Source: Marinobacter sp.
GTDB lineage: Bacteria > Pseudomonadota > Gammaproteobacteria > Pseudomonadales > Oleiphilaceae
Direction of reading: 5' to 3'
Assembly: GCA_014359475.1 (NCBI GenBank)
Contig: JACIZI010000002.1
Span: 230,082 to 294,081 of the forward strand
DNA: 64,000 nucleotides
Made by a program: the position numbers and the translations under genes. Shown piece by piece: positions 1 to 64,000 of the stretch. The notes under the pieces are model-generated. The model saw only the letters and a program-made list of their open reading frames with translations. It made no database searches and was not told where the DNA came from. The first letter of the stretch is position 1; each line of letters opens with the position of its first letter.

Positions 1-1575
1 GAAGAGTTGTTGAAAGAGATGGGCAGTGCTGCGGCACTGTGCAATGACTCCCATCTGGACTTCCATTCTGGTGTGCCGCGGGTTCATGGGGACCCCATGG
101 AAGCTGCCTTGAAGGTGTTTGCCCACAAGGCAGCGTTCGATATTGCCAGCGGAGCGTCCGGATGGTCTCGCCAGGACGAAATACCCTTCGACACCGAAAC
201 ACGGTATATGGCGACCCTCAACCACGACCACCACGGCCACGGCCGAATCTTTGTCAAAGGAGCACCGGAAAAAGTGCTGGCCATGTGCGGTGCCCAGCTC
301 GATCCGCAGGATCAGGCGACAGCCCTGGATCATGGTTACTGGGAACAGGCGGTGTCTGACCTTGCCTCGGAAGGTTTGCGGGTGCTGGCGCTGGCCCGCA
401 AATCGGTGGGGCGGGGTGTGACGGATCTGGCGGTTGAAGATCTGGAAGAAGGTCTGGAGTTGATCGGCATTGTCGGCCTGCTGGACCCGCCCCGTCAGGA
501 AGCAATCAGGGCCATCCGGGACTGCCATGATGCCGGTATCCGGGTGAAGATGATCACCGGCGACCATGCCCGTACCGCCGGGGCCATTGCCCGCAAGCTG
601 GGTCTCAGGAACAGTGAGCGGGTGCTGACCGGCAAGGAGCTGGATGCCATGGATGACGACACCCTGGCCCGGGAAGTGGCTGAGGTCGATGTGTTTGCCC
701 GCACCAGCCCGGAGAACAAGTTGCGGTTGGTCAAGGCTTTGCAGGCGTTGCACGGCGTGGTCGCCATGACCGGTGACGGGGTGAACGATGCACCGGCCCT
801 GAAGCGGGCGGATGTGGGCATTGCCATGGGGGTGAAAGGCTCTGAAGCGGCGCGGGAGGCAGCGTCCGTGGTGTTGCTGGACGACAACTTTGCCAGCATT
901 GCAGCCGCTGTGCGCGAGGGCCGTGCGGTTTATACCAACCTCAAGAAAGGCATCGCGTTCATGCTGCCGATCAACGGTGGCGAGTCGATCAGTCTGATTA
1001 CCGCACTGCTCCTGGGATTGACCCTGCCGATATCTGCTTTACAGATCCTCTGGGTGAACATGGTCAGCTCTGTGGTGCTCGCCATGACCCTGGCCTTCGA
1101 GCCGCCGGAGCCTGATGTGATGAAGCAGCCGCCAAGAGCCAGAGAAGAAAAACTTTTGCAGGGCTTTGTTGCCTGGCGGGTCTTATTTGTTTCCCTGCTG
1201 TTCCTGGCCGGCATTTTTGCTGCCTGGTTCTGGGGCATGCACCGCTATGATAATGAGGTGCTGGCCAGCACCCTCGCGGTCAACACTCTGGTAGCGATGG
1301 AAATGTTCTACCTGTTCGCGGTCCGTTATCTGGATTCCCGGTCGATCACACTGGCAGGAGTGCTGGGTACTCCGGTTGTGTTGCTGGCGGTTGCTGCGGT
1401 GGTGCTGCTGCAATGGATGTTCACCTACCTGCCATGGTTTCAGGCAACCTTTGACAGCGCTGCCTTGTCAGTTGAAATGCTGGTGTTTGCGGTGGGTGCC
1501 GGTGTGCTGGTGTTGGTCATCCTGGAAATCGAAACGGCTATCCGCCGTCGTTTGCTCAGCTCAGTCCCCGGGTAA
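1..1575 (+). CDS. Cation-transporting P-type ATPase, C-terminal part (5' truncated by window edge)
   Basis: The reading frame is open from base 1, so the gene starts outside the window. What remains is about 524 residues of a P2-like ATPase that would normally be near 900. The nucleotide-binding motif KGAPE is about 86 residues in. It is followed by LDPPR, MITGDH and the hinge TGDGVNDAPALKRADVGIAMG. A C-terminal membrane domain with about six hydrophobic segments comes next. The DKTGT phosphorylation site must lie upstream and is not visible. The segment LWVNMVSS aligns with LWVNLVTD of Ca-ATPase M6, so the ion-binding aspartate is replaced by serine. The M5 glutamate (NGGES) is kept. The transported ion therefore cannot be named from sequence. 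The class is certain. Confidence 0.93.
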   Translation, partial: EELLKEMGSAAALCNDSHLDFHSGVPRVHGDPMEAALKVFAHKAAFDIASGASGWSRQDEIPFDTETRYMATLNHDHHGHGRIFVKGAPEKVLAMCGAQLDPQDQATALDHGYWEQAVSDLASEGLRVLALARKSVGRGVTDLAVEDLEEGLELIGIVGLLDPPRQEAIRAIRDCHDAGIRVKMITGDHARTAGAIARKLGLRNSERVLTGKELDAMDDDTLAREVAEVDVFARTSPENKLRLVKALQALHGVVAMTGDGVNDAPALKRADVGIAMGVKGSEAAREAASVVLLDDNFASIAAAVREGRAVYTNLKKGIAFMLPINGGESISLITALLLGLTLPISALQILWVNMVSSVVLAMTLAFEPPEPDVMKQPPRAREEKLLQGFVAWRVLFVSLLFLAGIFAAWFWGMHRYDNEVLASTLAVNTLVAMEMFYLFAVRYLDSRSITLAGVLGTPVVLLAVAAVVLLQWMFTYLPWFQATFDSAALSVEMLVFAVGAGVLVLVILEIETAIRRRLLSSVPG

Positions 1576-1784
1576 CCAGGGCCCGGGTTGCCGCGACCCT
1601 CGATCGCCGCCAGCTCGGCACTGGAAAGCTACTGGTCAGGGGGCTTGCCGGTGACCCGGGCACAGGCGGCCAGCACGTGGGCCCGGGTGCTCTGGTTGGC
1701 AAACAGCATGCCGGCTTTTTCAGGGTTTCGCTGGCCACCAGGCCCATTTCCAGCAGGATAACGCTTTGCTTGGTTAAAGGCTCG
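1576..1784. other. 209-bp spacer, no supported gene
   Basis: Between the ATPase stop and the end of the DUF7352-like gene. On the minus strand the frame of that gene reopens after its stop for about 50 codons (ending near 1640), but it has no convincing start or family. I see no terminator with a T tract. Confidence 0.4.
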
Positions 1785-2150
1785 TTAGTCGGCGTAATGA
1801 GCCTGGTGGTAGCCAGATGTCCCGCCAGCCGCCGTTTTCTGTTCCGTGTCCGGACTCTGTAAGTGCATCGGCGCCGGGGGCAGTTCGAATACATGGTAAG
1901 CCTCCGGTCCGAATGGATCCAACGCGGTATCCAGGTATCCGTAGGCTTCCGGAACCGGATCACCGGAGAAGGTCACCAGAAACTGACGCTCCACCAGTGG
2001 CACGGTGGGTCGGAGTGACTGCTCGACCCACAGGTAGACACCCTTGGCCGCAATCAGATATTCACAGCGCACCACCCGGTAGCCTTCACGCAGGCGCAGA
2101 GTGGTCGGCTCCCCCCGATTGTTAAGCAAGAACTTGTGTATGGTTTTCAT
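1785..2150 (-). CDS. Small DUF7352-like protein
   Basis: A 121-residue protein beginning MKTIHKF. The ATG at 2150 is chosen over the upstream in-frame ATG (2180) because a very strong ribosome binding site, GGAGGAGG, lies five bases before it. The layout is a short N-terminal strand KTIHKFLL, then LREGYRVVRCEY, then VERQFLVTFSGDP and a C-terminal YHVFELP. This resembles the DUF7352 family, whose function is unknown to me and which is often found on phages. There is no signal peptide or membrane segment. It stands alone between the ATPase and nhaR on the strand of nhaR, 102 bp downstream of nhaR, so co-transcription with nhaR is possible. The family call is from memory of the pattern. Confidence 0.7.
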   Translation of the reverse strand: MKTIHKFLLNNRGEPTTLRLREGYRVVRCEYLIAAKGVYLWVEQSLRPTVPLVERQFLVTFSGDPVPEAYGYLDTALDPFGPEAYHVFELPPAPMHLQSPDTEQKTAAGGTSGYHQAHYAD

Positions 2151-2252
2151 GGCTTCCTCCTCCCTCATTGTTGAGGTCACAGGACTATCTTCGCTCTTGT
2201 CGTCTTCAGAGAAAATAAGGTTTGATGGTTAATACGGTTCGATTTTTACGAA

Positions 2253-3131
2253 CTATTGGTCGGCCTGACCAAGAATGCGCTCGACGGCCGGGCCGGGCAC
2301 GCCGCTGGCCCGGACTATGCCATAAAGAGTGTCCCTGACTTCATCGATACGGGCGACTTCCACCACCTGGTACTGGCGGCAGACCTCATCATGGATGCTG
2401 GTGGGGGCGGCGAAATAGCCCAGCCCCTTGCGCCCGAACACTTTGATCAGGGCGCTGTCATCTACTTCTGCAGCCACTCGGATCTTCACCCGGTTGGCGG
2501 AAAACCAGTTCATCAGGGATGTGAAATAGGGGGCATCCACCGATGTGGCCAGAAACGGCTGGTTGTTGAGGCTCCGGGGGAAATCCCGGGTCAGGGTCTG
2601 GGCCAGGGTTTCTGCGGCGAACAATGACATGGCCGAACTGGCCAGCTGGCGGGTGTGAAAGTGGCTCGCTTCTCCCGCTTCCGGTTCCCGGTCTGTCAGC
2701 ACCAGATCCAGCTCACGGCGACTGAGTTGATCCAGCAGAGCAGAGTGGGAGCCAGTCTGGCAGGTGAGTTTGACCTCGCGAGCAAGCTCCATGGCAGGCT
2801 CAAGCAACTGGTACGCAATCAGTTTGTGGATTGAAGCGGAGATGCCTGCTGCGAGCGTCAGCGGCCGACCCTCTGGTGGTTGTTCGAGAAGATCCGATAG
2901 TGCCTGGGCTGTGGTGAACATTTCATTGGCGTACTGGAATACCGTCTTGCCCAGTTCGGTTAGGATCAGCCGTCTGCGTTCGCGGCGGAAAAGGGCCCCT
3001 CCCAGATTGTTTTCCAGGGTTGCCAACTGGCCGCTCAGGGTCTGCGGGGTGAGGTCCAGAAGCTGACTGGCTTTGGCGATGCTGCCTTCCCGGGCAATGA
3101 CCCAGAAATAGTGCAGGTGACGGTAATTCAT
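2253..3131 (-). CDS. nhaR: LysR-type regulator NhaR
   Basis: A 292-residue LysR-family activator. The start MNYRHLHYFW at 3131 matches the family's usual N-terminus; the longer frame upstream is not needed. Residues 1-60 form the winged helix-turn-helix (EGSIAKASQLLDLTPQTLSGQLATLE), close to NhaR of E. coli, and the rest is the ligand-binding fold. In E. coli NhaR responds to sodium and activates nhaA and osmC. No nhaA lies next to this gene, so the target here is not shown. The TetR gene on the same strand ends 34 bp upstream (3166), so the two may be transcribed together. Confidence 0.85.
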   Translation of the reverse strand: MNYRHLHYFWVIAREGSIAKASQLLDLTPQTLSGQLATLENNLGGALFRRERRRLILTELGKTVFQYANEMFTTAQALSDLLEQPPEGRPLTLAAGISASIHKLIAYQLLEPAMELAREVKLTCQTGSHSALLDQLSRRELDLVLTDREPEAGEASHFHTRQLASSAMSLFAAETLAQTLTRDFPRSLNNQPFLATSVDAPYFTSLMNWFSANRVKIRVAAEVDDSALIKVFGRKGLGYFAAPTSIHDEVCRQYQVVEVARIDEVRDTLYGIVRASGVPGPAVERILGQADQ

Positions 3132-3165
3132 GGAACGGTTCCGTGATGGGGGTGCCTGGACATGA

Positions 3166-3780
3166 TCATTCCCGCACCAGGGCCAGCTCCCGCTCTGTGT
3201 AGTGACTGACCATGTTGGCCAGACCCTCCGCCAGCTCGTCAAAGGAAATCGGCGGGGCGGGATCACAAAGATGGCGGATCACCGAATAAATGCCGCCGTT
3301 GATCATGATGTAGCTCATAGTGGGAATGTTACGGATCTGCAGCGTTTCCGGATGGTGCATCAGATATTGGGTGACCAGTTCAGACAAAGTCTTTTGCAGA
3401 GGTTCCACATGCTGCTCGAAGCCCAGGGTCATGGCATGGCGTGCACATTTCAGATAGCGCTCGTCCCCGGCCTGCAGGAAATCCCGGAACCGGGCCAGTA
3501 GTTCCAGTACGGCGTCCTTGATGGGTTTCCGAACAAGCTCGGGTATCAGTGGCTGGATCATGGCGATGGTATCGGCGATGAAGCGGTCACTCATGACCGA
3601 GAATATTTCCTCCTTGTTTTCAAAGTACTCATAGATTGAGCCCACCCCAACGCCCGCAATATCAGCAATCTGGCGCGTGGTGGTGGCTGCCGGACCCCGC
3701 TCCGCCATGGTAATAAAGCCGGCTTCGACAATGGCATCGACCGTAGCCTTGGCTCGTCGCTGTCTTGGTTTTCTGGCCAT
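3166..3780 (-). CDS. TetR-family regulator, divergent from an SDR gene
   Basis: A 204-residue protein starting MARKPRQRRAKATVDAIVEAG at 3780. The longer frame upstream reads through the intergenic spacer and is unlikely. The N-terminal helix-turn-helix is typical of TetR (TTRQIADIAGVGVGSIYEYFENKEEIF). The C-terminal helical domain is of unassigned ligand. It is divergent from the dehydrogenase at 3902, and a perfect 5-4-5 inverted repeat lies 18 bp upstream of its start. Self-regulation and control of the dehydrogenase are therefore likely. The ligand is unknown; fatty acyl or other lipid compounds are plausible by context only. Confidence 0.9.
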   Translation of the reverse strand: MARKPRQRRAKATVDAIVEAGFITMAERGPAATTTRQIADIAGVGVGSIYEYFENKEEIFSVMSDRFIADTIAMIQPLIPELVRKPIKDAVLELLARFRDFLQAGDERYLKCARHAMTLGFEQHVEPLQKTLSELVTQYLMHHPETLQIRNIPTMSYIMINGGIYSVIRHLCDPAPPISFDELAEGLANMVSHYTERELALVRE

Positions 3781-3798
3781 GATTTTCCGACTTGAATC

Positions 3799-3812
3799 CG
3801 AACAAGCGTTCG
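3799..3812. promoter_or_regulatory. Putative TetR operator, CGAAC-AAGC-GTTCG
   Basis: A perfect inverted repeat (5-bp arms, 4-bp centre) in the divergent spacer between the TetR gene (start 3780) and the SDR gene (start 3902). Position and symmetry suit a TetR dimer. Binding is inferred. Confidence 0.5.
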
Positions 3813-3901
3813 CTTTATTGTGATGACCTGATGCCGGTATTGCAAGCAACCGTTCCAATACCGACCGATTCATTCCAACGCTTTGCAGGTATTAATCCTC
3901 T

Positions 3902-4744
3902 ATGTTCCCGATCCGTTCTTCGCGAAAGCCCTCCTATAACGCAATGGCTGTTGTTACCGGCGCTGGTAGTGGTATTGGCCGGGCTTTTGCCCTGGAAATT
4001 GCCAGGCGCGGCGGTGCCGTTCTTTGCTCTGATATCAACCTTGAGGCGACCCATGAAACGGTCTCGTTGATTGAGCAGGCAGGCGGCCAGGCCTGGGCGT
4101 TCAAGTGTGATGTCAGCAGGCTGACCCAGGTGCAGGCCCTTGCAGAGGAAGCCGAGCGGGTATTGCCAGGGCCGGTCAGCCTGGTTGTGAACAATGCGGG
4201 GGTCGGTGTTGGCGGTCTTACGGTTGGCGAAACGCCCATCAAGGACTGGAAGTGGACCCTGGGCGTCAACCTGTGGGGGGTTATTCACGGCTGCCACGTA
4301 TTTACCCCGCAGCTGAAACGCCAGGGCCATGGCGGGATCATCAACGTGGCATCGACCGCCGGATTCTCCGCGGCTCCCCTGATGAGCGTCTATAACGTCA
4401 GCAAGGCCGGCGCACTTGCCTTGACCGAGACTATGGCCGCAGAGCTGGCAGGCACCGGTGTGGCGGTGACCGCACTATGCCCGACCCTGGTGAAAACCAA
4501 TATAGCGGCGAACGGGAAGATCGAGGGCGAGTCCCGGGGGATACTTGACACCATGATGGCCAAGGTCGGCATGTCACCGGACCGGGTTGCCAGGGAGACT
4601 CTCAATGGCCTGGATCGCGGCGATCTCTATGTCCTTCCTCAGTTTGATGCACGGATAGTCTGGCGAGCCAAACGATTTATTCCCAGGACCTATGCGCTGG
4701 GCATGGGTCTGGTCAGTCGTTTTGGAATCAGCCGCGGGCAGTAG
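3902..4744 (+). CDS. Short-chain dehydrogenase/reductase
   Basis: A 280-residue classical SDR. The NAD(P)-binding motif TGAGSGIG is at residues 19-26, NNAG near residue 97, and the catalytic Ser followed by YNVSK near 160-167. The acidic residue after strand 2 (CSDIN) suggests NAD preference; this is an inference. The start at 3902 gives a 14-residue lead before the Rossmann strand, normal for this group. An internal ATG at 3944 would cut into the first strand. The C-terminal tail (RIVWRAKRFIPRTYALGMGL) is amphipathic, as in SDRs acting on long-chain substrates. Probably controlled by the divergent TetR. Substrate unknown. Confidence 0.9.
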   Translation: MFPIRSSRKPSYNAMAVVTGAGSGIGRAFALEIARRGGAVLCSDINLEATHETVSLIEQAGGQAWAFKCDVSRLTQVQALAEEAERVLPGPVSLVVNNAGVGVGGLTVGETPIKDWKWTLGVNLWGVIHGCHVFTPQLKRQGHGGIINVASTAGFSAAPLMSVYNVSKAGALALTETMAAELAGTGVAVTALCPTLVKTNIAANGKIEGESRGILDTMMAKVGMSPDRVARETLNGLDRGDLYVLPQFDARIVWRAKRFIPRTYALGMGLVSRFGISRGQ

Positions 4745-4838
4745 TGCCGGCTTGGCGGCACCTGAACCTTCCGCCATTGCCCGGCATCGGCGTTTCTGAC
4801 ACCCTTTATCGGATCACTCAAGGACACAGGAGAGACCG

Positions 4839-6515
4839 ATGACTGACGACAAGCGCCGTCGCCATTCCGCCCCCGTGGTGGACGGGCTGGGTAAATCTGC
4901 CAGCCGGGCCATGCTGCGGGCGGTAGGCTTTACCGACGAGGATTTCCGCAAGCCCCAGGTGGGTATCGCTTCCACCTGGAGCAATCTGACCCCCTGCAAT
5001 ATGCATATCCATGAACTGGCGGAAGAATCTTCCGCGGGAGCCGATGAGGCCGGGGGCAAGAGTCTGATCTTCAATACCATCACCGTGTCCGATGGCATCG
5101 CCAATGGTACCGAGGGAATGAAGTATTCCCTGGTGTCCCGGGAAGTGATTGCCGACTCCATTGAAACCGTGGCCGGTTGTGAGGGGTTTGACGGGCTGGT
5201 GGCCATCGGTGGCTGTGACAAGAATATGCCCGGTTGCATGATGGGTCTGGCCCGGCTGGACCGCCCCTCGGTGTTTGTTTACGGCGGCACCATCATGCCC
5301 GGGGAGAACCATACCGACATCATCTCTGTGTTCGAGGCGGTGGGTGCCCACGCCCGGGGTGACCTGGACCTGATCGAGGTGAAACAGATCGAGGAAACCG
5401 CCATTCCGGGACCCGGTTCCTGCGGTGGCATGTACACGGCCAACACCATGGCCTCCGCCATTGAAGCCATGGGCATGAGCCTGCCGGGCAGTTCTGCCCA
5501 GAACGCGGTTTCCGACACCAAGAAAGCCGATTGCCGGGCGGCGGGTGCAGCGGTGCTGAACCTGTTGGACAAGGACATCAAACCGTCCGACATCATGACC
5601 CGCCAGGCCTTCGAGAACGCCATTACCGTAGTGATCGCCCTGGGCGGGTCCACCAACGCGGTGCTTCACCTGCTGGGTATGGCCAGCACCATCGGCGTGG
5701 AGCTGAGCCTTGAGGACTTTACCGAAATCGGCAAGCGAGTACCGGTGCTGGCGGATCTGCGTCCCAGCGGCCACTACATGATGTCCGAACTGGTCGCCAT
5801 CGGTGGTATCCAGCCGCTGATGAAAATGCTGCTGGAGCGGGGGCTGCTGCATGGCGACTGCCTGACGGTGACCGGACGCACCCTGGCGGAGAACCTGGCA
5901 GAGGTGGATCCTTATCCGGAGAACCAGGACATCATTCATGCCTTTGACAACCCCATCAAGGCGGACAGCCATCTGCGGATTCTCTATGGCAATCTGGCAC
6001 CCACCGGGGCCGTGGCCAAGATCACTGGCAAGGAAGGCACCCATTTCACCGGGCGTGCCCGGGTGTTCCACTCGGAAGAGGAGGCCCAGGAACGCATCAT
6101 GGACGGCACCGTGGTCGCCGGCGATGTGCTGGTGATCCGTTACGAAGGCCCCAAGGGTGGTCCCGGCATGCGGGAAATGCTCACGCCAACATCGGCCATT
6201 ATGGGCAAGGGCCTGGGTAATGACGTGGCGCTGATTACCGATGGCCGTTTCTCCGGGGGCAGCCATGGTTTCGTGGTGGGTCATATCACGCCGGAAGCCG
6301 CCGAGGGTGGCCCCATCGCGCTGGTGGAAGATGGCGACACCATTACCATCGATGCCATCGAGAACCGTATTGTGCTCGATATTGACGAGGCGGAAATGGA
6401 GCGTCGCCGGCAAAGCTGGCAGTCGCCGGCCCCGAGCCGTACCCGCGGTGTGCTGGCCAAGTATGCCCGCACGGTCAGCTCCGCCTCGGAAGGCGCTGTG
6501 ACCGACAAACCCTGA
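4839..6515 (+). CDS. ilvD: Dihydroxy-acid dehydratase
   Basis: A 558-residue IlvD/Edd-family enzyme that dehydrates 2,3-dihydroxy acids to 2-oxo acids in valine, isoleucine and leucine synthesis. Iron-sulphur ligand cysteines are seen in [16 protein letters not shown] and [13 protein letters not shown]. The C-terminal [14 protein letters not shown] motif is intact. The length (558, not about 610) and the motif spacing fit the short, [2Fe-2S] type rather than the E. coli [4Fe-4S] type. A good ribosome binding site, AGGAGAG, lies just upstream of the ATG. It follows the SDR gene by 94 bp with no clear terminator between. Confidence 0.97.
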
Positions 6516-6631
6516 ACCAGCGGTAATATCCACAAGTGGCGGCCGGGGCGGCGAAAATGCCCGGCTGCTGTTATACTTGCGGCAGTTCCGGGCCTCTGGC
6601 CCGCTTCACCAGAACTTTTCCGGGGCCGCCC

Positions 6632-7555
6632 ATGCATCCAGTGCTGCGTTATTTTTTACTGTTCCTTATCTTGTGTTTTTCCATTCCTGCCGCCTTTGCC
6701 CGGTCAGCCGTAGATATGCCGTCACTGGCCTCGGTGAATGCTGCTGTGGCTTATGCGGGGGAGAATGAACTGATTGTCGGCAAGAATGCAGACCGTCCGG
6801 TGCCCATAGCATCAATCACCAAGCTGATGACCGCGTTGGTGGTCATGGACAGCGGCCAGGCGCTGGACGAATGGCTGGAGTTCAGGGAGCGGCACAAAGA
6901 AGCGCCGGCTAATGCCTATACCCGGATCCGGGTGGGCTCTGAAATGAAACGGGGCGATATGCTGCGTATTGCCCTGATGTCCTCCGAGAATTTTGCCGCT
7001 TACACCCTGGCCCGCCATTACCCGGGAGGTTATCAGGGGTTTGTGCAGGCCATGAACGATAAGGCTGCCGAGCTGGGCATGACTCATACCCGGTTTGTCG
7101 ACCCCACCGGCCTGTCCACCGGCAATATCGCCAGTGCGGCTGATCTGGTGAAGCTGGTAAATGCGACTGCCCGCCATCCTGAAATCGGGGAATACTCCAC
7201 CACCCGCTACTTCACCGGGCGTTTTCGCCAGCCTCGATACTCGCTCCGATTTGGTAACACGAACCGGCTGGTGCATCGCAAGAGCTGGGGTGTCGGTATC
7301 AGCAAAACCGGTTATCTGGATGAGGCAGGTCGCTGCCTGGTGATGACTTCCGAGATGCACGGCCGGCGTGTAGTGACGGTGTTCCTCGATTCCCTTGGCA
7401 CCCTGTCTCCCCTGGGGGATGCCGGCCGCGTGAAGCGCTGGCTGGCGAACGGTGCCTCCGGCCAGGTGGCACCCGCTGCCCGGGAGTATGCCCAAAAGAA
7501 GAACCAGGCCTATCAGAGCCGGGAAACCCGCTCTGCCGGTGTCAGTGTTAACTGA
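6632..7555 (+). CDS. pbpG: D-alanyl-D-alanine endopeptidase (PBP7-like)
   Basis: A 307-residue secreted peptidoglycan endopeptidase of the S11 family. A signal peptide covers residues 1-23 (MHPVLRYFLLFLILCFSIPAAFA). The three active-site motifs are complete: SITK at 61-64, SEN at 118-120 and KTG at 225-227. The start at 6632 puts the signal peptide at the N-terminus; the longer frame adds an unrelated 32 residues. The enzyme cuts cross-links in the periplasm. The asparaginase-like gene starts 10 bp after its stop, so the two are probably one operon, although their functions are not obviously linked. Confidence 0.93.
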   Translation: MHPVLRYFLLFLILCFSIPAAFARSAVDMPSLASVNAAVAYAGENELIVGKNADRPVPIASITKLMTALVVMDSGQALDEWLEFRERHKEAPANAYTRIRVGSEMKRGDMLRIALMSSENFAAYTLARHYPGGYQGFVQAMNDKAAELGMTHTRFVDPTGLSTGNIASAADLVKLVNATARHPEIGEYSTTRYFTGRFRQPRYSLRFGNTNRLVHRKSWGVGISKTGYLDEAGRCLVMTSEMHGRRVVTVFLDSLGTLSPLGDAGRVKRWLANGASGQVAPAAREYAQKKNQAYQSRETRSAGVSVN

Positions 7556-7565
7556 GGGCGGGCCG

Positions 7566-8045
7566 ATGATCCAGATATTCACCGCCGGCGGCACCATCGA
7601 CAAGGTGTACTTTGATGCCAGCAGTGAATTCGAGATCGGTGACAGTTTGCTGCCGGAGTTGCTGGCCGAATCCAATATCCATGGTGGTTATCGCATTGAC
7701 GGGCTGTTGCGCAAGGACAGCCTGGACATGACCGACACCGACCGGAGCCGGGTGCGAGAGGCGGTGGAGCGTTGCGATGCCGGCCGTGTCCTGATCACTC
7801 ATGGCACCGATACCATGCCGGAGACCGCCCGCAGTCTGCTCCGGGTGAAGGATAAAACCATTGTACTTACCGGTGCCATGCAGCCGGCCCGTATGCGCCG
7901 TTCCGATGCGGTGTTCAATATCGGCTTTGCCTGGGCAGCAGTGAAATTGTTGCCTGCCGGAGTGTATGTCGCCATGAACGGCGAGGTATTCGAAGCCGGC
8001 TCGGTGCACAAGAACCGCAAGGCCGGGCGTTTCGAGAAAGCCTGA
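7566..8045 (+). CDS. One-domain asparaginase-like protein
   Basis: A 159-residue protein matching only the N-terminal domain of L-asparaginase, which is normally about 330 residues. The nucleophile motif TAGGTID (residues 6-12) and the second threonine motif THGTDT (78-83) are both present, as is LTGAMQPARMRRSDA (101-115). The C-terminal domain, which helps close the active site in the dimer, is absent. The end FEKA followed by a stop is clean, with no downstream frame resembling the missing half. It follows pbpG by 10 bp and ends 8 bp before the convergent rsuA. Such short proteins form a known branch of the family. The substrate is not known. Confidence 0.85.
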   Translation: MIQIFTAGGTIDKVYFDASSEFEIGDSLLPELLAESNIHGGYRIDGLLRKDSLDMTDTDRSRVREAVERCDAGRVLITHGTDTMPETARSLLRVKDKTIVLTGAMQPARMRRSDAVFNIGFAWAAVKLLPAGVYVAMNGEVFEAGSVHKNRKAGRFEKA

Positions 8046-8053
8046 GTAACGCC

Positions 8054-8755
8054 TTACACGCTATCGATTTCCTCCTGGGTAAGTGGCCGGAACTGTCCGG
8101 GTTTTAACCCGGAGTCAAGCCCAATCGCACCCACCCGCTGGCGGTGTAACCCGGTCACATGGTTGCCCACCGCCGCCATCATCCGTTTGACCTGGTGGTA
8201 GCGCCCCTCGCCGATGGTCAGCTCGACCAGTCTGTCTTCCAGCTTGTGCACGCTGGCCGGCAGAGTCGGTTTGTCTTCCCCTTCCAGCATCAGGCCGTTT
8301 TCCAGCGTCTGGTGCGCGGTGGTATCCAGAGGCCGATCGAGGCCCACCCGGTAGACCTTGCGGCAGTCATGGCGGGGAGAGGTAATCCGGTGTGACCACT
8401 GACCGTCGGTGGTCAGCAGCAAGAGGCCGGAGGTGTCCATATCCAGTCGTCCGGCGATGTGCAGGCCGGTGCGCCGGGCCAGTTCCGCTGGCAACAGATC
8501 CAACACGGTCGGATGTTCCCCATCCCGGGTGGCGCTGACATAACCAGACGGTTTGTGGAGCATCAGGTAGAGTTCCGATGGCAGCGACAGGGGCTTGCCA
8601 TCCAGGATGACGCGGGACGTGTCGGGTATTTTTACATTAGGGCTGGTGACGATCTCCCCGTCTACCGAGACTCTCTTCCGGCCGATGGCTCGCTTGGCAT
8701 CCTTGCGGGAGAGTTCGCTGCTGTTGGCGATGAACTGATCCAGGCGTATCGGCAT
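8054..8755 (-). CDS. rsuA: 16S rRNA pseudouridine(516) synthase
   Basis: A 233-residue RsuA-type enzyme. An S4 RNA-binding domain (MPIRLDQFIANSSELSRKDAKRAI) occupies residues 1-60. The catalytic core has GRLDMDTSGLLLLT with the essential aspartate at residue 105. KVYRV and the C-terminal GRYHQVKRMM motif are also present. The start at 8755 is the standard one; the frame continues upstream for 42 residues of low-complexity sequence with no family match. It isomerises one uridine of 16S rRNA in the cytoplasm. It is transcribed away from the transglycosylase block and convergent with the asparaginase-like gene. Confidence 0.93.
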   Translation of the reverse strand: MPIRLDQFIANSSELSRKDAKRAIGRKRVSVDGEIVTSPNVKIPDTSRVILDGKPLSLPSELYLMLHKPSGYVSATRDGEHPTVLDLLPAELARRTGLHIAGRLDMDTSGLLLLTTDGQWSHRITSPRHDCRKVYRVGLDRPLDTTAHQTLENGLMLEGEDKPTLPASVHKLEDRLVELTIGEGRYHQVKRMMAAVGNHVTGLHRQRVGAIGLDSGLKPGQFRPLTQEEIDSV

Positions 8756-8895
8756 CAGCAGCCCTTTCCCGGTTCCGGAACCAGAAAACCCGTTACGATC
8801 TCCACCCGGGTTTCTTCCGTGTGTGCTGCCTGACATGTTTTGATCCGGTAGTTGGAAGTGTGTCTCAGTTTTTGGGCGCATAAGAGATTGCCATG

Positions 8896-10140
8896 TCAGG
8901 CCTCGGGACGGGCATGGATGTCGAGCTTTTCCAGCAGTTTGGTACCCGGATAACCGTCTGCCACCATTTGCTGGTCCTGCTGGTAGGCGCGGATGGCCGA
9001 GCGGGTGGCCGACCCCATGATGCCGTCTGCCTTGCCGCTGTCATAACCGAGCTCGTTCAGGGTCTCCTGGAGTTGGATGATCTGATCCCGGGACAGGGCA
9101 GGCAGGTCCTCCGGCGGGGGATTCTGCAGGCCGCCGGCACTGGCGACCCGGTCGGCCAGGTGGCCGACGGCAATGGCATAGAACTCTGAGCGGTTCCAGC
9201 CCATGATGACATCAAAGTTGTGGTAGGCGAGGAAGGCCGGTCCGCGGTGCCCTGCCGGGACGATCAGTTTGGCATCAATCGGCTCCCGCGCAAGGGGGTT
9301 GCCAAAGGCATCGGTAATGCCCATTTGACGCCAGGCTTCCAGCGGCAGGCGGCGACCGTCCGCCTTGCTGTAATCGAAGCCGGCGGGCAGAACCACTTCC
9401 CGGCCCCAGCGATAGTCGCCGTTCCAGCCCATGGATTCGAGGAAGCGACCGGCGGACATCATGGCATCCGGCAGGCTGTTCCACAGGTCCCGGCGACCGT
9501 CGCCATCGGCATCCACCGCGTGCTTGAGAAAAACCGTGGGCATAAACTGGACATGGCCCATGGCCCCGGCCCAGGAGCCTTCCATCTGGTCCGATGTGAT
9601 GGCGCCTTCTTCAATAATCCGCAGCGCGGCCATCAGCTGTTCGGTAAAAAAGGTGCTGCGGCGCGGGTCACAGGCCAGAGTGGCCAGCGAGCTGGGCACC
9701 GGCATCTTGCCAAAATAGCTGCCAAAGTTGGTTTCCAGCCCCCAGAAAGCCACCAGATAGGGGCCCGGCACCCCGGTAGCACGGGTTACCCGATCAAGCA
9801 GTTCCCGATGCTCCCGGAGCAGTTCCCGGCCCTTGCTGATACGGGCCTCGTTGACCCGCTTGCCGAGGTAGTCCGTAAAGGTGGTGGTGAATTCCGGCTG
9901 TCTGCGATCCAGTTCAATCACTCTGTCAAGAAAAGTGACGCTGGAGAGCACCTCATCCGTGGTCTTCGGGCTGATCCCCGCCTGCAGTGCCTTGTCCTTA
10001 AGACCCGCAACGCAGGACTGAAAATCCGGCAGGTTGTTTTCGGCTGCCTGAAGGGGCTGGATTCCGGTGAGAGCCAGCAGGGATGCCAGCAGGATGGTCT
10101 TGCCAGGGCGCGGGCAGATCTGCAGAAGCGGCTTTAACAC
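8896..10140 (-). CDS. Lytic murein transglycosylase (MltB family) with peptidoglycan-binding domain
   Basis: A 414-residue exported protein. A signal peptide covers about residues 1-33 (TILLASLLALTGIQPLQAA). The SLT_2/MltB catalytic domain follows, with the catalytic glutamate in WGLETNFG (Glu136) and the family motif GSWAGAMGHVQFMPTVF. A C-terminal PG_binding_1 domain (about residues 345-408) has LNELGYDSGKADGIMGSATRSAI. No lipobox cysteine follows the signal peptide, so it is probably soluble in the periplasm. It cleaves glycan strands to give anhydro-muropeptides. A single gene, with its own promoter expected in the 234-bp spacer shared with the divergent response regulator gene. Confidence 0.93.
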   Translation of the reverse strand: MLKPLLQICPRPGKTILLASLLALTGIQPLQAAENNLPDFQSCVAGLKDKALQAGISPKTTDEVLSSVTFLDRVIELDRRQPEFTTTFTDYLGKRVNEARISKGRELLREHRELLDRVTRATGVPGPYLVAFWGLETNFGSYFGKMPVPSSLATLACDPRRSTFFTEQLMAALRIIEEGAITSDQMEGSWAGAMGHVQFMPTVFLKHAVDADGDGRRDLWNSLPDAMMSAGRFLESMGWNGDYRWGREVVLPAGFDYSKADGRRLPLEAWRQMGITDAFGNPLAREPIDAKLIVPAGHRGPAFLAYHNFDVIMGWNRSEFYAIAVGHLADRVASAGGLQNPPPEDLPALSRDQIIQLQETLNELGYDSGKADGIMGSATRSAIRAYQQDQQMVADGYPGTKLLEKLDIHARPEA

Positions 10141-10374
10141 GTGTTGACCTCAATGGCGGAAGATAAAGTTCAGTGGTTTGCGGCTTCATCTTAGCGTGTT
10201 TCCGGAGACCGGAATACCGCAAAAAAGCCCGGCGGATGACAATCTATTAAGGCCGGTCTTTGCGGTGCCTGTTTCGCTTTGTGAGGGTGAATTGTGGTGT
10301 TTTTGTAGCTGCCGGGTTTCCCTTGCGGCGGTTTGTTCTATAGTTGGCGGGTAGTCGGTAAAAAGGTTGTCAAC

Positions 10375-11226
10375 ATGGCGAGTTTGACCGCACTGGTTGT
10401 GGATGATGCCAGCTTCGTGCGTGATCTGGTAAAACGCACCATCCGCCAGCATTTTCCGGTAATTGAGACGGCGGAGGCCCAGAACGGCCGACGTGCCCAG
10501 TCCCTGATGTCCCGTCAGGTGTTCGATCTGATTCTGTGTGACTGGGAAATGCCGGAGATGTCCGGTCTCGAGCTTTTGCAGTGGATGCGCCAGCAGCCCG
10601 AGTATGAAAAAGTGCCCTTTATCATGATTACCAGCCGTGGCGACAAGGATCATGTGGTTGAGGCGATCAGGGAGGGGGTGTCCGAGTACCTGGGCAAGCC
10701 GTTCAGCGCCGAGGGGCTTAGCCGCAAGGTGTTGAAGGTCATGGGCAGCACCCTGAAACAGGCCATGGCAAGTTCCGGGCGGTCTGCAGAGCCGGTCAGC
10801 AAGTCGGACCCTTTCATGGAGTCTGCCAGCCTGTTGACTGGCAAAGCTGCAAAACCGGCCGAACCGTCGGCCAGGGCATCCTCTGCCTCCGGCAAGGCTG
10901 GCGTTACCCCCTCAAAAACCTCGGCCATGTTGCGTTTCGGTGAGAGCAAGATGAACACCCGGGTGCGGGATGTCACGCTGACTGAGGCGCGGCTATTGGC
11001 CCGCAGTGACCAGGCCTTCCCGCCGGTTCTGGCTCCGGCGGTAGTGGATATCGAAACCGGCGAGGGCAAGATGGCCCGGCTGAACGGCTATGTGCACCAG
11101 TTGCACGCGGTGGATAAACGACCCGATTCAGAGTTTGTCAGTGTGACGGTGCGTTTTGTGGACGAGGATGCCGACAAGCTTGAGGATTTGTCCCGTTTTA
11201 TCGCCCGCTTCCGCACCGGTCAGTAA
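10375..11226 (+). CDS. CheY-like response regulator with an unassigned C-terminal domain
   Basis: A 283-residue protein. A receiver domain spans residues 1-122, with acidic pocket Asp10-Asp11, phospho-acceptor Asp56 (LILCDWEMP), Thr/Ser86 region (MITSRGD) and Lys108 (YLGKPF). A Ser/Ala/Pro-rich linker covers about 125-185. The C-terminal 95 residues have no helix-turn-helix; the end (VTVRFVDEDADKLEDLSRFIARFR) resembles the tail of a PilZ fold, but this is weak. The start at 10375 gives a standard receiver N-terminus. A similar regulator lies near phoB-phoR in Pseudomonas as far as I recall. Output is more likely protein or nucleotide binding than DNA binding. It ends 6 bp before the convergent phoR. 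Confidence 0.85.
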   Translation: MASLTALVVDDASFVRDLVKRTIRQHFPVIETAEAQNGRRAQSLMSRQVFDLILCDWEMPEMSGLELLQWMRQQPEYEKVPFIMITSRGDKDHVVEAIREGVSEYLGKPFSAEGLSRKVLKVMGSTLKQAMASSGRSAEPVSKSDPFMESASLLTGKAAKPAEPSARASSASGKAGVTPSKTSAMLRFGESKMNTRVRDVTLTEARLLARSDQAFPPVLAPAVVDIETGEGKMARLNGYVHQLHAVDKRPDSEFVSVTVRFVDEDADKLEDLSRFIARFRTGQ

Positions 11227-11231
11227 CGCCA

Positions 11232-12551
11232 TCAGGATGCTGCGGATGCCACCCCGGGCTCTGCCAGACGCTCCCGTGGAAAGTGGCAGATAAATTCACT
11301 GCCCTCGCCCATGCGGCTTCTGATCTCCAGGTGACCGTCATGGTTGATCAGGACATGCTTGACGATGGCCAGCCCCAGACCGGTGCCCCCGGTGTCCTTG
11401 TGGCGGCTGGGGTCGGCCCGGTAAAAGCGTTCCGTCAACCTTGGGATGTGCACCGGATCAATGCCGATACCGGTATCACGGACGGTCAGGTGCCCGCCTT
11501 CCCGGTCGGCGCACCAGGTAACATGAATGCTGCCCCGGGCGGGTGTGTATTTGACGGCGTTGAACACCAGGTTTGAGAAGGCGCTGCGCAGCTGGCTTTC
11601 ATCCCCCTTCAGAACAGAGCCTTCCGGCACGGATATCTCGAACCGGTGCTGTTGGTCGCCGCTCAGGGCCCGGGCATCGTCGCAGATTTGTCTGAGCATT
11701 GGGCCCAGGTCCTGTACTGTGTCATCCACCGTCTGTTCTCCGGTTTCGATTCTTGAGAGCAGGATCAGGTCGGTAATCAGCGCTTCCATACGGGACGATT
11801 GCTGGGACATGGTGGCGATGGCCCGCCGCCATTTCGGGGGCAGTTCGTCGAGATGGTCCGACAGGGTTTCCAGATAACCACTGATGACAGTCAATGGTGT
11901 GCGCATCTCGTGGGACACGTTACCCACGAAATCCCGGCGCATCTGCTCCAGCTGCACCAACCGGGTTATGTCCTTGGCGACGATCAGCCGGTCATCATCG
12001 CCGAAAAGGCTGATCTGGATCTGCAGGTGCAGGTGGGGACGGGAAGGGGAGGCGATTTCCAGCGGCTCCCGGTAGTCCTTGCTGTCGTAGTAGGCTTTGA
12101 AGGCCGGGTTACGGATCAGGTTGTAGATGATCTGGCCCTGGTCGGTCTGGCGACGGAAACCCAGCAGCTTTTCGGCGGCACCGTTCCACCATTCCATGAC
12201 ACCGCCGGCATCGGTCATGATGACTCCGTCGTGCATGGCGTTGGTGGATTCCTGGATGCGGTTGATGCGGGCCCGCAGCAGGTCGCGGGTGCGCAGATGG
12301 TTCTGATTCAGCTTGTGCAGACCATCAAACAGGTCGCCCCAGAGGCCGACGCTCTGGGGAGCCTCACTGTAGCGGTTCGGGTTGGCCAGCCACTGGTACA
12401 GGCGCCGGGCCTGCAACAGGGTCCACCCCAGGTAGCCAAAAAGTCCTGCAAGCAGGCCGTATAACGGATAGCCTGCGAGGTAGCCCAGCAGTGTGCAGGC
12501 TCCCAGCAGCAGGATGATCATGCGCACATAGCGAGACCAGTTGTTCTGCAT
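11232..12551 (-). CDS. phoR: Phosphate regulon sensor histidine kinase PhoR
   Basis: A 439-residue membrane histidine kinase. Two hydrophobic segments lie in residues 10-45 with no large periplasmic domain, as in known PhoR. A linker and a PAS domain follow (about 95-195, MHDGVIMTDAGGVMEWWNGAAEKLLG). HisKA has the phospho-histidine His214 in GNVSHEMRTPL. HATPase_c has N (NLVFNAVKYTP), G1 (DTGIGI) and G2 (GGTGLGLAI) boxes. It phosphorylates PhoB when phosphate is short. It lies 45 bp downstream of phoB on the same strand, so the two form an operon driven from the Pho box at 13348-13365. Confidence 0.97.
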   Translation of the reverse strand: MQNNWSRYVRMIILLLGACTLLGYLAGYPLYGLLAGLFGYLGWTLLQARRLYQWLANPNRYSEAPQSVGLWGDLFDGLHKLNQNHLRTRDLLRARINRIQESTNAMHDGVIMTDAGGVMEWWNGAAEKLLGFRRQTDQGQIIYNLIRNPAFKAYYDSKDYREPLEIASPSRPHLHLQIQISLFGDDDRLIVAKDITRLVQLEQMRRDFVGNVSHEMRTPLTVISGYLETLSDHLDELPPKWRRAIATMSQQSSRMEALITDLILLSRIETGEQTVDDTVQDLGPMLRQICDDARALSGDQQHRFEISVPEGSVLKGDESQLRSAFSNLVFNAVKYTPARGSIHVTWCADREGGHLTVRDTGIGIDPVHIPRLTERFYRADPSRHKDTGGTGLGLAIVKHVLINHDGHLEIRSRMGEGSEFICHFPRERLAEPGVASAAS

Positions 12552-12596
12552 TCACTCCGCCTGGTATCTGGAAAATGTCGCCGCAAAGCGTCCGGC

Positions 12597-13289
12597 TTAC
12601 GCTGCCCTGGTGGAGAACCGGTAACCGGTGCCCCTGACCGTCTGTATCAGGTGATCATGCTGATCGCCCAGCGCCTTGCGCAGCCGTCGGATATGCACAT
12701 CCACGGTGCGTTCCTCGACATAGACATTGCCACCCCAGACCTGATCCAGTAACTGGGAGCGGGTGTAAACGCGCTCCTGGTGGGTCATGAAGAACTGCAG
12801 CAGGCGGTACTCGGTAGGGCCGATGCTCAGTTCGGCTTCGGGTGTGAACACCCGGTGGCCGACCGGGTCCAGTGTCAGTCCGTCCACTTCAATAGGGCTT
12901 TCCACCCCTGCAGGCGTGGTGCGCCGCAACACTGCTTTGAGTCGGGCCACCAGCTCCCGGGGAGAGAACGGCTTGGTGATGTAATCGTCTGCACCCACTT
13001 CCAGGCCCTGGATCTTGTTGTCTTCCTCCACCTTCGCCGTGAGCATTATGATGGGAATTTCTGCGGTAGTTTCGTCCTTTTTCAGGCGGCGGGCCAGTTC
13101 TACACCGCTGGTGCCCGGCAGCATCCAGTCCAGCAGGATCAGATCGGGCTGTTTGTCCACTACCAGCGCATGGGCTTCCCGGGCGTCGGCAGCTTCCAGG
13201 TAATTGTAGTCGGCCATTTCCAGTGCGACGGCAATCATTTCCCGGATGGAAGGTTCGTCGTCAACGATGAGAACTGTTTTTTCGGCCAT
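12597..13289 (-). CDS. phoB: Phosphate regulon response regulator PhoB
   Basis: A 230-residue OmpR/PhoB-type regulator. The receiver domain has Asp10-Asp11, phospho-acceptor Asp54 ([10 protein letters not shown]) and Lys106 region (DYITKPFSP). The C-terminal winged helix (about 130-228) ends [13 protein letters not shown]. It binds Pho boxes to activate phosphate starvation genes. A perfect Pho box lies 59 bp upstream of its own start, which supports autoactivation. ubiA ends just before this promoter on the same strand. Confidence in the name is high because phoR is adjacent. Confidence 0.97.
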
Positions 13290-13331
13290 AGTCAGTCAAC
13301 CTGTCTCTTATCCCTGATTTGTTGCTGCCCC

Positions 13332-13365
13332 ATTACAGCGAGATATTATGACAATTACATGACAA
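13332..13365 (-). promoter_or_regulatory. Pho box and promoter of phoBR
   Basis: On the minus strand, two perfect TTGTCAT 7-mers are separated by 4 bp (13365-13348), giving the 11-bp period of PhoB direct repeats. The consensus is CTGTCAT-N4-CTGTCAT. A -10-like TGTAAT (13337-13332) follows exactly 10 nt after the box, which is where PhoB-dependent promoters place it in lieu of a -35. The phoB start codon is about 43 nt further on. The box lies 8 bp before the ubiA stop region. Confidence 0.8.
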
Positions 13366-13373
13366 TCAGGGCT

Positions 13374-14270
13374 TCATGCCACCGGATTGATCAGAAGCTC
13401 CAGAAACAGACCGGCAAATACCGCAAAACCAGCCCAGTTATTGTTGAGGAAGGCGCGAAAGCAACCGTCACGATCCCGGTAGCGGGCCAGGTGCTGGTGA
13501 TACACAAACAGGCAGGTCATGGCCACCAGCCCGAGATGGTAGAAGGTGCCCAGCCCCGCCTGGCGACCTACCAGCAGCAGTACCAGAATGACCATGGCCT
13601 GCAGTATGCCGATCATCAGCCGGTCAGCATCGCCGAACAGAATAGCCGTGGACTTGATGCCGATTTTCAGGTCATCGTCCCGGTCCACCATGGCATAGAA
13701 GGTGTCGTAGACTACCGTCCAGAGCACATTCGCGGTAAACAACAGCCAGGCCAACTGGCTGAGCTCGCCGGCCTGGGCGGCCCAGGCCATGGGGATAGCC
13801 CATGAGAAGGCTGCCGCCAGAAACAACTGGGGCAGGTGCGTGTAGCGCTTCATAAAGGGATAGATGAACGCCAGTACCAGGCCGCCGAAGGACAGATAGA
13901 GTGTCAGAGTGTTGGTGAAGAACACCACCATCAGGAAGGAAGTCAGGCACAGCCCGAAAAACAGGGCTACCGCCTCCCAGGCCCGGATGCGGCCGGTGGT
14001 CAGCGGACGGTCTTGGGTGCGTTTTACGTAGCGGTCAAGCTTGCGATCGGCAAAGTCATTGATGGCACAGCCGGCGGCCCGCATCATGAACACCCCCAGG
14101 GTGAAGACCACAAAGTTGCCAAGGTCCGGCAGCCCACCGGCTGCCAGCCAGAGCGCCCACCAGGTGGGCCAGAGCAGCAAGAGCGTGCCGATGGGCCGGT
14201 CCAGCCGCAACAGGACGATATAATCAGCAATCCGCTGGCGGGCATTGTCAGGCAGATAATCAAGAAGCAT
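13374..14270 (-). CDS. ubiA: 4-hydroxybenzoate octaprenyltransferase
   Basis: A 298-residue integral membrane prenyltransferase of ubiquinone synthesis. It joins the polyprenyl chain to 4-hydroxybenzoate. The two aspartate-rich motifs that bind Mg-diphosphate are visible: [11 protein letters not shown] (about residues 70-80) and [21 protein letters not shown] (about 190-210). Seven to nine hydrophobic segments are spread along the chain. It lies 81 bp downstream of ubiC, which supplies its substrate, in the order hpt-ubiC-ubiA. The phoB promoter begins immediately after its stop. Confidence 0.97.
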
Positions 14271-14351
14271 GGCGGAATTCCGGCTGTGTTGCGTTTGGGT
14301 TGCCGGGGATTATAGCCAGCCAGTCGCCGGGGATTAAAGCTTGGGGGCGGA

Positions 14352-14918
14352 TTATCCCCGGGATTCCAGCAGCTTCGGCAGGAAATACTCGCTCACCAGC
14401 AGGGCTCGCTGGCCATTGCTGAACCTGGAGCGGCGGGCGGCTGCCGGCTGCTCCGGGTGCTGGCGCTGGCAGAGCCCGGTCTCAAAGGGGCCGCGAGCCC
14501 ACTCCGGTTGACTGAACAGCCAGGCTCCGAGGGGGCGATTGCCCAGGTGTTGCAGGCGGCGGCCGTGGCCCTGCAGGGTGTTTTTCGGTATGACTGTGCG
14601 GGCCAGCACCCAGGGTTGGTCATCTCCGCAGAGGCAGACTTCACGTATCCAGGCCAGCTGACGGTGGGCAATGCCCAGGGTCAGGGCTTCTTCCCGTTGG
14701 GGCAGGGCCCAGCTTTCCTGCAGTATTTCCACCCGGAAATCTTCCTGACATCGCAGTTGCAGTGCGCGGGTCAGGGAGCCTTCCAGGGTGAGCCAGTAAC
14801 TCGCCTTTCCCTGAATGAGCGGGTTTGCCAGGCCCGCAGTGGCAGGGCTGCGGTACCAGTGGGTGGCGGGGATGCCGGGGATGCCTTCCCGTGACAAGTC
14901 AGAGCCCTTTGACCGCAT
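14352..14918 (-). CDS. ubiC: Chorismate lyase
   Basis: A 188-residue protein that splits chorismate into 4-hydroxybenzoate and pyruvate. Family signatures are SYWLTLEGSLTRAL near the N-terminus, with a conserved acidic residue in the middle (REEALTLGIAHRQLAWIREVCL) and the run ARTVIPKNTL. The start at 14918 (MRSKGSDLSREG) overlaps the end of hpt by 20 bp, which suggests translational coupling. A further upstream start would lie deep inside hpt. ubiA, its pathway partner, lies next downstream. Sequence conservation is moderate, as is usual for UbiC. Confidence 0.88.
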   Translation of the reverse strand: MRSKGSDLSREGIPGIPATHWYRSPATAGLANPLIQGKASYWLTLEGSLTRALQLRCQEDFRVEILQESWALPQREEALTLGIAHRQLAWIREVCLCGDDQPWVLARTVIPKNTLQGHGRRLQHLGNRPLGAWLFSQPEWARGPFETGLCQRQHPEQPAAARRSRFSNGQRALLVSEYFLPKLLESRG

Positions 14919-15456
14919 AGATGCCTGGCGCGTTGCGCCAGTAGCCTTTGTAATCCATGCCGTAGCCAAACAGAAACCGGTCTTCCACTGCCAGACCGGT
15001 AAAGTCGGCTTTCAGGTCGCGGCGGGCCTTGCGGTCGTGTTGCTTGTCAACCAACACAGCTGTCAGGACTTCATCGGCACCATGGGCGCGGCAGTAATCG
15101 GCGATAGCGCAGAGGGTGGTGCCTTCATCCAGTATGTCGTCAACGATCAGGATGGTGCGCCCCTGCATGTTCGCCTCCGGGCTGAGTTTCCACTCCAGAA
15201 TGCCGCCTGTGGTTTCCTGGCGGTAGCGGGTGGCGTGCAGGTATTCGGCCTGTACCGGGAAGTGCAGGCGCGTCAGCAGCTGGCCGGTGAGGATCAGGCC
15301 GCCGTTCATAACACAGAACAGCAGCGGGTTGCTGTCTTTGAGGCGGTCGGTGATTTCGCTGGCGATCTTGTCGATGGCGCGTTGCACCTGTTGCTCATCC
15401 ACCAGGCAGTCGGCCTCGGCCATTACCCGCTTCATTTCGGCGAGGGTGTCGGTCAT
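14899..15456 (-). CDS. hpt: Hypoxanthine-guanine phosphoribosyltransferase
   Basis: A 185-residue purine salvage enzyme of the Hpt type. The PRPP-binding loop ILIVDDILDEGTTL is at about residues 100-113. VMNGGLILTGQLL and the C-terminal DRFLFGYGMDYKGYWRNAPGIYAVK are also typical. It converts hypoxanthine or guanine and PRPP to IMP or GMP. The start at 15456 is chosen because the longer frame adds 73 residues of spacer sequence with no family match. First gene of the hpt-ubiC-ubiA run; the 285-bp spacer upstream is shared with the divergent rubredoxin gene. Confidence 0.93.
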   Translation of the reverse strand: MTDTLAEMKRVMAEADCLVDEQQVQRAIDKIASEITDRLKDSNPLLFCVMNGGLILTGQLLTRLHFPVQAEYLHATRYRQETTGGILEWKLSPEANMQGRTILIVDDILDEGTTLCAIADYCRAHGADEVLTAVLVDKQHDRKARRDLKADFTGLAVEDRFLFGYGMDYKGYWRNAPGIYAVKGL

Positions 15457-15681
15457 AACGATCGGATCCTGTCCAAAACGCGGTAGTATACCGAAGCATT
15501 CTGATCCTTGGGAGGGTGAAGTGTATAGCGGGTTGGACATTCCGGTAAATGGCAGCGGAGCATGAGGGGATTGGCAGCAAACGCCGTCACATTCTGTCCG
15601 TCGTGGCATTGGTGATTGGCCGCCGGATGGGTATGATGCGCAACCAACACGAATAGTTGGATAAATTGTACCCATCCGGGG

Positions 15682-15711
15682 TTGCGCGTCATATTGTCGG
15701 ACAATTAGTAT
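15682..15711 (+). promoter_or_regulatory. Putative rubredoxin promoter with a palindrome in the spacer
   Basis: TTGCGC (15682-15687), 18 bp, TAGTAT (15706-15711), then about 30 bp to the rubredoxin ATG. The spacer ends in the perfect palindrome ATTGTC-G-GACAAT (15693-15705), abutting the -10. That is a classical repressor position. Promoter match is moderate and the binding protein is unknown. Confidence 0.4.
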
Positions 15712-15741
15712 TGCAACTCCGATAAACCTGGAGAAAGACCT

Positions 15742-15909
15742 ATGAAGAAGTGGCAGTGTGTGGTGTGTGGCCTGATTTATGACGAAGCGGAAGGTTGGCC
15801 GGAAGACGGTATCGAGCCCGGTACCAAGTGGGAAGATGTGCCCGAGGATTGGGTTTGCCCGGACTGTGGCGTCGGCAAGGAAGACTTTGAAATGATCGAG
15901 ATCGGCTGA
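15742..15909 (+). CDS. rubA: Rubredoxin
   Basis: A 55-residue iron protein. The two knuckles CVVCG (Cys6, Cys9) and CPDCG (Cys39, Cys42) bind one iron. The conserved [25 protein letters not shown] core is that of the AlkG-type rubredoxins that pass electrons to alkane hydroxylase. ATG at 15742 follows GGAGAAAGACCT, an acceptable ribosome binding site. It lies 49 bp upstream of its reductase gene, so the two are very likely one operon. No alkB lies in the window, so the final acceptor must be encoded elsewhere. Confidence 0.96.
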
Positions 15910-15958
15910 TTGCCGGTATCAAGACACCCTGAGTGACCCGCACAAAGGAGCAGCCCCA

Positions 15959-17116
15959 ATGAGTTCACAAGCCCCTGTTGTCATCGTCGGAACCGGCCTG
16001 TCCGGCTACAGCCTGGTCCGGGAGATCCGCAAGCTGGACAAAGAGATTCCCATTGTCATGGTCACAGCGGATGATGGCATGAGCTATTCCAAACCGATGC
16101 TCTCCACTGGTTTCACCAAGGATAAGGAGGCGGACGAACTCGCCCAGGCCGCTCCCGAGAAAATGGAAGAGCAGCTCAACCTGACGGTTAAGACCCACGC
16201 TACCGTCACCGGAATTGATACGTCGGCACACCAGTTGAAACTGGGCGACCAGACTCTGGAATACAGCAAACTGGTGCTGGCCTGGGGTGCCGATGTCATC
16301 CGCCTGTCACTGGACGGGGATGGCCAGGAGCATGTGTTCTCTATCAATGATCTGATGGATTACCGGGCTTTCCGGAAGGCGCTGGAGGGTAAAAAACGGG
16401 TTGCGATCATGGGGGCCGGGCTGATCGGCTGCGAGTTCGCCAACGACCTGCGCAATGGTGGCTACGAGGTGGATGTGATCGCCCCGGACCGGGCGGTAAT
16501 GCCCAGTTTGTTACCACCCGACGCGGCCGATGCGGTGCAGAAAGCACTGACAGAGCTCGGTGCCCGCTTTCATCTGGGTGTGGCGGTCAGCAAGGTTGAG
16601 TCCCGGGGTGATGGCGTGCGTCTGAGCCTGGATAATGGCGAGAGCCTGGATGCGGATATCGTGATCTCCGCCGTGGGGCTGAGGCCCCGCATCGGCCTTG
16701 CGGAAGCGGCAGGTATTGAGACCGGTCGGGGTATCCGGGTGAATCGGGCGCTGGAAACCTCCGCGCCGGATGTTTATGCCCTGGGTGACTGCGCTGAGGT
16801 AGATGGCAAGGTGCTGCTGTACGTTCTGCCGCTGATGGCCTGTTCCCGGGCGCTGGCAAAGACCCTGACCGGTGAGCGTACGGAAGTGCGCTACGGCACC
16901 ATGCCGGTGCTGGTGAAAACCCCATGTTGCCCCACCTCGGTTTGCCCGCCACCGCCTGATGCGGATGGCCAGTGGGAAGTCGAGCGAGACGGAAACAGTG
17001 TGCGTGCGCTGTTCCGCTCACCGCAGGGCGAGGTGCTGGGTTTTGCAGTGACCGGTGACTATGCCATTGAAAAACAGGCGCTTGCCAAAGAAGTGCCGCC
17101 TCTTCACGCTGACTGA
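15959..17116 (+). CDS. rubB: Rubredoxin-NAD(+) reductase
   Basis: A 385-residue FAD flavoprotein of the pyridine nucleotide-disulphide fold. The FAD motif GTGLSG is near residue 11, the NAD motif GAGLIG near residue 151, and the second FAD motif YALGDCAE near residue 275. It has no redox-active CxxxxC, as expected for rubredoxin reductases. A C-terminal extension (about 310-385) with TPCCPTSVCPPPP carries three cysteines. It takes electrons from NADH and reduces rubredoxin encoded just upstream. A clear ribosome binding site, AAAGGAG, precedes the ATG. Confidence 0.94.
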   Translation: MSSQAPVVIVGTGLSGYSLVREIRKLDKEIPIVMVTADDGMSYSKPMLSTGFTKDKEADELAQAAPEKMEEQLNLTVKTHATVTGIDTSAHQLKLGDQTLEYSKLVLAWGADVIRLSLDGDGQEHVFSINDLMDYRAFRKALEGKKRVAIMGAGLIGCEFANDLRNGGYEVDVIAPDRAVMPSLLPPDAADAVQKALTELGARFHLGVAVSKVESRGDGVRLSLDNGESLDADIVISAVGLRPRIGLAEAAGIETGRGIRVNRALETSAPDVYALGDCAEVDGKVLLYVLPLMACSRALAKTLTGERTEVRYGTMPVLVKTPCCPTSVCPPPPDADGQWEVERDGNSVRALFRSPQGEVLGFAVTGDYAIEKQALAKEVPPLHAD

Positions 17117-17200
17117 AGCGGTACATGACAGGCGGGCGAAATGCCTGCAGTTTGGGTAGAATAGATTTCCTGAGCAACCGAATCAGTTACAGGAGCAGGC

Positions 17201-18061
17201 ATGAGAGACATCACCCGTAAACTGGTGGAATTACTGGATCTGTCACCCATAGGGGATGACCATTTCCAGGGGGACAGCGAAGATCTCGGCTTTCCCAATG
17301 TGTTTGGGGGCCAGGTATTGGGCCAGGCCCTTATGGCCGCCAGTCGTACGGTGGAAGTCCGCCTGCCGCATTCCCTTCACGCCTATTTTCTGCGCCCCGG
17401 CAACCACAGTATGCCGATTGATTATGAAGTGCAGCGGGTCCGGGATGGTGGAAGTTTCTCCGTGCGCCGGGTCATTGCCCGGCAGGATGGCAAGGAAATT
17501 CTGACCGGTTCCATGTCGTTCCAGCGGGAAGAAGAAGGTCTGGAGCATCAGTTTGATATGCCCGATGCGCCGGATCCGGACACTCTCAAGTCCGAGCAGG
17601 AATACGGCGCGATGCTGGCCCCTCATGTGCCGGAGCAAGTGCGCTCCATGTTGACCCGGGAGCGCCCCATTGAGATTCGCCCCGTGGATCCGCTCAATCC
17701 GTTCCGCCCTGAGCCGCGGCCGCCATACTCGCAATGCTGGCTCCGGGCCCAGGGGCCTTTGCCGGATGACCCGGTGTTGCAGCGTTGTCTGCTGACCTAT
17801 GCCTCGGACTTCTCCTTCCTGGCCACCTCCATGAATCCCCACGGGGTCAGCTTCATGTCGAAGGGGATGCAGGTGGCCAGTCTGGACCACAGCATCTGGT
17901 TCCACCGGGATTTCCGCATGGATGAATGGCTTCTGTATGACAAGGATAGCCCCAGTGCATCCCAGGGCCGTGGTTTCAATCGCGGTAACTTCTATACACA
18001 AGACGGACAGTTGGTGGCCTCTACCGTCCAGGAAGCTCTGATTCGTAAGCGCGCCCGCTGA
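17201..18061 (+). CDS. tesB: Acyl-CoA thioesterase II
   Basis: A 286-residue double hot-dog thioesterase. Typical features are the N-terminal FGGQVLGQALMAASRTV and SLHAYFLRPG. The C-terminal hot-dog has ASDFSFLATSMNPHG (catalytic Asp), then SLDHSIWFHRDFRMDEWLLYDKDSPSAS and the glutamine in YTQDGQLVASTVQE. It hydrolyses medium and long acyl-CoA in the cytoplasm. Ribosome binding site AGGAG lies before the ATG. It follows the rubredoxin reductase gene by 84 bp and may be part of the same transcript. It ends exactly where the convergent EAL-protein gene ends. Confidence 0.95.
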   Translation: MRDITRKLVELLDLSPIGDDHFQGDSEDLGFPNVFGGQVLGQALMAASRTVEVRLPHSLHAYFLRPGNHSMPIDYEVQRVRDGGSFSVRRVIARQDGKEILTGSMSFQREEEGLEHQFDMPDAPDPDTLKSEQEYGAMLAPHVPEQVRSMLTRERPIEIRPVDPLNPFRPEPRPPYSQCWLRAQGPLPDDPVLQRCLLTYASDFSFLATSMNPHGVSFMSKGMQVASLDHSIWFHRDFRMDEWLLYDKDSPSASQGRGFNRGNFYTQDGQLVASTVQEALIRKRAR

Positions 18062-20632
18062 TTATCCTGATTGTTGCTGTTTGCCGGCCAGCTCTTTGTC
18101 CAGCCATTCGATTATCGCATCCAGGGGCAGCGGCGGAGTCAGGTAGTAGCCCTGAATTTCGTCACATCCCATGTCCGCCAGCAGATTAAGTGTCTCTTCG
18201 TTTTCCACCCCCTCGGCCACCACTTTATAGCCGAGGCTGTGGCACATGTTGATGGTGGTGCGCACAATTACCCGGTCGTCGGCCTGTTCCACCAGATCCT
18301 TCACCAGAGACCGGTCAATCTTGATCTCCGATGCCGGCAGTTGCTTGATGTAGGAAAGCGATGAATAGCCGGAGCCAAAGTCGTCAATCGACAGGGGAAT
18401 GCCTGCCTGCTCCAGGGAGGTCAGGGTTTTCAGGGAGTTTTCCGGGTCCTGCATCATGGACGTCTCTGTCACCTCCAGCGTGATGCGACCCTGATGGCTG
18501 TGGTAACTGGCCATCAACCGTTTTACGAACACCGGGAAATCCGGCTCCCGCAAATTGTTCGGAGAGATGTTCACGGAAATGTCCAGGTCGTGGCCGCGCT
18601 CCAGCAGGAGGGTGCGTAGCGCCAGTGATTGCTCCATTACCCGGCGGGTCAGGGGCTTGATCAGGCCGGTCTGCTCCGCCAGGGCAATCAGCTCGTCTGT
18701 CCCGATCGGCTGGCTTCGCCCCGGCCAGCGGATCAGGGCCTCCAGCCCGGTTACCCGGCGATCACTGAGGCGGAGCTTGGGTTGCAGGTACAGTTCCAGT
18801 CGGGATTCCTGCAGTGCCTGGCGCAAATCGGACACCAGGGTGAGGCGGTCGGCGCTGTAGGAGTCCCTGCTGGGCCGGTACAGGGCCAGGCCCCGCTCTC
18901 TCGCTTCCCGGGACTCCTGGGCGATGTAGGCACGCCGGATCAGTGTGTTGGTATCCCGGGCATGGTCCGGGTAGGTGGCGGTGCCGATCTGTGACTCCAG
19001 GGAGAGCTGCATGCCCAGATAATCCAGCGGTTCACGGATTTCTTCCACTCGCCCGAGCATGAAGCGGGGCGACTGCAGGATAATGTCCGCATCAATAACA
19101 AAGCCGAAGCTGTCGTTCTCCAGGAATGCCAGGTAAAAGGCTCCCTTGGCGGATGCCTCCAGGCTAAAGATACCGGGCAGTTCGCCGATAATGCTGTTGA
19201 AGCGTCTTGCGGCCAGCTCCAGCAATCGGTCGGTGTTGCGGTGGCCCAGGGTGCGGGTGATGTTGCGCAGGTTGTTGAGGTGGATCACCGCCACTGCGTA
19301 GCGCCGGTGTGGCTGTTCATTGATCAGTTCCTGCAGAACAATCTCGAAGGAACTGCGGTTGGGCAGGCCGGTCAGTCCGTGGTGCAGGGCCTGATCCATC
19401 AGCCGTACTTCGGCCTGGCGGCGAGCCGCCAGAGCAGCCAGTTCGGACTCCCTGGAATGAAGTTTCTCCTGCCGTTCGTGGTACAGGCGACTGGCCAGGG
19501 CGAAGGTGAGCAGTATGGCTTCCAGTGCGGAGCCCAGCTCCAGGCCATAGCGGGTCAGCCAGTTGACCGGCAGAAAGCCGTATTTGTTCGCCGCGGTCAA
19601 TGCGGTACCAATAAGCAGCAGGCTCCAGGCAACGGTGTAATAGCCGGCCTGGGAGCTGCCCCGCCACCACTGCACGGGCCCCGCAAAGGCCATGAATACA
19701 GCGCCCCCCATGGCAATCGCTACTGACAGACGAATGGACGTATTGTAATCCAGGAAAAAGCTGGCAATCAGCGCCAGAGTACTGAGTACCATGCCCATCC
19801 GGGACACCAGATCCCATGCCGGTGCCTTGTCTGCCAGCTTCAGGAAGGAGCGGCAAAACTGCAGGGCAAAGAGCAGTGTCAGCGGCACCGAGACCAGCAT
19901 GCCCTGATTCTGAATCCCCGGATGGCTGGGCCAGAGCAACTGGAAGGAAGCGCCGTAAAGGGTTGCGATCAGGAACGCATAACTGCTTGCGGTCAGTACG
20001 TAATGCAAATAGGTCACTTCCCGCAGCGCAACATAGATGATCAGGTTCAGGAGCACGGTGGTGATAAGAATACCGAAGTAAAGGCTATGCCACCGATCCT
20101 CGGCAATCAGGGCGTTGATCAGTTGGTCTTCCTGCCAGAAACTGATCGGAACCTGGTGGGAGCCATGGGTCGCCACCCCCAGCAGAATCTGGTAGTCCCC
20201 GGGTTTCTCCAGGGAGTAGGGGAACAGGAATTTCGGATGTGCAAAGGGGCGCTGGGAAAAGGGAAGCCGGTCGCCGGTTACGATGGTGGTCACCGGCTCG
20301 CCGTTTCTCAGTAGCACAAACCTCAGATGATCAAGGTGGGGGTAGCTGACCTCCATGACCTGACGCTCGGCCCCCTCAGGAACCGGCATCCGGTACCAGA
20401 AGCTGCTGTTGACGTAACCGAAATTGGGGATGCGGTCCGGGAGAGGCTGCCATGTTCCGGAGGTTAAAAGGCTGGCTGCGTCAGTGCCGGGGATAGGTGC
20501 CTGAAGATAGCTGATAGGGGGCATTGGCAGGCGGGCGGAACCCCCGGATGCGCTGAAATAGGTGCCGGTCAGTATCAGCGAGAGAAGCCCGGTCAGGGTT
20601 ACCAACAGAAAGAGTTTACGCACAGCGCCCAA
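18062..20632 (-). CDS. Membrane 7TM-DISM protein with degenerate GGDEF and intact EAL domain
   Basis: An 856-residue signalling protein. A signal/anchor segment is at the N-terminus, then a periplasmic 7TMR-DISMED2-type beta domain (about 35-180). Seven hydrophobic segments (about 185-390) match 7TMR-DISM, followed by a short coiled coil. The GGDEF domain (about 415-575) has lost the active motif (FLENDSFGFV where GGDEF should be). The EAL domain (about 600-850) keeps EALIRWP, the Asn in ISVNISPNN, EVTETSMM, DDFGSGYSSLSYI and a C-terminal EGVEN, so it is expected to degrade cyclic di-GMP. The only start giving the full signal segment is TTG (20632) or GTG (20623), with a weak ribosome binding site. 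Confidence 0.88.
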   Translation of the reverse strand: MGAVRKLFLLVTLTGLLSLILTGTYFSASGGSARLPMPPISYLQAPIPGTDAASLLTSGTWQPLPDRIPNFGYVNSSFWYRMPVPEGAERQVMEVSYPHLDHLRFVLLRNGEPVTTIVTGDRLPFSQRPFAHPKFLFPYSLEKPGDYQILLGVATHGSHQVPISFWQEDQLINALIAEDRWHSLYFGILITTVLLNLIIYVALREVTYLHYVLTASSYAFLIATLYGASFQLLWPSHPGIQNQGMLVSVPLTLLFALQFCRSFLKLADKAPAWDLVSRMGMVLSTLALIASFFLDYNTSIRLSVAIAMGGAVFMAFAGPVQWWRGSSQAGYYTVAWSLLLIGTALTAANKYGFLPVNWLTRYGLELGSALEAILLTFALASRLYHERQEKLHSRESELAALAARRQAEVRLMDQALHHGLTGLPNRSSFEIVLQELINEQPHRRYAVAVIHLNNLRNITRTLGHRNTDRLLELAARRFNSIIGELPGIFSLEASAKGAFYLAFLENDSFGFVIDADIILQSPRFMLGRVEEIREPLDYLGMQLSLESQIGTATYPDHARDTNTLIRRAYIAQESREARERGLALYRPSRDSYSADRLTLVSDLRQALQESRLELYLQPKLRLSDRRVTGLEALIRWPGRSQPIGTDELIALAEQTGLIKPLTRRVMEQSLALRTLLLERGHDLDISVNISPNNLREPDFPVFVKRLMASYHSHQGRITLEVTETSMMQDPENSLKTLTSLEQAGIPLSIDDFGSGYSSLSYIKQLPASEIKIDRSLVKDLVEQADDRVIVRTTINMCHSLGYKVVAEGVENEETLNLLADMGCDEIQGYYLTPPLPLDAIIEWLDKELAGKQQQSG

Positions 20633-21024
20633 TTATTATTGTCGTTTCCGCAATAGAGTATGGCCGTCCCTGGCGAATCCCTCAAGTTGTCCTGTCAGTT
20701 GTTCCGGTTCAGCGCGCCATTGTTGTTATTGTCCCGCAAGGTGGGGCATTTTGGCTAAGTCACCCGGCGCCCTTCTTTCTCCAGGTGGGCTTGAGAGCCT
20801 GTGCTGTCATCAGGGGCCACCCCTTAAGCGCCGCCCACCGGTATTCTGATGGTTGCCAGGGGTTGCCCTCCCCGGAGCATTACAGGCGCAATGTTAATGG
20901 TGCGGGCGCTGCGGCTCAAGTGGCAGGATCTGATGCGAGGATCAATAACGGTCAGTGTTTCATTTGTATTACAAAAAAATTATAGTGGCCCACTCGATAC
21001 CGTAGCCACAGGAACTTTTCTGCC
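20633..21024. other. 392-bp spacer between the divergent EAL-protein and pit genes
   Basis: No coding sequence supported. It holds a promoter candidate for pit near its right end (20958-20986). A lone CTGTCAT half-site at 20804-20810 has no partner 11 bp away, so I do not call a Pho box. The rest shows no hairpin or repeat that I can support. Confidence 0.5.
20958..20986 (+). promoter_or_regulatory. Putative pit promoter
   Basis: -10 TATAGT (20981-20986), with TTTCAT (20958-20963) at 17 bp as a poor -35. The A-tract ACAAAAAAAT in the spacer is notable. The start codon of pit is 38 bp further on. Confidence 0.35.
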
Positions 21025-22584
21025 ATGGCCAGATCCAGCGATTTTCTCGATACCCTCCTGACCAGTCCCTCGACAGAACGCTATCGAATCGGGTTCAGCC
21101 TGTTGTTCCTTCTGGGTATATGGCTGGTTGCCGGCCGCCTGGTGCCGGATGCGCCGAACAGCATGTTGCTGATGGCAGCCGCTGTAATTGGCGGCTATAT
21201 GGCTATCAATATTGGTGCCAACGATGTTGCCAATAATGTTGGCCCGGCCGTGGGGTCCGGCGCCTTGTCTCTGGGGGCAGCCGTGTTGATTGCTGCGCTG
21301 TTGGAAGCCAGTGGTGCCATTATCGCAGGCGGTGATGTGGTTTCGACCATCAAGGGCGGGATCATTTTTGCCGAAAAACTGGATGACGTGGATACCTTTA
21401 TCTGGCTGATGACCGCCGCTCTGCTGGCCGGAGCTCTCTGGCTGAACCTCGCCACCTGGATGGGTGCGCCGGTGTCTACCACCCACTCCATTGTCGGCGG
21501 TGTGCTGGGTGCCGGTATTGCCGCCGGTGGCTGGGGTATCGCCGACTGGTTCGTGATGAGCAAGATTGTTGCGAGCTGGGTGATTTCTCCGGTGTTGGGT
21601 GGCCTGTTTGCCGCACTGTTTCTTTATGCCATCAAAAAGACCGTGCTTTACCGGGAAAATCTCGTGCCCGCCGCCCGCACTTTTGTGCCGTTGCTGGTGG
21701 CACTTATGGCCTGGGCCTTTGGTACCTACCTGATGATCAAGGGGGTCAAGAAAGTCATCAAGGTGGACTTCATGGACGCGGCATTGCTGGGTGTGGTTGT
21801 GGCTGTATTGGCATACGGTATTGTTCGCATTCTGGCGGCACGTCGTTCTGCCACCATGGAGAACAGCCCTGAGGGGGTGAATGCCCTGTTTACCTGGCCG
21901 CTGATTTTCGCCGCGGGCCTGCTCAGCTTTGCGCATGGCGCCAACGATGTTGCCAATGCGATCGGGCCGCTGGCGGCCATCAACGATGCCGTGTCCGCAG
22001 GCGCTGTGGTCACCGCCGCCAGTATTCCGCTGTGGGTGATGCTGGTGGGTGCGCTGGGTCTGTCGGTGGGCCTGATGCTGTTCGGCCCCCGTCTGATCAA
22101 GACGGTTGGTAGCGAGATTACCGAGCTGGATCAGACCCGTGCCTTCTGTATTGCACTCTCTGCCGCGCTGACTGTCATTATGGCCTCCCAGTTGGGGCTG
22201 CCAGTCAGCTCCACCCACATTGCCATCGGTGGGGTGTTCGGGGTGGGTTTCCTGCGGGAATATCTGAAATCCAACTACGCAAGCCAGCTGCACAAGATCA
22301 TCGAGAACCACGACGCAGACGAGCGGGCCAGGCTCAAGCCGTTCCTGGATGACTTCCGCAATGCCTCGGTGGAGGAGATGGAAAATCTCCTGAAGAAAGC
22401 CAAGAAGAAAAGCCAGGTGCCGCTGTCCAAATCCGAGCGCAAGCGTCTCAAGAAAATTTACCGGGAGGAGATGGTCAAACGCTCCCACCTGACCCGTATT
22501 GTGGCGGCCTGGATCATTACCGTGCCGGCATCCGGGCTGATGGCCGCGATTCTGTTCTTCACCCTGCGAGGCCTGTTGATCTAG
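21025..22584 (+). CDS. pit: Low-affinity inorganic phosphate transporter (Pit family)
   Basis: A 519-residue membrane protein with about ten to twelve hydrophobic segments. It carries the duplicated Pit signature: GANDVANNVGPAVGSGAL (about residue 67) and GANDVANAIGPLAA (about residue 304). Each is followed by a second shared motif, APVSTTHSIVGG and LPVSSTHIAIGG. A charged cytoplasmic loop (about 415-490) rich in Lys, Arg and Glu precedes the last membrane segment. It takes up phosphate with protons. There is no Pho box in front, as is common for Pit. The small unknown gene 49 bp downstream may be co-transcribed. Confidence 0.94.
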   Translation: MARSSDFLDTLLTSPSTERYRIGFSLLFLLGIWLVAGRLVPDAPNSMLLMAAAVIGGYMAINIGANDVANNVGPAVGSGALSLGAAVLIAALLEASGAIIAGGDVVSTIKGGIIFAEKLDDVDTFIWLMTAALLAGALWLNLATWMGAPVSTTHSIVGGVLGAGIAAGGWGIADWFVMSKIVASWVISPVLGGLFAALFLYAIKKTVLYRENLVPAARTFVPLLVALMAWAFGTYLMIKGVKKVIKVDFMDAALLGVVVAVLAYGIVRILAARRSATMENSPEGVNALFTWPLIFAAGLLSFAHGANDVANAIGPLAAINDAVSAGAVVTAASIPLWVMLVGALGLSVGLMLFGPRLIKTVGSEITELDQTRAFCIALSAALTVIMASQLGLPVSSTHIAIGGVFGVGFLREYLKSNYASQLHKIIENHDADERARLKPFLDDFRNASVEEMENLLKKAKKKSQVPLSKSERKRLKKIYREEMVKRSHLTRIVAAWIITVPASGLMAAILFFTLRGLLI

Positions 22585-22633
22585 ACTTAAGGCGGCCAGT
22601 CATTATTCCCGAGTTCTCAAACCGGAGTTTTCC

Positions 22634-22900
22634 ATGAGTACAGCTGAAGAAAGCCGCCAGGCCAGAGTGATTGATGAACTGAGAGTCTTCATCAAGAAGG
22701 TGTTGAGTGAACCCACCATCGCCGTCAAGTCAATGGAGATTGCCCGTCGGTACCGCAACGAGCCGGATGCGGACGAGCGTATTGCCCGGGAGATCAGCGC
22801 CAACACAACGATTCGCATCCCGGAAACCTGGAGCGAGGCGGACCGGATGTTTCTGGAGATCATCCGTGAAGTGCTTGACGACGAGGAAGCGCTTTATTGA
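22634..22900 (+). CDS. Small conserved-looking protein downstream of pit
   Basis: An 88-residue, charged, probably helical protein with no signal peptide or cysteine. It has a good start context and codon use like its neighbours. I do not recognise a family. The sequence has two parts: an Arg/Lys-containing N-terminal half (IDELRVFIKKVLSEP) and an acidic C-terminal helix (WSEADRMFLEIIREVLDDEEALY). It lies 49 bp after pit on the same strand, so it may modulate the transporter, by analogy with the helper proteins often encoded beside Pit. That is only a guess from position. Confidence 0.65.
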   Translation: MSTAEESRQARVIDELRVFIKKVLSEPTIAVKSMEIARRYRNEPDADERIAREISANTTIRIPETWSEADRMFLEIIREVLDDEEALY

Positions 22901-22931
22901 GGGGAGCTGATAATAGCGGTTAACGGTTGGG

Positions 22932-22962
22932 CGGGCCTGGGGAATTATTTCTTTCAGGCCCG
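22932..22962. terminator. Hairpin between convergent genes
   Basis: CGGGCCTG / CAGGCCCG, an 8-bp perfect stem with a 15-nt loop, followed by TTT on the plus strand. The right arm overlaps the stop codon of the convergent decarboxylase gene. Likely terminator for the pit-side transcript; moderate support. Confidence 0.45.
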
Positions 22963-24630
22963 TTTGGTGTCGGGGCGCTTCTGATCCAGTACCGCGCTGG
23001 CCATCTGGTGCAGTATTTCCATTTCCTCCCGGATGCCTTCATCCCCGGCCAGTTCCACCTGCTCCTCCAGTATATCTTCAAGAATCTCGCGGGTGGTCAG
23101 CGGGTTGGCCAGTACCACCCGGAATACGAGGCAAGGGTAGTGCGCGTAGTGCGCAGGTTCCAGCCGGGTGCGTGACACAAAGGCCTTGCCCCGCTCCCGC
23201 TGGGTTTTCTGGATAAATTTGGTGATCCTGTTAAGGCAGCTGTTGATCTTCTCTGACTGAGTGGGATCGGCCACCGCCAGAGCCTGCTGGACTTCGGCCG
23301 GACAGTATCGGTAGGTGAGGATATTCAGTTCGGGCCGGGTGATCAGCTCCATGTCGTCACGGGCCTCGATCATCGAAGCGAAGGTTCGGGCTTTTTCAAT
23401 ACCCTGGTCGATGAGAATTTCGTAGCCTTCCCGGGCCAGGATTTTGAGTCCCGAGTGGATCAGCATGGACATGCCTGGGCGTGAGCCTTCCAGGGTGGTG
23501 CTGCCCAGATCCCGGGACCCTTTCCGGATAATGTACTGGGCGTGATGTTCTACCGCGCTGGCCAGGTGCGGGTCGCGGAAGACCACCAGGCCTGCCCCCA
23601 TGGGTACGTAAAGTTGCTTGTGAGCATCGAAGGTAACCGAGTCAGCTTTCTCGATGCCCTTGAGCAGACCGCGATAGGTCCGGGAGAAAAGGGTGGGGCC
23701 GCCCCAGGCTGCATCCACGTGAAAGTGGGCGCCAAACTCCGTGGCAATGTCCGCCATGGACTCCAGTGGGTCGACGTTGCCGGTTTCCGTGGTGCCTGCC
23801 ACACCGCAGATGGCCATCACCTTGATTTTCTGCTTCTGTAGCTCAAGGCACTTCTCCCGCAGCGCGTCGGTATCAATCCGGTTGCGTTCGTCAGTATCCA
23901 CCGGAATCAGAGAATCACGTCCCAGCCCGAGAACATCGGCCGCCTTACGCAGGGAGTAGTGGCCACGGCGGGAAACAAGTATGGCCGCACCCTCAAAGCC
24001 GTAGTAGCGCAGCGCGCGGAACAGCCCCTCCTGATGCAGGCCGCGAAAGCTGCCCTCCGGCGGGAAGGCTCGGTTGCGGGCTACCCACAGGGCGGTCAGG
24101 TTGGCCACGGTACCGCCGGAACACATGGCCCCCAAAGCATGGCGGGGGTCGTGCATCCACTTGCGGTAGAAGGCGCTGTCCTGCTCGTATACCAGCCGGT
24201 GAATCATGCCCAGTACCTGGCGCTCCATGGGGGTGAAAGCCTTGGAGGTTTCGGTTTTCACCAGGTTCTGGTTGAGGGCAATCATGATTTTTGACAGCGG
24301 CAGCATGAAGTAGGGCAGGGCCGATGTCATGTGGCCTATAAAACTGGGAGAAGCGGTGTGTACCGAGTTGGCTACCAGCTTGTCGAGCAGGAACTGGGCC
24401 TGTTCGGAAACGAAAATGGGTTTTTCCGGAATGGCAGAGTCGGAGAAATTCTTCTCCACCTCAGCCAGATCCCGTTCCACAGCCACGATATGCTCCTGCA
24501 GGAAACCGGCAAGGTTACGGGAAATGTTCTGGTCGATCCTGCTCAGGGTGGATTCCGGAGCTTCGGGAATGGTAAATACCCGGTACATAGCCTCAATCGA
24601 GGCCTGGGCGGATTTTTTCTTGCCAGTCAT
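22954..24630 (-). CDS. panP: PLP-dependent decarboxylase, PanP-like (putative aspartate 1-decarboxylase)
   Basis: A 558-residue group II PLP decarboxylase. The fold signatures are CSGGTVANLTALWVARN, then HYSLRKAADVLG, HVDAAWGGP and the PLP-binding lysine Lys338 in TFDAHKQLYVPMG. Length and N-terminal region resemble the PanP enzymes of marine gammaproteobacteria, which make beta-alanine from aspartate for pantothenate. Glutamate decarboxylase-like activity cannot be excluded by reading. It is alone on its strand, with a strong hairpin in its leader (24688-24714). coaBC and coaD, later steps of the CoA route, also lie in this window but far away. Confidence 0.8.
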   Translation of the reverse strand: MTGKKKSAQASIEAMYRVFTIPEAPESTLSRIDQNISRNLAGFLQEHIVAVERDLAEVEKNFSDSAIPEKPIFVSEQAQFLLDKLVANSVHTASPSFIGHMTSALPYFMLPLSKIMIALNQNLVKTETSKAFTPMERQVLGMIHRLVYEQDSAFYRKWMHDPRHALGAMCSGGTVANLTALWVARNRAFPPEGSFRGLHQEGLFRALRYYGFEGAAILVSRRGHYSLRKAADVLGLGRDSLIPVDTDERNRIDTDALREKCLELQKQKIKVMAICGVAGTTETGNVDPLESMADIATEFGAHFHVDAAWGGPTLFSRTYRGLLKGIEKADSVTFDAHKQLYVPMGAGLVVFRDPHLASAVEHHAQYIIRKGSRDLGSTTLEGSRPGMSMLIHSGLKILAREGYEILIDQGIEKARTFASMIEARDDMELITRPELNILTYRYCPAEVQQALAVADPTQSEKINSCLNRITKFIQKTQRERGKAFVSRTRLEPAHYAHYPCLVFRVVLANPLTTREILEDILEEQVELAGDEGIREEMEILHQMASAVLDQKRPDTKRA

Positions 24631-24687
24631 AAGAGCTTCACACGCAGTGGACGATCCGCCAGGCGGCTCCGAATGCCCGTCGGATGG

Positions 24688-24714
24688 CTCCGGAAAGGTT
24701 GGTGCTTTCCGGAG
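24688..24714 (-). promoter_or_regulatory. Strong hairpin in the leader of the decarboxylase gene
   Basis: CTCCGGAAAG / CTTTCCGGAG, a 10-bp perfect stem with a 7-nt loop, 58 bp upstream of the decarboxylase start and 110 bp after the DUF503 gene end. There is no T tract on either strand, so it is not a standard terminator. It may be a leader structure. Confidence 0.4.
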
Positions 24715-24824
24715 TGGATTACTGATGTTCCGGTCGGGAGAGACCGGGTCAACGGTTTCCCTGAGGGTCTGTAGTATACGGACTCAGTTGTGTTTTCGCT
24801 ACAAGTGGGGGTATTACAGGTGCC

Positions 24825-25166
24825 TCAGAGGATTTCCCGGCTCACTTCAAGTATGGCTGCGTCGATCCGGGATTCGATGGCTTTTTCTACCTGGTCGAGG
24901 CGCTGGGTGATCTGCCGGGATGATATGCCAAGGGCCGCGACAGTCCATGTGGCACAGTCCAGGGCCTGGTGGTCGGCCGTTTCCGATACTGCCAGATCCG
25001 GTTCCTTGCCCCATACCGACCTGAGGGCAGCGAAGACCTTTCGTTTTGCTTTGAGATCCTCGCAGCCATAGAGCTGGAAGTGAAGAGTCAGAATGCCTAC
25101 GTGGGGGGTAATCACGGGAGCTTGTGTATTCTGCTGATCGAGTAACTTTCTCAGTGTTTCAGACAT
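24825..25166 (-). CDS. DUF503 (YlxP-like) family protein
   Basis: A 113-residue cytoplasmic protein. After a 20-residue lead the DUF503 pattern runs GILTLHFQLYGCEDLKAKRKVFAALRSVWGKEPDLAVSETADHQALDCATWTVAALG. It has the typical LKxKR helix and the WQRA-like segment in changed form (DCATWTVAALG). The start MSETLRKL at 25166 is the first good one; the longer frame adds 20 residues of no clear origin. Function of the family is not established. It lies 64 bp downstream of the AidB-like gene on the same strand. Confidence 0.75.
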   Translation of the reverse strand: MSETLRKLLDQQNTQAPVITPHVGILTLHFQLYGCEDLKAKRKVFAALRSVWGKEPDLAVSETADHQALDCATWTVAALGISSRQITQRLDQVEKAIESRIDAAILEVSREIL

Positions 25167-25230
25167 AGGCGGGGTGCGGGAACCGTCGGTGCCGACGGCT
25201 CCCCGACCTCTTGGTTGCGATAACATCCGG

Positions 25231-26940
25231 CTAGCCTACTACAGGTGTTGCCCGTTTGATAATGGCCGCTGCATCGGTGCCGGAAGGCAGGTTGCCATAA
25301 TTCATGCCGCCATTATGCTCCAGTCGGGAGGCGCAGAATGCGTCGGCCACGGCCGGAGTGGAGTGGCGCAGCAGCAGAGAAGCCTGCAAGGCGATGGCCA
25401 TGCGGTCCACCAGGTTGCGGGCGCGGTACTGGAAGTCGCTGATGTCGGTAAAGTCGCCCTTCAGCCGGGCCAGGAACGCATCGAAACGGCGGTCGGTGCC
25501 TTTGGCTGCGCCGGCTTCGAGAAAGAAGGCCTCCAGGGTGTCAGGTTCTTTCTGCAAGGCGCGAAGGGTATCCAGGCACTGGACGTTGCCGCTGCCTTCC
25601 CAGATGGCATTGACCGGAGATTCCCGGAACAGCCGGGGCATGATGCAGTCTTCCATAACCCCACTCCCGCCAATGCATTCCATGGCTTCGTAGGCGTGAT
25701 TCGGGGTGCGTTTGCAGATCCAGTATTTGCCCACGGGAGTCGCCAGGCGCGCCAGCAGGCGCTCATGTTCGTTGTCCTGGTGGTCCAGGGCCCGGGCGAT
25801 GCGCATGGTGTAGGTCATGGCCGCTTCGTTCTCGATGGCCAAGTCCGCCAGAACGTTCTGCATCAGCGGCTGGTCAATCAGGGTGGCACCGAACGCGCTG
25901 CGATGGCGGCAGTGGTGAGTGGCCTGGGCGACAGCCTGACGCATGCCGGCGGCGCTGCCGATCATGCAGTCAAAGCGGGTCATCGCGACCATTTCGATGA
26001 TGGTGCGCACACCGCGGCCTTCCTCGCCGAGCATCCAGGCCAGAGCACCGCGCAGTTCCGCTTCGCTGGAGGCATTGGCTACATTGCCCATTTTGTTTTT
26101 GAGGCGCTGAATCTGCCAGGGGTTCTTGGTGCCGTCCGGTCGCCAGCGGGGCATCAGGAAGCAGGACAGGCCCCCCGGTGCCTGGGCCAGCACCAGAAAC
26201 GCGTCGCACATGGGAGCGGAGACAAACCATTTGTGCCCTACCAGCTCATGGGCCTGACCGGGACCTCCGCCAGCAACCGGGAAGGCCCGCGTGGTATTGG
26301 CGCGTACATCGCTGCCGCCCTGTTTCTCGGTCATGGCCATGCCGATGGTGACGGAACTCTTGTCGGTGTGCGGCAGGTTGCGGGGATCGTAGCGGTTGGC
26401 CAGGATTTTCTGCTCCCATTCCCGGGCCAGTTCCGGCTGTTTACGAAGAGAGGGGACGGCGGCGAACGTCATGGTCACCGGGCAGCAATGGGCCGCTTCC
26501 ACCTGCGAATGCATATAGTACCTCGCTGCCCGGGCGACATGGGCGCCTTCGCCGGGACTTGCCCAGGGGCTGCTGTGCAGGCCGTTTTCCAGGGCCATTG
26601 ACATCAGCTGGTGATAGGCCGGATGGAAGTCCACCTCATCAATGCGGTGACCAAACCGGTCATGGGTGTTGAACACCGGTTTGTTGCTATTGGCCCGGAA
26701 TCCAAGGTCAATGGTTTGCGCCGCGCCTGCCAGCGCACCGAACCTTGCCAGGTCCTGCTGCTGGTCGGCAGCCCCTGCGCGGCGGACGGTTTCGGCCAGT
26801 GCCGTGTCCTGTTCGTAGAGGTTGTAGTCCACCAGTGCGCAGGGCTGGTTGATTACCTCGTGGGTACTGGCCAGGTAGCGATCTTCCTGGGGTTTGTCTT
26901 CTGGCTGGTGACCGGTGGTGGCTGACTGGGGGGCGTTCAT
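25231..26940 (-). CDS. AidB-like acyl-CoA dehydrogenase family protein
   Basis: A 569-residue flavoprotein of the AidB group, a little longer than E. coli AidB (541). Motifs include IGMAMTEKQGGSDVRANTT (FAD and substrate contact region), GHKWFVSAPMCDAFLVLAQ and GEEGRGVRTIIEMVAMTRFDCMIGSAAGMRQAV. The C-terminal YEAMECIGGSGVMEDCIMPRLFRESPVNAIWEGSGNVQCLD is also present, giving a catalytic Glu in IWEGSGN. AidB of E. coli binds DNA and is part of the adaptive response to alkylation; related proteins are acyl-CoA dehydrogenases. Here a TetR gene sits one base upstream of its start on the same strand, so lipid-linked control is plausible. Confidence 0.88.
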   Translation of the reverse strand: MNAPQSATTGHQPEDKPQEDRYLASTHEVINQPCALVDYNLYEQDTALAETVRRAGAADQQQDLARFGALAGAAQTIDLGFRANSNKPVFNTHDRFGHRIDEVDFHPAYHQLMSMALENGLHSSPWASPGEGAHVARAARYYMHSQVEAAHCCPVTMTFAAVPSLRKQPELAREWEQKILANRYDPRNLPHTDKSSVTIGMAMTEKQGGSDVRANTTRAFPVAGGGPGQAHELVGHKWFVSAPMCDAFLVLAQAPGGLSCFLMPRWRPDGTKNPWQIQRLKNKMGNVANASSEAELRGALAWMLGEEGRGVRTIIEMVAMTRFDCMIGSAAGMRQAVAQATHHCRHRSAFGATLIDQPLMQNVLADLAIENEAAMTYTMRIARALDHQDNEHERLLARLATPVGKYWICKRTPNHAYEAMECIGGSGVMEDCIMPRLFRESPVNAIWEGSGNVQCLDTLRALQKEPDTLEAFFLEAGAAKGTDRRFDAFLARLKGDFTDISDFQYRARNLVDRMAIALQASLLLRHSTPAVADAFCASRLEHNGGMNYGNLPSGTDAAAIIKRATPVVG

Positions 26941-26941
26941 G

Positions 26942-27574
26942 TTACCTCCTGGTGCCCGTCAACCCCTGCATACAGAATCGGATAATGGAGTTGACCAGCT
27001 GTTGGTCGGTTTCCGGGTCATTGCCGGATGTGTCATCAAGTTTTGCCGGTGAGAGGGGGCCAACCAGGCTCTCGGCGATGGCTCCAACCAGGCAGGTACT
27101 GCTCTGCCGGGCATTCTGTTCGGGGATGGTCCCCTCTGCCATGCCCTCCCGGATCGCACCTTCGAACAGTCCGGCATAAGCTCTCCGGTAACGCAGCCGT
27201 TCCCTCTCCACTTTGGTGTCGACGGGCTCTGCAATCAGCGACCAGGCTATCATCGGGCCTCGCAGCGCCCTTTCGGCGAACTGACGCAATGAGCGCTCCA
27301 GCCGGACTACCGCATCCCCCTTGGTGCCCAGCGCCTCAGCTACCTTGTCCACCTCTTTCTGGGTAGCGAGCCGGAAGACTTCGGCGAACAGCTCTTCCCG
27401 GGACTCGAAGTGTCGGTATATGCTGCCGGTGGCCACCCCGGCCATGGAGGCTATCCGGGTGACTTTCGCATGCCGGAAGCCCCCCTCAGCGACGCATTCC
27501 AGGGTGCAGTCCAGGATGCGTTGGCGGGCCTGGGCCTTGCGCTTGCGCATCTTTTCGGTTTCACGGTAGGCCAT
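26942..27574 (-). CDS. TetR-family regulator of the AidB-like gene
   Basis: A 210-residue TetR protein. The helix-turn-helix reads VTRIASMAGVATGSIYRHFESREELFAEVF at about residues 38-68, and the C-terminal domain is all-helical. It ends immediately before the AidB-like gene start (gap of one base), so the two form an operon. A 5-4-5 inverted repeat 20 bp upstream of its start (27595-27608) is a likely operator, implying autorepression of both genes. Ligand unknown. Confidence 0.9.
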   Translation of the reverse strand: MAYRETEKMRKRKAQARQRILDCTLECVAEGGFRHAKVTRIASMAGVATGSIYRHFESREELFAEVFRLATQKEVDKVAEALGTKGDAVVRLERSLRQFAERALRGPMIAWSLIAEPVDTKVERERLRYRRAYAGLFEGAIREGMAEGTIPEQNARQSSTCLVGAIAESLVGPLSPAKLDDTSGNDPETDQQLVNSIIRFCMQGLTGTRR

Positions 27575-27594
27575 GACATCTCCCTGTAAATAAG

Positions 27595-27608
27595 TGAATC
27601 ATCATTCA
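27595..27608. promoter_or_regulatory. Putative TetR operator, TGAAT-CATC-ATTCA
   Basis: A perfect 5-4-5 inverted repeat 20 bp upstream of the TetR start codon. It has the same geometry as the candidate at 3799-3812 but a different sequence. Confidence 0.45.
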
Positions 27609-27678
27609 TCCTTTATGTCAAGCATGTTCGCCCCGGAATTGTATGCAGAACAGTATGGAAATCAGTCGTTTATTGGTT

Positions 27679-27698
27679 GTTACAAAGTGTTACAAAAA
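27679..27698. promoter_or_regulatory. Tandem decamer TGTTACAAAG/TGTTACAAAA
   Basis: Two adjacent 10-bp direct repeats differing in the last base, one helical turn apart, in the spacer between the TetR gene and the SutA-like gene. They lie about 137 bp upstream of the SutA-like start. This could be a site for a regulator that binds direct repeats. No binder is known. Confidence 0.3.
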
Positions 27699-27834
27699 AA
27701 TCTCTTGAATGAAATAGCGTTGTCAGCAAAAGCGGATTATAAAGTCGCCAAGGCCGCGCCATTCAGGGGCTGTGGCTGAGTCGGGTGCAGCGTTGCTGTC
27801 CCCTTGGTTGTGTTTTCGTTGATGGGGAGATTCT

Positions 27835-28056
27835 ATGAGTGAATTCGACGAAAGCAATCTGGATGCGTCCTCTTCCTGGGCGTCAGATAGTGATGACAGT
27901 CACAGCATAGCCGGTCGGGCCCGAATCCGTGCCCAGCTGGCAGCGGATGTTGAAGCATTTCTCAGACAGGGGGGGCAGATCCAGGAGCTGGATACCTGTT
28001 TTCGGTCCGATCCTCCCCGTAAGGTAGAAGTCGGCTTCAATAACCGTTCCCTCTGA
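27835..28056 (+). CDS. sutA: SutA-like small RNA polymerase-associated protein
   Basis: A 73-residue acidic protein. The N-terminal half is rich in Asp, Ser and Glu and looks disordered. The C-terminal half (DVEAFLRQGGQIQELDTCFRSDPPRK) matches the conserved part of SutA of Pseudomonas aeruginosa (a helix, then GGK-x-QEI and a DPPKKP tail). SutA binds RNA polymerase and helps transcription in slow-growing cells. This copy is shorter than SutA (about 105) because the acidic region is reduced. A good GGGGAG ribosome binding site precedes the ATG. The name is from memory of the motif, without a search. Confidence 0.7.
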   Translation: MSEFDESNLDASSSWASDSDDSHSIAGRARIRAQLAADVEAFLRQGGQIQELDTCFRSDPPRKVEVGFNNRSL

Positions 28057-28065
28057 GTTTTCCGG

Positions 28066-28098
28066 CAGCGGGCCGGGGGAGCCGCCGCGGGCCCGCTG
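28066..28098. other. GC-rich hairpin after the SutA-like gene
   Basis: CAGCGGGCC / GGCCCGCTG, a 9-bp perfect stem with a 15-nt GC-rich loop, starting 10 bp after the stop. No T tract follows; it may still limit read-through into hemB. It abuts the Pho box at 28099. Confidence 0.45.
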
Positions 28099-28132
28099 CT
28101 GTCATCAGCCTGTTATCCTGCCCTGTCATACT
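28099..28132 (+). promoter_or_regulatory. Pho box and promoter before hemB-ppk1
   Basis: CTGTCAT-CAGC-CTGTTAT (28099-28116) is an 18-bp direct repeat with the 11-bp period of PhoB sites; 13 of 14 repeat positions match CTGTCAT. A -10-like CATACT (28127-28132) begins exactly 10 nt after the box, the same spacing as in front of phoB. A further CTGTCAT (28123-28129) overlaps the -10. The hemB start codon follows at 28216. Confidence 0.6.
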
Positions 28133-28152
28133 TGACTGTTGTTGTGCCCTGA

Positions 28153-29229
<1,077 letters not shown>

Positions 29230-29286
29230 TTACCTGCAGTGACGAATATGTTGAAGGACCGCAAGTGTAACCGGAGTCAGTAACCC

Positions 29287-31425
29287 ATGAGTACCGAATC
29301 AGTAAACCAGCCAGAAACCATCGACGAGATCCGCGAGTCAGATTCTGTCAATATGGTGGCCGACCAGGCCCAGGATATCAGTGCCAGTGAGAACTATTTC
29401 AACCGGGAGTTGAGTCAGCTGGCGTTCAACTACCGGGTACTCAAGCAGGCACTGGATCCCACCCATCCGCTGCTCAACCGGCTCATTTTCTGCTGCATTT
29501 TCAGCAGCAATATGGACGAATTCTTCGAGATCCGGGTGGCGGGCCTGCGTCAGCAGATGAAGTATGGCCGGGAAAAGATCGGTCAGGACGGCATGATGCC
29601 GGAGCAGGTGCTGCAGGAAATCAGCCGGGTGGCCCATGAATACATCAGCGAGCAGTACGAGATCCTCAACAACGTACTGATTCCCGAAATGGAGCGGGAA
29701 AACATCCACTTCGTGCGCCGCCGGGAGTGGACCGAAGCCCAGGCGGAGTGGGTGCGGAATTACTTCGATGAAGAGATTCTGCCAGTGGTCAGTCCTATCG
29801 GGCTGGACCCGTCCCATCCGTTCCCGCGTCTGGTCAACAAGAGCCTGAACTTTATCGTCGAGCTGGATGGCAAGGATGCCTTCGGCCGGGAAACCGGCAT
29901 GGCTATTGTACCCGCTCCCCGCTCCCTGCCCAGGCTGGTGCGACTGCCGGATGAGGTCTGTGAGGGTGGTGAGAATCTGGTGTTCCTGTCTTCCATGATC
30001 CACGCCCACGCCGACGAATTGTTCCCTGGCATGGAGGTCAAGGGCTGTTACCAGTTCCGGCTGACCCGTAACGCCGATCTGGAGCTGGAGGATGACCTGG
30101 AGGATCTGGCCTCAGCGCTGCGAGGTGAACTTCTCAGCCGGCGTTTTGGAGACGGTGTGCGTCTTGAGGTTGCGGATAACTGCCCTGAAGAGCTGGTGCA
30201 GTTCCTGTTGCGCGAATTCGGTCTTACCGAAAGGGATTTATACAAGGTCCACGGGCCGGTGAACCTGACACGGCTGATGGCCGTCAGCGGGTTGGTGGAC
30301 CGGCCGGATCTGACCTATTCGGGTTTTTCCCCGACCATTCCCCGGCAGATCCGCAACAAGGAATCCATCTTTGATGCTATCCGCAAGGGACCGATACTGC
30401 TGCTGCATCCCTATGAGAATTTCAGTCCGGTAGTGGACTTGCTGCGTCAGGCCGCCAAGGACCCGCAGGTGCTGGCGATTCGCCAGACCCTGTACCGTAC
30501 CGGGGCTGACTCGGAGATCGTTGAGGCGCTGATGGATGCCGCCCGCAGAGGCAAGGAAGTGACCGCGGTTATCGAACTGCGTGCCCGGTTCAGCGAGGCG
30601 GAAAACCTGGAGCTGGCCAGCCGGTTACAGGAGGCGGGTGTGATTGTTGTTTACGGCGTGGTGGGATACAAGACCCACGCCAAGATGATTCTTATCGTGC
30701 GCCGGGAAGAGGGGCGCCTGAAACGCTACGTGCACCTGGGAACCGGCAACTATCATGCGGGTAACGCCCGGCTGTACACCGACTACAGCTTCATGACCTG
30801 CGACGAATCCCTGGGGGACGATGTCAACAAGCTGTTTCAGCAGCTGACCGGAATGGGCAAGGCACTGAAAATAAAAAAGCTTTTTCACGCGCCGTTCACC
30901 CTGCACCGGCGTCTGGTCGAGCTGATCGACCGGGAGGCGGAACATGGTGAAAACGGGCACATCATCTTCAAGTTCAACGCCCTGACTGAGCCGGCGTTGA
31001 TGCAGGCCCTGTACAGGGCTTCCAGGGCGGGTGTGAAAATCGACCTGATCATCCGTGGCATTTGCTGTCTGCGCCCCGGCATTCCGGGGTTGTCGGAAAA
31101 TATCCGGGTTCGCTCCATTATCGGTCGTTTCCTGGAGCACACGCGCCTCTACTACTTCAGCAACAATGGCCGCACGGAAGTCTACTGCTCCAGTGCTGAC
31201 GGTATGGAGCGGAACCTGATGAATCGCGTGGAAGTGGCCTTCCCGGTGGAGGACAAGGATCTGGTAGCGCGGCTCAGGAGCGACCTGGATACCTATCTGG
31301 CGGACAACTGCCAGGCCTGGGAGTTGCAATCGGACGGTCAGTATCTGCAGGTGCATCCTGGCGAAGGCGAGGAGCGCTTTGCCTCCCAGCTGGTATTGCT
31401 GGAAAAGCTGACTGGCAACAAATAA
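29287..31425 (+). CDS. ppk1: Polyphosphate kinase 1
   Basis: A 712-residue enzyme that makes and breaks down polyphosphate from ATP. The N-terminal domain is seen from YFNRELSQLAFNYRVL. The catalytic histidine regions GYKTHAKMILIV and YVHLGTGNYHAGNARLYTDYS are intact, as is DLIIRGICCLRPGIPG near the C-terminus. It probably lies in an operon with hemB and so may respond to PhoB through the box at 28099. Its stop codon abuts the stop of the convergent coaD with no spacer. Confidence 0.97.
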   Translation: MSTESVNQPETIDEIRESDSVNMVADQAQDISASENYFNRELSQLAFNYRVLKQALDPTHPLLNRLIFCCIFSSNMDEFFEIRVAGLRQQMKYGREKIGQDGMMPEQVLQEISRVAHEYISEQYEILNNVLIPEMERENIHFVRRREWTEAQAEWVRNYFDEEILPVVSPIGLDPSHPFPRLVNKSLNFIVELDGKDAFGRETGMAIVPAPRSLPRLVRLPDEVCEGGENLVFLSSMIHAHADELFPGMEVKGCYQFRLTRNADLELEDDLEDLASALRGELLSRRFGDGVRLEVADNCPEELVQFLLREFGLTERDLYKVHGPVNLTRLMAVSGLVDRPDLTYSGFSPTIPRQIRNKESIFDAIRKGPILLLHPYENFSPVVDLLRQAAKDPQVLAIRQTLYRTGADSEIVEALMDAARRGKEVTAVIELRARFSEAENLELASRLQEAGVIVVYGVVGYKTHAKMILIVRREEGRLKRYVHLGTGNYHAGNARLYTDYSFMTCDESLGDDVNKLFQQLTGMGKALKIKKLFHAPFTLHRRLVELIDREAEHGENGHIIFKFNALTEPALMQALYRASRAGVKIDLIIRGICCLRPGIPGLSENIRVRSIIGRFLEHTRLYYFSNNGRTEVYCSSADGMERNLMNRVEVAFPVEDKDLVARLRSDLDTYLADNCQAWELQSDGQYLQVHPGEGEERFASQLVLLEKLTGNK

Positions 31426-31977
<552 letters not shown>

Positions 31978-33570
31978 TCATGCAGTCAGTTTCTCCGCCA
32001 GCCGGGTCGATTGCCTTGCCGACAGAGCATACACCGACAGCTGCGGGTTGGCTCCGATACTGGTCGGAAACGCCGAGGCATCGTGAACGCTCAGGTTGCG
32101 GATCTGGTGGTGAAGCCCGTTCCCGTCCACCACTGAGGTGCGCGGGTCTGACCCCATGCCGCAGCCCCCCATCTGGTGGGCGGTAAACAACCGTACCTTG
32201 TGCAGCGCCATGGGCAGCCGGTTGATCTCCTCGCGGGTGTCTTTCCAGCTCTGGTGCCAGCGGGCATCCATATGCGCCAGCTTGACCGCCTCGGCCCCGG
32301 CGGCGAATTGCAACTCCGCCATGGCGAGATAGGCTTCCCTCACGCCATTCCAGAGGTAGTCGGTCATTGGGTAGTCCAGCACCGGACTGCCATCTTCTCT
32401 GAGTTCCACGGTGCCGCCCGGGCTGTCGGGGTGGAAGCCGTCCCGCAGCAGGGCAAGCACCGACTGCAGCCTCGGCAGGTTGGCCATGTCGGTTGCCTGC
32501 TGTTCCCCGTGGCCGGGGAGAACCCCGGCGGCCATCGCCGGGTGAAGCGGTGGTACTTCCATCTTGAATCCCACCGCGCCATCCACGCCGTTGGCGAAAT
32601 TGAACTGGTCGGAGTAGATGGACTGGGGCGCGCCATAGTAGGGATCTACCCGTTCTGGCATGCGTGCTATGGTGGCGTTCACAGGATGGATGAAGGAGCG
32701 CTTGCCGAGTCGTTCATGGGGATCCGGCAACTCAGAGCGCAGCAGCAATCCCGGTGAGCCAATGGCGCTGGCGGCCACCACGAAATGTTTTGCCCGCAGG
32801 GTGACGCTGGCACCACTGGGAGTGTAGCCGTCGGCCTTGAAGGCGCTGGCCTGCAGGGACTCAATTCTGTCCTCGCGCCACTGCAGCCGGTCTGCCCGCA
32901 GACCGTGAATCAGCTGAGCGCCATTCTCCAGCGCGCCGGGCACCGTGGTGAGCAGGGCACCCTGTTTGGCATTGGTGGGGCAGCCAACCCCGCAATAACC
33001 CAGGTTCCAGCAACCCTTCACATTGCGGGGAATCACCCCCCAGGACCAGCCCAGTTTGTCGCACCCCTGGCGCAGCACGTCGTTGTTGGCATTGGGCGGC
33101 ATCTGCCAGGGAGCCATGCTGTGACGTTCCATGCGGTTGTCGAACCAGAACTTCATGGACTCAGGCTTGAGTTGTTCCAGGCCGAACTGTTCCGACCAGT
33201 AATTCAGCGTCTCGTCCGGTGTGCGAAAGCTGGATGTCCAGTTAACGGTGGTGGACCCTCCGACGCAGCGGCCCTGCAGTACCGCAATGGCGCCATCCTT
33301 GGTGGCACGGCTCATGCCTTCCTGATAGAGGTTGCTGTAGGACTTCAGCTCATCCATGTTGAAGTCTTTCTGATGGTAAAGTCGCCCTTCTTCCACCATG
33401 ATCACCTTCAGTCCCCGGCCGGACAGGATTTCCGCTGTGGTACCGCCGCCGGCACCCGTGCCGATTACCACGACATCGGCTTCCAGATCCGTGTGTCCGC
33501 TGAGGGTGGCTGCATCCGTCACGTTCCAGCCGGACGCAATACCGGCTGCTATCGGGTCAGCAAGTGCCAT
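31978..33570 (-). CDS. GMC-family alcohol oxidoreductase
   Basis: A 530-residue flavoprotein. FAD-binding motif DVVVIGTGAGGGTTAE is at about residues 33-48, and the GMC signature CVGGSTTVNWTSSFRTP at about 106-122. The C-terminal catalytic region is HQMGGCGMGSDPRTSVVDGNGLHH, then SIGANPQLSVYALSARQ. It is the last gene of a run aldehyde dehydrogenase - Tat-exported small subunit - GMC, which suggests stepwise oxidation of an alcohol, plausibly long-chain or aromatic. Electrons would leave through the partner subunit. It has no signal peptide of its own and could be co-exported with the Tat subunit. Confidence 0.9.
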   Translation of the reverse strand: MALADPIAAGIASGWNVTDAATLSGHTDLEADVVVIGTGAGGGTTAEILSGRGLKVIMVEEGRLYHQKDFNMDELKSYSNLYQEGMSRATKDGAIAVLQGRCVGGSTTVNWTSSFRTPDETLNYWSEQFGLEQLKPESMKFWFDNRMERHSMAPWQMPPNANNDVLRQGCDKLGWSWGVIPRNVKGCWNLGYCGVGCPTNAKQGALLTTVPGALENGAQLIHGLRADRLQWREDRIESLQASAFKADGYTPSGASVTLRAKHFVVAASAIGSPGLLLRSELPDPHERLGKRSFIHPVNATIARMPERVDPYYGAPQSIYSDQFNFANGVDGAVGFKMEVPPLHPAMAAGVLPGHGEQQATDMANLPRLQSVLALLRDGFHPDSPGGTVELREDGSPVLDYPMTDYLWNGVREAYLAMAELQFAAGAEAVKLAHMDARWHQSWKDTREEINRLPMALHKVRLFTAHQMGGCGMGSDPRTSVVDGNGLHHQIRNLSVHDASAFPTSIGANPQLSVYALSARQSTRLAEKLTA

Positions 33571-33595
33571 GGGGGTGTCTCCAGAAGGTTACAGG

Positions 33596-34189
33596 TCAGA
33601 GGGTTTCGGTTTGGAACTGGGGCAGGGCTGCCGTTGCCCAGGGGGGCGGTCCGGGATAGCCGGAGAGGGCAAAGTTGGCCGCATTTCCGTAAAACGCTAC
33701 ATTGGTGAGCTTGGTAATGGCGATGTAGCCCTTGTTGAACAGCCCGAACCGGCTGGTGCGCCAGCGCTCCAGGAAAGCGGCTGTGTCCGCCTGGCTGGCA
33801 TTTTCCCAGGACCAGATCCGGGTCATTGCCAAGCGACTGGGACCGAAGGTCAGCAGGTCGAAGAGCTGGCGGATTTCCTTGCGGGTAGCGGTGCTGAAGC
33901 GCAGTATGCCGGCGTCAATGTCACGGATGGTCTGTGCGGTGACCGCCGGCAGGCGCTCTTTCTGCGTGAGCGCCGGAGCGATAACCGCCGGCACCAGTGC
34001 CTGAAACATGACAATGTCAGCGTCGGTCAGAAAGCCGAACCGATAGCCGGCCCCGTCGCTGCTTGCCAGATCCGGGCGTTCTCCGGCAGGCTGCGCGTCG
34101 CACCCGCTAAGTCCTGCCCCCAGGCTGACGGTACCCAGCAAAAGGGTGCCGCCCAGCCCTGCCTTGAGAAAACTCCGACGGTCCATCAT
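33596..34189 (-). CDS. Tat-exported small subunit-like partner of the GMC oxidoreductase
   Basis: A 197-residue protein resembling the small subunit (subunit 3) of membrane gluconate dehydrogenases. A twin-arginine signal is visible at the N-terminus (RRSFLKAGLGGTLLLG). LSGC at residues 27-30 may be a lipobox, which would make it a Tat lipoprotein. The start ATG overlaps the stop of the aldehyde dehydrogenase gene (TAATG), so translation is coupled. The GMC gene starts 25 bp after its stop. Function as chaperone or exporter for the large subunit is inferred from related enzymes. Confidence 0.8.
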   Translation of the reverse strand: MMDRRSFLKAGLGGTLLLGTVSLGAGLSGCDAQPAGERPDLASSDGAGYRFGFLTDADIVMFQALVPAVIAPALTQKERLPAVTAQTIRDIDAGILRFSTATRKEIRQLFDLLTFGPSRLAMTRIWSWENASQADTAAFLERWRTSRFGLFNKGYIAITKLTNVAFYGNAANFALSGYPGPPPWATAALPQFQTETL

Positions 34190-35634
34190 TAGCGGATAAA
34201 CAGCTTGTAGGCCATCCGGTGGACGGCTCTGCCGTGGGGCGGATAGATATACTTGCCGCTGTTGAAGCGCTGTTTGGAGAATACCGCCCGTTGATGGGAG
34301 AAGGTCATGAAGCCTTCCTTGCCATGATAATGGCCCATACCGGAATCACCCACGCCGCCGAAGGGCAGATCGTCCTGGGCGACATGCATAACCGCATCGT
34401 TAATGCAGGCGCCACCGGAATGGGTGGCTTCCAGCACCTGGCGCTGGGTATCACGGTCGTAACTGAACAGGTACAGAGCCAGTGGACGGGGGCGTTCATT
34501 GATGAACCTGATGGCTTCCTCCAGACCGCTGTAACTGATCACCGGCAGGATCGGTCCGAAGATCTCGTCCTGCATGATTTTCATGTCGGGGGTGGTGTTC
34601 AGAGCCAGGGTCAGCGGCATCTTGCGGGTGCCCCCGGAGAGATCTTCCTGGGATGGATTGATTTCAATCAGCTCCGCCCCTTTCTCCCGGGCATCCTTCA
34701 GATAGCCTTGCAGCCGCTGGTACTGCTGTTCGTTGACGATGGCCGTGAAGTCGTCGTTGTCCCGCAGGCTCGGGAACATCCCGGAAAACTGGGTGCGGAA
34801 TTCATCCACAAAAGCCTGTACCCGGTCTGTGGGGCACAGCACGTAATCCGGTGCCACACAGGTCTGGCCTGCATTCAGTGCCTTGCCGAAGGCCAGACGC
34901 TGGCTGGCATCCGCCATGGGTACGTCGGAGGAAATGATGGCGGGTGACTTGCCGCCCAGCTCCAGAGTCACCGGCGTCAGGTTCTCTGCGGCCGCCTTCA
35001 TGACCAGTTTGCCCACGGAAGTGGAGCCGGTAAACAGGATGTGGTCAAACGCCCTGGAGGAAAATTCGGCGGCAACGTCCGCTTCGCCCAGCACCACCGC
35101 CACCAGGTCCTGCGGGAAGGTCTCTTCGATCATTTCCCGGAACAGGGCGGAGGTGTGGGGGGTGAATTCAGACATTTTGATCATTACCCGGTTGCCGGCC
35201 GCCAGCGCAGCGGTCAGCGGACCCGCTGCAAGGAACAGCGGATAGTTCCAGGGTACGATCACACCCACCACGCCTTTGGGCTGGTACTGCACCTCGTTGC
35301 TGGCCGGCTGGAACAGGATGGATACGTGCCGTTTGGAAGGCTTCATCCAGCCCTTGAGGTGTTTCATTGCATAATTGATGCCCTGTACCGACGGCATTAT
35401 CTCGGCAATCAGGGTCTCATCCCGGGAGCGGCAGCTGAAGTCCCGGTCAACGGCATCGATAAACCGGTCCTGGTATTTCAGGATGGCCTGCTTCAGACGC
35501 TTGAGGTTCTCCATGCGCTCGGTGAAGGATGGCATGGTATTGTTGCTGAAGGCTTTTTGCTGATCCTCAAAGGTACGGTGCAGGTATTGGATCTGCTGAT
35601 TGCTTTCGGGCAGTTGAACGACGTTTGCGGGCAT
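34189..35634 (-). CDS. Coniferyl-aldehyde-dehydrogenase-like aldehyde dehydrogenase
   Basis: A 481-residue NAD-linked aldehyde dehydrogenase. Catalytic residues are Glu225 (LELGGKSPA) and Cys259 (NAGQTCVAPDY). The cofactor region GVVGVIVPWNYPLFLAAGPLTAALAAGNRVMIKMSE and FTGSTSVGK are intact. The sequence and the C-terminal tail (GKYIYPPHGRAVHRMAYKLFIR) are like the coniferyl aldehyde dehydrogenase branch, which also includes enzymes for medium and long aliphatic aldehydes. First gene of a three-gene operon. A 16-bp perfect palindrome lies 38 bp upstream of its start. Confidence 0.92.
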   Translation of the reverse strand: MPANVVQLPESNQQIQYLHRTFEDQQKAFSNNTMPSFTERMENLKRLKQAILKYQDRFIDAVDRDFSCRSRDETLIAEIMPSVQGINYAMKHLKGWMKPSKRHVSILFQPASNEVQYQPKGVVGVIVPWNYPLFLAAGPLTAALAAGNRVMIKMSEFTPHTSALFREMIEETFPQDLVAVVLGEADVAAEFSSRAFDHILFTGSTSVGKLVMKAAAENLTPVTLELGGKSPAIISSDVPMADASQRLAFGKALNAGQTCVAPDYVLCPTDRVQAFVDEFRTQFSGMFPSLRDNDDFTAIVNEQQYQRLQGYLKDAREKGAELIEINPSQEDLSGGTRKMPLTLALNTTPDMKIMQDEIFGPILPVISYSGLEEAIRFINERPRPLALYLFSYDRDTQRQVLEATHSGGACINDAVMHVAQDDLPFGGVGDSGMGHYHGKEGFMTFSHQRAVFSKQRFNSGKYIYPPHGRAVHRMAYKLFIR

Positions 35635-35671
35635 GGCTCTGATCTCCTGAGATTGCGCTTGAATGCATTGT

Positions 35672-35687
35672 TAGAGTATATACTCTA
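35672..35687. promoter_or_regulatory. Palindromic TetR operator, TAGAGTATATACTCTA
   Basis: A perfect 16-bp palindrome in the spacer between the divergent aldehyde dehydrogenase operon (start 35634) and a TetR gene (start 35793). It is the best operator candidate in the window. Binding by the adjacent TetR is inferred. Confidence 0.65.
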
Positions 35688-35792
35688 GTAGTCAAGTGGT
35701 AATCAAAGGGCGCGTTGGTTCAATCGGGCCAATGTGTGGTCATTTTCTGTCCGGGGTTGCCGGGGATTCACAACCGAAAAAGCTGCAGGGTT

Positions 35793-36452
35793 ATGAAAAC
35801 CAGAGACAAGATACTTTTCTCCAGCCTGGAGCTGTTTAATGAGAGGGGAGAGCGCAATGTGACCACTAACCACATTGCGGCCCACCTGGCCATTTCACCG
35901 GGGAATCTTTATTACCACTTCCGCAACAAGTCGGACATTATCTACGAGATCTTTCTGGAGTATGAAGCGCTGGTGGATTACTACTTGAGGATTCCGGATG
36001 ACCGGCTCCTGACTCTGGAGGATCTGGCCTTCTACCTGGAGTCTGTCTTCGACGGCCTCTGGAGTTACCGTTTCCTGCACCGGGATCTGGAGTTTCTGCT
36101 GGACAGCGACGGGCGCTTGCGGGTGCGCTACCGGGATTTCACCAACCGCTGTCTGGGGGCGATCAATACCATTTTTGCGAAAATGGGCGAGGCCGGAATT
36201 ATTCAGGGGCAGCCTGAGGAACTGCGTTCGGCCATGTCCCTGAACGTCTGGCTGGTGATTACCAACTGGATGGCATTCCTGAGAACCGCCCATGCCAGCG
36301 AAAATGGCCCGAGCCTTAGCCTCACAGAGTTGAAGCAGGGTATTTACCAGGTGCTGACCCTGGAAATTCCCTATCTGACCCCGGGGTTCCGGGAAGATGT
36401 GATGGCCCTGCGGGAGAAATATCGTCCCCGTTTACCCGAGCCGGCAGTGTGA
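35793..36452 (+). CDS. TetR-family regulator divergent from the alcohol/aldehyde oxidation operon
   Basis: A 219-residue TetR protein starting MKTRDKILFSSLELFNERG at 35793. The helix-turn-helix is VTTNHIAAHLAISPGNLYYHFRNKSDIIYEIF. Residues 70-215 form a long helical ligand domain with many aromatic residues. The longer frame from 35715 adds 26 residues from the promoter region and is rejected. It very likely controls the operon at 31978-35634 through the palindrome at 35672-35687. A hairpin with T7 at 36735-36769 ends its transcript beyond the inserted repeat. Confidence 0.9.
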   Translation: MKTRDKILFSSLELFNERGERNVTTNHIAAHLAISPGNLYYHFRNKSDIIYEIFLEYEALVDYYLRIPDDRLLTLEDLAFYLESVFDGLWSYRFLHRDLEFLLDSDGRLRVRYRDFTNRCLGAINTIFAKMGEAGIIQGQPEELRSAMSLNVWLVITNWMAFLRTAHASENGPSLSLTELKQGIYQVLTLEIPYLTPGFREDVMALREKYRPRLPEPAV

Positions 36453-36485
36453 GGGAACTTAATGCCGACTGGCGGGTCACAGGTA

Positions 36486-36654
36486 CTGGCAGCCTGTCGG
36501 ACTTAAGCAATCGTCGCGAGCAAGGTGGGAAAGCGAGCGCAGATTTTCTGGATTTTGAGGCGCATAGTGGTTCTATGCAACGAAAAAGCCGGGGAAATAT
36601 GAGCCGTTTTCCCACCGGCGCAGCAGATTAGCCTTAAGTCCGACAGGCTGCCAG
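36486..36654. repeat. MITE-like repeat, copy 1 (complete)
   Basis: A 169-bp element bounded by perfect 22-bp inverted ends (36486-36507 and 36633-36654; core CAGCCTGTCGGACTTAAG). Inside are a second inverted pair GGTGGGAAA (36524-36532) / TTTCCCACC (36608-36616) and a small hairpin GCATAG-N5-CTATGC (36562-36578). It encodes no transposase; a short frame crosses it (DLSNRREQGGKASADFLDFE) without a known family. The same sequence recurs at 63880-64000 with one base fewer in a G run. Together these suggest a non-autonomous mobile element. I see no clear target duplication. Confidence 0.85.
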
Positions 36655-36734
36655 GTGCCGGTTGTTTCGGACACTGCCGGCACCGCCCTGAGAGAGTTCT
36701 CAGGTTGTCAGCTCGTCTTGAACCCTGACGATTG

Positions 36735-36769
36735 GCCGGTGGCGCAATCTTGCCTCACCGGCTTTTTTT
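36735..36769 (+). terminator. Rho-independent terminator of the TetR transcript
   Basis: GCCGGTG / CACCGGC, 7-bp stem with a 14-nt loop, followed by seven Ts (36763-36769). It lies 280 bp after the TetR stop, with the MITE-like element between. Confidence 0.7.
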
Positions 36770-36790
36770 ATAGCTGTCCCATAGGACAGG

Positions 36791-37417
36791 TCAAGGCGTT
36801 CTGGTCAGCCAGGCTGTCATGCCGTCCCGGCACTCATCCACGCCTTTTTTGCTGGTGGCCGAAAACATGATGAGGTGTTCCACGCAACGGTAGTTCTCCA
36901 GCTTGCGCTGAATACCTAGCATGGCGGTTTTTGCCTGGCCGAACTTCAGTTTGTCCGATTTGGTGGCCAGAATCATCAGCGGCAGCTCGTTGTGCTCGCA
37001 CCATTCCACCATCATCTGGTCGAAATCCGTCAGCGGATGTCGAATGTCCATTACCAGTACCAGCCCCCGGAGGCAGCGCCGTTCGTTCAGGTAATGGCCC
37101 AGGTGGGTCTGCCAGTCATCCTTCATGTCCCGGGAAACCTTGGCGTAACCATAGCCGGGCAGATCCACCAGCCGGCAGTTTTCCCGGTTCAGGGAAAAGA
37201 AGTTGATCAGTCTTGTGCGCCCGGGGGTCTTGCTGGTGCGGGCCAGCTTGCCATTCGCTGTAATACTGTTGATGGCGCTGGATTTGCCCGCATTGGAGCG
37301 GCCGGCAAAGGCGACTTCTGCCCCCTGGTCCGAAGGACATTCCTCGAGTCTGGAGGCGCTGACCAGAAAACGGGCACTGTTGTAAGAGATGGATTTTTGA
37401 GGCAGGTCATTTGACAC
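36791..37417 (-). CDS. engB: Ribosome biogenesis GTPase EngB/YsxC
   Basis: A 208-residue GTPase needed for large-subunit assembly. G1 is [16 protein letters not shown]3 is [13 protein letters not shown], and G4 is ATKSDKL. The G2 threonine lies in [12 protein letters not shown]. Length is normal for the family. It is divergent from the cytochrome c4 gene, an arrangement I recall from Pseudomonas. The 180-bp spacer between holds a perfect -10 (37463-37468) for the cytochrome. Confidence 0.96.
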
Positions 37418-37462
37418 GGATTTATCACTGTCCTGTTGGATTTCAGTTGCGGTCGATTAATG

Positions 37463-37468
37463 TATAAT
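37463..37468 (+). promoter_or_regulatory. Perfect -10 hexamer upstream of cytochrome c4
   Basis: TATAAT at 37463-37468, 128 bp before the cytochrome start codon. No good -35 hexamer lies at 16-18 bp, so an activator may be needed, or it may be fortuitous. Confidence 0.35.
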
Positions 37469-37596
37469 GCTACACCAATTTGCGGCAGTACGCTTGGCGT
37501 TGCTGTCTGTCAGCCCCGGTAATGCGCCCAGAAATAATAAGTGTCAGCCGGCTGTTATAACGAAGAATACTTTTGGATGAGAGAAGCGGAGCGAGC

Positions 37597-38205
37597 ATGA
37601 AGAAACTGATCGCAGGAGTGGTTCTTGGCTTTGGCCTCACGGCAATGGCGCACGGTGCAGGTGATCCCCAGGCGGGCGCGCAGAACGCAGCGGTTTGTGC
37701 CGGATGTCACGGCCAGAACGGTGCGCAGCCAGTGATGGGGGTCTACCCCAAGTTGTCGGGTCTGGGGGAAGTATATCTGTATCGGCAACTGCAGTTGATC
37801 AAGTCTGGTGAGCGTGCGGTTACCGAAATGACCGGTTTGCTGGATGCAATGTCCGATCAGGATCTTCAGGATCTTGCTGCCTATTTTGACAGCAAGGATA
37901 TGCCGGTAGGGCAGGCGGACCCGGACCTGGTGGAGCAGGGGCAGTCCCTGTACCTGGGTGGCAATCTGGCGACCGGCATTCCGGCTTGTGCCGGCTGTCA
38001 CAACCCCCAGGGCAAGGGTAACGAGCCGGCAGGCTATCCCAGGCTTGGCGGGCAAAATGCCGAATACGTGGTTAAGCAGCTGGGTGCCTATCGCGAAGGT
38101 TCCCGCAGTGCAGGCCAGAACGCTCAGGTTATGATCGACGTGGCCAACCGTCTGAGTGATGCTGAAATCAAGGCAGTGGCGAGTTACATTTCGGGCCTGC
38201 ACTGA
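37597..38205 (+). CDS. Di-haem cytochrome c4
   Basis: A 202-residue periplasmic electron carrier. A signal peptide covers about residues 1-20 (MKKLIAGVVLGFGLTAMAHG). Two haem-binding motifs, CAGCH (34-38) and CAGCH (131-135), are each followed by later methionines (for example MTGLLDAM and AQVMID) that can serve as axial ligands. The two halves are homologous, as in all c4 cytochromes. It feeds electrons to terminal oxidases. The start at 37597 puts the signal peptide first. A good terminator follows (38228-38248). Confidence 0.94.
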   Translation: MKKLIAGVVLGFGLTAMAHGAGDPQAGAQNAAVCAGCHGQNGAQPVMGVYPKLSGLGEVYLYRQLQLIKSGERAVTEMTGLLDAMSDQDLQDLAAYFDSKDMPVGQADPDLVEQGQSLYLGGNLATGIPACAGCHNPQGKGNEPAGYPRLGGQNAEYVVKQLGAYREGSRSAGQNAQVMIDVANRLSDAEIKAVASYISGLH

Positions 38206-38227
38206 TCCGGGCTGATTGTTCTGAGAA

Positions 38228-38248
38228 CCCCGCTAAGGCGGGGTTTTT
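38228..38248 (+). terminator. Rho-independent terminator after cytochrome c4
   Basis: CCCCGC-TAAG-GCGGGG followed by TTTTT (38244-38248), 23 bp after the stop codon. Compact and well formed. Confidence 0.85.
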
Positions 38249-38401
38249 GCCTTATCAGGTTGTCATGTGGGCGCTTGGCGCTGCCCTGCACCCTGGGCGC
38301 CGGGCCACAGGCCGTGCTGTCTGACAGTGAACTTTTTTGCCGCTGCCGGATCACAAACGACCCACGGGATGGAAAAGCCAACAAGAAACCGGAGATTATC
38401 C

Positions 38402-39040
38402 ATGAAAAGCATTATCCGGCCAGCTCTGGCCTTGATTGTTGCCATGACCCTCAGTGCCAGTGTGCTTGCCCGGGAATGGCAGCAGGGCACCCATTACGAA
38501 GTGCTGAGTTCGCCGGTTCGCACCAGTGTGGATCAGGGGATTGAGGTGGCAGAGGTGTTCTGGTATGGCTGTCCCCATTGCTATAGCTTCAAACCGTTGG
38601 TAGAAAAGTGGTCTGAGTCCCTGGCGGATGATGTCGACTTTGTGCTGCTGCCGGCCGCACTGGGTCGAGCCTGGGAGGTCCATGCCCGAGCCTTCTACAC
38701 ATTGCAGGCCATGGATGAGCTCGAGAGGGTTCACGATGATCTGTTCGAAGCCCTGGCCGGGGATCGTCGCCCGTTGAATTCGCCGGAGGCGCTGGCAGAA
38801 TTTTTGGCGGGTCTCGGGGTGGACAAACAGGCCTTCCTGGATACCTATGAGAGTTTCGGGGTGAATGCCCAGTTCCAGAAAGCCCAGTCAAAGGTCCGGA
38901 GCGCCCGGATTACCGGTGTTCCGACTATGCTGGTTAATGGTAAGTACAAGGTCAGTGCCTCCATGGCGGGCGGTCACGAGGAAGTGCTGGAAGTGGTGGA
39001 TTTCCTGATTGAGAAGGAACGCCAGGCAGCCGCTGACTGA
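38402..39040 (+). CDS. dsbA: Thiol:disulphide interchange protein DsbA
   Basis: A 212-residue periplasmic oxidase. A signal peptide covers residues 1-23 (ends ASVLA). Active site CPHC is at 57-60 in EVFWYGCPHCYSF, and the cis-proline loop reads ITGVPTMLVNGKY. It puts disulphide bonds into exported proteins, which fits with the cytochrome and other exported proteins here. The start at 38402 is the only one giving a signal peptide. The nuclease-like gene follows 26 bp after its stop and is probably in the same transcript. Confidence 0.95.
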   Translation: MKSIIRPALALIVAMTLSASVLAREWQQGTHYEVLSSPVRTSVDQGIEVAEVFWYGCPHCYSFKPLVEKWSESLADDVDFVLLPAALGRAWEVHARAFYTLQAMDELERVHDDLFEALAGDRRPLNSPEALAEFLAGLGVDKQAFLDTYESFGVNAQFQKAQSKVRSARITGVPTMLVNGKYKVSASMAGGHEEVLEVVDFLIEKERQAAAD

Positions 39041-39066
39041 GACTGATACAGGCAAGGCGGGCCCAT

Positions 39067-39927
39067 ATGTACAAGCGTATCCAGAAACGTCTGACTGACC
39101 TGAGGGCAGCCCGGGCAGGGGTCAGGGGTGCCTGCTCCGGCGACGAGCATGTGCCGGAGTTCGAGTCGCACCGTTATATCCGGCTGCTGACCTTCAATAT
39201 ACAGGTTGGCATCAACACCTCCTCCTACCGTCATTATCTGACCCGCAGCTGGCAGCATTTCCTGCCCCATCGCAGTCGTTTCGAAAATCTGGACCGAATC
39301 GCGAGTCTGCTCAGTCACTACGATGTGGTGGCTCTTCAGGAATGCGATGGCGGCAGCCTGCGCAGTGCCTACATTAACCAGGTTCAATACCTGGCAGAAG
39401 CGGCCGGTATCCCCTACTGGTACCAGCAACTCAACCGTAACCTGGGACAGCTTGCCCAGCACAGTAACGGCTTGTTGAGCCGCTATCGCCCCTTGGACGT
39501 AACCGAACACAAGCTGCCCGGCCTGATTCCCGGTCGGGGTGCTATTGTGGCCCGCTACGGGGTCGAGGAGGATCCCCTGGTGCTGGTAATGATGCACCTG
39601 TCACTGAGTCGCAGTGCCCAGAACAAGCAGCTGGGTATGGTGCGGGACCTGATTGCCGATTACCGGCACGTGGTGCTGATGGGGGATATGAATAACCACG
39701 CAGAGGAACTGCTGACCCGCAGCCCTTTAAGGGAGACCGATCTGGTGCCTCTGCCCAGTAGCGCTCACAGTTTCCCCAGCTGGCGACCGGAAAAGGCGCT
39801 GGACCACATCATGGTCAGCCCCAGCCTGGATATCCGCCGCTCGGAAGTGGTGAGCTACCCCATGTCGGACCACCTGCCCATTGCCATGGATGTGGCCTTG
39901 CCTAAAGGGTATCTGGAAACCTTCTGA
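39067..39927 (+). CDS. Endonuclease/exonuclease/phosphatase-family hydrolase
   Basis: A 286-residue protein of the EEP fold. Motifs: LLTFNIQVG (metal-binding Asn near residue 45), VVALQECDGG (metal-binding Glu near residue 95), LMGDMNNHAEE (Asp and Asn near 218) and the C-terminal SYPMSDHLPIAMDVAL with catalytic Asp-His. The fold covers DNases, sphingomyelinases and lipid phosphatases; the substrate cannot be told from sequence. No signal peptide is evident. The same dsbA-linked order occurs in Pseudomonas as I recall. It is followed by a bidirectional terminator. Confidence 0.88.
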   Translation: MYKRIQKRLTDLRAARAGVRGACSGDEHVPEFESHRYIRLLTFNIQVGINTSSYRHYLTRSWQHFLPHRSRFENLDRIASLLSHYDVVALQECDGGSLRSAYINQVQYLAEAAGIPYWYQQLNRNLGQLAQHSNGLLSRYRPLDVTEHKLPGLIPGRGAIVARYGVEEDPLVLVMMHLSLSRSAQNKQLGMVRDLIADYRHVVLMGDMNNHAEELLTRSPLRETDLVPLPSSAHSFPSWRPEKALDHIMVSPSLDIRRSEVVSYPMSDHLPIAMDVALPKGYLETF

Positions 39928-39947
39928 CTCTGCTGAACGGGAGGCAC

Positions 39948-39976
39948 AAAAAAGCCCGGCCAGTGGCCGGGCTTTT
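39948..39976. terminator. Bidirectional terminator between the EEP gene and rpmG
   Basis: AAAAAA-GCCCGGCC-AGT-GGCCGGGC-TTTT. The 8-bp GC stem has an A run on the left and T run on the right, so it can stop transcripts from both sides. Confidence 0.9.
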
Positions 39977-39993
39977 CGTGAAGCCGGATCAAT

Positions 39994-40149
39994 TTACTTG
40001 ATCTTGGCTTCCTTGTATTCCACGTGCTTGCGTACCACCGGATCGTACTTCTTCATGGCAATCTTTTCCGGGGTGTTACGCTTGTTCTTCTTGGTCGTGT
40101 AGAAGTGACCAGTGCCTGCTGATGAAACCAGCTTGATTTTTTCGCGCAT
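39994..40149 (-). CDS. rpmG: 50S ribosomal protein L33
   Basis: A 51-residue protein, [20 protein letters not shown] at the N-terminus, ending VEYKEAKIK. It has no CxxC zinc pairs, so it is the zinc-free form. Strongly basic. It lies 11 bp downstream of rpmB on the same strand, the conserved rpmB-rpmG operon. Confidence 0.97.
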
Positions 40150-40160
40150 GATGCGGCTCC

Positions 40161-40397
40161 TTAAACTTTTTCGCCGCGGGCACGAAGATCGGCCAGCACA
40201 GCGTCAATGCCTTTTTTATCGATGATGCGCATACCCTTCGTGGATACCCGCAGTTTTACGAAGCGCTTCTCTGATTCAACCCAGAACCGATGGTTCTGGA
40301 GGTTGGGCAGAAAACGGCGACGGTTGTGGTTCATCGCGTGTGATACGTTGTTACCGGTGACCGGACGCTTACCGGTTACCTGACAAACTCTGGACAT
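40161..40397 (-). CDS. rpmB: 50S ribosomal protein L28
   Basis: A 78-residue protein starting [20 protein letters not shown] at 40397, ending DLRARGEKV. Typical L28, lacking the full zinc-cysteine set. The longer frame upstream is leader sequence. A promoter candidate lies about 130 bp upstream (40523-40551), with radC in turn upstream on the same strand. Confidence 0.97.
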
Positions 40398-40522
40398 ACA
40401 TGCCTCCGACCCGAGCGGTTGGTCCTGAAAACTCATTCGTTTGTAAAAATCGCGTCTCTGGTTAGCCTACCTGCGCCCTGATTTTGCACGCTGCTCGCCA
40501 GACGCCGCCAGAAAGGGACGTT

Positions 40523-40551
40523 TTTATACCAGAACTGCCCCCTGAACGCAA
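40523..40551 (-). promoter_or_regulatory. Promoter of rpmB-rpmG
   Basis: On the minus strand TTGCGT (40551-40546), 17 bp, TATAAA (40528-40523). Spacing is ideal and the -10 is 5 of 6. It would give a leader of about 120 nt before rpmB. Confidence 0.55.
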
Positions 40552-40612
40552 AAAATTGTCCGTAAATTGGCCACTTTTATATCCAGCCCGCCTTCCGGGT
40601 GAGGACCCGTGT

Positions 40613-41287
40613 TTACATCAGTCCTCTTTCCGCGAGGGATATTACTTCGCCGTGGCCGACCACCATATGGTCAAGTACCCGTATATCCACCAGCCCCAGG
40701 GCTTCCTTGAGCCGTCGTGTCAGGGAAATGTCCGCCTGGCTGGGCTCGGCCACCCCTGACGGGTGGTTGTGAGCAAAAATGACCGCTGCCGCATTGCATT
40801 CCAGAGCCTGGCGTACCACCTCCCGGGGATAGACGGCCGCTCCGTCGATGGTGCCGCGGAAAAGCTCCTGATACTGGATTACCCGGTGGCGGTTATCCAG
40901 GAACAGCCCGGCGAAGACCTCGTGGGGATAGGTGCCCAGTCGGCTGGACAGATAGCGGCGGGTATCCTGGGGCGACCGTAAGGGGTCTCCCTGGCGCAGT
41001 GGCTCGTCCATCACGCGGCGCGCCATTTCCATGGCTGCCTGGACCTGGGCGTATTTGGCCGTGCCCAGTCCCCGGACGCTACAGAATCGCCGATGTGAAG
41101 CGGTCATCAGGCTGCGCAGGCCGCCGAACTCATCTACCAGCTGCCGTGACAATTCCATAACCGGTGTGCCGGTGGTGCCAGTGCGTAAAAAAATAGCCAG
41201 CAATTCAGCATCTGACAGGCATTCAGCGCCGTGGGCTATCAGGCGCTCACGGGGGCGTTCGTCTTCATTCCAGGCGAGTGGGGGCAT
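40613..41287 (-). CDS. radC: RadC-family JAB1/MPN protein
   Basis: A 224-residue protein. N-terminal helix-hairpin-helix part ([28 protein letters not shown], then [15 protein letters not shown]). The C-terminal JAMM metal site is [14 protein letters not shown], with the upstream glutamate in the [11 protein letters not shown] region. The start [16 protein letters not shown] at 41287 is standard; the longer frame adds 83 residues from the coaBC promoter side. Despite the name, a role in DNA repair is not established. It is divergent from coaBC. Confidence 0.94.
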
Positions 41288-41440
41288 AGCGGCAATTCTT
41301 CCCTGTTTGTGGCGGATCCCGGCGCTGGCCGGGGCGCTTCCTGCGCAGGCGTCATCATACCATGATGGCGGGCTGTCGCCACTGGCTACCCGTGGTATCT
41401 TATAGGCCTTCAAATCTGGCCGAAAACGGAGCCTTTCTGT

Positions 41441-42646
41441 ATGGCGGGAAAAAGAATCCTGTTGGGTGTTACCGGAGGCATCGCAGCCTATAAAAGTGTG
41501 GAGCTGGTGCGGCTGCTGAAGAAATCCGGCCACCAAGTGAGGGTGGTGCTGACCCGTGGTGGCGAGTCATTTGTCACTGCGCTGACCTTTCAGGCGATCA
41601 GTGGCGAGCCGGTAAGGACGTCTCTGCTCGACCCGGACGCAGAGTCCGGCATGGGGCACATCGAACTGGCCAAGTGGGCCGACCTGGTACTGGTGGCGCC
41701 TGCTTCAGCGGATTTTCTCGCCAGGTTTGCCCACGGTATGGCGGATGATCTCCTGAGCACCCTGTGCTGTGCCACCGAGGCACCGATAGTGCTGGCCCCC
41801 GCCATGAACCAGGCAATGTGGAAAAACGCCCGGACTGCCCGCAATGTCCAGTTGCTGGAGCAGGACCCCCAGGTCTCGCTCTGGGGGCCGGCTCCCGGCG
41901 AGCAGGCCTGCGGCGATTCCGGTCCTGGCCGTATGCTGGAGCCGGCGGACATCTGCGCACAGGTGAATGCCCGGGCCGAAGGTCTGGCCAGCGGGAGGCT
42001 GGCAGGTCAGCGTGTGGTGGTCACGGCCGGCCCGACCCGGGAGCCGATTGATCCGGTGCGCTACATCAGTAATCACAGTTCCGGCAAAATGGGCTACGCC
42101 CTGGCGGCGGCTGCGCTGGCGGCCGGGGCCAAAGTAGTGCTGATCAGTGGGCCGGTGGCACTGCCTGTTCCTGAGGGTGTGGAAGTGCGCCGGGTGGAAA
42201 CCGCCCGGCAGATGCTGGAGGCCAGCGAGGCCGAAGTGGCCGGCGGTTGCGACATCTTTATCGCCAGCGCGGCGGTGGCTGACTACCGGCCGGAAAATCT
42301 GGCCGACCACAAGATCAAGAAGAGCAGCGCGGCCATGAGCCTGGCTCTGGTCCGCAATCCGGATACTCTGGCCACCATCGCTGCCCGGCCGGATGCACCC
42401 TTTACCGTCGGATTTGCCGCGGAAACCCGCGATCTAGAACACTATGCCCGGGACAAGATGCAACGCAAGAAGCTGGACATGATCGTCGCCAACGACGTGT
42501 CTGCACCGGGCATCGGTTTCAACAGCGACCAGAACGCGGTGTCTGTCTTCTGGGAAGGTGGCCGTCAAGATCTGGGCCCGGAAGATAAAACCGCGCTGGC
42601 CCGGGATATTGTGGCACTGATTGCCGAGCGCACCGCTGGTGCCTGA
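41441..42646 (+). CDS. coaBC: Bifunctional phosphopantothenoylcysteine decarboxylase/synthetase
   Basis: A 401-residue flavoprotein of CoA synthesis. CoaC domain (1-190): [22 protein letters not shown], then PAMNQAMW and the substrate clamp [11 protein letters not shown]. CoaB domain (about 191-398): [28 protein letters not shown] and KIKKSS. It performs steps two and three of the route whose step four is coaD (31426). dut follows after 24 bp, and the pair probably share a transcript. Confidence 0.96.
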
Positions 42647-42670
42647 CATTTACCCTCACAGGATTACAAA

Positions 42671-43132
42671 ATGACACGAAAAACTTTCCAGGTGCGGATT
42701 CTGGATCCGCGCATTGGCGACACCATTGCTTTTCCCGACTATGCCACCGATGGCTCAGCAGGACTGGATCTGCGCGCTTGTCTGGACGAGCACTTGACAC
42801 TGCAGCCGGGCCAGACCGAGCTGATCCGCACCGGCCTGTCGGTGCATATTGCCGACCCCTCACTCGCGGCGATGATTCTGCCCCGCAGTGGCCTGGGTCA
42901 CAAGCATGGCATCGTCCTGGGTAATCTGGTCGGGCTGATCGATTCTGACTACCAGGGTGAGCTAATGGTGTCTTGCTGGAACCGGGGTAATGCGGCGTTT
43001 ACCGTCCAAGTGGGCGAGCGGATCGCTCAACTGGTGCTGGTGCCGGTGGTGCAGGCCGACTTCGAGGTGGTCGAGGCGTTTGCCGCAACCCGGCGCGGGG
43101 CAGGAGGCTTCGGATCGACCGGAAGTCATTGA
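42671..43132 (+). CDS. dut: Deoxyuridine 5'-triphosphate nucleotidohydrolase
   Basis: A 153-residue trimeric dUTPase. The five family motifs are visible: [50 protein letters not shown] and the C-terminal arm [11 protein letters not shown]. It hydrolyses dUTP to dUMP. Part of the coaBC-dut-algC-argB run that Pseudomonas shares. Confidence 0.97.
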
Positions 43133-43220
43133 TTCTTGCCGGCAGCATTGCCTGCGGGTGTCTATACTGAGTTGAAGTATTTGGTCCTCCGGGTGGGAGG
43201 CAAACAGAACAGGACGGACT

Positions 43221-45848
43221 ATGAAGCTCGGCAAGAAGAGAAGCACTGACGAGGTAACGGAAAAAGAGACAAAGCACTCCGGTACGGACGGAGATAAAAA
43301 GAAGGCAACAGCCCCTAAGCGCAAGCGTTTGTCCGGCGTTGCAGGCATCCAGGCGACGGCCGTGCTGGCCAGTGGGGTGCTGGCGGCATTTCTGGTTTTC
43401 TGGCTGGTCGTGCAGCCGGCAGAACAGGCCCGTTATGAGCAGCTGGCAGCTGCCGAAGCCAATATGGCGGCGGAGCGCCTCAACCAATATCTCGTGACCC
43501 TGCAAACATTCGTCTCCGGGCTGGCTTCCCAGCCCTATGTGACAGAGGCCATGGACACGGCAGAGGCGCGGGCAACGGTGCAGCAGCGTTTGACTTCTGC
43601 CTTTCCAGGTATTGCAGCGGTCTACCTGTTCCCCTACAACGAGATCCCGAGAACTGCCGGTGAGTCGCCCACGCTGGGCTTTGCCGGGCTGGATCTGGCC
43701 CGCCGTGCTGAGTCCGGCCGCACGACTCACCCGGACGCCTTCCCCCGTAGTGGTCACTGGCTGTTCCAGATGGTGGCGCCGGTGCGGGCTTCCGCCAACA
43801 GCGCCATGCGGGGCACCATGTTGGTGGTGTTGTCGGCGGATGCCCTTGAGAATGCCATGGGTGTGGTGAGCCCGGATCTGGGGGGGCAGGTCAGCCTGAT
43901 ACAGTCTGTTTCCGGAAGCGACAAGGTGGTCACCTCGGCCGGGGATGCCGGTTCAGGCGAGCCTCTGGAGAGAACCTTGCTGGTGCCCCACTGGAAGGTT
44001 CGTTATACCCCTTCGGCAGCGCTCTCCCCCCTGATCCCGCAGGCTATGGTATTTGTGCTGGTGATCGCGCCGGTTCTGCTGGCAGCGGTACTGGTGTGGT
44101 TCCTGCTGACACAGGCCCAGAAAGGCCTGCGCAGGGACATTGCCCAGATTGTGCAGTGGGCCCGGAAAGTCTTCGGGGGCGAGCGGCAGCGACAGCCAGA
44201 GATGCAGTGGGATCTGATGGCACCGCTCGGCGAGGGGCTGCAACGCTTCGCCCAGTTGGTTGAAAAGCGCATTGAGAAGATTGCCGAAAGCGCCCGGGCA
44301 GCGAAACCGGAAGGCGGCCGGAAACCGTCACCCTCAGTCGAGGAGGAGCCCCTGTTCCAGGACCGGGATATGCCGGATATCGACATGCTGGACGGTGATG
44401 ACGATGTGCTTGGCTTCGGGGATGATACCCTGGGTGGTGACGGTCTGGATGTGCAGGAAGTGAGCGCCCCGCAGGTGGAGGTGCCAGACGAGATCTTCCG
44501 TGCTTATGATATACGGGGGATTGTCGGCTCCACCCTGACGGATGAAATTGTCGACGTGATCGGTCGTGCCATCGGTAGCGAGGCCCTGGCGCGCGGGCAA
44601 CACAGCCTGTGTATCGGTTACGATGGCCGGCACTCCAGTCCGGGCCTGGCACAGTCTCTGGCCCGGGGCGTGATCGCTGCCGGCTGTGATGTGGTAGAGA
44701 TTGGTGCGGTACCTACGCCAGTACTGTATTTCGCCACCCACCATCTGCAGAATGGCTCCGGAGTCATGGTGACCGGTAGCCATAACCCGCCGGATTATAA
44801 CGGACTGAAAATCATGCTCGGGGGAGAGACCCTCTCCGGTGGGGGCATCCAGAAACTGCTGCAGCGCATCCGTACCGGTGATATCACCGAGGGGCAGGGC
44901 AGCGTTTCCCGGGAAGATGTGCGCCGCGATTATCTTGACCGCATCTTGGGTGATATTGCTGTGGCTGCACCACTTCGGGTCGTGATGGATGCCGGCAATG
45001 GTATTGCCGGCGAGTTGGGTCCAATGCTGGTAGAAGAGCTGGGCTGTGAAGTGATCCCCCTGCACTGCGAGGTGGACGGTAACTTCCCCAATCACCATCC
45101 GGACCCCGGCAAGCCGGAAAACCTGGAAGATCTGATTGCCCGTGTGCAGGAAGAAAAGGCTGACATCGGGCTGGCCTTTGACGGTGATGGCGACCGCCTC
45201 GGGGTAGTCACCAACACCGGCAAGATCATCTGGCCGGACCGCCTGCTGATGCTGTTTGCTCGGGATGTGGTTTCCCGCAACCCGGGGGCAGACGTGCTGT
45301 ACGACGTGAAATGCAGCCGCCGGCTTGCCAGTGTGATCACCGAAGCCGGCGGGCGCCCCATCATGTGGAAGAGCGGCCATTCACTGATGAAGGCCAAGAT
45401 GAAGGAAACCGGTGCACTGCTGGCCGGCGAGCTCAGCGGCCATGTGTTTTTTGGTGAACGCTGGTACGGCTTTGACGACGGCCTTTATTCGGCAGCGCGG
45501 CTGCTGGAGATTCTTGGTATTGAGGACCGGGACAGCGACGAGGTCTTCCGGGATTTCCCGGAAGACATCAGTACGCCGGAGCTGAACATTCAGGTTACCG
45601 AAGACAGCAAGTTCCCGCTGATGGAAAAACTGGCTGCGGAGGCTTCCTTTGGTGATGGCAGTGTCAGCACCATTGACGGGGTGCGGGTCGATTTTCCGGA
45701 TGGCTGGGGCCTTTGCCGGGCCTCCAATACCACACCGGTGCTGGTGCTGCGTTTTGAGGCGGAAACCGAAGAGGCTCTGGAGCGGATCAAGGAGCTGTTC
45801 CGGGAGCAGCTCCAGAAAGTGGCACCGGATCTGGTCGCGGATTTCTGA
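43221..45848 (+). CDS. algC: Phosphomannomutase/phosphoglucomutase with a membrane-anchored N-terminal extension
   Basis: An 875-residue protein; the catalytic part alone is about 455. Residues 1-42 are basic and charged, a membrane segment follows at about 43-66, then a 200-residue extracytoplasmic region, a second membrane segment at about 272-298, and a charged linker with an acidic stretch (about 390-415). The mutase starts near residue 424 (EIFRAYDIRGIVG). It has the phospho-serine Ser520 in VTGSHNPPDYNG, the metal loop DGDGDR (about 654) and a complete C-terminal domain. It makes mannose-1- or glucose-1-phosphate for polysaccharides. The extension resembles a double-Cache-like sensor in layout only. 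Confidence 0.92.
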   Translation: MKLGKKRSTDEVTEKETKHSGTDGDKKKATAPKRKRLSGVAGIQATAVLASGVLAAFLVFWLVVQPAEQARYEQLAAAEANMAAERLNQYLVTLQTFVSGLASQPYVTEAMDTAEARATVQQRLTSAFPGIAAVYLFPYNEIPRTAGESPTLGFAGLDLARRAESGRTTHPDAFPRSGHWLFQMVAPVRASANSAMRGTMLVVLSADALENAMGVVSPDLGGQVSLIQSVSGSDKVVTSAGDAGSGEPLERTLLVPHWKVRYTPSAALSPLIPQAMVFVLVIAPVLLAAVLVWFLLTQAQKGLRRDIAQIVQWARKVFGGERQRQPEMQWDLMAPLGEGLQRFAQLVEKRIEKIAESARAAKPEGGRKPSPSVEEEPLFQDRDMPDIDMLDGDDDVLGFGDDTLGGDGLDVQEVSAPQVEVPDEIFRAYDIRGIVGSTLTDEIVDVIGRAIGSEALARGQHSLCIGYDGRHSSPGLAQSLARGVIAAGCDVVEIGAVPTPVLYFATHHLQNGSGVMVTGSHNPPDYNGLKIMLGGETLSGGGIQKLLQRIRTGDITEGQGSVSREDVRRDYLDRILGDIAVAAPLRVVMDAGNGIAGELGPMLVEELGCEVIPLHCEVDGNFPNHHPDPGKPENLEDLIARVQEEKADIGLAFDGDGDRLGVVTNTGKIIWPDRLLMLFARDVVSRNPGADVLYDVKCSRRLASVITEAGGRPIMWKSGHSLMKAKMKETGALLAGELSGHVFFGERWYGFDDGLYSAARLLEILGIEDRDSDEVFRDFPEDISTPELNIQVTEDSKFPLMEKLAAEASFGDGSVSTIDGVRVDFPDGWGLCRASNTTPVLVLRFEAETEEALERIKELFREQLQKVAPDLVADF

Positions 45849-45862
45849 CAGCTCTGGAATAA

Positions 45863-46810
<948 letters not shown>

Positions 46811-46843
46811 ACCGAAAACCGGATATGGCGGGAGAAAAGCCGG

Positions 46844-48088
46844 ATGAAGCGCTTGATAACATGGCTGGTGGTACTCGCCGTACTGGCATACCTGGCGTTC
46901 AAGGCAGCTGTCTGGTGGCTGACGGAACAGCAAGTCGTCGCATTGCAGAAGGCCCTGCAGGAAACGGCCGTTATCGAGCGAGGGAAGATTGGCTCCTCGG
47001 TCGGCGGTCATCTGGTGCTGAGAGGCGCTGAATATCAGGATTTCCGGTTGACCCAGCCGCTCCAGATCGGCCAGTTAAGGTTTGTGGCAGGCTCTCCGGT
47101 GAGCCTGTTAACCAGTCTGCTGAATCCCCGTAACCTCCCGGCACAATGGACCCTGGAGGCCGAACCGCTGAGCATGGTGCTGGATGCGGCCATGCTCAGC
47201 AACTGGGTGACCGACAGTGGAACAGCCCGCCCATCGTCATTGCTGGTTCCGGTGTGCGGCCCGGATCATCGTCAGCAACTGGGCACCGGCGACCTGGTAC
47301 GCATGGGCATCAACCATCTTGATGGTGATCTGCTGGTGCAGCAGACCCCGGACGAGTTGCATGCGGAACTCAATACCGGGCAGATCGGCAGCCTGGAGAT
47401 GCACTGGCCCGGTGCCAGACTGAATGTCACAGCCCCGGGGCAACTGGCCTCCAGCTCCGCCCGGCCGATGAATCTGACCGTTCGGGATGCCGGCGTGATG
47501 CGGCGCATATCGGCATACTGTGCACGGGAGTCCGGTGTGTCTGCGAATGAATGGACTGGCATCGTCATGAACCGTTTCCTGAACGGGCTGGAATCCAGGG
47601 GCCTGCGCGGCAGTGACCAGTTGCTGGCACTCTATCGCCAGTGGTTGCGGGAAGGCGGTGAACTGACCCTTGGTCTGACTCCCGGCCTGCCGTTATGGGG
47701 TGTGCCTGTGCATGACCCGCAGCAGACATCACCAGCCCGGTCTTTGCAGATTACTTACAATGGCTCGCGGGTACCCGATGTCTATCTGGAGCGCATGCAA
47801 CCGCAGATTTCGGAAACGCCGGTGGAGGCGGTGGAGCCGGTAACCGCACCGGAACCCACCGGACCGGGCTGGCGGCCGGTGCCCCTGAAAGAGGCAACGC
47901 AGTGGGTCGGCCAGACCGTCCGCGTCACCCTGAGCACGGGCCGGGTTGTGGAAGGCCGTCTGGAACGGGTCGAAGACGGCAAAGAACTGGAAGTCACCCG
48001 CATGGTCAACGGTGGAGAAGTTGCTTATCCCATGGCCCAGCGGGCCGTCACCGGTTTTGAAATCTGGTACCGTGGGGGCAAGCCCTGA
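46844..48088 (+). CDS. Membrane-anchored protein of unknown function between argB and argE
   Basis: A 414-residue protein with one N-terminal membrane segment (about residues 4-26, LITWLVVLAVLAYLAFKAAVWWL) and the rest likely periplasmic. Residues 40-200 are beta-rich with alternating hydrophobic positions, reminiscent of AsmA-like or lipid-channel proteins. The C-terminal 60 residues (VGQTVRVTLSTGRVVEGRLERV, then VTGFEIW) look like a small beta-barrel of Sm-like type. A Pro/Glu linker (about 320-345) separates the two. I do not recognise a named family. It starts 33 bp after argB and ends 21 bp before argE, so it is in the same operon. Confidence 0.75.
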   Translation: MKRLITWLVVLAVLAYLAFKAAVWWLTEQQVVALQKALQETAVIERGKIGSSVGGHLVLRGAEYQDFRLTQPLQIGQLRFVAGSPVSLLTSLLNPRNLPAQWTLEAEPLSMVLDAAMLSNWVTDSGTARPSSLLVPVCGPDHRQQLGTGDLVRMGINHLDGDLLVQQTPDELHAELNTGQIGSLEMHWPGARLNVTAPGQLASSSARPMNLTVRDAGVMRRISAYCARESGVSANEWTGIVMNRFLNGLESRGLRGSDQLLALYRQWLREGGELTLGLTPGLPLWGVPVHDPQQTSPARSLQITYNGSRVPDVYLERMQPQISETPVEAVEPVTAPEPTGPGWRPVPLKEATQWVGQTVRVTLSTGRVVEGRLERVEDGKELEVTRMVNGGEVAYPMAQRAVTGFEIWYRGGKP

Positions 48089-48109
48089 ACTTCAGGAAAG
48101 GATCGCCTT

Positions 48110-49288
48110 ATGGCAACGCAAGTCCCTGACAATGCTGTCCAGCCTCCGGCCATTCGCGACATGGTCACCCGGCTGATATCCCTGCCTTCCATCAGCAGTG
48201 CCTCCCCCGACTGGGATCACAGCAACGAAGCGGTCGTCCAGACCCTGGCCGACTGGCTCAGGCCCATGGGTTTTGCCACTGACATCCTGGCGGTGCCGGG
48301 CATGCCCGGCAAGTTCAACCTGGTGGCCACCCTGGGCTCCGGTCCCGGCGGACTGGTGCTCTCCGGTCACACCGATACGGTCCCTTTTGACGACCAGCGC
48401 TGGCAGAGCGATCCCTTCACCCTGACGGAAAAAGACGACCGCTGGTATGGTCTGGGCACCTGTGACATGAAGGCATTCTTTGCGGTGGCCATCGAAGCAG
48501 CCCGGGACCTGTCTGGCGCAGACCTGAAAGAACCCCTGATCATTCTCGCCACCGCCGACGAGGAAAGCTCCATGAACGGGGCCCGGGCCCTCGCTGAAGC
48601 GGGGTATCCCAGGGCCCGCTACGCGGTCATCGGCGAACCTACCAGCCTCAAACCGGTGCGCATGCACAAAGGCATCATGATGGAACGGTTGGTATTCGAA
48701 GGCCAGTCCGGCCATTCCTCCGACCCGTCGCTGGGCAACAACGCCCTGGAGGGCATGCACGAGGCACTGGGCCGGTTGCTGGCTCTGCGCAGCCACTGGC
48801 AGGAGAAATACCGGAACCCGGCCTTCCGGGTGCAGTACCCGACCATGAACCTGGGCTGCATCCATGGCGGCGACAACCCCAACCGCATCTGCGCCCGCTG
48901 CGAGTTGCACTTCGACCTGCGACCACTGCCGGGCATGGACATGGCCAACCTGCGCCAGGAAATTCTCGGTAAACTGCAACCGCTGGCGGAATCCCGGGGT
49001 CTGCAGATGGAGTTCGAGCCGTTGTTTGACGGTGTGCCCCCGTTCGAAACCGCCGCCGACGCGGCACTGGTCCAGGCCTGCGAAAAACTCACCGGCCACC
49101 CGGCCCAGGCGGTGGCTTTTGCTACCGAGGCTCCCTGGCTGCAGAAGCTCGGCATGGAAACCCTGGTCATGGGCCCGGGCTCCATCGACCAGGCTCATCA
49201 GCCGGATGAGTTTCTGGCGTTGTCGCAGATTCAGCCGTCGGTGGATATACTCCGTGGTCTGATTCGTCGGTTCTGTCTTGGCCGGTAG
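48110..49288 (+). CDS. argE: Acetylornithine deacetylase
   Basis: A 392-residue M20 metallohydrolase that removes acetate from N-acetylornithine. Metal and catalytic residues: LSGHTDTVPFD, GTCDMKAFFA, TADEESSMNGAR, IGEPTSLKPVRMHKG and a C-terminal FATEAPWLQKLG then GPGSIDQAHQPDE. A complete, ordinary member of the ArgE branch. Directly downstream lies a 451-bp gene-free stretch with two palindromic elements, then argA. Confidence 0.95.
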   Translation: MATQVPDNAVQPPAIRDMVTRLISLPSISSASPDWDHSNEAVVQTLADWLRPMGFATDILAVPGMPGKFNLVATLGSGPGGLVLSGHTDTVPFDDQRWQSDPFTLTEKDDRWYGLGTCDMKAFFAVAIEAARDLSGADLKEPLIILATADEESSMNGARALAEAGYPRARYAVIGEPTSLKPVRMHKGIMMERLVFEGQSGHSSDPSLGNNALEGMHEALGRLLALRSHWQEKYRNPAFRVQYPTMNLGCIHGGDNPNRICARCELHFDLRPLPGMDMANLRQEILGKLQPLAESRGLQMEFEPLFDGVPPFETAADAALVQACEKLTGHPAQAVAFATEAPWLQKLGMETLVMGPGSIDQAHQPDEFLALSQIQPSVDILRGLIRRFCLGR

Positions 49289-49334
49289 TTGGGTGCTCGC
49301 GTTCTCCCAGGCCTTCTGGTTTGGGGGGAGGAGC

Positions 49335-49438
49335 GGTGTCGGAGGGGCTTTCCAAAACACGCCCGTGAACCCATCCATGGGGGGCTCGGGTCGCGCCATC
49401 CCTGGCGCTCCACGGTTTTGTAAAGCCCCTCCGACACC
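49335..49438 (+). repeat. Palindromic cruciform-like element, copy 1
   Basis: A 104-bp element starting 47 bp after argE. Outer arms of 24 bp (49335-49358, 49415-49438) pair with a single mismatch. Inside are two small hairpins: CCCAT-CC-ATGGG (49370-49381) and GCGCCA-TCCC-TGGCGC (49393-49408). The whole can fold as a three-way junction. Its core (CACGCCCGTGAACCC ... CCATGGGGGGCTCGGG) recurs on the opposite strand in copy 2 at 49546-49643. The stem can also terminate the arginine transcript, though no T tract follows. Confidence 0.85.
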
Positions 49439-49545
49439 CCTCTTATGAACCCGGTCATGGCCTGTTGAGAGAAACTGGCAGGAGAGGGCGAATATAAGAG
49501 TGCCGGGATAAGAGGGCCAAGAAAGAGGCTAGACGAGGACGTGGG

Positions 49546-49643
49546 CGTGGTAGACCTTTCCAGAACCGTAAGCAGCCATGGATGGCTGCGCCCGAGCCCC
49601 CCATGGACGGGTTTACGGGCGTGTTCTGGAAAGGTCTACCACG
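49546..49643 (-). repeat. Palindromic cruciform-like element, copy 2 (inverted)
   Basis: A 98-bp element whose outer arms are a perfect 21-bp inverted repeat (49546-49566 and 49623-49643). Read on the minus strand it matches copy 1 in order: CACGCCCGTAAACCC, then CCATGGGGGGCTCGGG, then the hairpin GCAGCC-ATCCAT-GGCTGC in the place of copy 1's second hairpin. The outer stem beyond the core differs from copy 1, yet each stem is almost perfectly paired, so base changes have been matched by compensating changes. The spacer between the copies is 107 bp. It ends 97 bp before the argA start. Confidence 0.85.
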
Positions 49644-49739
49644 ACCGCGGCCTCTGGCACCGAATCATCGGTCCGGATAGTTAACTGGCGATATCAGCTA
49701 CAAATCAGGAACGCTTGAACAATAAACGTGGAGAACGTT

Positions 49740-51056
49740 TTGAAACCGAACGAATGGCTGCACGGATTCCGCCACTCATCCCCGTATATCAACGCCCACC
49801 GCGGCCACACCGTGGTGCTCACCCTCGGGGGTGACGGCATAGCGGACGACAACTTCATCAACATCGTCCATGATATCGCCCTGCTCAGCAGCCTGGGCAT
49901 CCGACTCGTTGTCGCGTTCGGTGCCCGGCCACAGATCCAGCAGAGGCTGGACGAGGCCGGTGTGAAAACCTCGCTCCACAATGGACTGCGGGTGACCCCC
50001 GAAGAGCAGCTGCCGCTGGTGCAGCAGGCCATCGGCGGCTTGCGGTCGTTCCTGGAAAGCCGCTTGTCCATGGGGCTGGTGAACTCCCCCATGCACAACG
50101 CCCGCATCCGGGTCAGCAGTGGCAACTACGTTACTGCCCGTCCGGCGGGGGTGCTCGATGGGGTGGATTTCGGCTATACCGGTCAGGTGCGCCGGGTGGA
50201 TGTGGCCGGGATCGAGAGCCTGCTGGAGCGAGGCCACATCGTGTTGCTGCCGCCCATGGGCTATTCGCCGACTGGTGATGCCTTTAACCTCTCCTATGAA
50301 GACGTGGGTAGCCAGGTGGCGGCCGCGCTGCGGGCAGAGAAGCTGATTATCTACACGGGTCACCCGGGTGTACTGGATGAGGACGGTTCACTGATACGGG
50401 AAATGTCCGTGCGTCAGGCCTCGGCCAGGCTGCAATCCGCTCAGGTGGACGGCCATGACGCGGATCTTTTGAAAGCCGCCTGCGATGCCTGCGTGAAAGG
50501 CGTGCGGCGTGCCCATATTATTGGTTACCGGGAGGACGGGGCCCTGCTGGAGGAATTGTTCACCCGGGATGGTTCCGGCACCCTGGTCAGCTCTGACCAG
50601 TACGAGCAGATTCGCCAGGCCCGGGTGGAGGATATTGGCGGCATTGTGGAGCTGATTGCGCCCCTGGAAGAGCAGGGCATACTGGTACGCCGTTCCCGGG
50701 AGCTGCTGGAAACCGAGATTGACCGGTTTGTGGTGGCCGAGCGGGATGGCACCATTGTTGGCTGTGCTGCCCTGTACCATTATCCGGAGGAACAGGCTGG
50801 TGAGCTGTCCTGCTTCGCCGTGGATCCCGCCTATCGCCGGGCTGGTCGTGGCGATGAGCTTCTTGCCATGATTGAAAAAATGGCCCGGGGCCAGGGCGTT
50901 CTTAAGCTGTTTGTGTTGACGACCCAGACCGAGCACTGGTTCCGCGAACGAGGCTTTCAGCCGGCGGCGGTGGCGGACCTTCCCGGACCCAAGCTGGCGG
51001 CCTACAACACCAGACGTAACTCAAAAGTCTTCTTCAAACCGCTCGGCGAGAGCTGA
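49740..51056 (+). CDS. argA: N-acetylglutamate synthase
   Basis: A 438-residue two-domain enzyme: an amino-acid kinase-like domain (1-285, HRGHTVVLTLGGDGIADD) and a GNAT acetyltransferase domain (about 290-438, AVDPAYRRAGRGDELLAMIEKMARGQG). It makes N-acetylglutamate, the first arginine intermediate. I prefer the TTG at 49740 because GGAG lies 7 bp before it and MKPNEWLHGFRHSSPYINAHRG fits the family start; a GTG at 49728 would add four residues and has no good ribosome site. The last 36 bp overlap the end of the convergent lipoprotein gene. Confidence 0.94.
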   Translation: MKPNEWLHGFRHSSPYINAHRGHTVVLTLGGDGIADDNFINIVHDIALLSSLGIRLVVAFGARPQIQQRLDEAGVKTSLHNGLRVTPEEQLPLVQQAIGGLRSFLESRLSMGLVNSPMHNARIRVSSGNYVTARPAGVLDGVDFGYTGQVRRVDVAGIESLLERGHIVLLPPMGYSPTGDAFNLSYEDVGSQVAAALRAEKLIIYTGHPGVLDEDGSLIREMSVRQASARLQSAQVDGHDADLLKAACDACVKGVRRAHIIGYREDGALLEELFTRDGSGTLVSSDQYEQIRQARVEDIGGIVELIAPLEEQGILVRRSRELLETEIDRFVVAERDGTIVGCAALYHYPEEQAGELSCFAVDPAYRRAGRGDELLAMIEKMARGQGVLKLFVLTTQTEHWFRERGFQPAAVADLPGPKLAAYNTRRNSKVFFKPLGES

Positions 51057-52118
51057 CAGGGCTTCGACGCGGGCCTGCTCAGGCTGTTCGCCCAGTTGTC
51101 GGGCAGCTTCGTAAAAGTCTCCGAAACGGTGGCCGCTGTCGCGCAATAGCTGCCGGAAAGCGGGAACATGTTGCCGGTATTGCCGGAACAGGGCCAGAAG
51201 GGCGTTGTTCAATGGCTCCGGATCCTTGCCCAGCGGCCCCGGTTCGGCCCAGCCGGTGGTCAGTTTCCGGTAGTCATCGGCCAGTTGCCCGAAAATGTCT
51301 GCCTTGTGCTGACGCAGGATCTCCGGCTCCAGTGCGTCGGAACGGGCATAGAGGCGCTCCAGCCGGGCGCTGGCCGTGTCGACCAGTTGGCGGGTCTGCT
51401 CCAGCCGACGGAGACGATCCAGCGCAAGCAGGTAGCTGTCGGTGTCCCCCCGGGATATCAGCCACAGGCGCAGTCCTTCAAGCTCCACGGCTGTGGCAAA
51501 GCTCTCGTTGAAGGCGGTATCGCCGGGAATGTACAGCACCCGGTGAGCCAGCTCATGGAACATCAGGGCCGCCATCTGCCAGTCCGGCAGTCGGGTAAAT
51601 CCGGTGTGCAACGGGTCGTCGAACCAGCCCAGGGTTGAATAGGCCGTGACACCCGCCAGAAAAGTGTCGTAGCCCTCTTGCTGGTAACCGGCCTGCTCTT
51701 TCCGGGCCGTCCCGGTGTCAAAAAAACCGCGGTAGGCCTGGCAGCCGGCAAAGGGGTAGCACCATTGTCGCGGGGTAAGGGAAAATTCCGGGACGACGAC
51801 CAGATTGACCAGTACCCAGGGGCGGTCCAGTTCCACATAGTCTGTAAAGGCCTCCCCCGCAGGAAGCTCCATCTGTTGGCTGGCAAAGCGAATGGCTTCT
51901 GTGGCAAGTTGCAGCTTGTGGCGTAACGGTTCCGGGGTGTCGGGATCGGCCAGCAGATCCTCCACCGGCTCGCCACTAAACATCAGCGCCAGGTGGCCGC
52001 TGACAGCCTGGGAGTAATAAGCCAGCGAAGTGCAGCCGGAAACGCTGCTGACCAGTAGCAAAAGTGCACAGATCTGACTAAGCTGTTTCAGGGACTTGGT
52101 TGTTTTCATCGACGACAT
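51021..52118 (-). CDS. Putative aminopeptidase lipoprotein (HExxH metallopeptidase)
   Basis: A 365-residue envelope protein of the group annotated as aminopeptidase (Pfam Aminopep). A signal peptide with lipobox VSGC gives lipid-modified Cys29. The metal site HELAH is at about residues 188-192, with a glutamate in NESFATAVE downstream as third ligand. Further segments DRPWVLVNLVVVPEFSLTPRQWCYPFAGCQAYRGFF and the Cys pair in WCYPFAGC are family features. It probably acts at the outer membrane on peptides. It overlaps argA by 36 bp tail to tail. Confidence 0.88.
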   Translation of the reverse strand: MSSMKTTKSLKQLSQICALLLLVSSVSGCTSLAYYSQAVSGHLALMFSGEPVEDLLADPDTPEPLRHKLQLATEAIRFASQQMELPAGEAFTDYVELDRPWVLVNLVVVPEFSLTPRQWCYPFAGCQAYRGFFDTGTARKEQAGYQQEGYDTFLAGVTAYSTLGWFDDPLHTGFTRLPDWQMAALMFHELAHRVLYIPGDTAFNESFATAVELEGLRLWLISRGDTDSYLLALDRLRRLEQTRQLVDTASARLERLYARSDALEPEILRQHKADIFGQLADDYRKLTTGWAEPGPLGKDPEPLNNALLALFRQYRQHVPAFRQLLRDSGHRFGDFYEAARQLGEQPEQARVEALSALAERFEEDF

Positions 52119-52245
52119 TCAGGTGCCTGCAGGCGAGTCAGTATAACTCGAATAAACAGGCGGTCTCTCCGCCCATCAGGGAACCGGCCGTGTTCCGGAC
52201 GCACTGCGCCCGATGGTACCGGCTTTGCCAGAAATCAGGTAGTCA

Positions 52246-55200
52246 ATGAATCCAAAGGAACGTCGTTCAAGCCTCCGCCGACCCATTCAGCTGGCGGCAC
52301 AGCTGGGAGTATTACCCGGTGAGTTCTGGCCCTGCCAGATCGCGGATTTCTGCGCCGAGGGATTATTTGTCCGTTACTCGCAGGATGTGTCCCGCAAACT
52401 GGATAATACCCTGCGGCAATCAGGCTATGATGACCTCAAGGTGCGTTTCCGCAGTCCCTCGGGTGAGCAGCATGAACTGCAGGTGCGTATTGCCCGGCGG
52501 GTGGAGGGGGCCATGGGTGTCAGCTTCAGCCAGGGCAACCCCGGGGCCGTTTCTGCCATGCTGGAGCATTGCGGTGGCGAGGGAGAGCAGGAGCGCGCCT
52601 CGCTGAAGGCACCGTCCGATCGGGTTCAGTATGTGCTGCATCAGTCTGCCAGGACCATTGTGCAGCACCTGGAACCCCTGATGGAGGACTTCTTTGTGCA
52701 GGCGGACAAGGATCTGGAGGCCGCGGCCCTGAAAGCCGGCAATGATCAGCAGGCCAATGAATACATGGACGCCCGGGGGCAGCTCAGCGCCCGTCAGCGG
52801 GCGGTCTGGCAGCAGATGGCGAATGCGGTCAAGTCACCACTGAAACCCGCCTCGAAAACCTATGCCGGTGCGGAATTGTCGGTGGTGGACAAGACGGAAT
52901 TTGAAGACTGGTTGTCCATCCGGGTCATGGTGACCAGGGCAGACACCCGGTACCGGGGAGAATTGCTGCAACTGAAGCTGCGCCTGGACAAGCTGGGCAT
53001 CGCCAACGCCACCGGCCACCAGAATCCCCTGGGACCGGCGCTGATCTGCGAGGCCTTTCATGGGGGCCTGGAGCAGCTTGGCGCCACCCGCAATGTGGAA
53101 AAGCTTTGCCTGAAAACGTTTGAAAAGTCGGTGGTCCAGCATCTTGAACCCATGTACCAGGAGCTTAACCAGATACTGGTGCGCCAGGGTGTCCTGCCGG
53201 ACCTGGATCTGAGCCGCTATCTCAGTGATGTGATCAAGCCCGCGGAGCCTCCTCCCCCTCTGAAACCGAAACCCCCTGTGAAACCGGAACCTCCGGAGTC
53301 GAAGGCCCCCGCGCCGGAGCCCCGCCGGCCAGAGGCACCGTTGGTGGCCGAACAACCCGTTGCCAGGCAGATCGAGAACCGGGAACCGTTCAGGTCGGCG
53401 GCGAGTCCTTCTCTGACGCGCACGGCGTTTGCAACAATTCGTAACCTGGTGTCCACCCTGACCGCCAGTCGTCTGAAGCGGGGGGATGCGGAACCGGTGG
53501 ATTTCCCACCGGGTGCGACAGCGATAACAGCAACCGAACTGCAGAAAACGTTGCAAAAGCTTCAGCTTGAACCGGTGACGGATGAAAAGGAACCGAAGCC
53601 TCTGCGTGAACGGGTGTTCCAGCAGGTGGCCCGGGAAGACGGCCAGGCGCTGGACAAGGAGCAGCAGGAAACCGTCGACGTGGTGGACCGCTTCTTCCAG
53701 AGTGTGGTTGAGAGCCCGCGGCTGGGGGAGTACGCCAGGCGGCGGATGCGCCAGTTGGAGGTGCCGGTACTCAAAGTAGTCATGCGTTATCCGGAATTTT
53801 TCGAGGATCAGGAAAGTCCGGTACGCGGGGTAATGAACCGGCTGGCACAGCTTGGGGTCAGGGGCGGCCGGATCAATCCGGTGGTCCAGCGGCGTATTGA
53901 CGAGCTGATCGACCGCATTGTGTCGGATTTCGAACAGGATACCGGAGTATTCGAATCTGCGGTCGGTGAGCTGGATAATCTGATAGAGCGTCAGAACCTG
54001 GTGTATCGCCGCAATGTGGAGCGAGTGACCGCTGCGGCGGAGGGAGCCCAGAAAGTCAGCCAATCAAAAGTCGCCGTGGCGGAAGCGCTTAACCGCAAAC
54101 TGGCCGGCAGGGATGTGCCCAAAGCCGTCATCGGGCTGCTGGACGGCGGCTGGCGTGACCTGTTATCTCTCACCTGGCTGCGCCAAGGGGAGGACAGTAC
54201 CCTGTGGGCGGATTATCTGGCGGTGATTGATGCCCTGCTCGCCTTTGCTGATGATCCGACCACCGATATCAACCTGCCGGATTTGTTGCGGGTGATTCAG
54301 GACGGTCTCTCTTCCATTTCCAGCAACCACATGCCGGCCACCCATATCCGGGAGGAGCTGAAGCGATTTCTGGTGCGTGAACCGGAAACGCCCCCGCAAA
54401 TGGTACCTTTCCCGGAACAGAAAGCGCCCGCCAGCGAAACCAGGCTCAGCGAGCGCGAACAGAAAAGCCTGCAGCGCTGGATCGCCCGGGCCCAGCGGTT
54501 GCGCACAGGCGACTGGCTGCGGGACCAGACCCGTCCGGACGATCCTCAGCATATCCGCCTGGTCTGGATTGCCCGGGGTTTCACCCGTTTCGTGTTTGTC
54601 AACCACCAGGGCATGCGGGTGGTGGAGCTGGACCTGGCGGACCTGGCCCGGCAGATGCGCAAGGGTGTCGTGGTACCGGATTACCAATACGAGCGGCCAC
54701 TGGTGGATGAAAGCATCGACCGGATGGTGCGCAATGTCTACGAGCAGCTGTCCTGGCTATCCACCCACGATGAGCTGACGGGCTTGCTGTCCCGGCGCGA
54801 GTTCGAGCGGATGCTGGACCAGCAGCTGGACCGCCAGGAAGACGAGAGAGTTCTGCTGCGCCTGGACCTGCGCCAGTTCCGGTTGTTGAACGACACGGCG
54901 GGTTACCAGGCCGGTGATGAGGCACTGAAGCGGGTGGCGACCATGTTGCTGGGTCAGGTGCCGGATGGAATGCCGGTAGCCCGGCTGTCTGGCAATGAAT
55001 TTGCCCTGCTGCTGCCGGGCGAAGAAGCGAAAAGCAGGGCGGAAGAGATTATCCGCGAGATCGAAAGGCTGGATCTTTGCTTCGACGACCGCCATTACCA
55101 TTTGTCGGCCTGTGGCGGAATGGCTCACCCCTTGCCGGCACTGGCTTCTGCTGAACGCTGGTTACGGGCCGCGGAAGATGCCCTGAAAGCCGCCAAGAAA

Positions 55201-56013
55201 CAGGGTAGTGGCAAACTGGTGAAGTATACCCTCGACGAGGCCAATCAGGCATTGCAGGAGCAGATAGCGGCCAAGGTGGCCAGCCTTGGTGAGCTGGATC
55301 AAGAGCGTATGCTGTTGCGCTGCCAGAAGATTATCCCTCTGCATTCCCGGTCAAAGATGACGCCCCAGTACGAAGTGCTGATCAGCATGTACGACGACGA
55401 GGGCAACCTAGTTACCGGCACCGAGTTTGTCCGTATGGCGGAGCGTTACGACCGGATGCAGGTGGTGGACCGCTGGGTTGTGGGGCATATGCTGGACTGG
55501 CTCCGGGACCACAACCCGGACCCGGAGCATCTGGGTGGGCTGTGCATCAACCTGTCCGGTTATTCCCTGAACGACGAAACCCTGCTGGAGTTTATCTATG
55601 AAAAGCTCTCCGGCAAGGATGCACCCATTGAACGGCTATGGTTCGAGATTACCGAGGCAGCTGCCATCACCGATCTGGCAAAGGTGGCGGATTTCATGCA
55701 CGAAATGAAGGAGCTGGGCTGTCGGTTCTGCCTGAGCGATTTCGGCAGCGGCCCCGTATCCCACCATTTCCTGAGGGTGCTGCCGGTGGATCTGATCAAG
55801 CTGGACGGTGCCTTTTCGGAACAGATACGTAGCAGCCAGACAGATCAGGCCATGGTGCGTACCATGGCGGATATGGCTCACTATATGGGGCGGGAAGTGA
55901 TCGCGACCCGGGTTGAGACCCGTGAAGCGCTTGAGGCGCTGCGTCAGCTGGGCGTGGACTATGCCCAGGGATTCATCGTCGAAAAGCCCCGGTTACTGGA
56001 CAGCCTGGGCTGA
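52246..56013 (+). CDS. PilZ-DUF1631-GGDEF-EAL protein, probably a cyclic di-GMP effector
   Basis: A 1255-residue cytoplasmic protein. PilZ-like N-terminus (about 1-105) with RRSSLRRPIQLAAQL and DFCAEGLFV. A long DUF1631 region (about 120-790) is broken by a Pro-rich linker (about 335-375). The GGDEF domain (about 840-990) reads SGNEF at 915-919 instead of GGDEF. The EAL domain (about 1020-1250) reads YEVL instead of EAL at 1043 and lacks the EGVE motif (VETREAL). Both enzyme sites look inactive, so it most likely senses cyclic di-GMP through PilZ or the decayed domains. Output unknown. It lies 18 bp before prkB. Confidence 0.88.
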   Translation: MNPKERRSSLRRPIQLAAQLGVLPGEFWPCQIADFCAEGLFVRYSQDVSRKLDNTLRQSGYDDLKVRFRSPSGEQHELQVRIARRVEGAMGVSFSQGNPGAVSAMLEHCGGEGEQERASLKAPSDRVQYVLHQSARTIVQHLEPLMEDFFVQADKDLEAAALKAGNDQQANEYMDARGQLSARQRAVWQQMANAVKSPLKPASKTYAGAELSVVDKTEFEDWLSIRVMVTRADTRYRGELLQLKLRLDKLGIANATGHQNPLGPALICEAFHGGLEQLGATRNVEKLCLKTFEKSVVQHLEPMYQELNQILVRQGVLPDLDLSRYLSDVIKPAEPPPPLKPKPPVKPEPPESKAPAPEPRRPEAPLVAEQPVARQIENREPFRSAASPSLTRTAFATIRNLVSTLTASRLKRGDAEPVDFPPGATAITATELQKTLQKLQLEPVTDEKEPKPLRERVFQQVAREDGQALDKEQQETVDVVDRFFQSVVESPRLGEYARRRMRQLEVPVLKVVMRYPEFFEDQESPVRGVMNRLAQLGVRGGRINPVVQRRIDELIDRIVSDFEQDTGVFESAVGELDNLIERQNLVYRRNVERVTAAAEGAQKVSQSKVAVAEALNRKLAGRDVPKAVIGLLDGGWRDLLSLTWLRQGEDSTLWADYLAVIDALLAFADDPTTDINLPDLLRVIQDGLSSISSNHMPATHIREELKRFLVREPETPPQMVPFPEQKAPASETRLSEREQKSLQRWIARAQRLRTGDWLRDQTRPDDPQHIRLVWIARGFTRFVFVNHQGMRVVELDLADLARQMRKGVVVPDYQYERPLVDESIDRMVRNVYEQLSWLSTHDELTGLLSRREFERMLDQQLDRQEDERVLLRLDLRQFRLLNDTAGYQAGDEALKRVATMLLGQVPDGMPVARLSGNEFALLLPGEEAKSRAEEIIREIERLDLCFDDRHYHLSACGGMAHPLPALASAERWLRAAEDALKAAKKQGSGKLVKYTLDEANQALQEQIAAKVASLGELDQERMLLRCQKIIPLHSRSKMTPQYEVLISMYDDEGNLVTGTEFVRMAERYDRMQVVDRWVVGHMLDWLRDHNPDPEHLGGLCINLSGYSLNDETLLEFIYEKLSGKDAPIERLWFEITEAAAITDLAKVADFMHEMKELGCRFCLSDFGSGPVSHHFLRVLPVDLIKLDGAFSEQIRSSQTDQAMVRTMADMAHYMGREVIATRVETREALEALRQLGVDYAQGFIVEKPRLLDSLG

Positions 56014-56031
56014 CGCGCCAACAGGAAGGTT

Positions 56032-56898
56032 ATGTCGAAACGTCATCCTATTATTGCGGTTACCGGTTCCTCGGGTGCCGGTACCACAACCACCGGGCGT
56101 GTGTTCAGCCGGATGTTTGCCAGTGAGGGGCTCACCGCTGCCATGGTCAGCGGCGACAGCTTTCACCGTTACAACCGGGAGCAGATGGCCCGGCTGGCCG
56201 CCAAGGGCCAGTTCGGGGAACGCAACCACTTCGCCCTGAAAGCCAATCATATCGATCGGCTGGAGTCGCTGTTCTACGATTATTCCCACACCGGCACGGG
56301 GCAGTGTCGCCAGTATGTCCATGATGAGGATCGGGAACTGGTGACTGAAGGCTATCAGCCAGGCACCTTTACCTCCTGGTCACCGCTGCCGCCGGAGACC
56401 GACCTGTTATTTTACGAGGGGTTGCACGGCGGAGTGGCGACAGACGGCTGCAACATCGCCCAGTATGTGGATCTGCTGATCGGAGTGGTGCCGATTGTGA
56501 ACCTGGAGTGGATCCAGAAGATTCACCGGGATACTTTCCGGCGGGGCTACTCCCAGGAGGCGGTGGTGGCCACCATCCTGAACCGGATGGAAGACTACGT
56601 ACACGATATTGTGCCCCAGTTCTCACGCACCCACGTCAATTTCCAGCGGGTGCCGCTGGTCGACACTTCCAACCCCTTTGTGGTGCGGGATGTACCCAGA
56701 GAAGATGAAAGCATGATCGTAATCCGCTTCCGGGATCCCTCGGAGGTGGATTTTCCCTACCTGCTGCAGATGATCGCCGGCAGCAGCCTCTCCCGGTATG
56801 ACACTCTGGTGATTCCGGGCACTCGGTTCTTCCTCGCCATGGACCTGATCATGCGGCCGATGCTGATGAACCTGATAGCCCGTAAACCCTTCGGCTGA
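56032..56898 (+). CDS. prkB: Phosphoribulokinase-like protein PrkB
   Basis: A 288-residue P-loop kinase of the proteobacterial phosphoribulokinase class. The P-loop is GSSGAGTTTTGRVF at residues 11-24. Also visible are SGDSFHRYNREQM, LFYEGLHGG and RDFMA-like IVPGTRFFLAMDLIMRPM. Similar proteins occur in bacteria without a Calvin cycle, so ribulose-5-phosphate may not be the real substrate. No RuBisCO gene is in the window. It is convergent with speD. Confidence 0.9.
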   Translation: MSKRHPIIAVTGSSGAGTTTTGRVFSRMFASEGLTAAMVSGDSFHRYNREQMARLAAKGQFGERNHFALKANHIDRLESLFYDYSHTGTGQCRQYVHDEDRELVTEGYQPGTFTSWSPLPPETDLLFYEGLHGGVATDGCNIAQYVDLLIGVVPIVNLEWIQKIHRDTFRRGYSQEAVVATILNRMEDYVHDIVPQFSRTHVNFQRVPLVDTSNPFVVRDVPREDESMIVIRFRDPSEVDFPYLLQMIAGSSLSRYDTLVIPGTRFFLAMDLIMRPMLMNLIARKPFG

Positions 56899-56908
56899 CC
56901 CCGGGCTG

Positions 56909-56955
56909 CCGGAGCAGCCAGGCGGCCGTCCCGGGCATCCTGTAGCCTGCTCCGG
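56909..56955. terminator. Hairpin between convergent prkB and speD
   Basis: CCGGAGCAG / CTGCTCCGG, a 9-bp perfect stem with a 29-nt GC-rich loop. It lies in the 72-bp spacer between two convergent genes. No T tract, so termination is only possible. Confidence 0.35.
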
Positions 56956-56970
56956 TGCCTCACGGGCAGG

Positions 56971-57762
56971 TTATTCGACGTTTCGTGAGTAGAATATCTC
57001 GAGCATTTCCCGGCGCAGCCGTTCCTCGATCGAGTTGGCCTCCTGTTCGGGCAGTTCCTCGGCATTCACACCGAATACATAGTTATCCAGTTGGAAGTTT
57101 TTGAGCATCATCTTGGTGTGGAACATGTTCTCCTGATACACGTTCACATCGATCATCTGATAGGCGTTGCGGGTATCTTCCGTCAGGTAGTTCTGGATGG
57201 AGTTGATGTCGTGGTCGATGTAGTGTTTGGCGCCGTCTACATCCCGGGTAAAACCCCGCACCCGGTAATCCACAGTGACCACATCCGAGTCGAAGCTGTG
57301 GATCAGGTAGTTGAGTACCTTGAGAGGCGAGATCAGTCCGCAGGTGGACACGTCGATATCCGCCCGGAAGGTACTGATGCCTTCGTAGGGATGGCTTTCC
57401 GGATAGGTGTGAACCGTCACATGGCTCTTGTCGAGATGACCGACAATGGTTTCTGGCAGAGGCCCGGGGGATTCCTCATTGTCTGCGTCACCGTCGTTCA
57501 GTTCGTGCTCGGCGATCAGCATGGTCACAGACGCGCCATGGGGCTCGTAATCCTGGCGCGCTATATTGAGCACATTGGCACCGATAATCTTGACCACGTC
57601 AGTGAGGATCTGGGTCAGTCGCTCAGCGTTGTACATCTCATCGATGTAGTCGATATAGGCCTTGCGCTGCTCTTCCGTGCGAGCGTAACAGATATCATAG
57701 ATGTTGAAGCTCAGTGACTTGGTCAGGTTGTTGAAGCCGTGCAGCTGCAGTTTCTTGTCCAT
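56971..57762 (-). CDS. speD: S-adenosylmethionine decarboxylase proenzyme (E. coli type)
   Basis: A 263-residue proenzyme of spermidine synthesis. It cleaves itself at Lys112-Ser113 in [20 protein letters not shown] to make the pyruvoyl group. [26 protein letters not shown] and [29 protein letters not shown] are close to the E. coli enzyme, including the conserved cysteine. The start at 57762 is chosen because it gives [14 protein letters not shown]; the longer frame would overlap osmC by 38 bp. It starts 1 bp after the osmC stop. Confidence 0.96.
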
Positions 57763-57763
57763 C

Positions 57764-58183
57764 TCAGTTTTCCCGGATTTCATAGCTGTGGCCGATTTCA
57801 ACGCCGGCCTTTTCCAGCATAATGGAGGCGGAGCAGTACTTTTCGGCCGACAGGCTGACGGCCCGTTTGACCAGATTTTCCTTCAGGTTGTTGCCCGACA
57901 CGATAAAGTGCAGGTGAATGCGCGTAAAGACCGCAGGAACCGCATCGGCACGCTCGGCTTCCAGCTCCACATGACAATCGGTAACATCCTGACGGCTCTT
58001 CCGCAGAATGTTGATGACATCAAACGACGAGCAGCCGCCCAGCCCCATCAGCATCATCTCCATGGGCCTTGGTCCCAGGTTTTCGCCGCCATGATCAGGC
58101 GGGCCATCCATCTGTACGCTGTGCCCGGTGCCACTGGTGGCTTTGAAACCGGCCTTGCCGGTCCAGTCAATGGTTGCTCTCAT
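57764..58183 (-). CDS. OsmC-family protein (YhfA-like)
   Basis: A 139-residue protein of the OsmC/Ohr fold, with the two conserved redox cysteines Cys51 (GGCSSFDV) and Cys117 (EKYCSAS). The start at 58183 ([13 protein letters not shown]) is normal. It belongs to the YhfA subgroup that sits next to crp in many gammaproteobacteria, and here vfr is divergent. It overlaps no gene and ends 1 bp before the speD start, so speD is translated right behind it. Role: probably hydroperoxide handling; not shown for this subgroup. Confidence 0.88.
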
Positions 58184-58208
58184 TACCGCACCTCGGAATC
58201 TCACAAGG

Positions 58209-58223
58209 GGAGCCAGGGGCTCC
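58209..58223. other. Short hairpin in the osmC-vfr spacer
   Basis: GGAGCC-AGG-GGCTCC, a perfect 6-bp stem with a 3-nt loop, in the leader of osmC on the minus strand. The spacer (58184-58460) otherwise holds the vfr promoter candidates. Confidence 0.3.
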
Positions 58224-58296
58224 AAAGCTGCGGATGCTATCATAATCCCCCATTTTGCAATAACCGGTTTTTTTGTTCAGGGGGTCCTTAATGAAA

Positions 58297-58325
58297 TTGA
58301 GCCGCCGGCTCGGGAGCCATATATA
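58297..58325 (+). promoter_or_regulatory. Putative vfr promoter, upstream one
   Basis: TTGAGC (58297-58302), 17 bp, TATATA (58320-58325). Ideal spacing with four of six matches in each box. A leader of about 130 nt would follow. Confidence 0.4.
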
Positions 58326-58343
58326 GGCTATACTGGCGGCAGG

Positions 58344-58371
58344 TTGTCCCATTCCGGGCGCTTGTTATAGG
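58344..58371 (+). promoter_or_regulatory. Putative vfr promoter, downstream one
   Basis: TTGTCC (58344-58349), 16 bp, TATAGG (58366-58371). An alternative to the promoter at 58297; either or both may be used. Confidence 0.35.
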
Positions 58372-58460
58372 TTAGCATTATCAGGAAAACTGCTCACGGA
58401 GCATATGTTGTATAACAATATCCGGGGAATCACCCGCATTCAGGAGGCACGACTCGCTTT

Positions 58461-59102
58461 ATGACCACTATCGTCAAGCCGGTTGAGCGAACAACCCGAC
58501 ACCTGGATTATTTTCTGTCCCAGTGCCATCGTCGCCGTTATCCCGCTAAAAGCACCATTATTTATGCCGGAGACAAGAGCGACTCCCTCTTTTACATAGT
58601 CAAAGGATCCGTAACCGTCATTATCGAAGATGATGATGGTCGGGAAATGATTATGGCCTATCTGAATGCCGGGGATTTCTTTGGCGAAATGGGCCTGTTC
58701 GACAACATGGATTCCCGCAGTGCCTGGGTCAAGGCAAAAACCGAGTGCGAGGTGGCGGAAATCAGCTACACCAAATTCCGGGAAATTGCCCAGCAGGATC
58801 CGCGGGTGCTGTACTTCATCGGTGAACAGATGGCATCCCGCCTGCGTCAGACTACCCGGAAGGTCGGGGATCTGGCGTTCCTGGATGTGACCGGCCGGGT
58901 AGCGCGAACGCTGCTGGATCTGTGCAGGGAGCCTGATGCGATGACCCACCCGGATGGCATGCAGATCAAGATCACCCGCCAGGAAATAGGTCGCATTGTA
59001 GGCTGCTCCCGGGAAATGGTTGGACGGGTGCTCAAGACCCTGGAAGATCAGGGACTGGTGCGGGTCAAGGGCAAGACCATGGTGGTCTACGGTACCCGCT
59101 GA
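58461..59102 (+). CDS. vfr: cAMP-responsive regulator Vfr/Crp
   Basis: A 213-residue CRP-family protein. The cyclic nucleotide pocket is [20 protein letters not shown], with the Arg-Ser pair that binds cAMP phosphate. The C-terminal helix-turn-helix is [24 protein letters not shown] with the CRP-type recognition residues RE..GR. Length and sequence are of the Pseudomonas Vfr type. It regulates carbon use, motility and virulence-type genes in relatives. Divergent from osmC-speD; convergent with the GST gene 61 bp away. Confidence 0.96.
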
Positions 59103-59163
59103 CGCGGGTCGGTTTTCCTGTTTCGGGAGCCGGCAGGCAGCCCTCCGGCAGAAGCGGTCGGGG

Positions 59164-59898
59164 TCAGCGATGTAGCCGGTAGATTTCTGCCACGCGGGCC
59201 AGTTTCGGCTGCTTCTGCGCAATCCAGTCCTTCATGGGTGCCGGCAAGCGCCGGGTATCCGGCCAGGGCACCGGGTACTTTTCCGGCATGAACAGCGGGG
59301 CCAGCAGCGAGGCTGCAGTCAGATCCGCCAGGGTGAAGCCGCCCCCCACCAGGTAACCGGATGTCTGATAAGCCGCGTCGAGCTCTTCCAGCAGACTGTC
59401 GAGTGTCTGCTGTGCCTTGTCGGCGGTTTTCTGGTTGATTTTCATCCAGTCCCGCATTACTTCATCCACCCGGCTGAACCCCAGGCGTAACAGGTACCGG
59501 TTGTAAACGGGGGTTTGTGCCGTCAGCATCGGCGCAACCTGCTTCGGTCTTTGTAGCAGGTAATGATAGGCCCAGGTACGTATGGCCGGGCCGGCCTCAT
59601 CGTCCAGGCGTTGCTGCCACGCCAGGGCATCGGCTTTGCTGTTGGCATCATCGCCGCTCAGGCTTTTTTCCGGAAAGTGGCGCTCCAGGTAGTCGAGAAT
59701 TTCTGCGGAGCCCTGCACGATCTCGCCGTCGTGATCCAGTACCGGCACCGAGGACCCGGGTGCCATGCGACGAATCTGTTTGCTATGAGTGCCGGGGAGC
59801 AGGAACACTGGCTGGTAGTTCAGGTTCTTGTAATCCAGCGCCCAGCGAACCTTTTCACTGAAGTGGGAAATGGCAAACTGGTAGAGTTTCATTGTCAT
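59164..59898 (-). CDS. Glutathione S-transferase family protein with a repeat-borne start codon
   Basis: A 244-residue protein with an N-terminal thioredoxin-like GST domain (KLYQFAISHFSEKVRWALDYKNL, conserved Ser/Pro region RMAPGSSVPVLDHDGEIVQGSAEILDYLE) and a helical C-terminal domain. The predicted ATG at 59898 (MTMKLYQ) lies in the last unit of a nine-copy 7-mer array, and no ribosome binding site lies within 60 bp upstream. An ATG two codons further in (59892, MKLYQ) fits the family better but also lacks a ribosome site. Real start therefore uncertain. Substrate unknown. Confidence 0.85.
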   Translation of the reverse strand: MTMKLYQFAISHFSEKVRWALDYKNLNYQPVFLLPGTHSKQIRRMAPGSSVPVLDHDGEIVQGSAEILDYLERHFPEKSLSGDDANSKADALAWQQRLDDEAGPAIRTWAYHYLLQRPKQVAPMLTAQTPVYNRYLLRLGFSRVDEVMRDWMKINQKTADKAQQTLDSLLEELDAAYQTSGYLVGGGFTLADLTAASLLAPLFMPEKYPVPWPDTRRLPAPMKDWIAQKQPKLARVAEIYRLHR

Positions 59899-59956
59899 CG
59901 GTCATCGGTCATCGGTCATCGGTCATCGGTCATCGGTCATCGGTCATCGGTCATCG
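59894..59956. repeat. Nine-copy 7-mer tandem array (GTCATCG)
   Basis: Nine exact copies of GTCATCG (CGATGAC on the minus strand), 63 bp. It covers the GST start codon and its whole ribosome-binding region. Each unit contains an ATG on the minus strand. An exact array such as this should change length by slippage. Confidence 0.95.
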
Positions 59957-60012
59957 CTTGTTGCCACCAGCCTAACGCTTTACAGCGGATTTGGTAACCT
60001 GAAACCGTTAGA

Positions 60013-60126
60013 ATGCACCTTTTGCACCTTTTGCACCTTTTGCACCTTTTGCACCTTTTGCACCTTTTGCACCTTTTGCACCTTTTGCACCTTTTGCACC
60101 TTTTGCACCGTAGTTCCGGGGAGTGA
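60013..60126 (+). CDS. Possible small ORF with His-Leu-Leu repeats
   Basis: A 37-codon frame from ATG 60013 to TGA 60124-60126: Met, ten exact HLL triplets, then HRSSGE. It stops 3 bp before the lipoprotein ATG, so translation of the two could be coupled. Because the repeat unit is 9 bp, gain or loss of a unit adds or removes one HLL and keeps the frame. No ribosome binding site precedes it, so it may never be translated. Confidence 0.2.
   Translation: MHLLHLLHLLHLLHLLHLLHLLHLLHLLHLLHRSSGE
60015..60109. repeat. 9-mer tandem array (GCACCTTTT), 10.6 copies
   Basis: Ten exact copies of GCACCTTTT (60015-60104) plus GCACC (60105-60109). It ends 20 bp before the lipoprotein start codon (60130), leaving just the ribosome binding site GGGGAG (60118-60123). 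On the plus strand an ATG (60013) opens a 37-codon frame across it that ends at 60126. Confidence 0.95.
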
Positions 60127-60129
60127 TTA

Positions 60130-61089
60130 ATGAACGATCGGATCATAATGTTCGCAGCCATGGGTCTGGCTACCCTGCTGTTCACAGGATGTGCCTCCAC
60201 GCCGCCCGAATCCGGCCTGCCTCAGGGGCTGGACACCATGCGCTGTGGTCAGGCCAGGATCGAATTTATCTGGCGACCCGAAGCCCGCAAGCTGGACCTG
60301 ACCCTGGACGGGAAAACCCGGCGCATGGTGCCGGTAAAAAGCGCGACCGGTGCCCGTTTCGAGGTACCCACCAACGAAAAGAACTATTTCTGGAACCACG
60401 GTGAGACCGCACAGCTGCAAATTGACGGAGAGCTCTATCCCCAGTGTGTGGACCCTGGTGGTCTGGAGATGCCCTTCACGGCCAGTGGCAACGAGCCTTT
60501 CTGGCGGGTAGAAGTGGTGCCTGGTCAGCTTTGGCTGGAAGTCGTCGATGAGCCAGTGGTGGCCATGTCCTGGGAGCTTCAGGAGAAGCGACGCAGCAGC
60601 CGCATTATCAAGGCCGAAGACCAACTGCGGCAGCTTGAACTTCGCGCGGGCCGTCAGCTTTGCCGCGATTCCATGACTGGCATGCCTCACCCGTATCAGG
60701 TTCAGTTATTCCTGAATGGCAAGATGCATCAGGGATGTGGCGGCAGCCCGCAGCAGCTGATTCGCGGTATTGACTGGCATGTGACGGATCTCAGGGGCTT
60801 GCCGGTGGTGACTGACCATGAACCCCGCCTGCGTTTCGCCGACGAAGGAAGACTTGGCGGCAATGCAGGGTGCAACGATTTTACCGGTGTCTATGAGCTG
60901 TCCGGCGAGGGTGTGCGCCCAACTGTCCGCGCCTCGACGATTAAAGCCTGCAGCGACAATGTCATGGAGCAGGAGCGCCAGTTTCTGCAGATGTTGGGCA
61001 AGGTTGTCCGGTTTGATATCAGTGGATCGGGTGAGCTGCTGTTGCTGACGGGTGACGGGGATCGTCTGGTGGCTGTCAGGGAACCATAG
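60130..61089 (+). CDS. MliC-COG3650-META domain lipoprotein
   Basis: A 319-residue lipoprotein; signal peptide with lipobox FTGC (Cys21). Three parts follow. Residues about 35-110 resemble the MliC lysozyme inhibitor domain (RCGQARIEFIW, SATGARFEVP, YFWNHGETAQLQIDGELYPQC). About 115-205 resemble COG3650 (TASGNEPFWRVEV). About 210-315 are a META/HslJ domain (VTDLRGLPV, GGNAGCNDFTGVY, ASTIKACSD). MliC proteins protect peptidoglycan from host or predator lysozyme. The ribosome binding site GGGGAG is good; everything upstream of it is tandem repeat. Domain names are from pattern memory. Confidence 0.82.
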   Translation: MNDRIIMFAAMGLATLLFTGCASTPPESGLPQGLDTMRCGQARIEFIWRPEARKLDLTLDGKTRRMVPVKSATGARFEVPTNEKNYFWNHGETAQLQIDGELYPQCVDPGGLEMPFTASGNEPFWRVEVVPGQLWLEVVDEPVVAMSWELQEKRRSSRIIKAEDQLRQLELRAGRQLCRDSMTGMPHPYQVQLFLNGKMHQGCGGSPQQLIRGIDWHVTDLRGLPVVTDHEPRLRFADEGRLGGNAGCNDFTGVYELSGEGVRPTVRASTIKACSDNVMEQERQFLQMLGKVVRFDISGSGELLLLTGDGDRLVAVREP

Positions 61090-61142
61090 TGCGAACCACT
61101 CCGGGAGCTTTGAGGGGGCCTGTCAAAAATCTGCAGCAAAGC

Positions 61143-61159
61143 TCTGCCATTCTGGCAGA
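61143..61159. other. Short hairpin between the lipoprotein and peptidase genes
   Basis: TCTGCCA-TTC-TGGCAGA, a perfect 7-bp stem with a 3-nt loop, 25 bp before the peptidase start. No T tract; could be a leader structure or weak terminator. Confidence 0.35.
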
Positions 61160-61183
61160 TGGGATGATAACCGGGAGTAGTCC

Positions 61184-62284
61184 ATGGCAGAGCTTCGCAC
61201 CCTGACCCGTCATTCGGCGGTCGCCGCGGAAAAACAGTTGAGGGACCGTCGTCAGCGGCAGTTGCTGCGCACCTTCCTTCCCGAGATGGTGCGGCTGGAA
61301 CGGATGCTGGCGGAGGCCCCGGAAACGGCCAGGGTCAGTGTGACCGACCGGGTGGATTTGCCTTCCATGTCGTTACCTATCTACCGGGTCGACCTGGGTT
61401 CCGAGTCACCGGATGTGCCGGCGCTTTTGCTGGTTGGAGGTGTGCACGGCCTGGAACGGATTGGCAGCCAGGTGGTGATGGCCTGGATGCAGAACCTGCT
61501 TTGCCGGCTTGCCTGGGACCGAAGTCTGTCGGACCTGCTGCAGCGGATTCACATCACCTTCCTGCCCATCCTTAACCCCGGCGGTATGTACCTGAACCAG
61601 CGCAGCAATCCTGCCGGAGTGGATCTGATGCGTAACGCACCGGTCCGGGCCCAGAAGAAAAGCACCTTCCTGCTGGGTGGTCAGCGCTTGTCCCGCCGGC
61701 TGCCCTGGTATACCGGGCAGCCGGAAAAGTCCATGGAACCGGAAAACCTTGCGCTGGAAAGGGTGATTAACGAGCTTCTGACGGACCGGCCGTTCAGCCT
61801 GGCTCTGGATTGCCATTCCGGATTCGGCTGGCAGGACCAGATCTGGTTTCCCTATGCCTACCGCAGCCGCCCGATGCGTAATATCGGTTCCGTGATGGCC
61901 CTCAAACTGCTGTGGGAGCAGGCCTGGCCCAATCACCGCTATCATTTTGAGCCCCAGTCACGACACTACCTTACCCACGGGGACCTCTGGGACTACTTCT
62001 ACAAATGCCTGAACCGGCAGGGCTCCGGAAACTTTATCCCCCTGACCCTGGAAATGGGCTCCTGGCGCTGGATACGCAAGCGCCCCCGGCAACTGTTCCG
62101 GCTGGACGGGCTGTTCAATCCCATGGTTCCCCATCGCCACCAACGGGTATTGCGAAGCCACCTGGCGTTCATGGAGTTTCTGGCCGCCGCCGCTGCCAGC
62201 CATGACAACTGGTTGCCGGATGAGAACAATGCAGCCATGCTCAGGGAAGCGGCGATTGCCCACTGGTATCGCGACAACGGCTGA
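61184..62284 (+). CDS. M14-family zinc peptidase (DUF2817-like)
   Basis: A 366-residue protein of the zinc carboxypeptidase fold. The zinc site is HGLE (His88 and Glu91 in GGVHGLERIG) with a second histidine in ALDCHSGFG. The arginine motif is NQRSNPAGVDLMRNAP, and the catalytic glutamate lies in LTLEMGSW. No signal peptide, so it is cytoplasmic. The DUF2817 group includes peptidoglycan peptide and amino-acid amidases; the substrate is unknown here. An alpha/beta hydrolase gene follows after 21 bp. Confidence 0.85.
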   Translation: MAELRTLTRHSAVAAEKQLRDRRQRQLLRTFLPEMVRLERMLAEAPETARVSVTDRVDLPSMSLPIYRVDLGSESPDVPALLLVGGVHGLERIGSQVVMAWMQNLLCRLAWDRSLSDLLQRIHITFLPILNPGGMYLNQRSNPAGVDLMRNAPVRAQKKSTFLLGGQRLSRRLPWYTGQPEKSMEPENLALERVINELLTDRPFSLALDCHSGFGWQDQIWFPYAYRSRPMRNIGSVMALKLLWEQAWPNHRYHFEPQSRHYLTHGDLWDYFYKCLNRQGSGNFIPLTLEMGSWRWIRKRPRQLFRLDGLFNPMVPHRHQRVLRSHLAFMEFLAAAAASHDNWLPDENNAAMLREAAIAHWYRDNG

Positions 62285-62305
62285 GGCAATCATGGAGCTG
62301 TCCGT

Positions 62306-63043
62306 ATGAACTGGATACTGCTGCGCGGCCTGACGCGGGAACATGCCCATTGGGGGGATTTCCCGGAACGTTTGCGGCAGGCGTTTCCCGGCGATCGTTT
62401 CCACACCGTCGACCTGCCCGGCACTGGCGTCCATTACCGGGAAGATAGTCCGGACCGGGTGCCGGCCATCCGGGCGGCTGTGCGTCGTCAGGTAGCCCAC
62501 ATTGCCGGCCCCTACAATCTTCTGGCGCTTTCCATGGGGGGCATGGTGGCTCTGGACTGGGCCCAGAACGCTGAGAGAGGCGAAATCCAGCAGCTGGTAA
62601 TGATCAATACCAGCTCGCGTTTCAGTGCTCCCTGGCGACGCATGAGGCCGGCGGTCTGGCCCCGCATACTGCGACTGATGGCCCGAAGAGAGTTATTTGA
62701 TCGCGAGAAAGAGATTCTGGCAATGACCAGTAACCGGCCTGTGACCCTGGAGTTGGCCAAGCAGTGGTACAGGATCCAGCGACAGCGCCCGGTCTCACTG
62801 GCCAACGCCCGGCGACAACTGACCGCGGCGGTTTGCTACCGGCCTGCGCCGGTCCGTCCCCTGCCAGACGCGCTGTTGCTGACCAGTCGTGGCGATCGCA
62901 TTGTGCACTGGACATGCAGTCAGGATCTGGAGCAGCGCTGGCAATGGACCCTCCGGGTCCATCCCTGGGCGGGCCATGACCTTCCCCTGGACGATGCGGA
63001 CTGGATTATCCATGAGATCCGGGGGTGGCTATCCAGGGAATAA
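62306..63043 (+). CDS. Alpha/beta hydrolase
   Basis: A 245-residue hydrolase. Nucleophile Ser76 lies in LALSMGGM, where the usual first Gly of the G-x-S-x-G elbow is Ala. The acid is in LLTSRGDRIVH (near residue 194) and the histidine in WAGHDLPLDD (near 221). Oxyanion region is LLRGLTREHAHWG. No signal peptide. It lies 21 bp after the M14 gene and ends 76 bp before the GST gene, so the three may be one transcript. Substrate unknown. Confidence 0.87.
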   Translation: MNWILLRGLTREHAHWGDFPERLRQAFPGDRFHTVDLPGTGVHYREDSPDRVPAIRAAVRRQVAHIAGPYNLLALSMGGMVALDWAQNAERGEIQQLVMINTSSRFSAPWRRMRPAVWPRILRLMARRELFDREKEILAMTSNRPVTLELAKQWYRIQRQRPVSLANARRQLTAAVCYRPAPVRPLPDALLLTSRGDRIVHWTCSQDLEQRWQWTLRVHPWAGHDLPLDDADWIIHEIRGWLSRE

Positions 63044-63119
63044 CGGTTGCTTGACGCAACCAGGCTTTGAAGTCAGGCTTGTCTGCGATCCAGAAAAATA
63101 AACAACCGGAGTTGCCGAT

Positions 63120-63737
63120 ATGAAGATTTTCGAGACCCGTACCGCGCCCAATCCCCGCCGGGTGCGCATGTTCATGGCCGAGAAGGGGCTGCTGGAAGAA
63201 GCGGAATTCGTGGAAGTCGATCTGCAGAAAGGAGAGAATCTCACCCCGGAATTCGCCGCCCGCAACCCCATGAAGAAAGTGCCAGTGATGGAGCTGGATG
63301 ACGGTACCTGCATCGCCGAAACCATGGCCATCTGTCGGTATTTCGAGGAGGCCTACCCGGGTACTCCGACGTTGCTTGGGGACACCCCGGTGGAAAAGGC
63401 GCTGATAGAGCAGTGGCTGCGCTGGCTCGATTTCTATTTTTTCATGCCCACCGGCATGTGTTTCCAGCACACCACCGGTTATTTCAAGGATCGGATGACG
63501 CCATTCCCCGAGTGGGGGGAAGAGTGCGGCAAAGGGGTGCAGAAGTTCATGCATTTTCTGGACAAGCACCTGGATGGCAGGGAATACCTCTGTCTGGATC
63601 GTTTTACCGCCGCAGATATCAACGCTTATGTGACTCTGGGCTTCGCCCGGGTGGTACAGATCCGCATCGAGCCTGAGCAGAAGAACCTGCAGGCATGGTA
63701 TGACCGCATTAACCAGCGGGCTTCCGCCACCGCCTGA
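63120..63737 (+). CDS. Glutathione S-transferase
   Basis: A 205-residue GST. N-terminal thioredoxin-like domain (MKIFETRTAPNPRRVRMFMAEKG, then NPMKKVPVMELDDGTCIAETMAICRYFEEA, which contains the Val-Pro and Glu-Thr glutathione contacts). Helical C-terminal domain (LDRFTAADINAYVTLGFARVVQIR). The first-strand Thr/Ala-Pro-Asn context is like beta and fungal-type GSTs. A different branch from the GST at 59164. Clear ribosome binding site upstream. Substrate unknown. Confidence 0.9.
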   Translation: MKIFETRTAPNPRRVRMFMAEKGLLEEAEFVEVDLQKGENLTPEFAARNPMKKVPVMELDDGTCIAETMAICRYFEEAYPGTPTLLGDTPVEKALIEQWLRWLDFYFFMPTGMCFQHTTGYFKDRMTPFPEWGEECGKGVQKFMHFLDKHLDGREYLCLDRFTAADINAYVTLGFARVVQIRIEPEQKNLQAWYDRINQRASATA

Positions 63738-63879
63738 CCCACGGGGTCAGTATTCTTCCAGGGAGCGGGGTCGCCAACCGGTTGCGGCCCTGTGCCCGGT
63801 CCGTTAGAGACCGTCCCGGTGGCGCAGGGTGGAATAAAGAACAAGTGCATGTGGTTGCTTTACCCTTTAGAGTATCTAG
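63738..63879. other. Gene-free spacer before repeat copy 2
   Basis: 142 bp after the GST stop. It contains a weak inverted pair (CGGTC / GACCG around 63799-63815) without a T tract. No other feature seen. Confidence 0.35.
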
Positions 63880-64000
63880 CAGCCTGTCGGACTTAAGCAA
63901 TCGTCGCGAGCAAGGTGGGAAAGCGAGCGCAGATTTTCTGGATTTTGAGGCGCATAGTGGTTCTATGCAACGAAAAAGCCGGGAAATATGAGCCGTTTTC
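63880..64000. repeat. MITE-like repeat, copy 2 (cut by window end)
   Basis: The first 121 bp of the element at 36486-36654, same orientation. Identity is complete from CAGCCTG onwards except for one missing G in a G run (GCCGGG against GCCGGGG). The left flank differs (TATCTAG against GTACTGG), so the element boundary is at or within one base of the CAGCCTG. The right half lies beyond the window. Confidence 0.85.

Follow-up and report, generated by a model that had tools for sequence, protein, structure and literature searches.

Two exact tandem arrays in one divergent spacer of Marinobacter: a heptamer that carries the start codon of a GST gene and a nonamer ahead of a lipoprotein gene

Coding-region heptamers at gene starts occur in known phase-variable genes; repeats of the neuO type are translated, with copy number modulo 3 setting the frame, and uspA2 of Moraxella catarrhalis is a surface protein gene in which repeats have been studied. 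TAACTGA arrays of Beggiatoaceae, Cyanobacteria and Bacteroidetes are exact heptamers located directly before start codons, mostly without a canonical Shine-Dalgarno (SD) sequence, and they are sporadic and strain-specific and contain stop codons in forward reading (MacGregor, 2015; PMC4679880). In that system one fixed unit was present in 169 sets in one genome, with the start codon outside the unit, and binding or translational roles were suggested, termination-reinitiation not being among them in the sections of the paper drawn on here (PMC4679880). In Haemophilus influenzae hmw1A and hmw2A, the number of heptamers upstream of the gene, where they sit in the promoter, alters expression (PMC2651432). 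The AGAT repeats of uspA2 are 4-mers of a pathogen that lie in the 5'UTR between promoter and start codon (cited in PMC4679880), and heptamers of the neuO type are found at the 5' end of the gene (PMC13001214).

The locus described here lies in a 64,000-nt stretch of Marinobacter DNA, hereafter the window, and consists of a GST gene and a lipoprotein gene in divergent orientation with a 231-bp spacer that holds two tandem arrays. Its features are as follows.

59164..59898, minus strand: gene for a GST-like protein of 244 aa (MTMKLYQF...), intact (GST_N_3, 4.7e-19)
59894..59956, minus strand: heptamer array, nine copies of CGATGAC on the GST strand, with an ATG in every copy
59957..60013, no strand: non-repeated spacer between the arrays, 57 bp
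59964..59972, minus strand: SD-like GGCTGGTGG, ahead of copy 1 only (anti-SD duplex)
59977..59982, minus strand: tentative GST -10-like TAAAGC, suggested by its resemblance, by eye, to TTACGCTTAGGCC and TATGCT stretches of relatives
60009..60014, plus strand: likely lipoprotein -10 box TAGAAT (7 of 26 spacers of relatives carry TAGAAT or TAGAAC)
60014..60109, plus strand: nonamer array, 10.7 copies of TGCACCTTT, the predicted start of the lipoprotein mRNA leader
60118..60123, plus strand: lipoprotein SD sequence GGGGAG, intact (duplex of -7.6 kcal/mol)
60130..61089, plus strand: gene for a lipoprotein of 319 aa with META (3.6e-24) and MliC (3.3e-7) domains

A preliminary description of this DNA had reported two exact, unrelated arrays between divergent GST and lipoprotein genes, and TRF confirmed them: (GTCATCG)x9.0 with period 7 and (TGCACCTTT)x10.7 with period 9, both at 100% match and with scores of 126 and 192, respectively, as compared to 62 for the runner-up in the window. 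The gene identities hold as well, as the domain matches listed above show, and a lipobox, LLFTGC, was recognised by eye in the lipoprotein. The arrays adjoin as had been stated, but across a gap of 57 instead of 58 bp, and of the two starts said to carry an array only that of GST does so: the 7-mer covers the GST start codon, whereas the 9-mer ends 20 bp before the lipoprotein start. The view that such arrays are unlikely by chance was borne out. In 40 first-order Markov copies of the window, a single array of 20 nt was detected in total (at least 2.5 copies, at least 20 nt, units of 4-40 nt), and a sample of 727,226 bases, drawn from outside the window and equal to about one fifth of the genome, contained two arrays of at least 2.5 copies (2.8 and 3.4 copies) and none of at least five copies for units of 4-40 nt. 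Since both the Markov copies and the genome sample are array-poor, two long arrays sharing one 231-bp spacer represent a real oddity. The zero count allows about 15 five-copy arrays per genome as a 95% bound, at which about 0.003 pairs within 60 bp would be expected under even placement and about ten times as many if arrays were confined to intergenic DNA, which was taken as one tenth of the genome (85 contigs, 99.78% complete). Each array is an exact short tandem repeat at a position relevant to expression, as in contingency loci. The arrays are thus real and an unusual variant of the known simple-sequence repeat loci, while a role as a switch is hypothetical. We propose that the spacer contains two independent, recently expanded slippage arrays, that copy number on the GST side, which may change in the population, sets GST translation via reinitiation and that the nonamers lengthen the lipoprotein leader, a proposal for and against which the case seems to us evenly poised.

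Comparison with other Marinobacter, to which all nine named relatives belong, revealed a GST match in 115 of 124 genomes and a lipoprotein match, in some cases partial, also in 115 of 124, the own genome being included in both counts. Both genes were present in 34 of the loci fetched, among them seven named loci that partly duplicate the numbered genomes; in these 34 the pair is divergent and no array was seen, the sole repeat flagged being a 12-bp GCTG triplet inside a coding region (L034). The preliminary description had pointed to orthologous spacers in relatives as a check on its reading, and this check proved informative: arrays of at least 2.5 copies and at least 18 nt were found in none of 122 GST-start regions, for which 420 nt upstream were scored. 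These regions stem from 113 numbered genomes and the nine named loci, GST starts of 86 genomes having been fetched additionally; L016 and L023 lack a GST match, the GST starts of those two genomes (G059, G028) being counted via L103 and L116, and the split GST matches of G072 were left out. Moreover, three-copy patterns of each unit occur in one of the 124 Marinobacter genomes, its own, and in none of the other 123, and in the own genome the three-copy GTCATCG pattern was detected at this locus only, with seven matches all within one array. In contrast to TAACTGA, which recurs at many loci of a genome, the unit on the GST side is locus-specific, and it contains the gene's own ATG. Both arrays appear private to this lineage, as far as the genomes examined show, and because they were not found in relatives, a set with one assembly per species, they are evolutionarily labile between species.

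The nearest spacers (L005, L006 and L024) have a single GST start, ...CCCGATGACCATGAAG, with the SD sequence AGGAGA eight nt upstream, and CATNGTCATCG is kept in all three. Since these spacers hold one CGATGAC start, the GST array is most simply explained as an amplified initiation site. CGATGAC is found at the GST start in five of the 122 regions, namely L005/L015 and L006/L017, which are duplicates, and L024, and it is from these few relatives that an ancestral state with a single CGATGAC would be deduced. After each array had been reduced to a single unit, the spacer aligned to L024 with a score of 42.9 (200 shuffles: 17.1 ± 7.2, maximum 45.3), to L006 with 37.0 (15.1 ± 7.7, maximum 37.7) and to L005 with 37.3 (15.7 ± 7.6, maximum 40.3), and each time the best of the shuffles scored higher than the spacer itself. 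Other changes are seen in the same region of relatives: the GST-lipoprotein spacer of L025 (G098; about 420 bp) carries at 1125-1431 a MITE-like insert with 35-nt inverted repeats that are 97% complementary (arms at 1125-1159 and 1397-1431), and it seems that this spacer tolerates insertions. In L012 (593-1269; G051), the GST gene beside the lipoprotein gene is apparently split over two frames, tblastn having matched it in two pieces that overlap (residues 20-244 and 168-244).

Both arrays might also be neutral, heptamers and nonamers being generated in intergenic DNA by replication slippage and lasting only briefly; they would then possibly lower GST expression, but not as a selected or used switch. 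The lack of these two arrays in the relatives examined is in line with this explanation, as is another Marinobacter in which a heptamer array lies at a stop codon; moreover, heptamers are the commonest long-repeat unit in most genomes, for which polymerase slippage was proposed (Mrazek, 2007, cited in PMC4679880). On the other hand, the genome as sampled is otherwise array-poor, yet two long perfect arrays share one spacer, and both are located at positions relevant to expression. We consider neutral slippage the main alternative and a real possibility, although we lean against it. Even if the arrays are neutral, they suggest that slippage can multiply a start codon, and gene-start annotation should allow for that.

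On the GST strand, the ATG of copy 1 is found at 59954-59952 and that of copy 9, at 59898-59896, is the GST start. Reading from all ten ATGs showed that copies 1-7 each encode MTDDR*, a mini-ORF of five codons, that copy 8 leads to MTDDNETLPVCHFPLQ*, a dead end of 16 codons, and that among the nine copies only copy 9 matches the GST frame, with which Met3 of GST (59892) is also in frame. The UGA that ends each mini-ORF overlaps the AUG two copies on (AUGA). The heptamer unit and its position at the gene start recall a classical contingency locus, in which heptamer number would shift the GST frame modulo 3. This candidate was ruled out by reading from every ATG: within the CGATGAC repeats a TGA recurs every 21 nt in all three frames, and ATGs upstream of copy 8 stop after five codons. 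Whatever its frame, a ribosome would meet a TGA within 21 nt and thus cannot translate across the array, unlike in heptamers of the neuO type, and the repeats are translatable in frame at no copy number. Modulo-3 reading is thus contradicted by the sequence and hardly credible, since only stop readthrough would rescue it.

The best anti-SD duplex of the array was calculated for copy 1 (-5.5 kcal/mol), followed by copies 2 and 3 (-1.5 and -1.4 kcal/mol), whereas it was zero for copies 4-9. Relatives' GST genes showed a median of -7.4 kcal/mol (n = 111, after removal of the nine named loci and of all regions in which the match started beyond residue 1), ten of them being weaker than -5.0 kcal/mol. 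The RNA of the GST array is less structured than shuffled sequences (z +1.68), and as single-stranded DNA the 7-mer array, unlike the 9-mer array, did not surpass all of 200 shuffles in folding. A consensus scan detected no sigma-70 pair for GST, nor was a consensus promoter or terminator found by scan in 59850-60200.

We propose that a single ancestral CGATGAC start site was tandemly amplified to the present nine copies. Ribosomes loading via the SD-like sequence would meet copy 1, synthesize MTDDR and stop at the UGA overlapping the AUG of copy 3; after each stop they would either reinitiate by AUGA coupling, proceeding along copies 1-3-5-7-9, or be lost, and in the last step they would start GST at copy 9, copy 8 being the 16-codon dead end. 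Heptamer number would in this way set GST translation, with a steep loss as the array lengthens. We infer from the stop/start geometry that a strong, length-dependent reduction of GST translation is the likeliest outcome and that parity would be a refinement: if overlap reinitiation dominates, an odd copy number would mean GST ON and an even one OFF. A counting switch of this kind, in which the ribosome advances two repeats per terminate-and-restart step and reaches the GST start from an odd or the dead-end frame from an even number of copies (modulo 2), appears improbable to us. In a simple walk model, the odd/even contrast survived only with a strong preference for the overlapping AUG (e.g., 0.5 vs. 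0.05 for neighbours) and was gone at equal preference. As an alternative to the walk, direct SD-less initiation may take place at copy 9 or at Met3 (59892).

Among unidirectional gene pairs, the AUGA (-4) overlap is the most frequent one, and coupling was nearly abolished at a distance of about 20 nt (PMC10666635), and coupling was strict in 13 of 14 tested overlapping pairs (PMC6728339). In Escherichia coli with active recycling factor, upstream ORFs of 3-5 codons near the SD sequence gave no downstream reading, whereas those of 6 and 7 codons did; without recycling factor, upstream ORFs of 4-7 codons allowed it (PMC9955659). Since MTDDR has five codons, the heptamer walk may be very inefficient. 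The GST array shares the -4 AUGA overlap with these systems at every second heptamer junction; however, two ORFs were coupled in these studies, whereas the GST array would need as many as four couplings in a row between ORFs of five codons (PMC6728339; PMC10666635; PMC9955659). As in hmw1A and hmw2A, heptamer number upstream is predicted to alter expression, but the array is the initiation codon itself and not part of the promoter (PMC2651432). A search of open-licence papers for repeats linked to reinitiation, to phase variation or to start codons brought up no description of such a staircase of start codons. If serial stop/start overlaps do control GST, the locus would be a repeat switch with a parity rule and an output that also falls with length, on/off state and level both being set in one array; one 7-bp unit more or less would flip GST expression according to parity (modulo 2), the known rule being modulo 3, and this would explain how heptamers can work where frame reading cannot. 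Furthermore, the GST array offers a ready-made natural series for reinitiation frequency on SD-less ORFs of five codons.

On the lipoprotein side, the 9-mer array begins at the last base of the putative -10 TAGAAT, which would place the array downstream, no sigma-70 pair being detected by consensus. TAGAATGCAC is also present in the nearest spacers L005 and L024, and L006 has TAGAAC. The array would then form most of the lipoprotein leader. Its predicted geometry would match that of uspA2, with a 9-mer in place of a 4-mer. Because the 9-nt unit lies upstream of the SD sequence, the lipoprotein reading frame is unaltered; the array would lengthen the leader between the -10 box and the SD sequence and have, at most, a tuning effect on mRNA level or on translation. 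In single-stranded form, the DNA of the 9-mer array, the unit of which holds the palindrome TGCA, surpassed every one of 200 shuffles in folding, for either strand (z -6.3 and -5.0), and self-pairing of TGCA could promote slippage. A length-tuned 5' leader of the lipoprotein mRNA that acts on stability, as a ribosome standby or as a Rho-loading stretch is possible rather than probable. Its location between the likely -10 and the intact GGGGAG, the C/U-rich composition of the array RNA (33 C, 41 U, 11 G and 11 A of 96) and the studied precedent of AGAT copy number in the uspA2 5'UTR (cited in PMC4679880) point to such a leader. By contrast, TGCA can pair with itself and the leader RNA is predicted to form a weak zipper hairpin, being weakly more structured than shuffles (z -1.16), so that the leader is not simply open.

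The preliminary description had gone further and regarded the spacer as one hypervariable module controlling both genes in opposite or combined fashion. Both arrays do lie in the same spacer, and a divergent arrangement of GST and lipoprotein genes is found elsewhere in the genus as well (34 loci). Contrarily, the units differ, the arrays belong to different predicted transcripts and would act at different levels (start codon vs. leader), no shared element or other link between them was seen, and none of the 122 regions has an array. A joint hypervariable switch is thus not supported beyond the position of the arrays and seems to us distinctly unlikely.

In principle, any ATGANNN heptamer array on a start codon would share much the same stop/start geometry as the GST array. 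ATGA arrays, defined as four or more ATGA in heptad phase, were present in 34 of 390 genomes of the order as compared to 35 of 390 for the reversed control AGTANNN, and in 21 of 326 genomes of the class as compared to 24 of 326, the own genome being among both ATGA counts. Reading of the arrays covered the loci returned by the searches and comprised 51 distinct ATGA arrays (29 from the order and 22 from the class, the window's included), the near-identical records L172 and L173 being counted once. Of these 51 arrays in Gammaproteobacteria, 11 hold the start of an ORF of at least 120 aa, taken as the longest open frame, and this start is at an odd copy in five of the 11, i.e., there is no parity bias. 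Independent support for the start is given for the window's GST by its homologues and for L181 by a FAD_binding_3 domain from residue 3; L182 encodes a lipid A acyltransferase family protein with the domain from residue 15, the ORF of L184 had no Pfam match, and others presumably resemble HexR, DinB, IspD and globin.

A gene start within or at most 40 nt after the array was found for 14 of 51 ATGA arrays in sense and three of 51 in antisense orientation, and for eight of 55 (sense) and six of 55 (antisense) AGTA control arrays. The sense count differs from the antisense count (Fisher p = 0.0065) and from both control orientations taken together (14/110; p = 0.027), but not significantly from control sense (p = 0.15), a control that is impure since L194 and L259 are AGTAATG arrays, i.e., ATGA arrays in another phase, L259 being the same array as L234. 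The excess is partly expected because ATGA arrays supply their own start codons; it is equivocal and was not taken as selection. Selection for ATGA heptamers was accordingly rejected as a candidate, their frequency being equal to that of the reversed control and their position equivocal. The same frequencies, the lack of parity bias and the equivocal, biased gene-start excess argue for neutral slippage.

Heptamer load is strongly genome-specific: G744, G203, G597 and G620 are very rich (e.g., 71 ATGA pattern hits in G744), and most genomes have neither the ATGA nor the AGTA pattern. L172 and L173, identical at 3019 of 3025 bases, carry on the minus strand at about 1493-1525 an ATGA heptamer array of five different units with diverged NNN on the start of an ORF, to which the walk 1-3-5 leads; ATGA is kept in all units, but the search pattern itself required ATGA. 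We take this ORF to be HexR-like.

In the window, the strand opposite to the first GST gene carries, some 3 kb away, a second gene of the GST family (63120-63737), with no array detected before it by TRF. In another Marinobacter (L162, 1501-1550; G109:C1, about 3561332-3561380), a CAGTAGC heptamer array of about seven copies begins at the in-frame TAG stop of a gene that is presumably lipase-chaperone-like, and there it is a stop codon that has been amplified.
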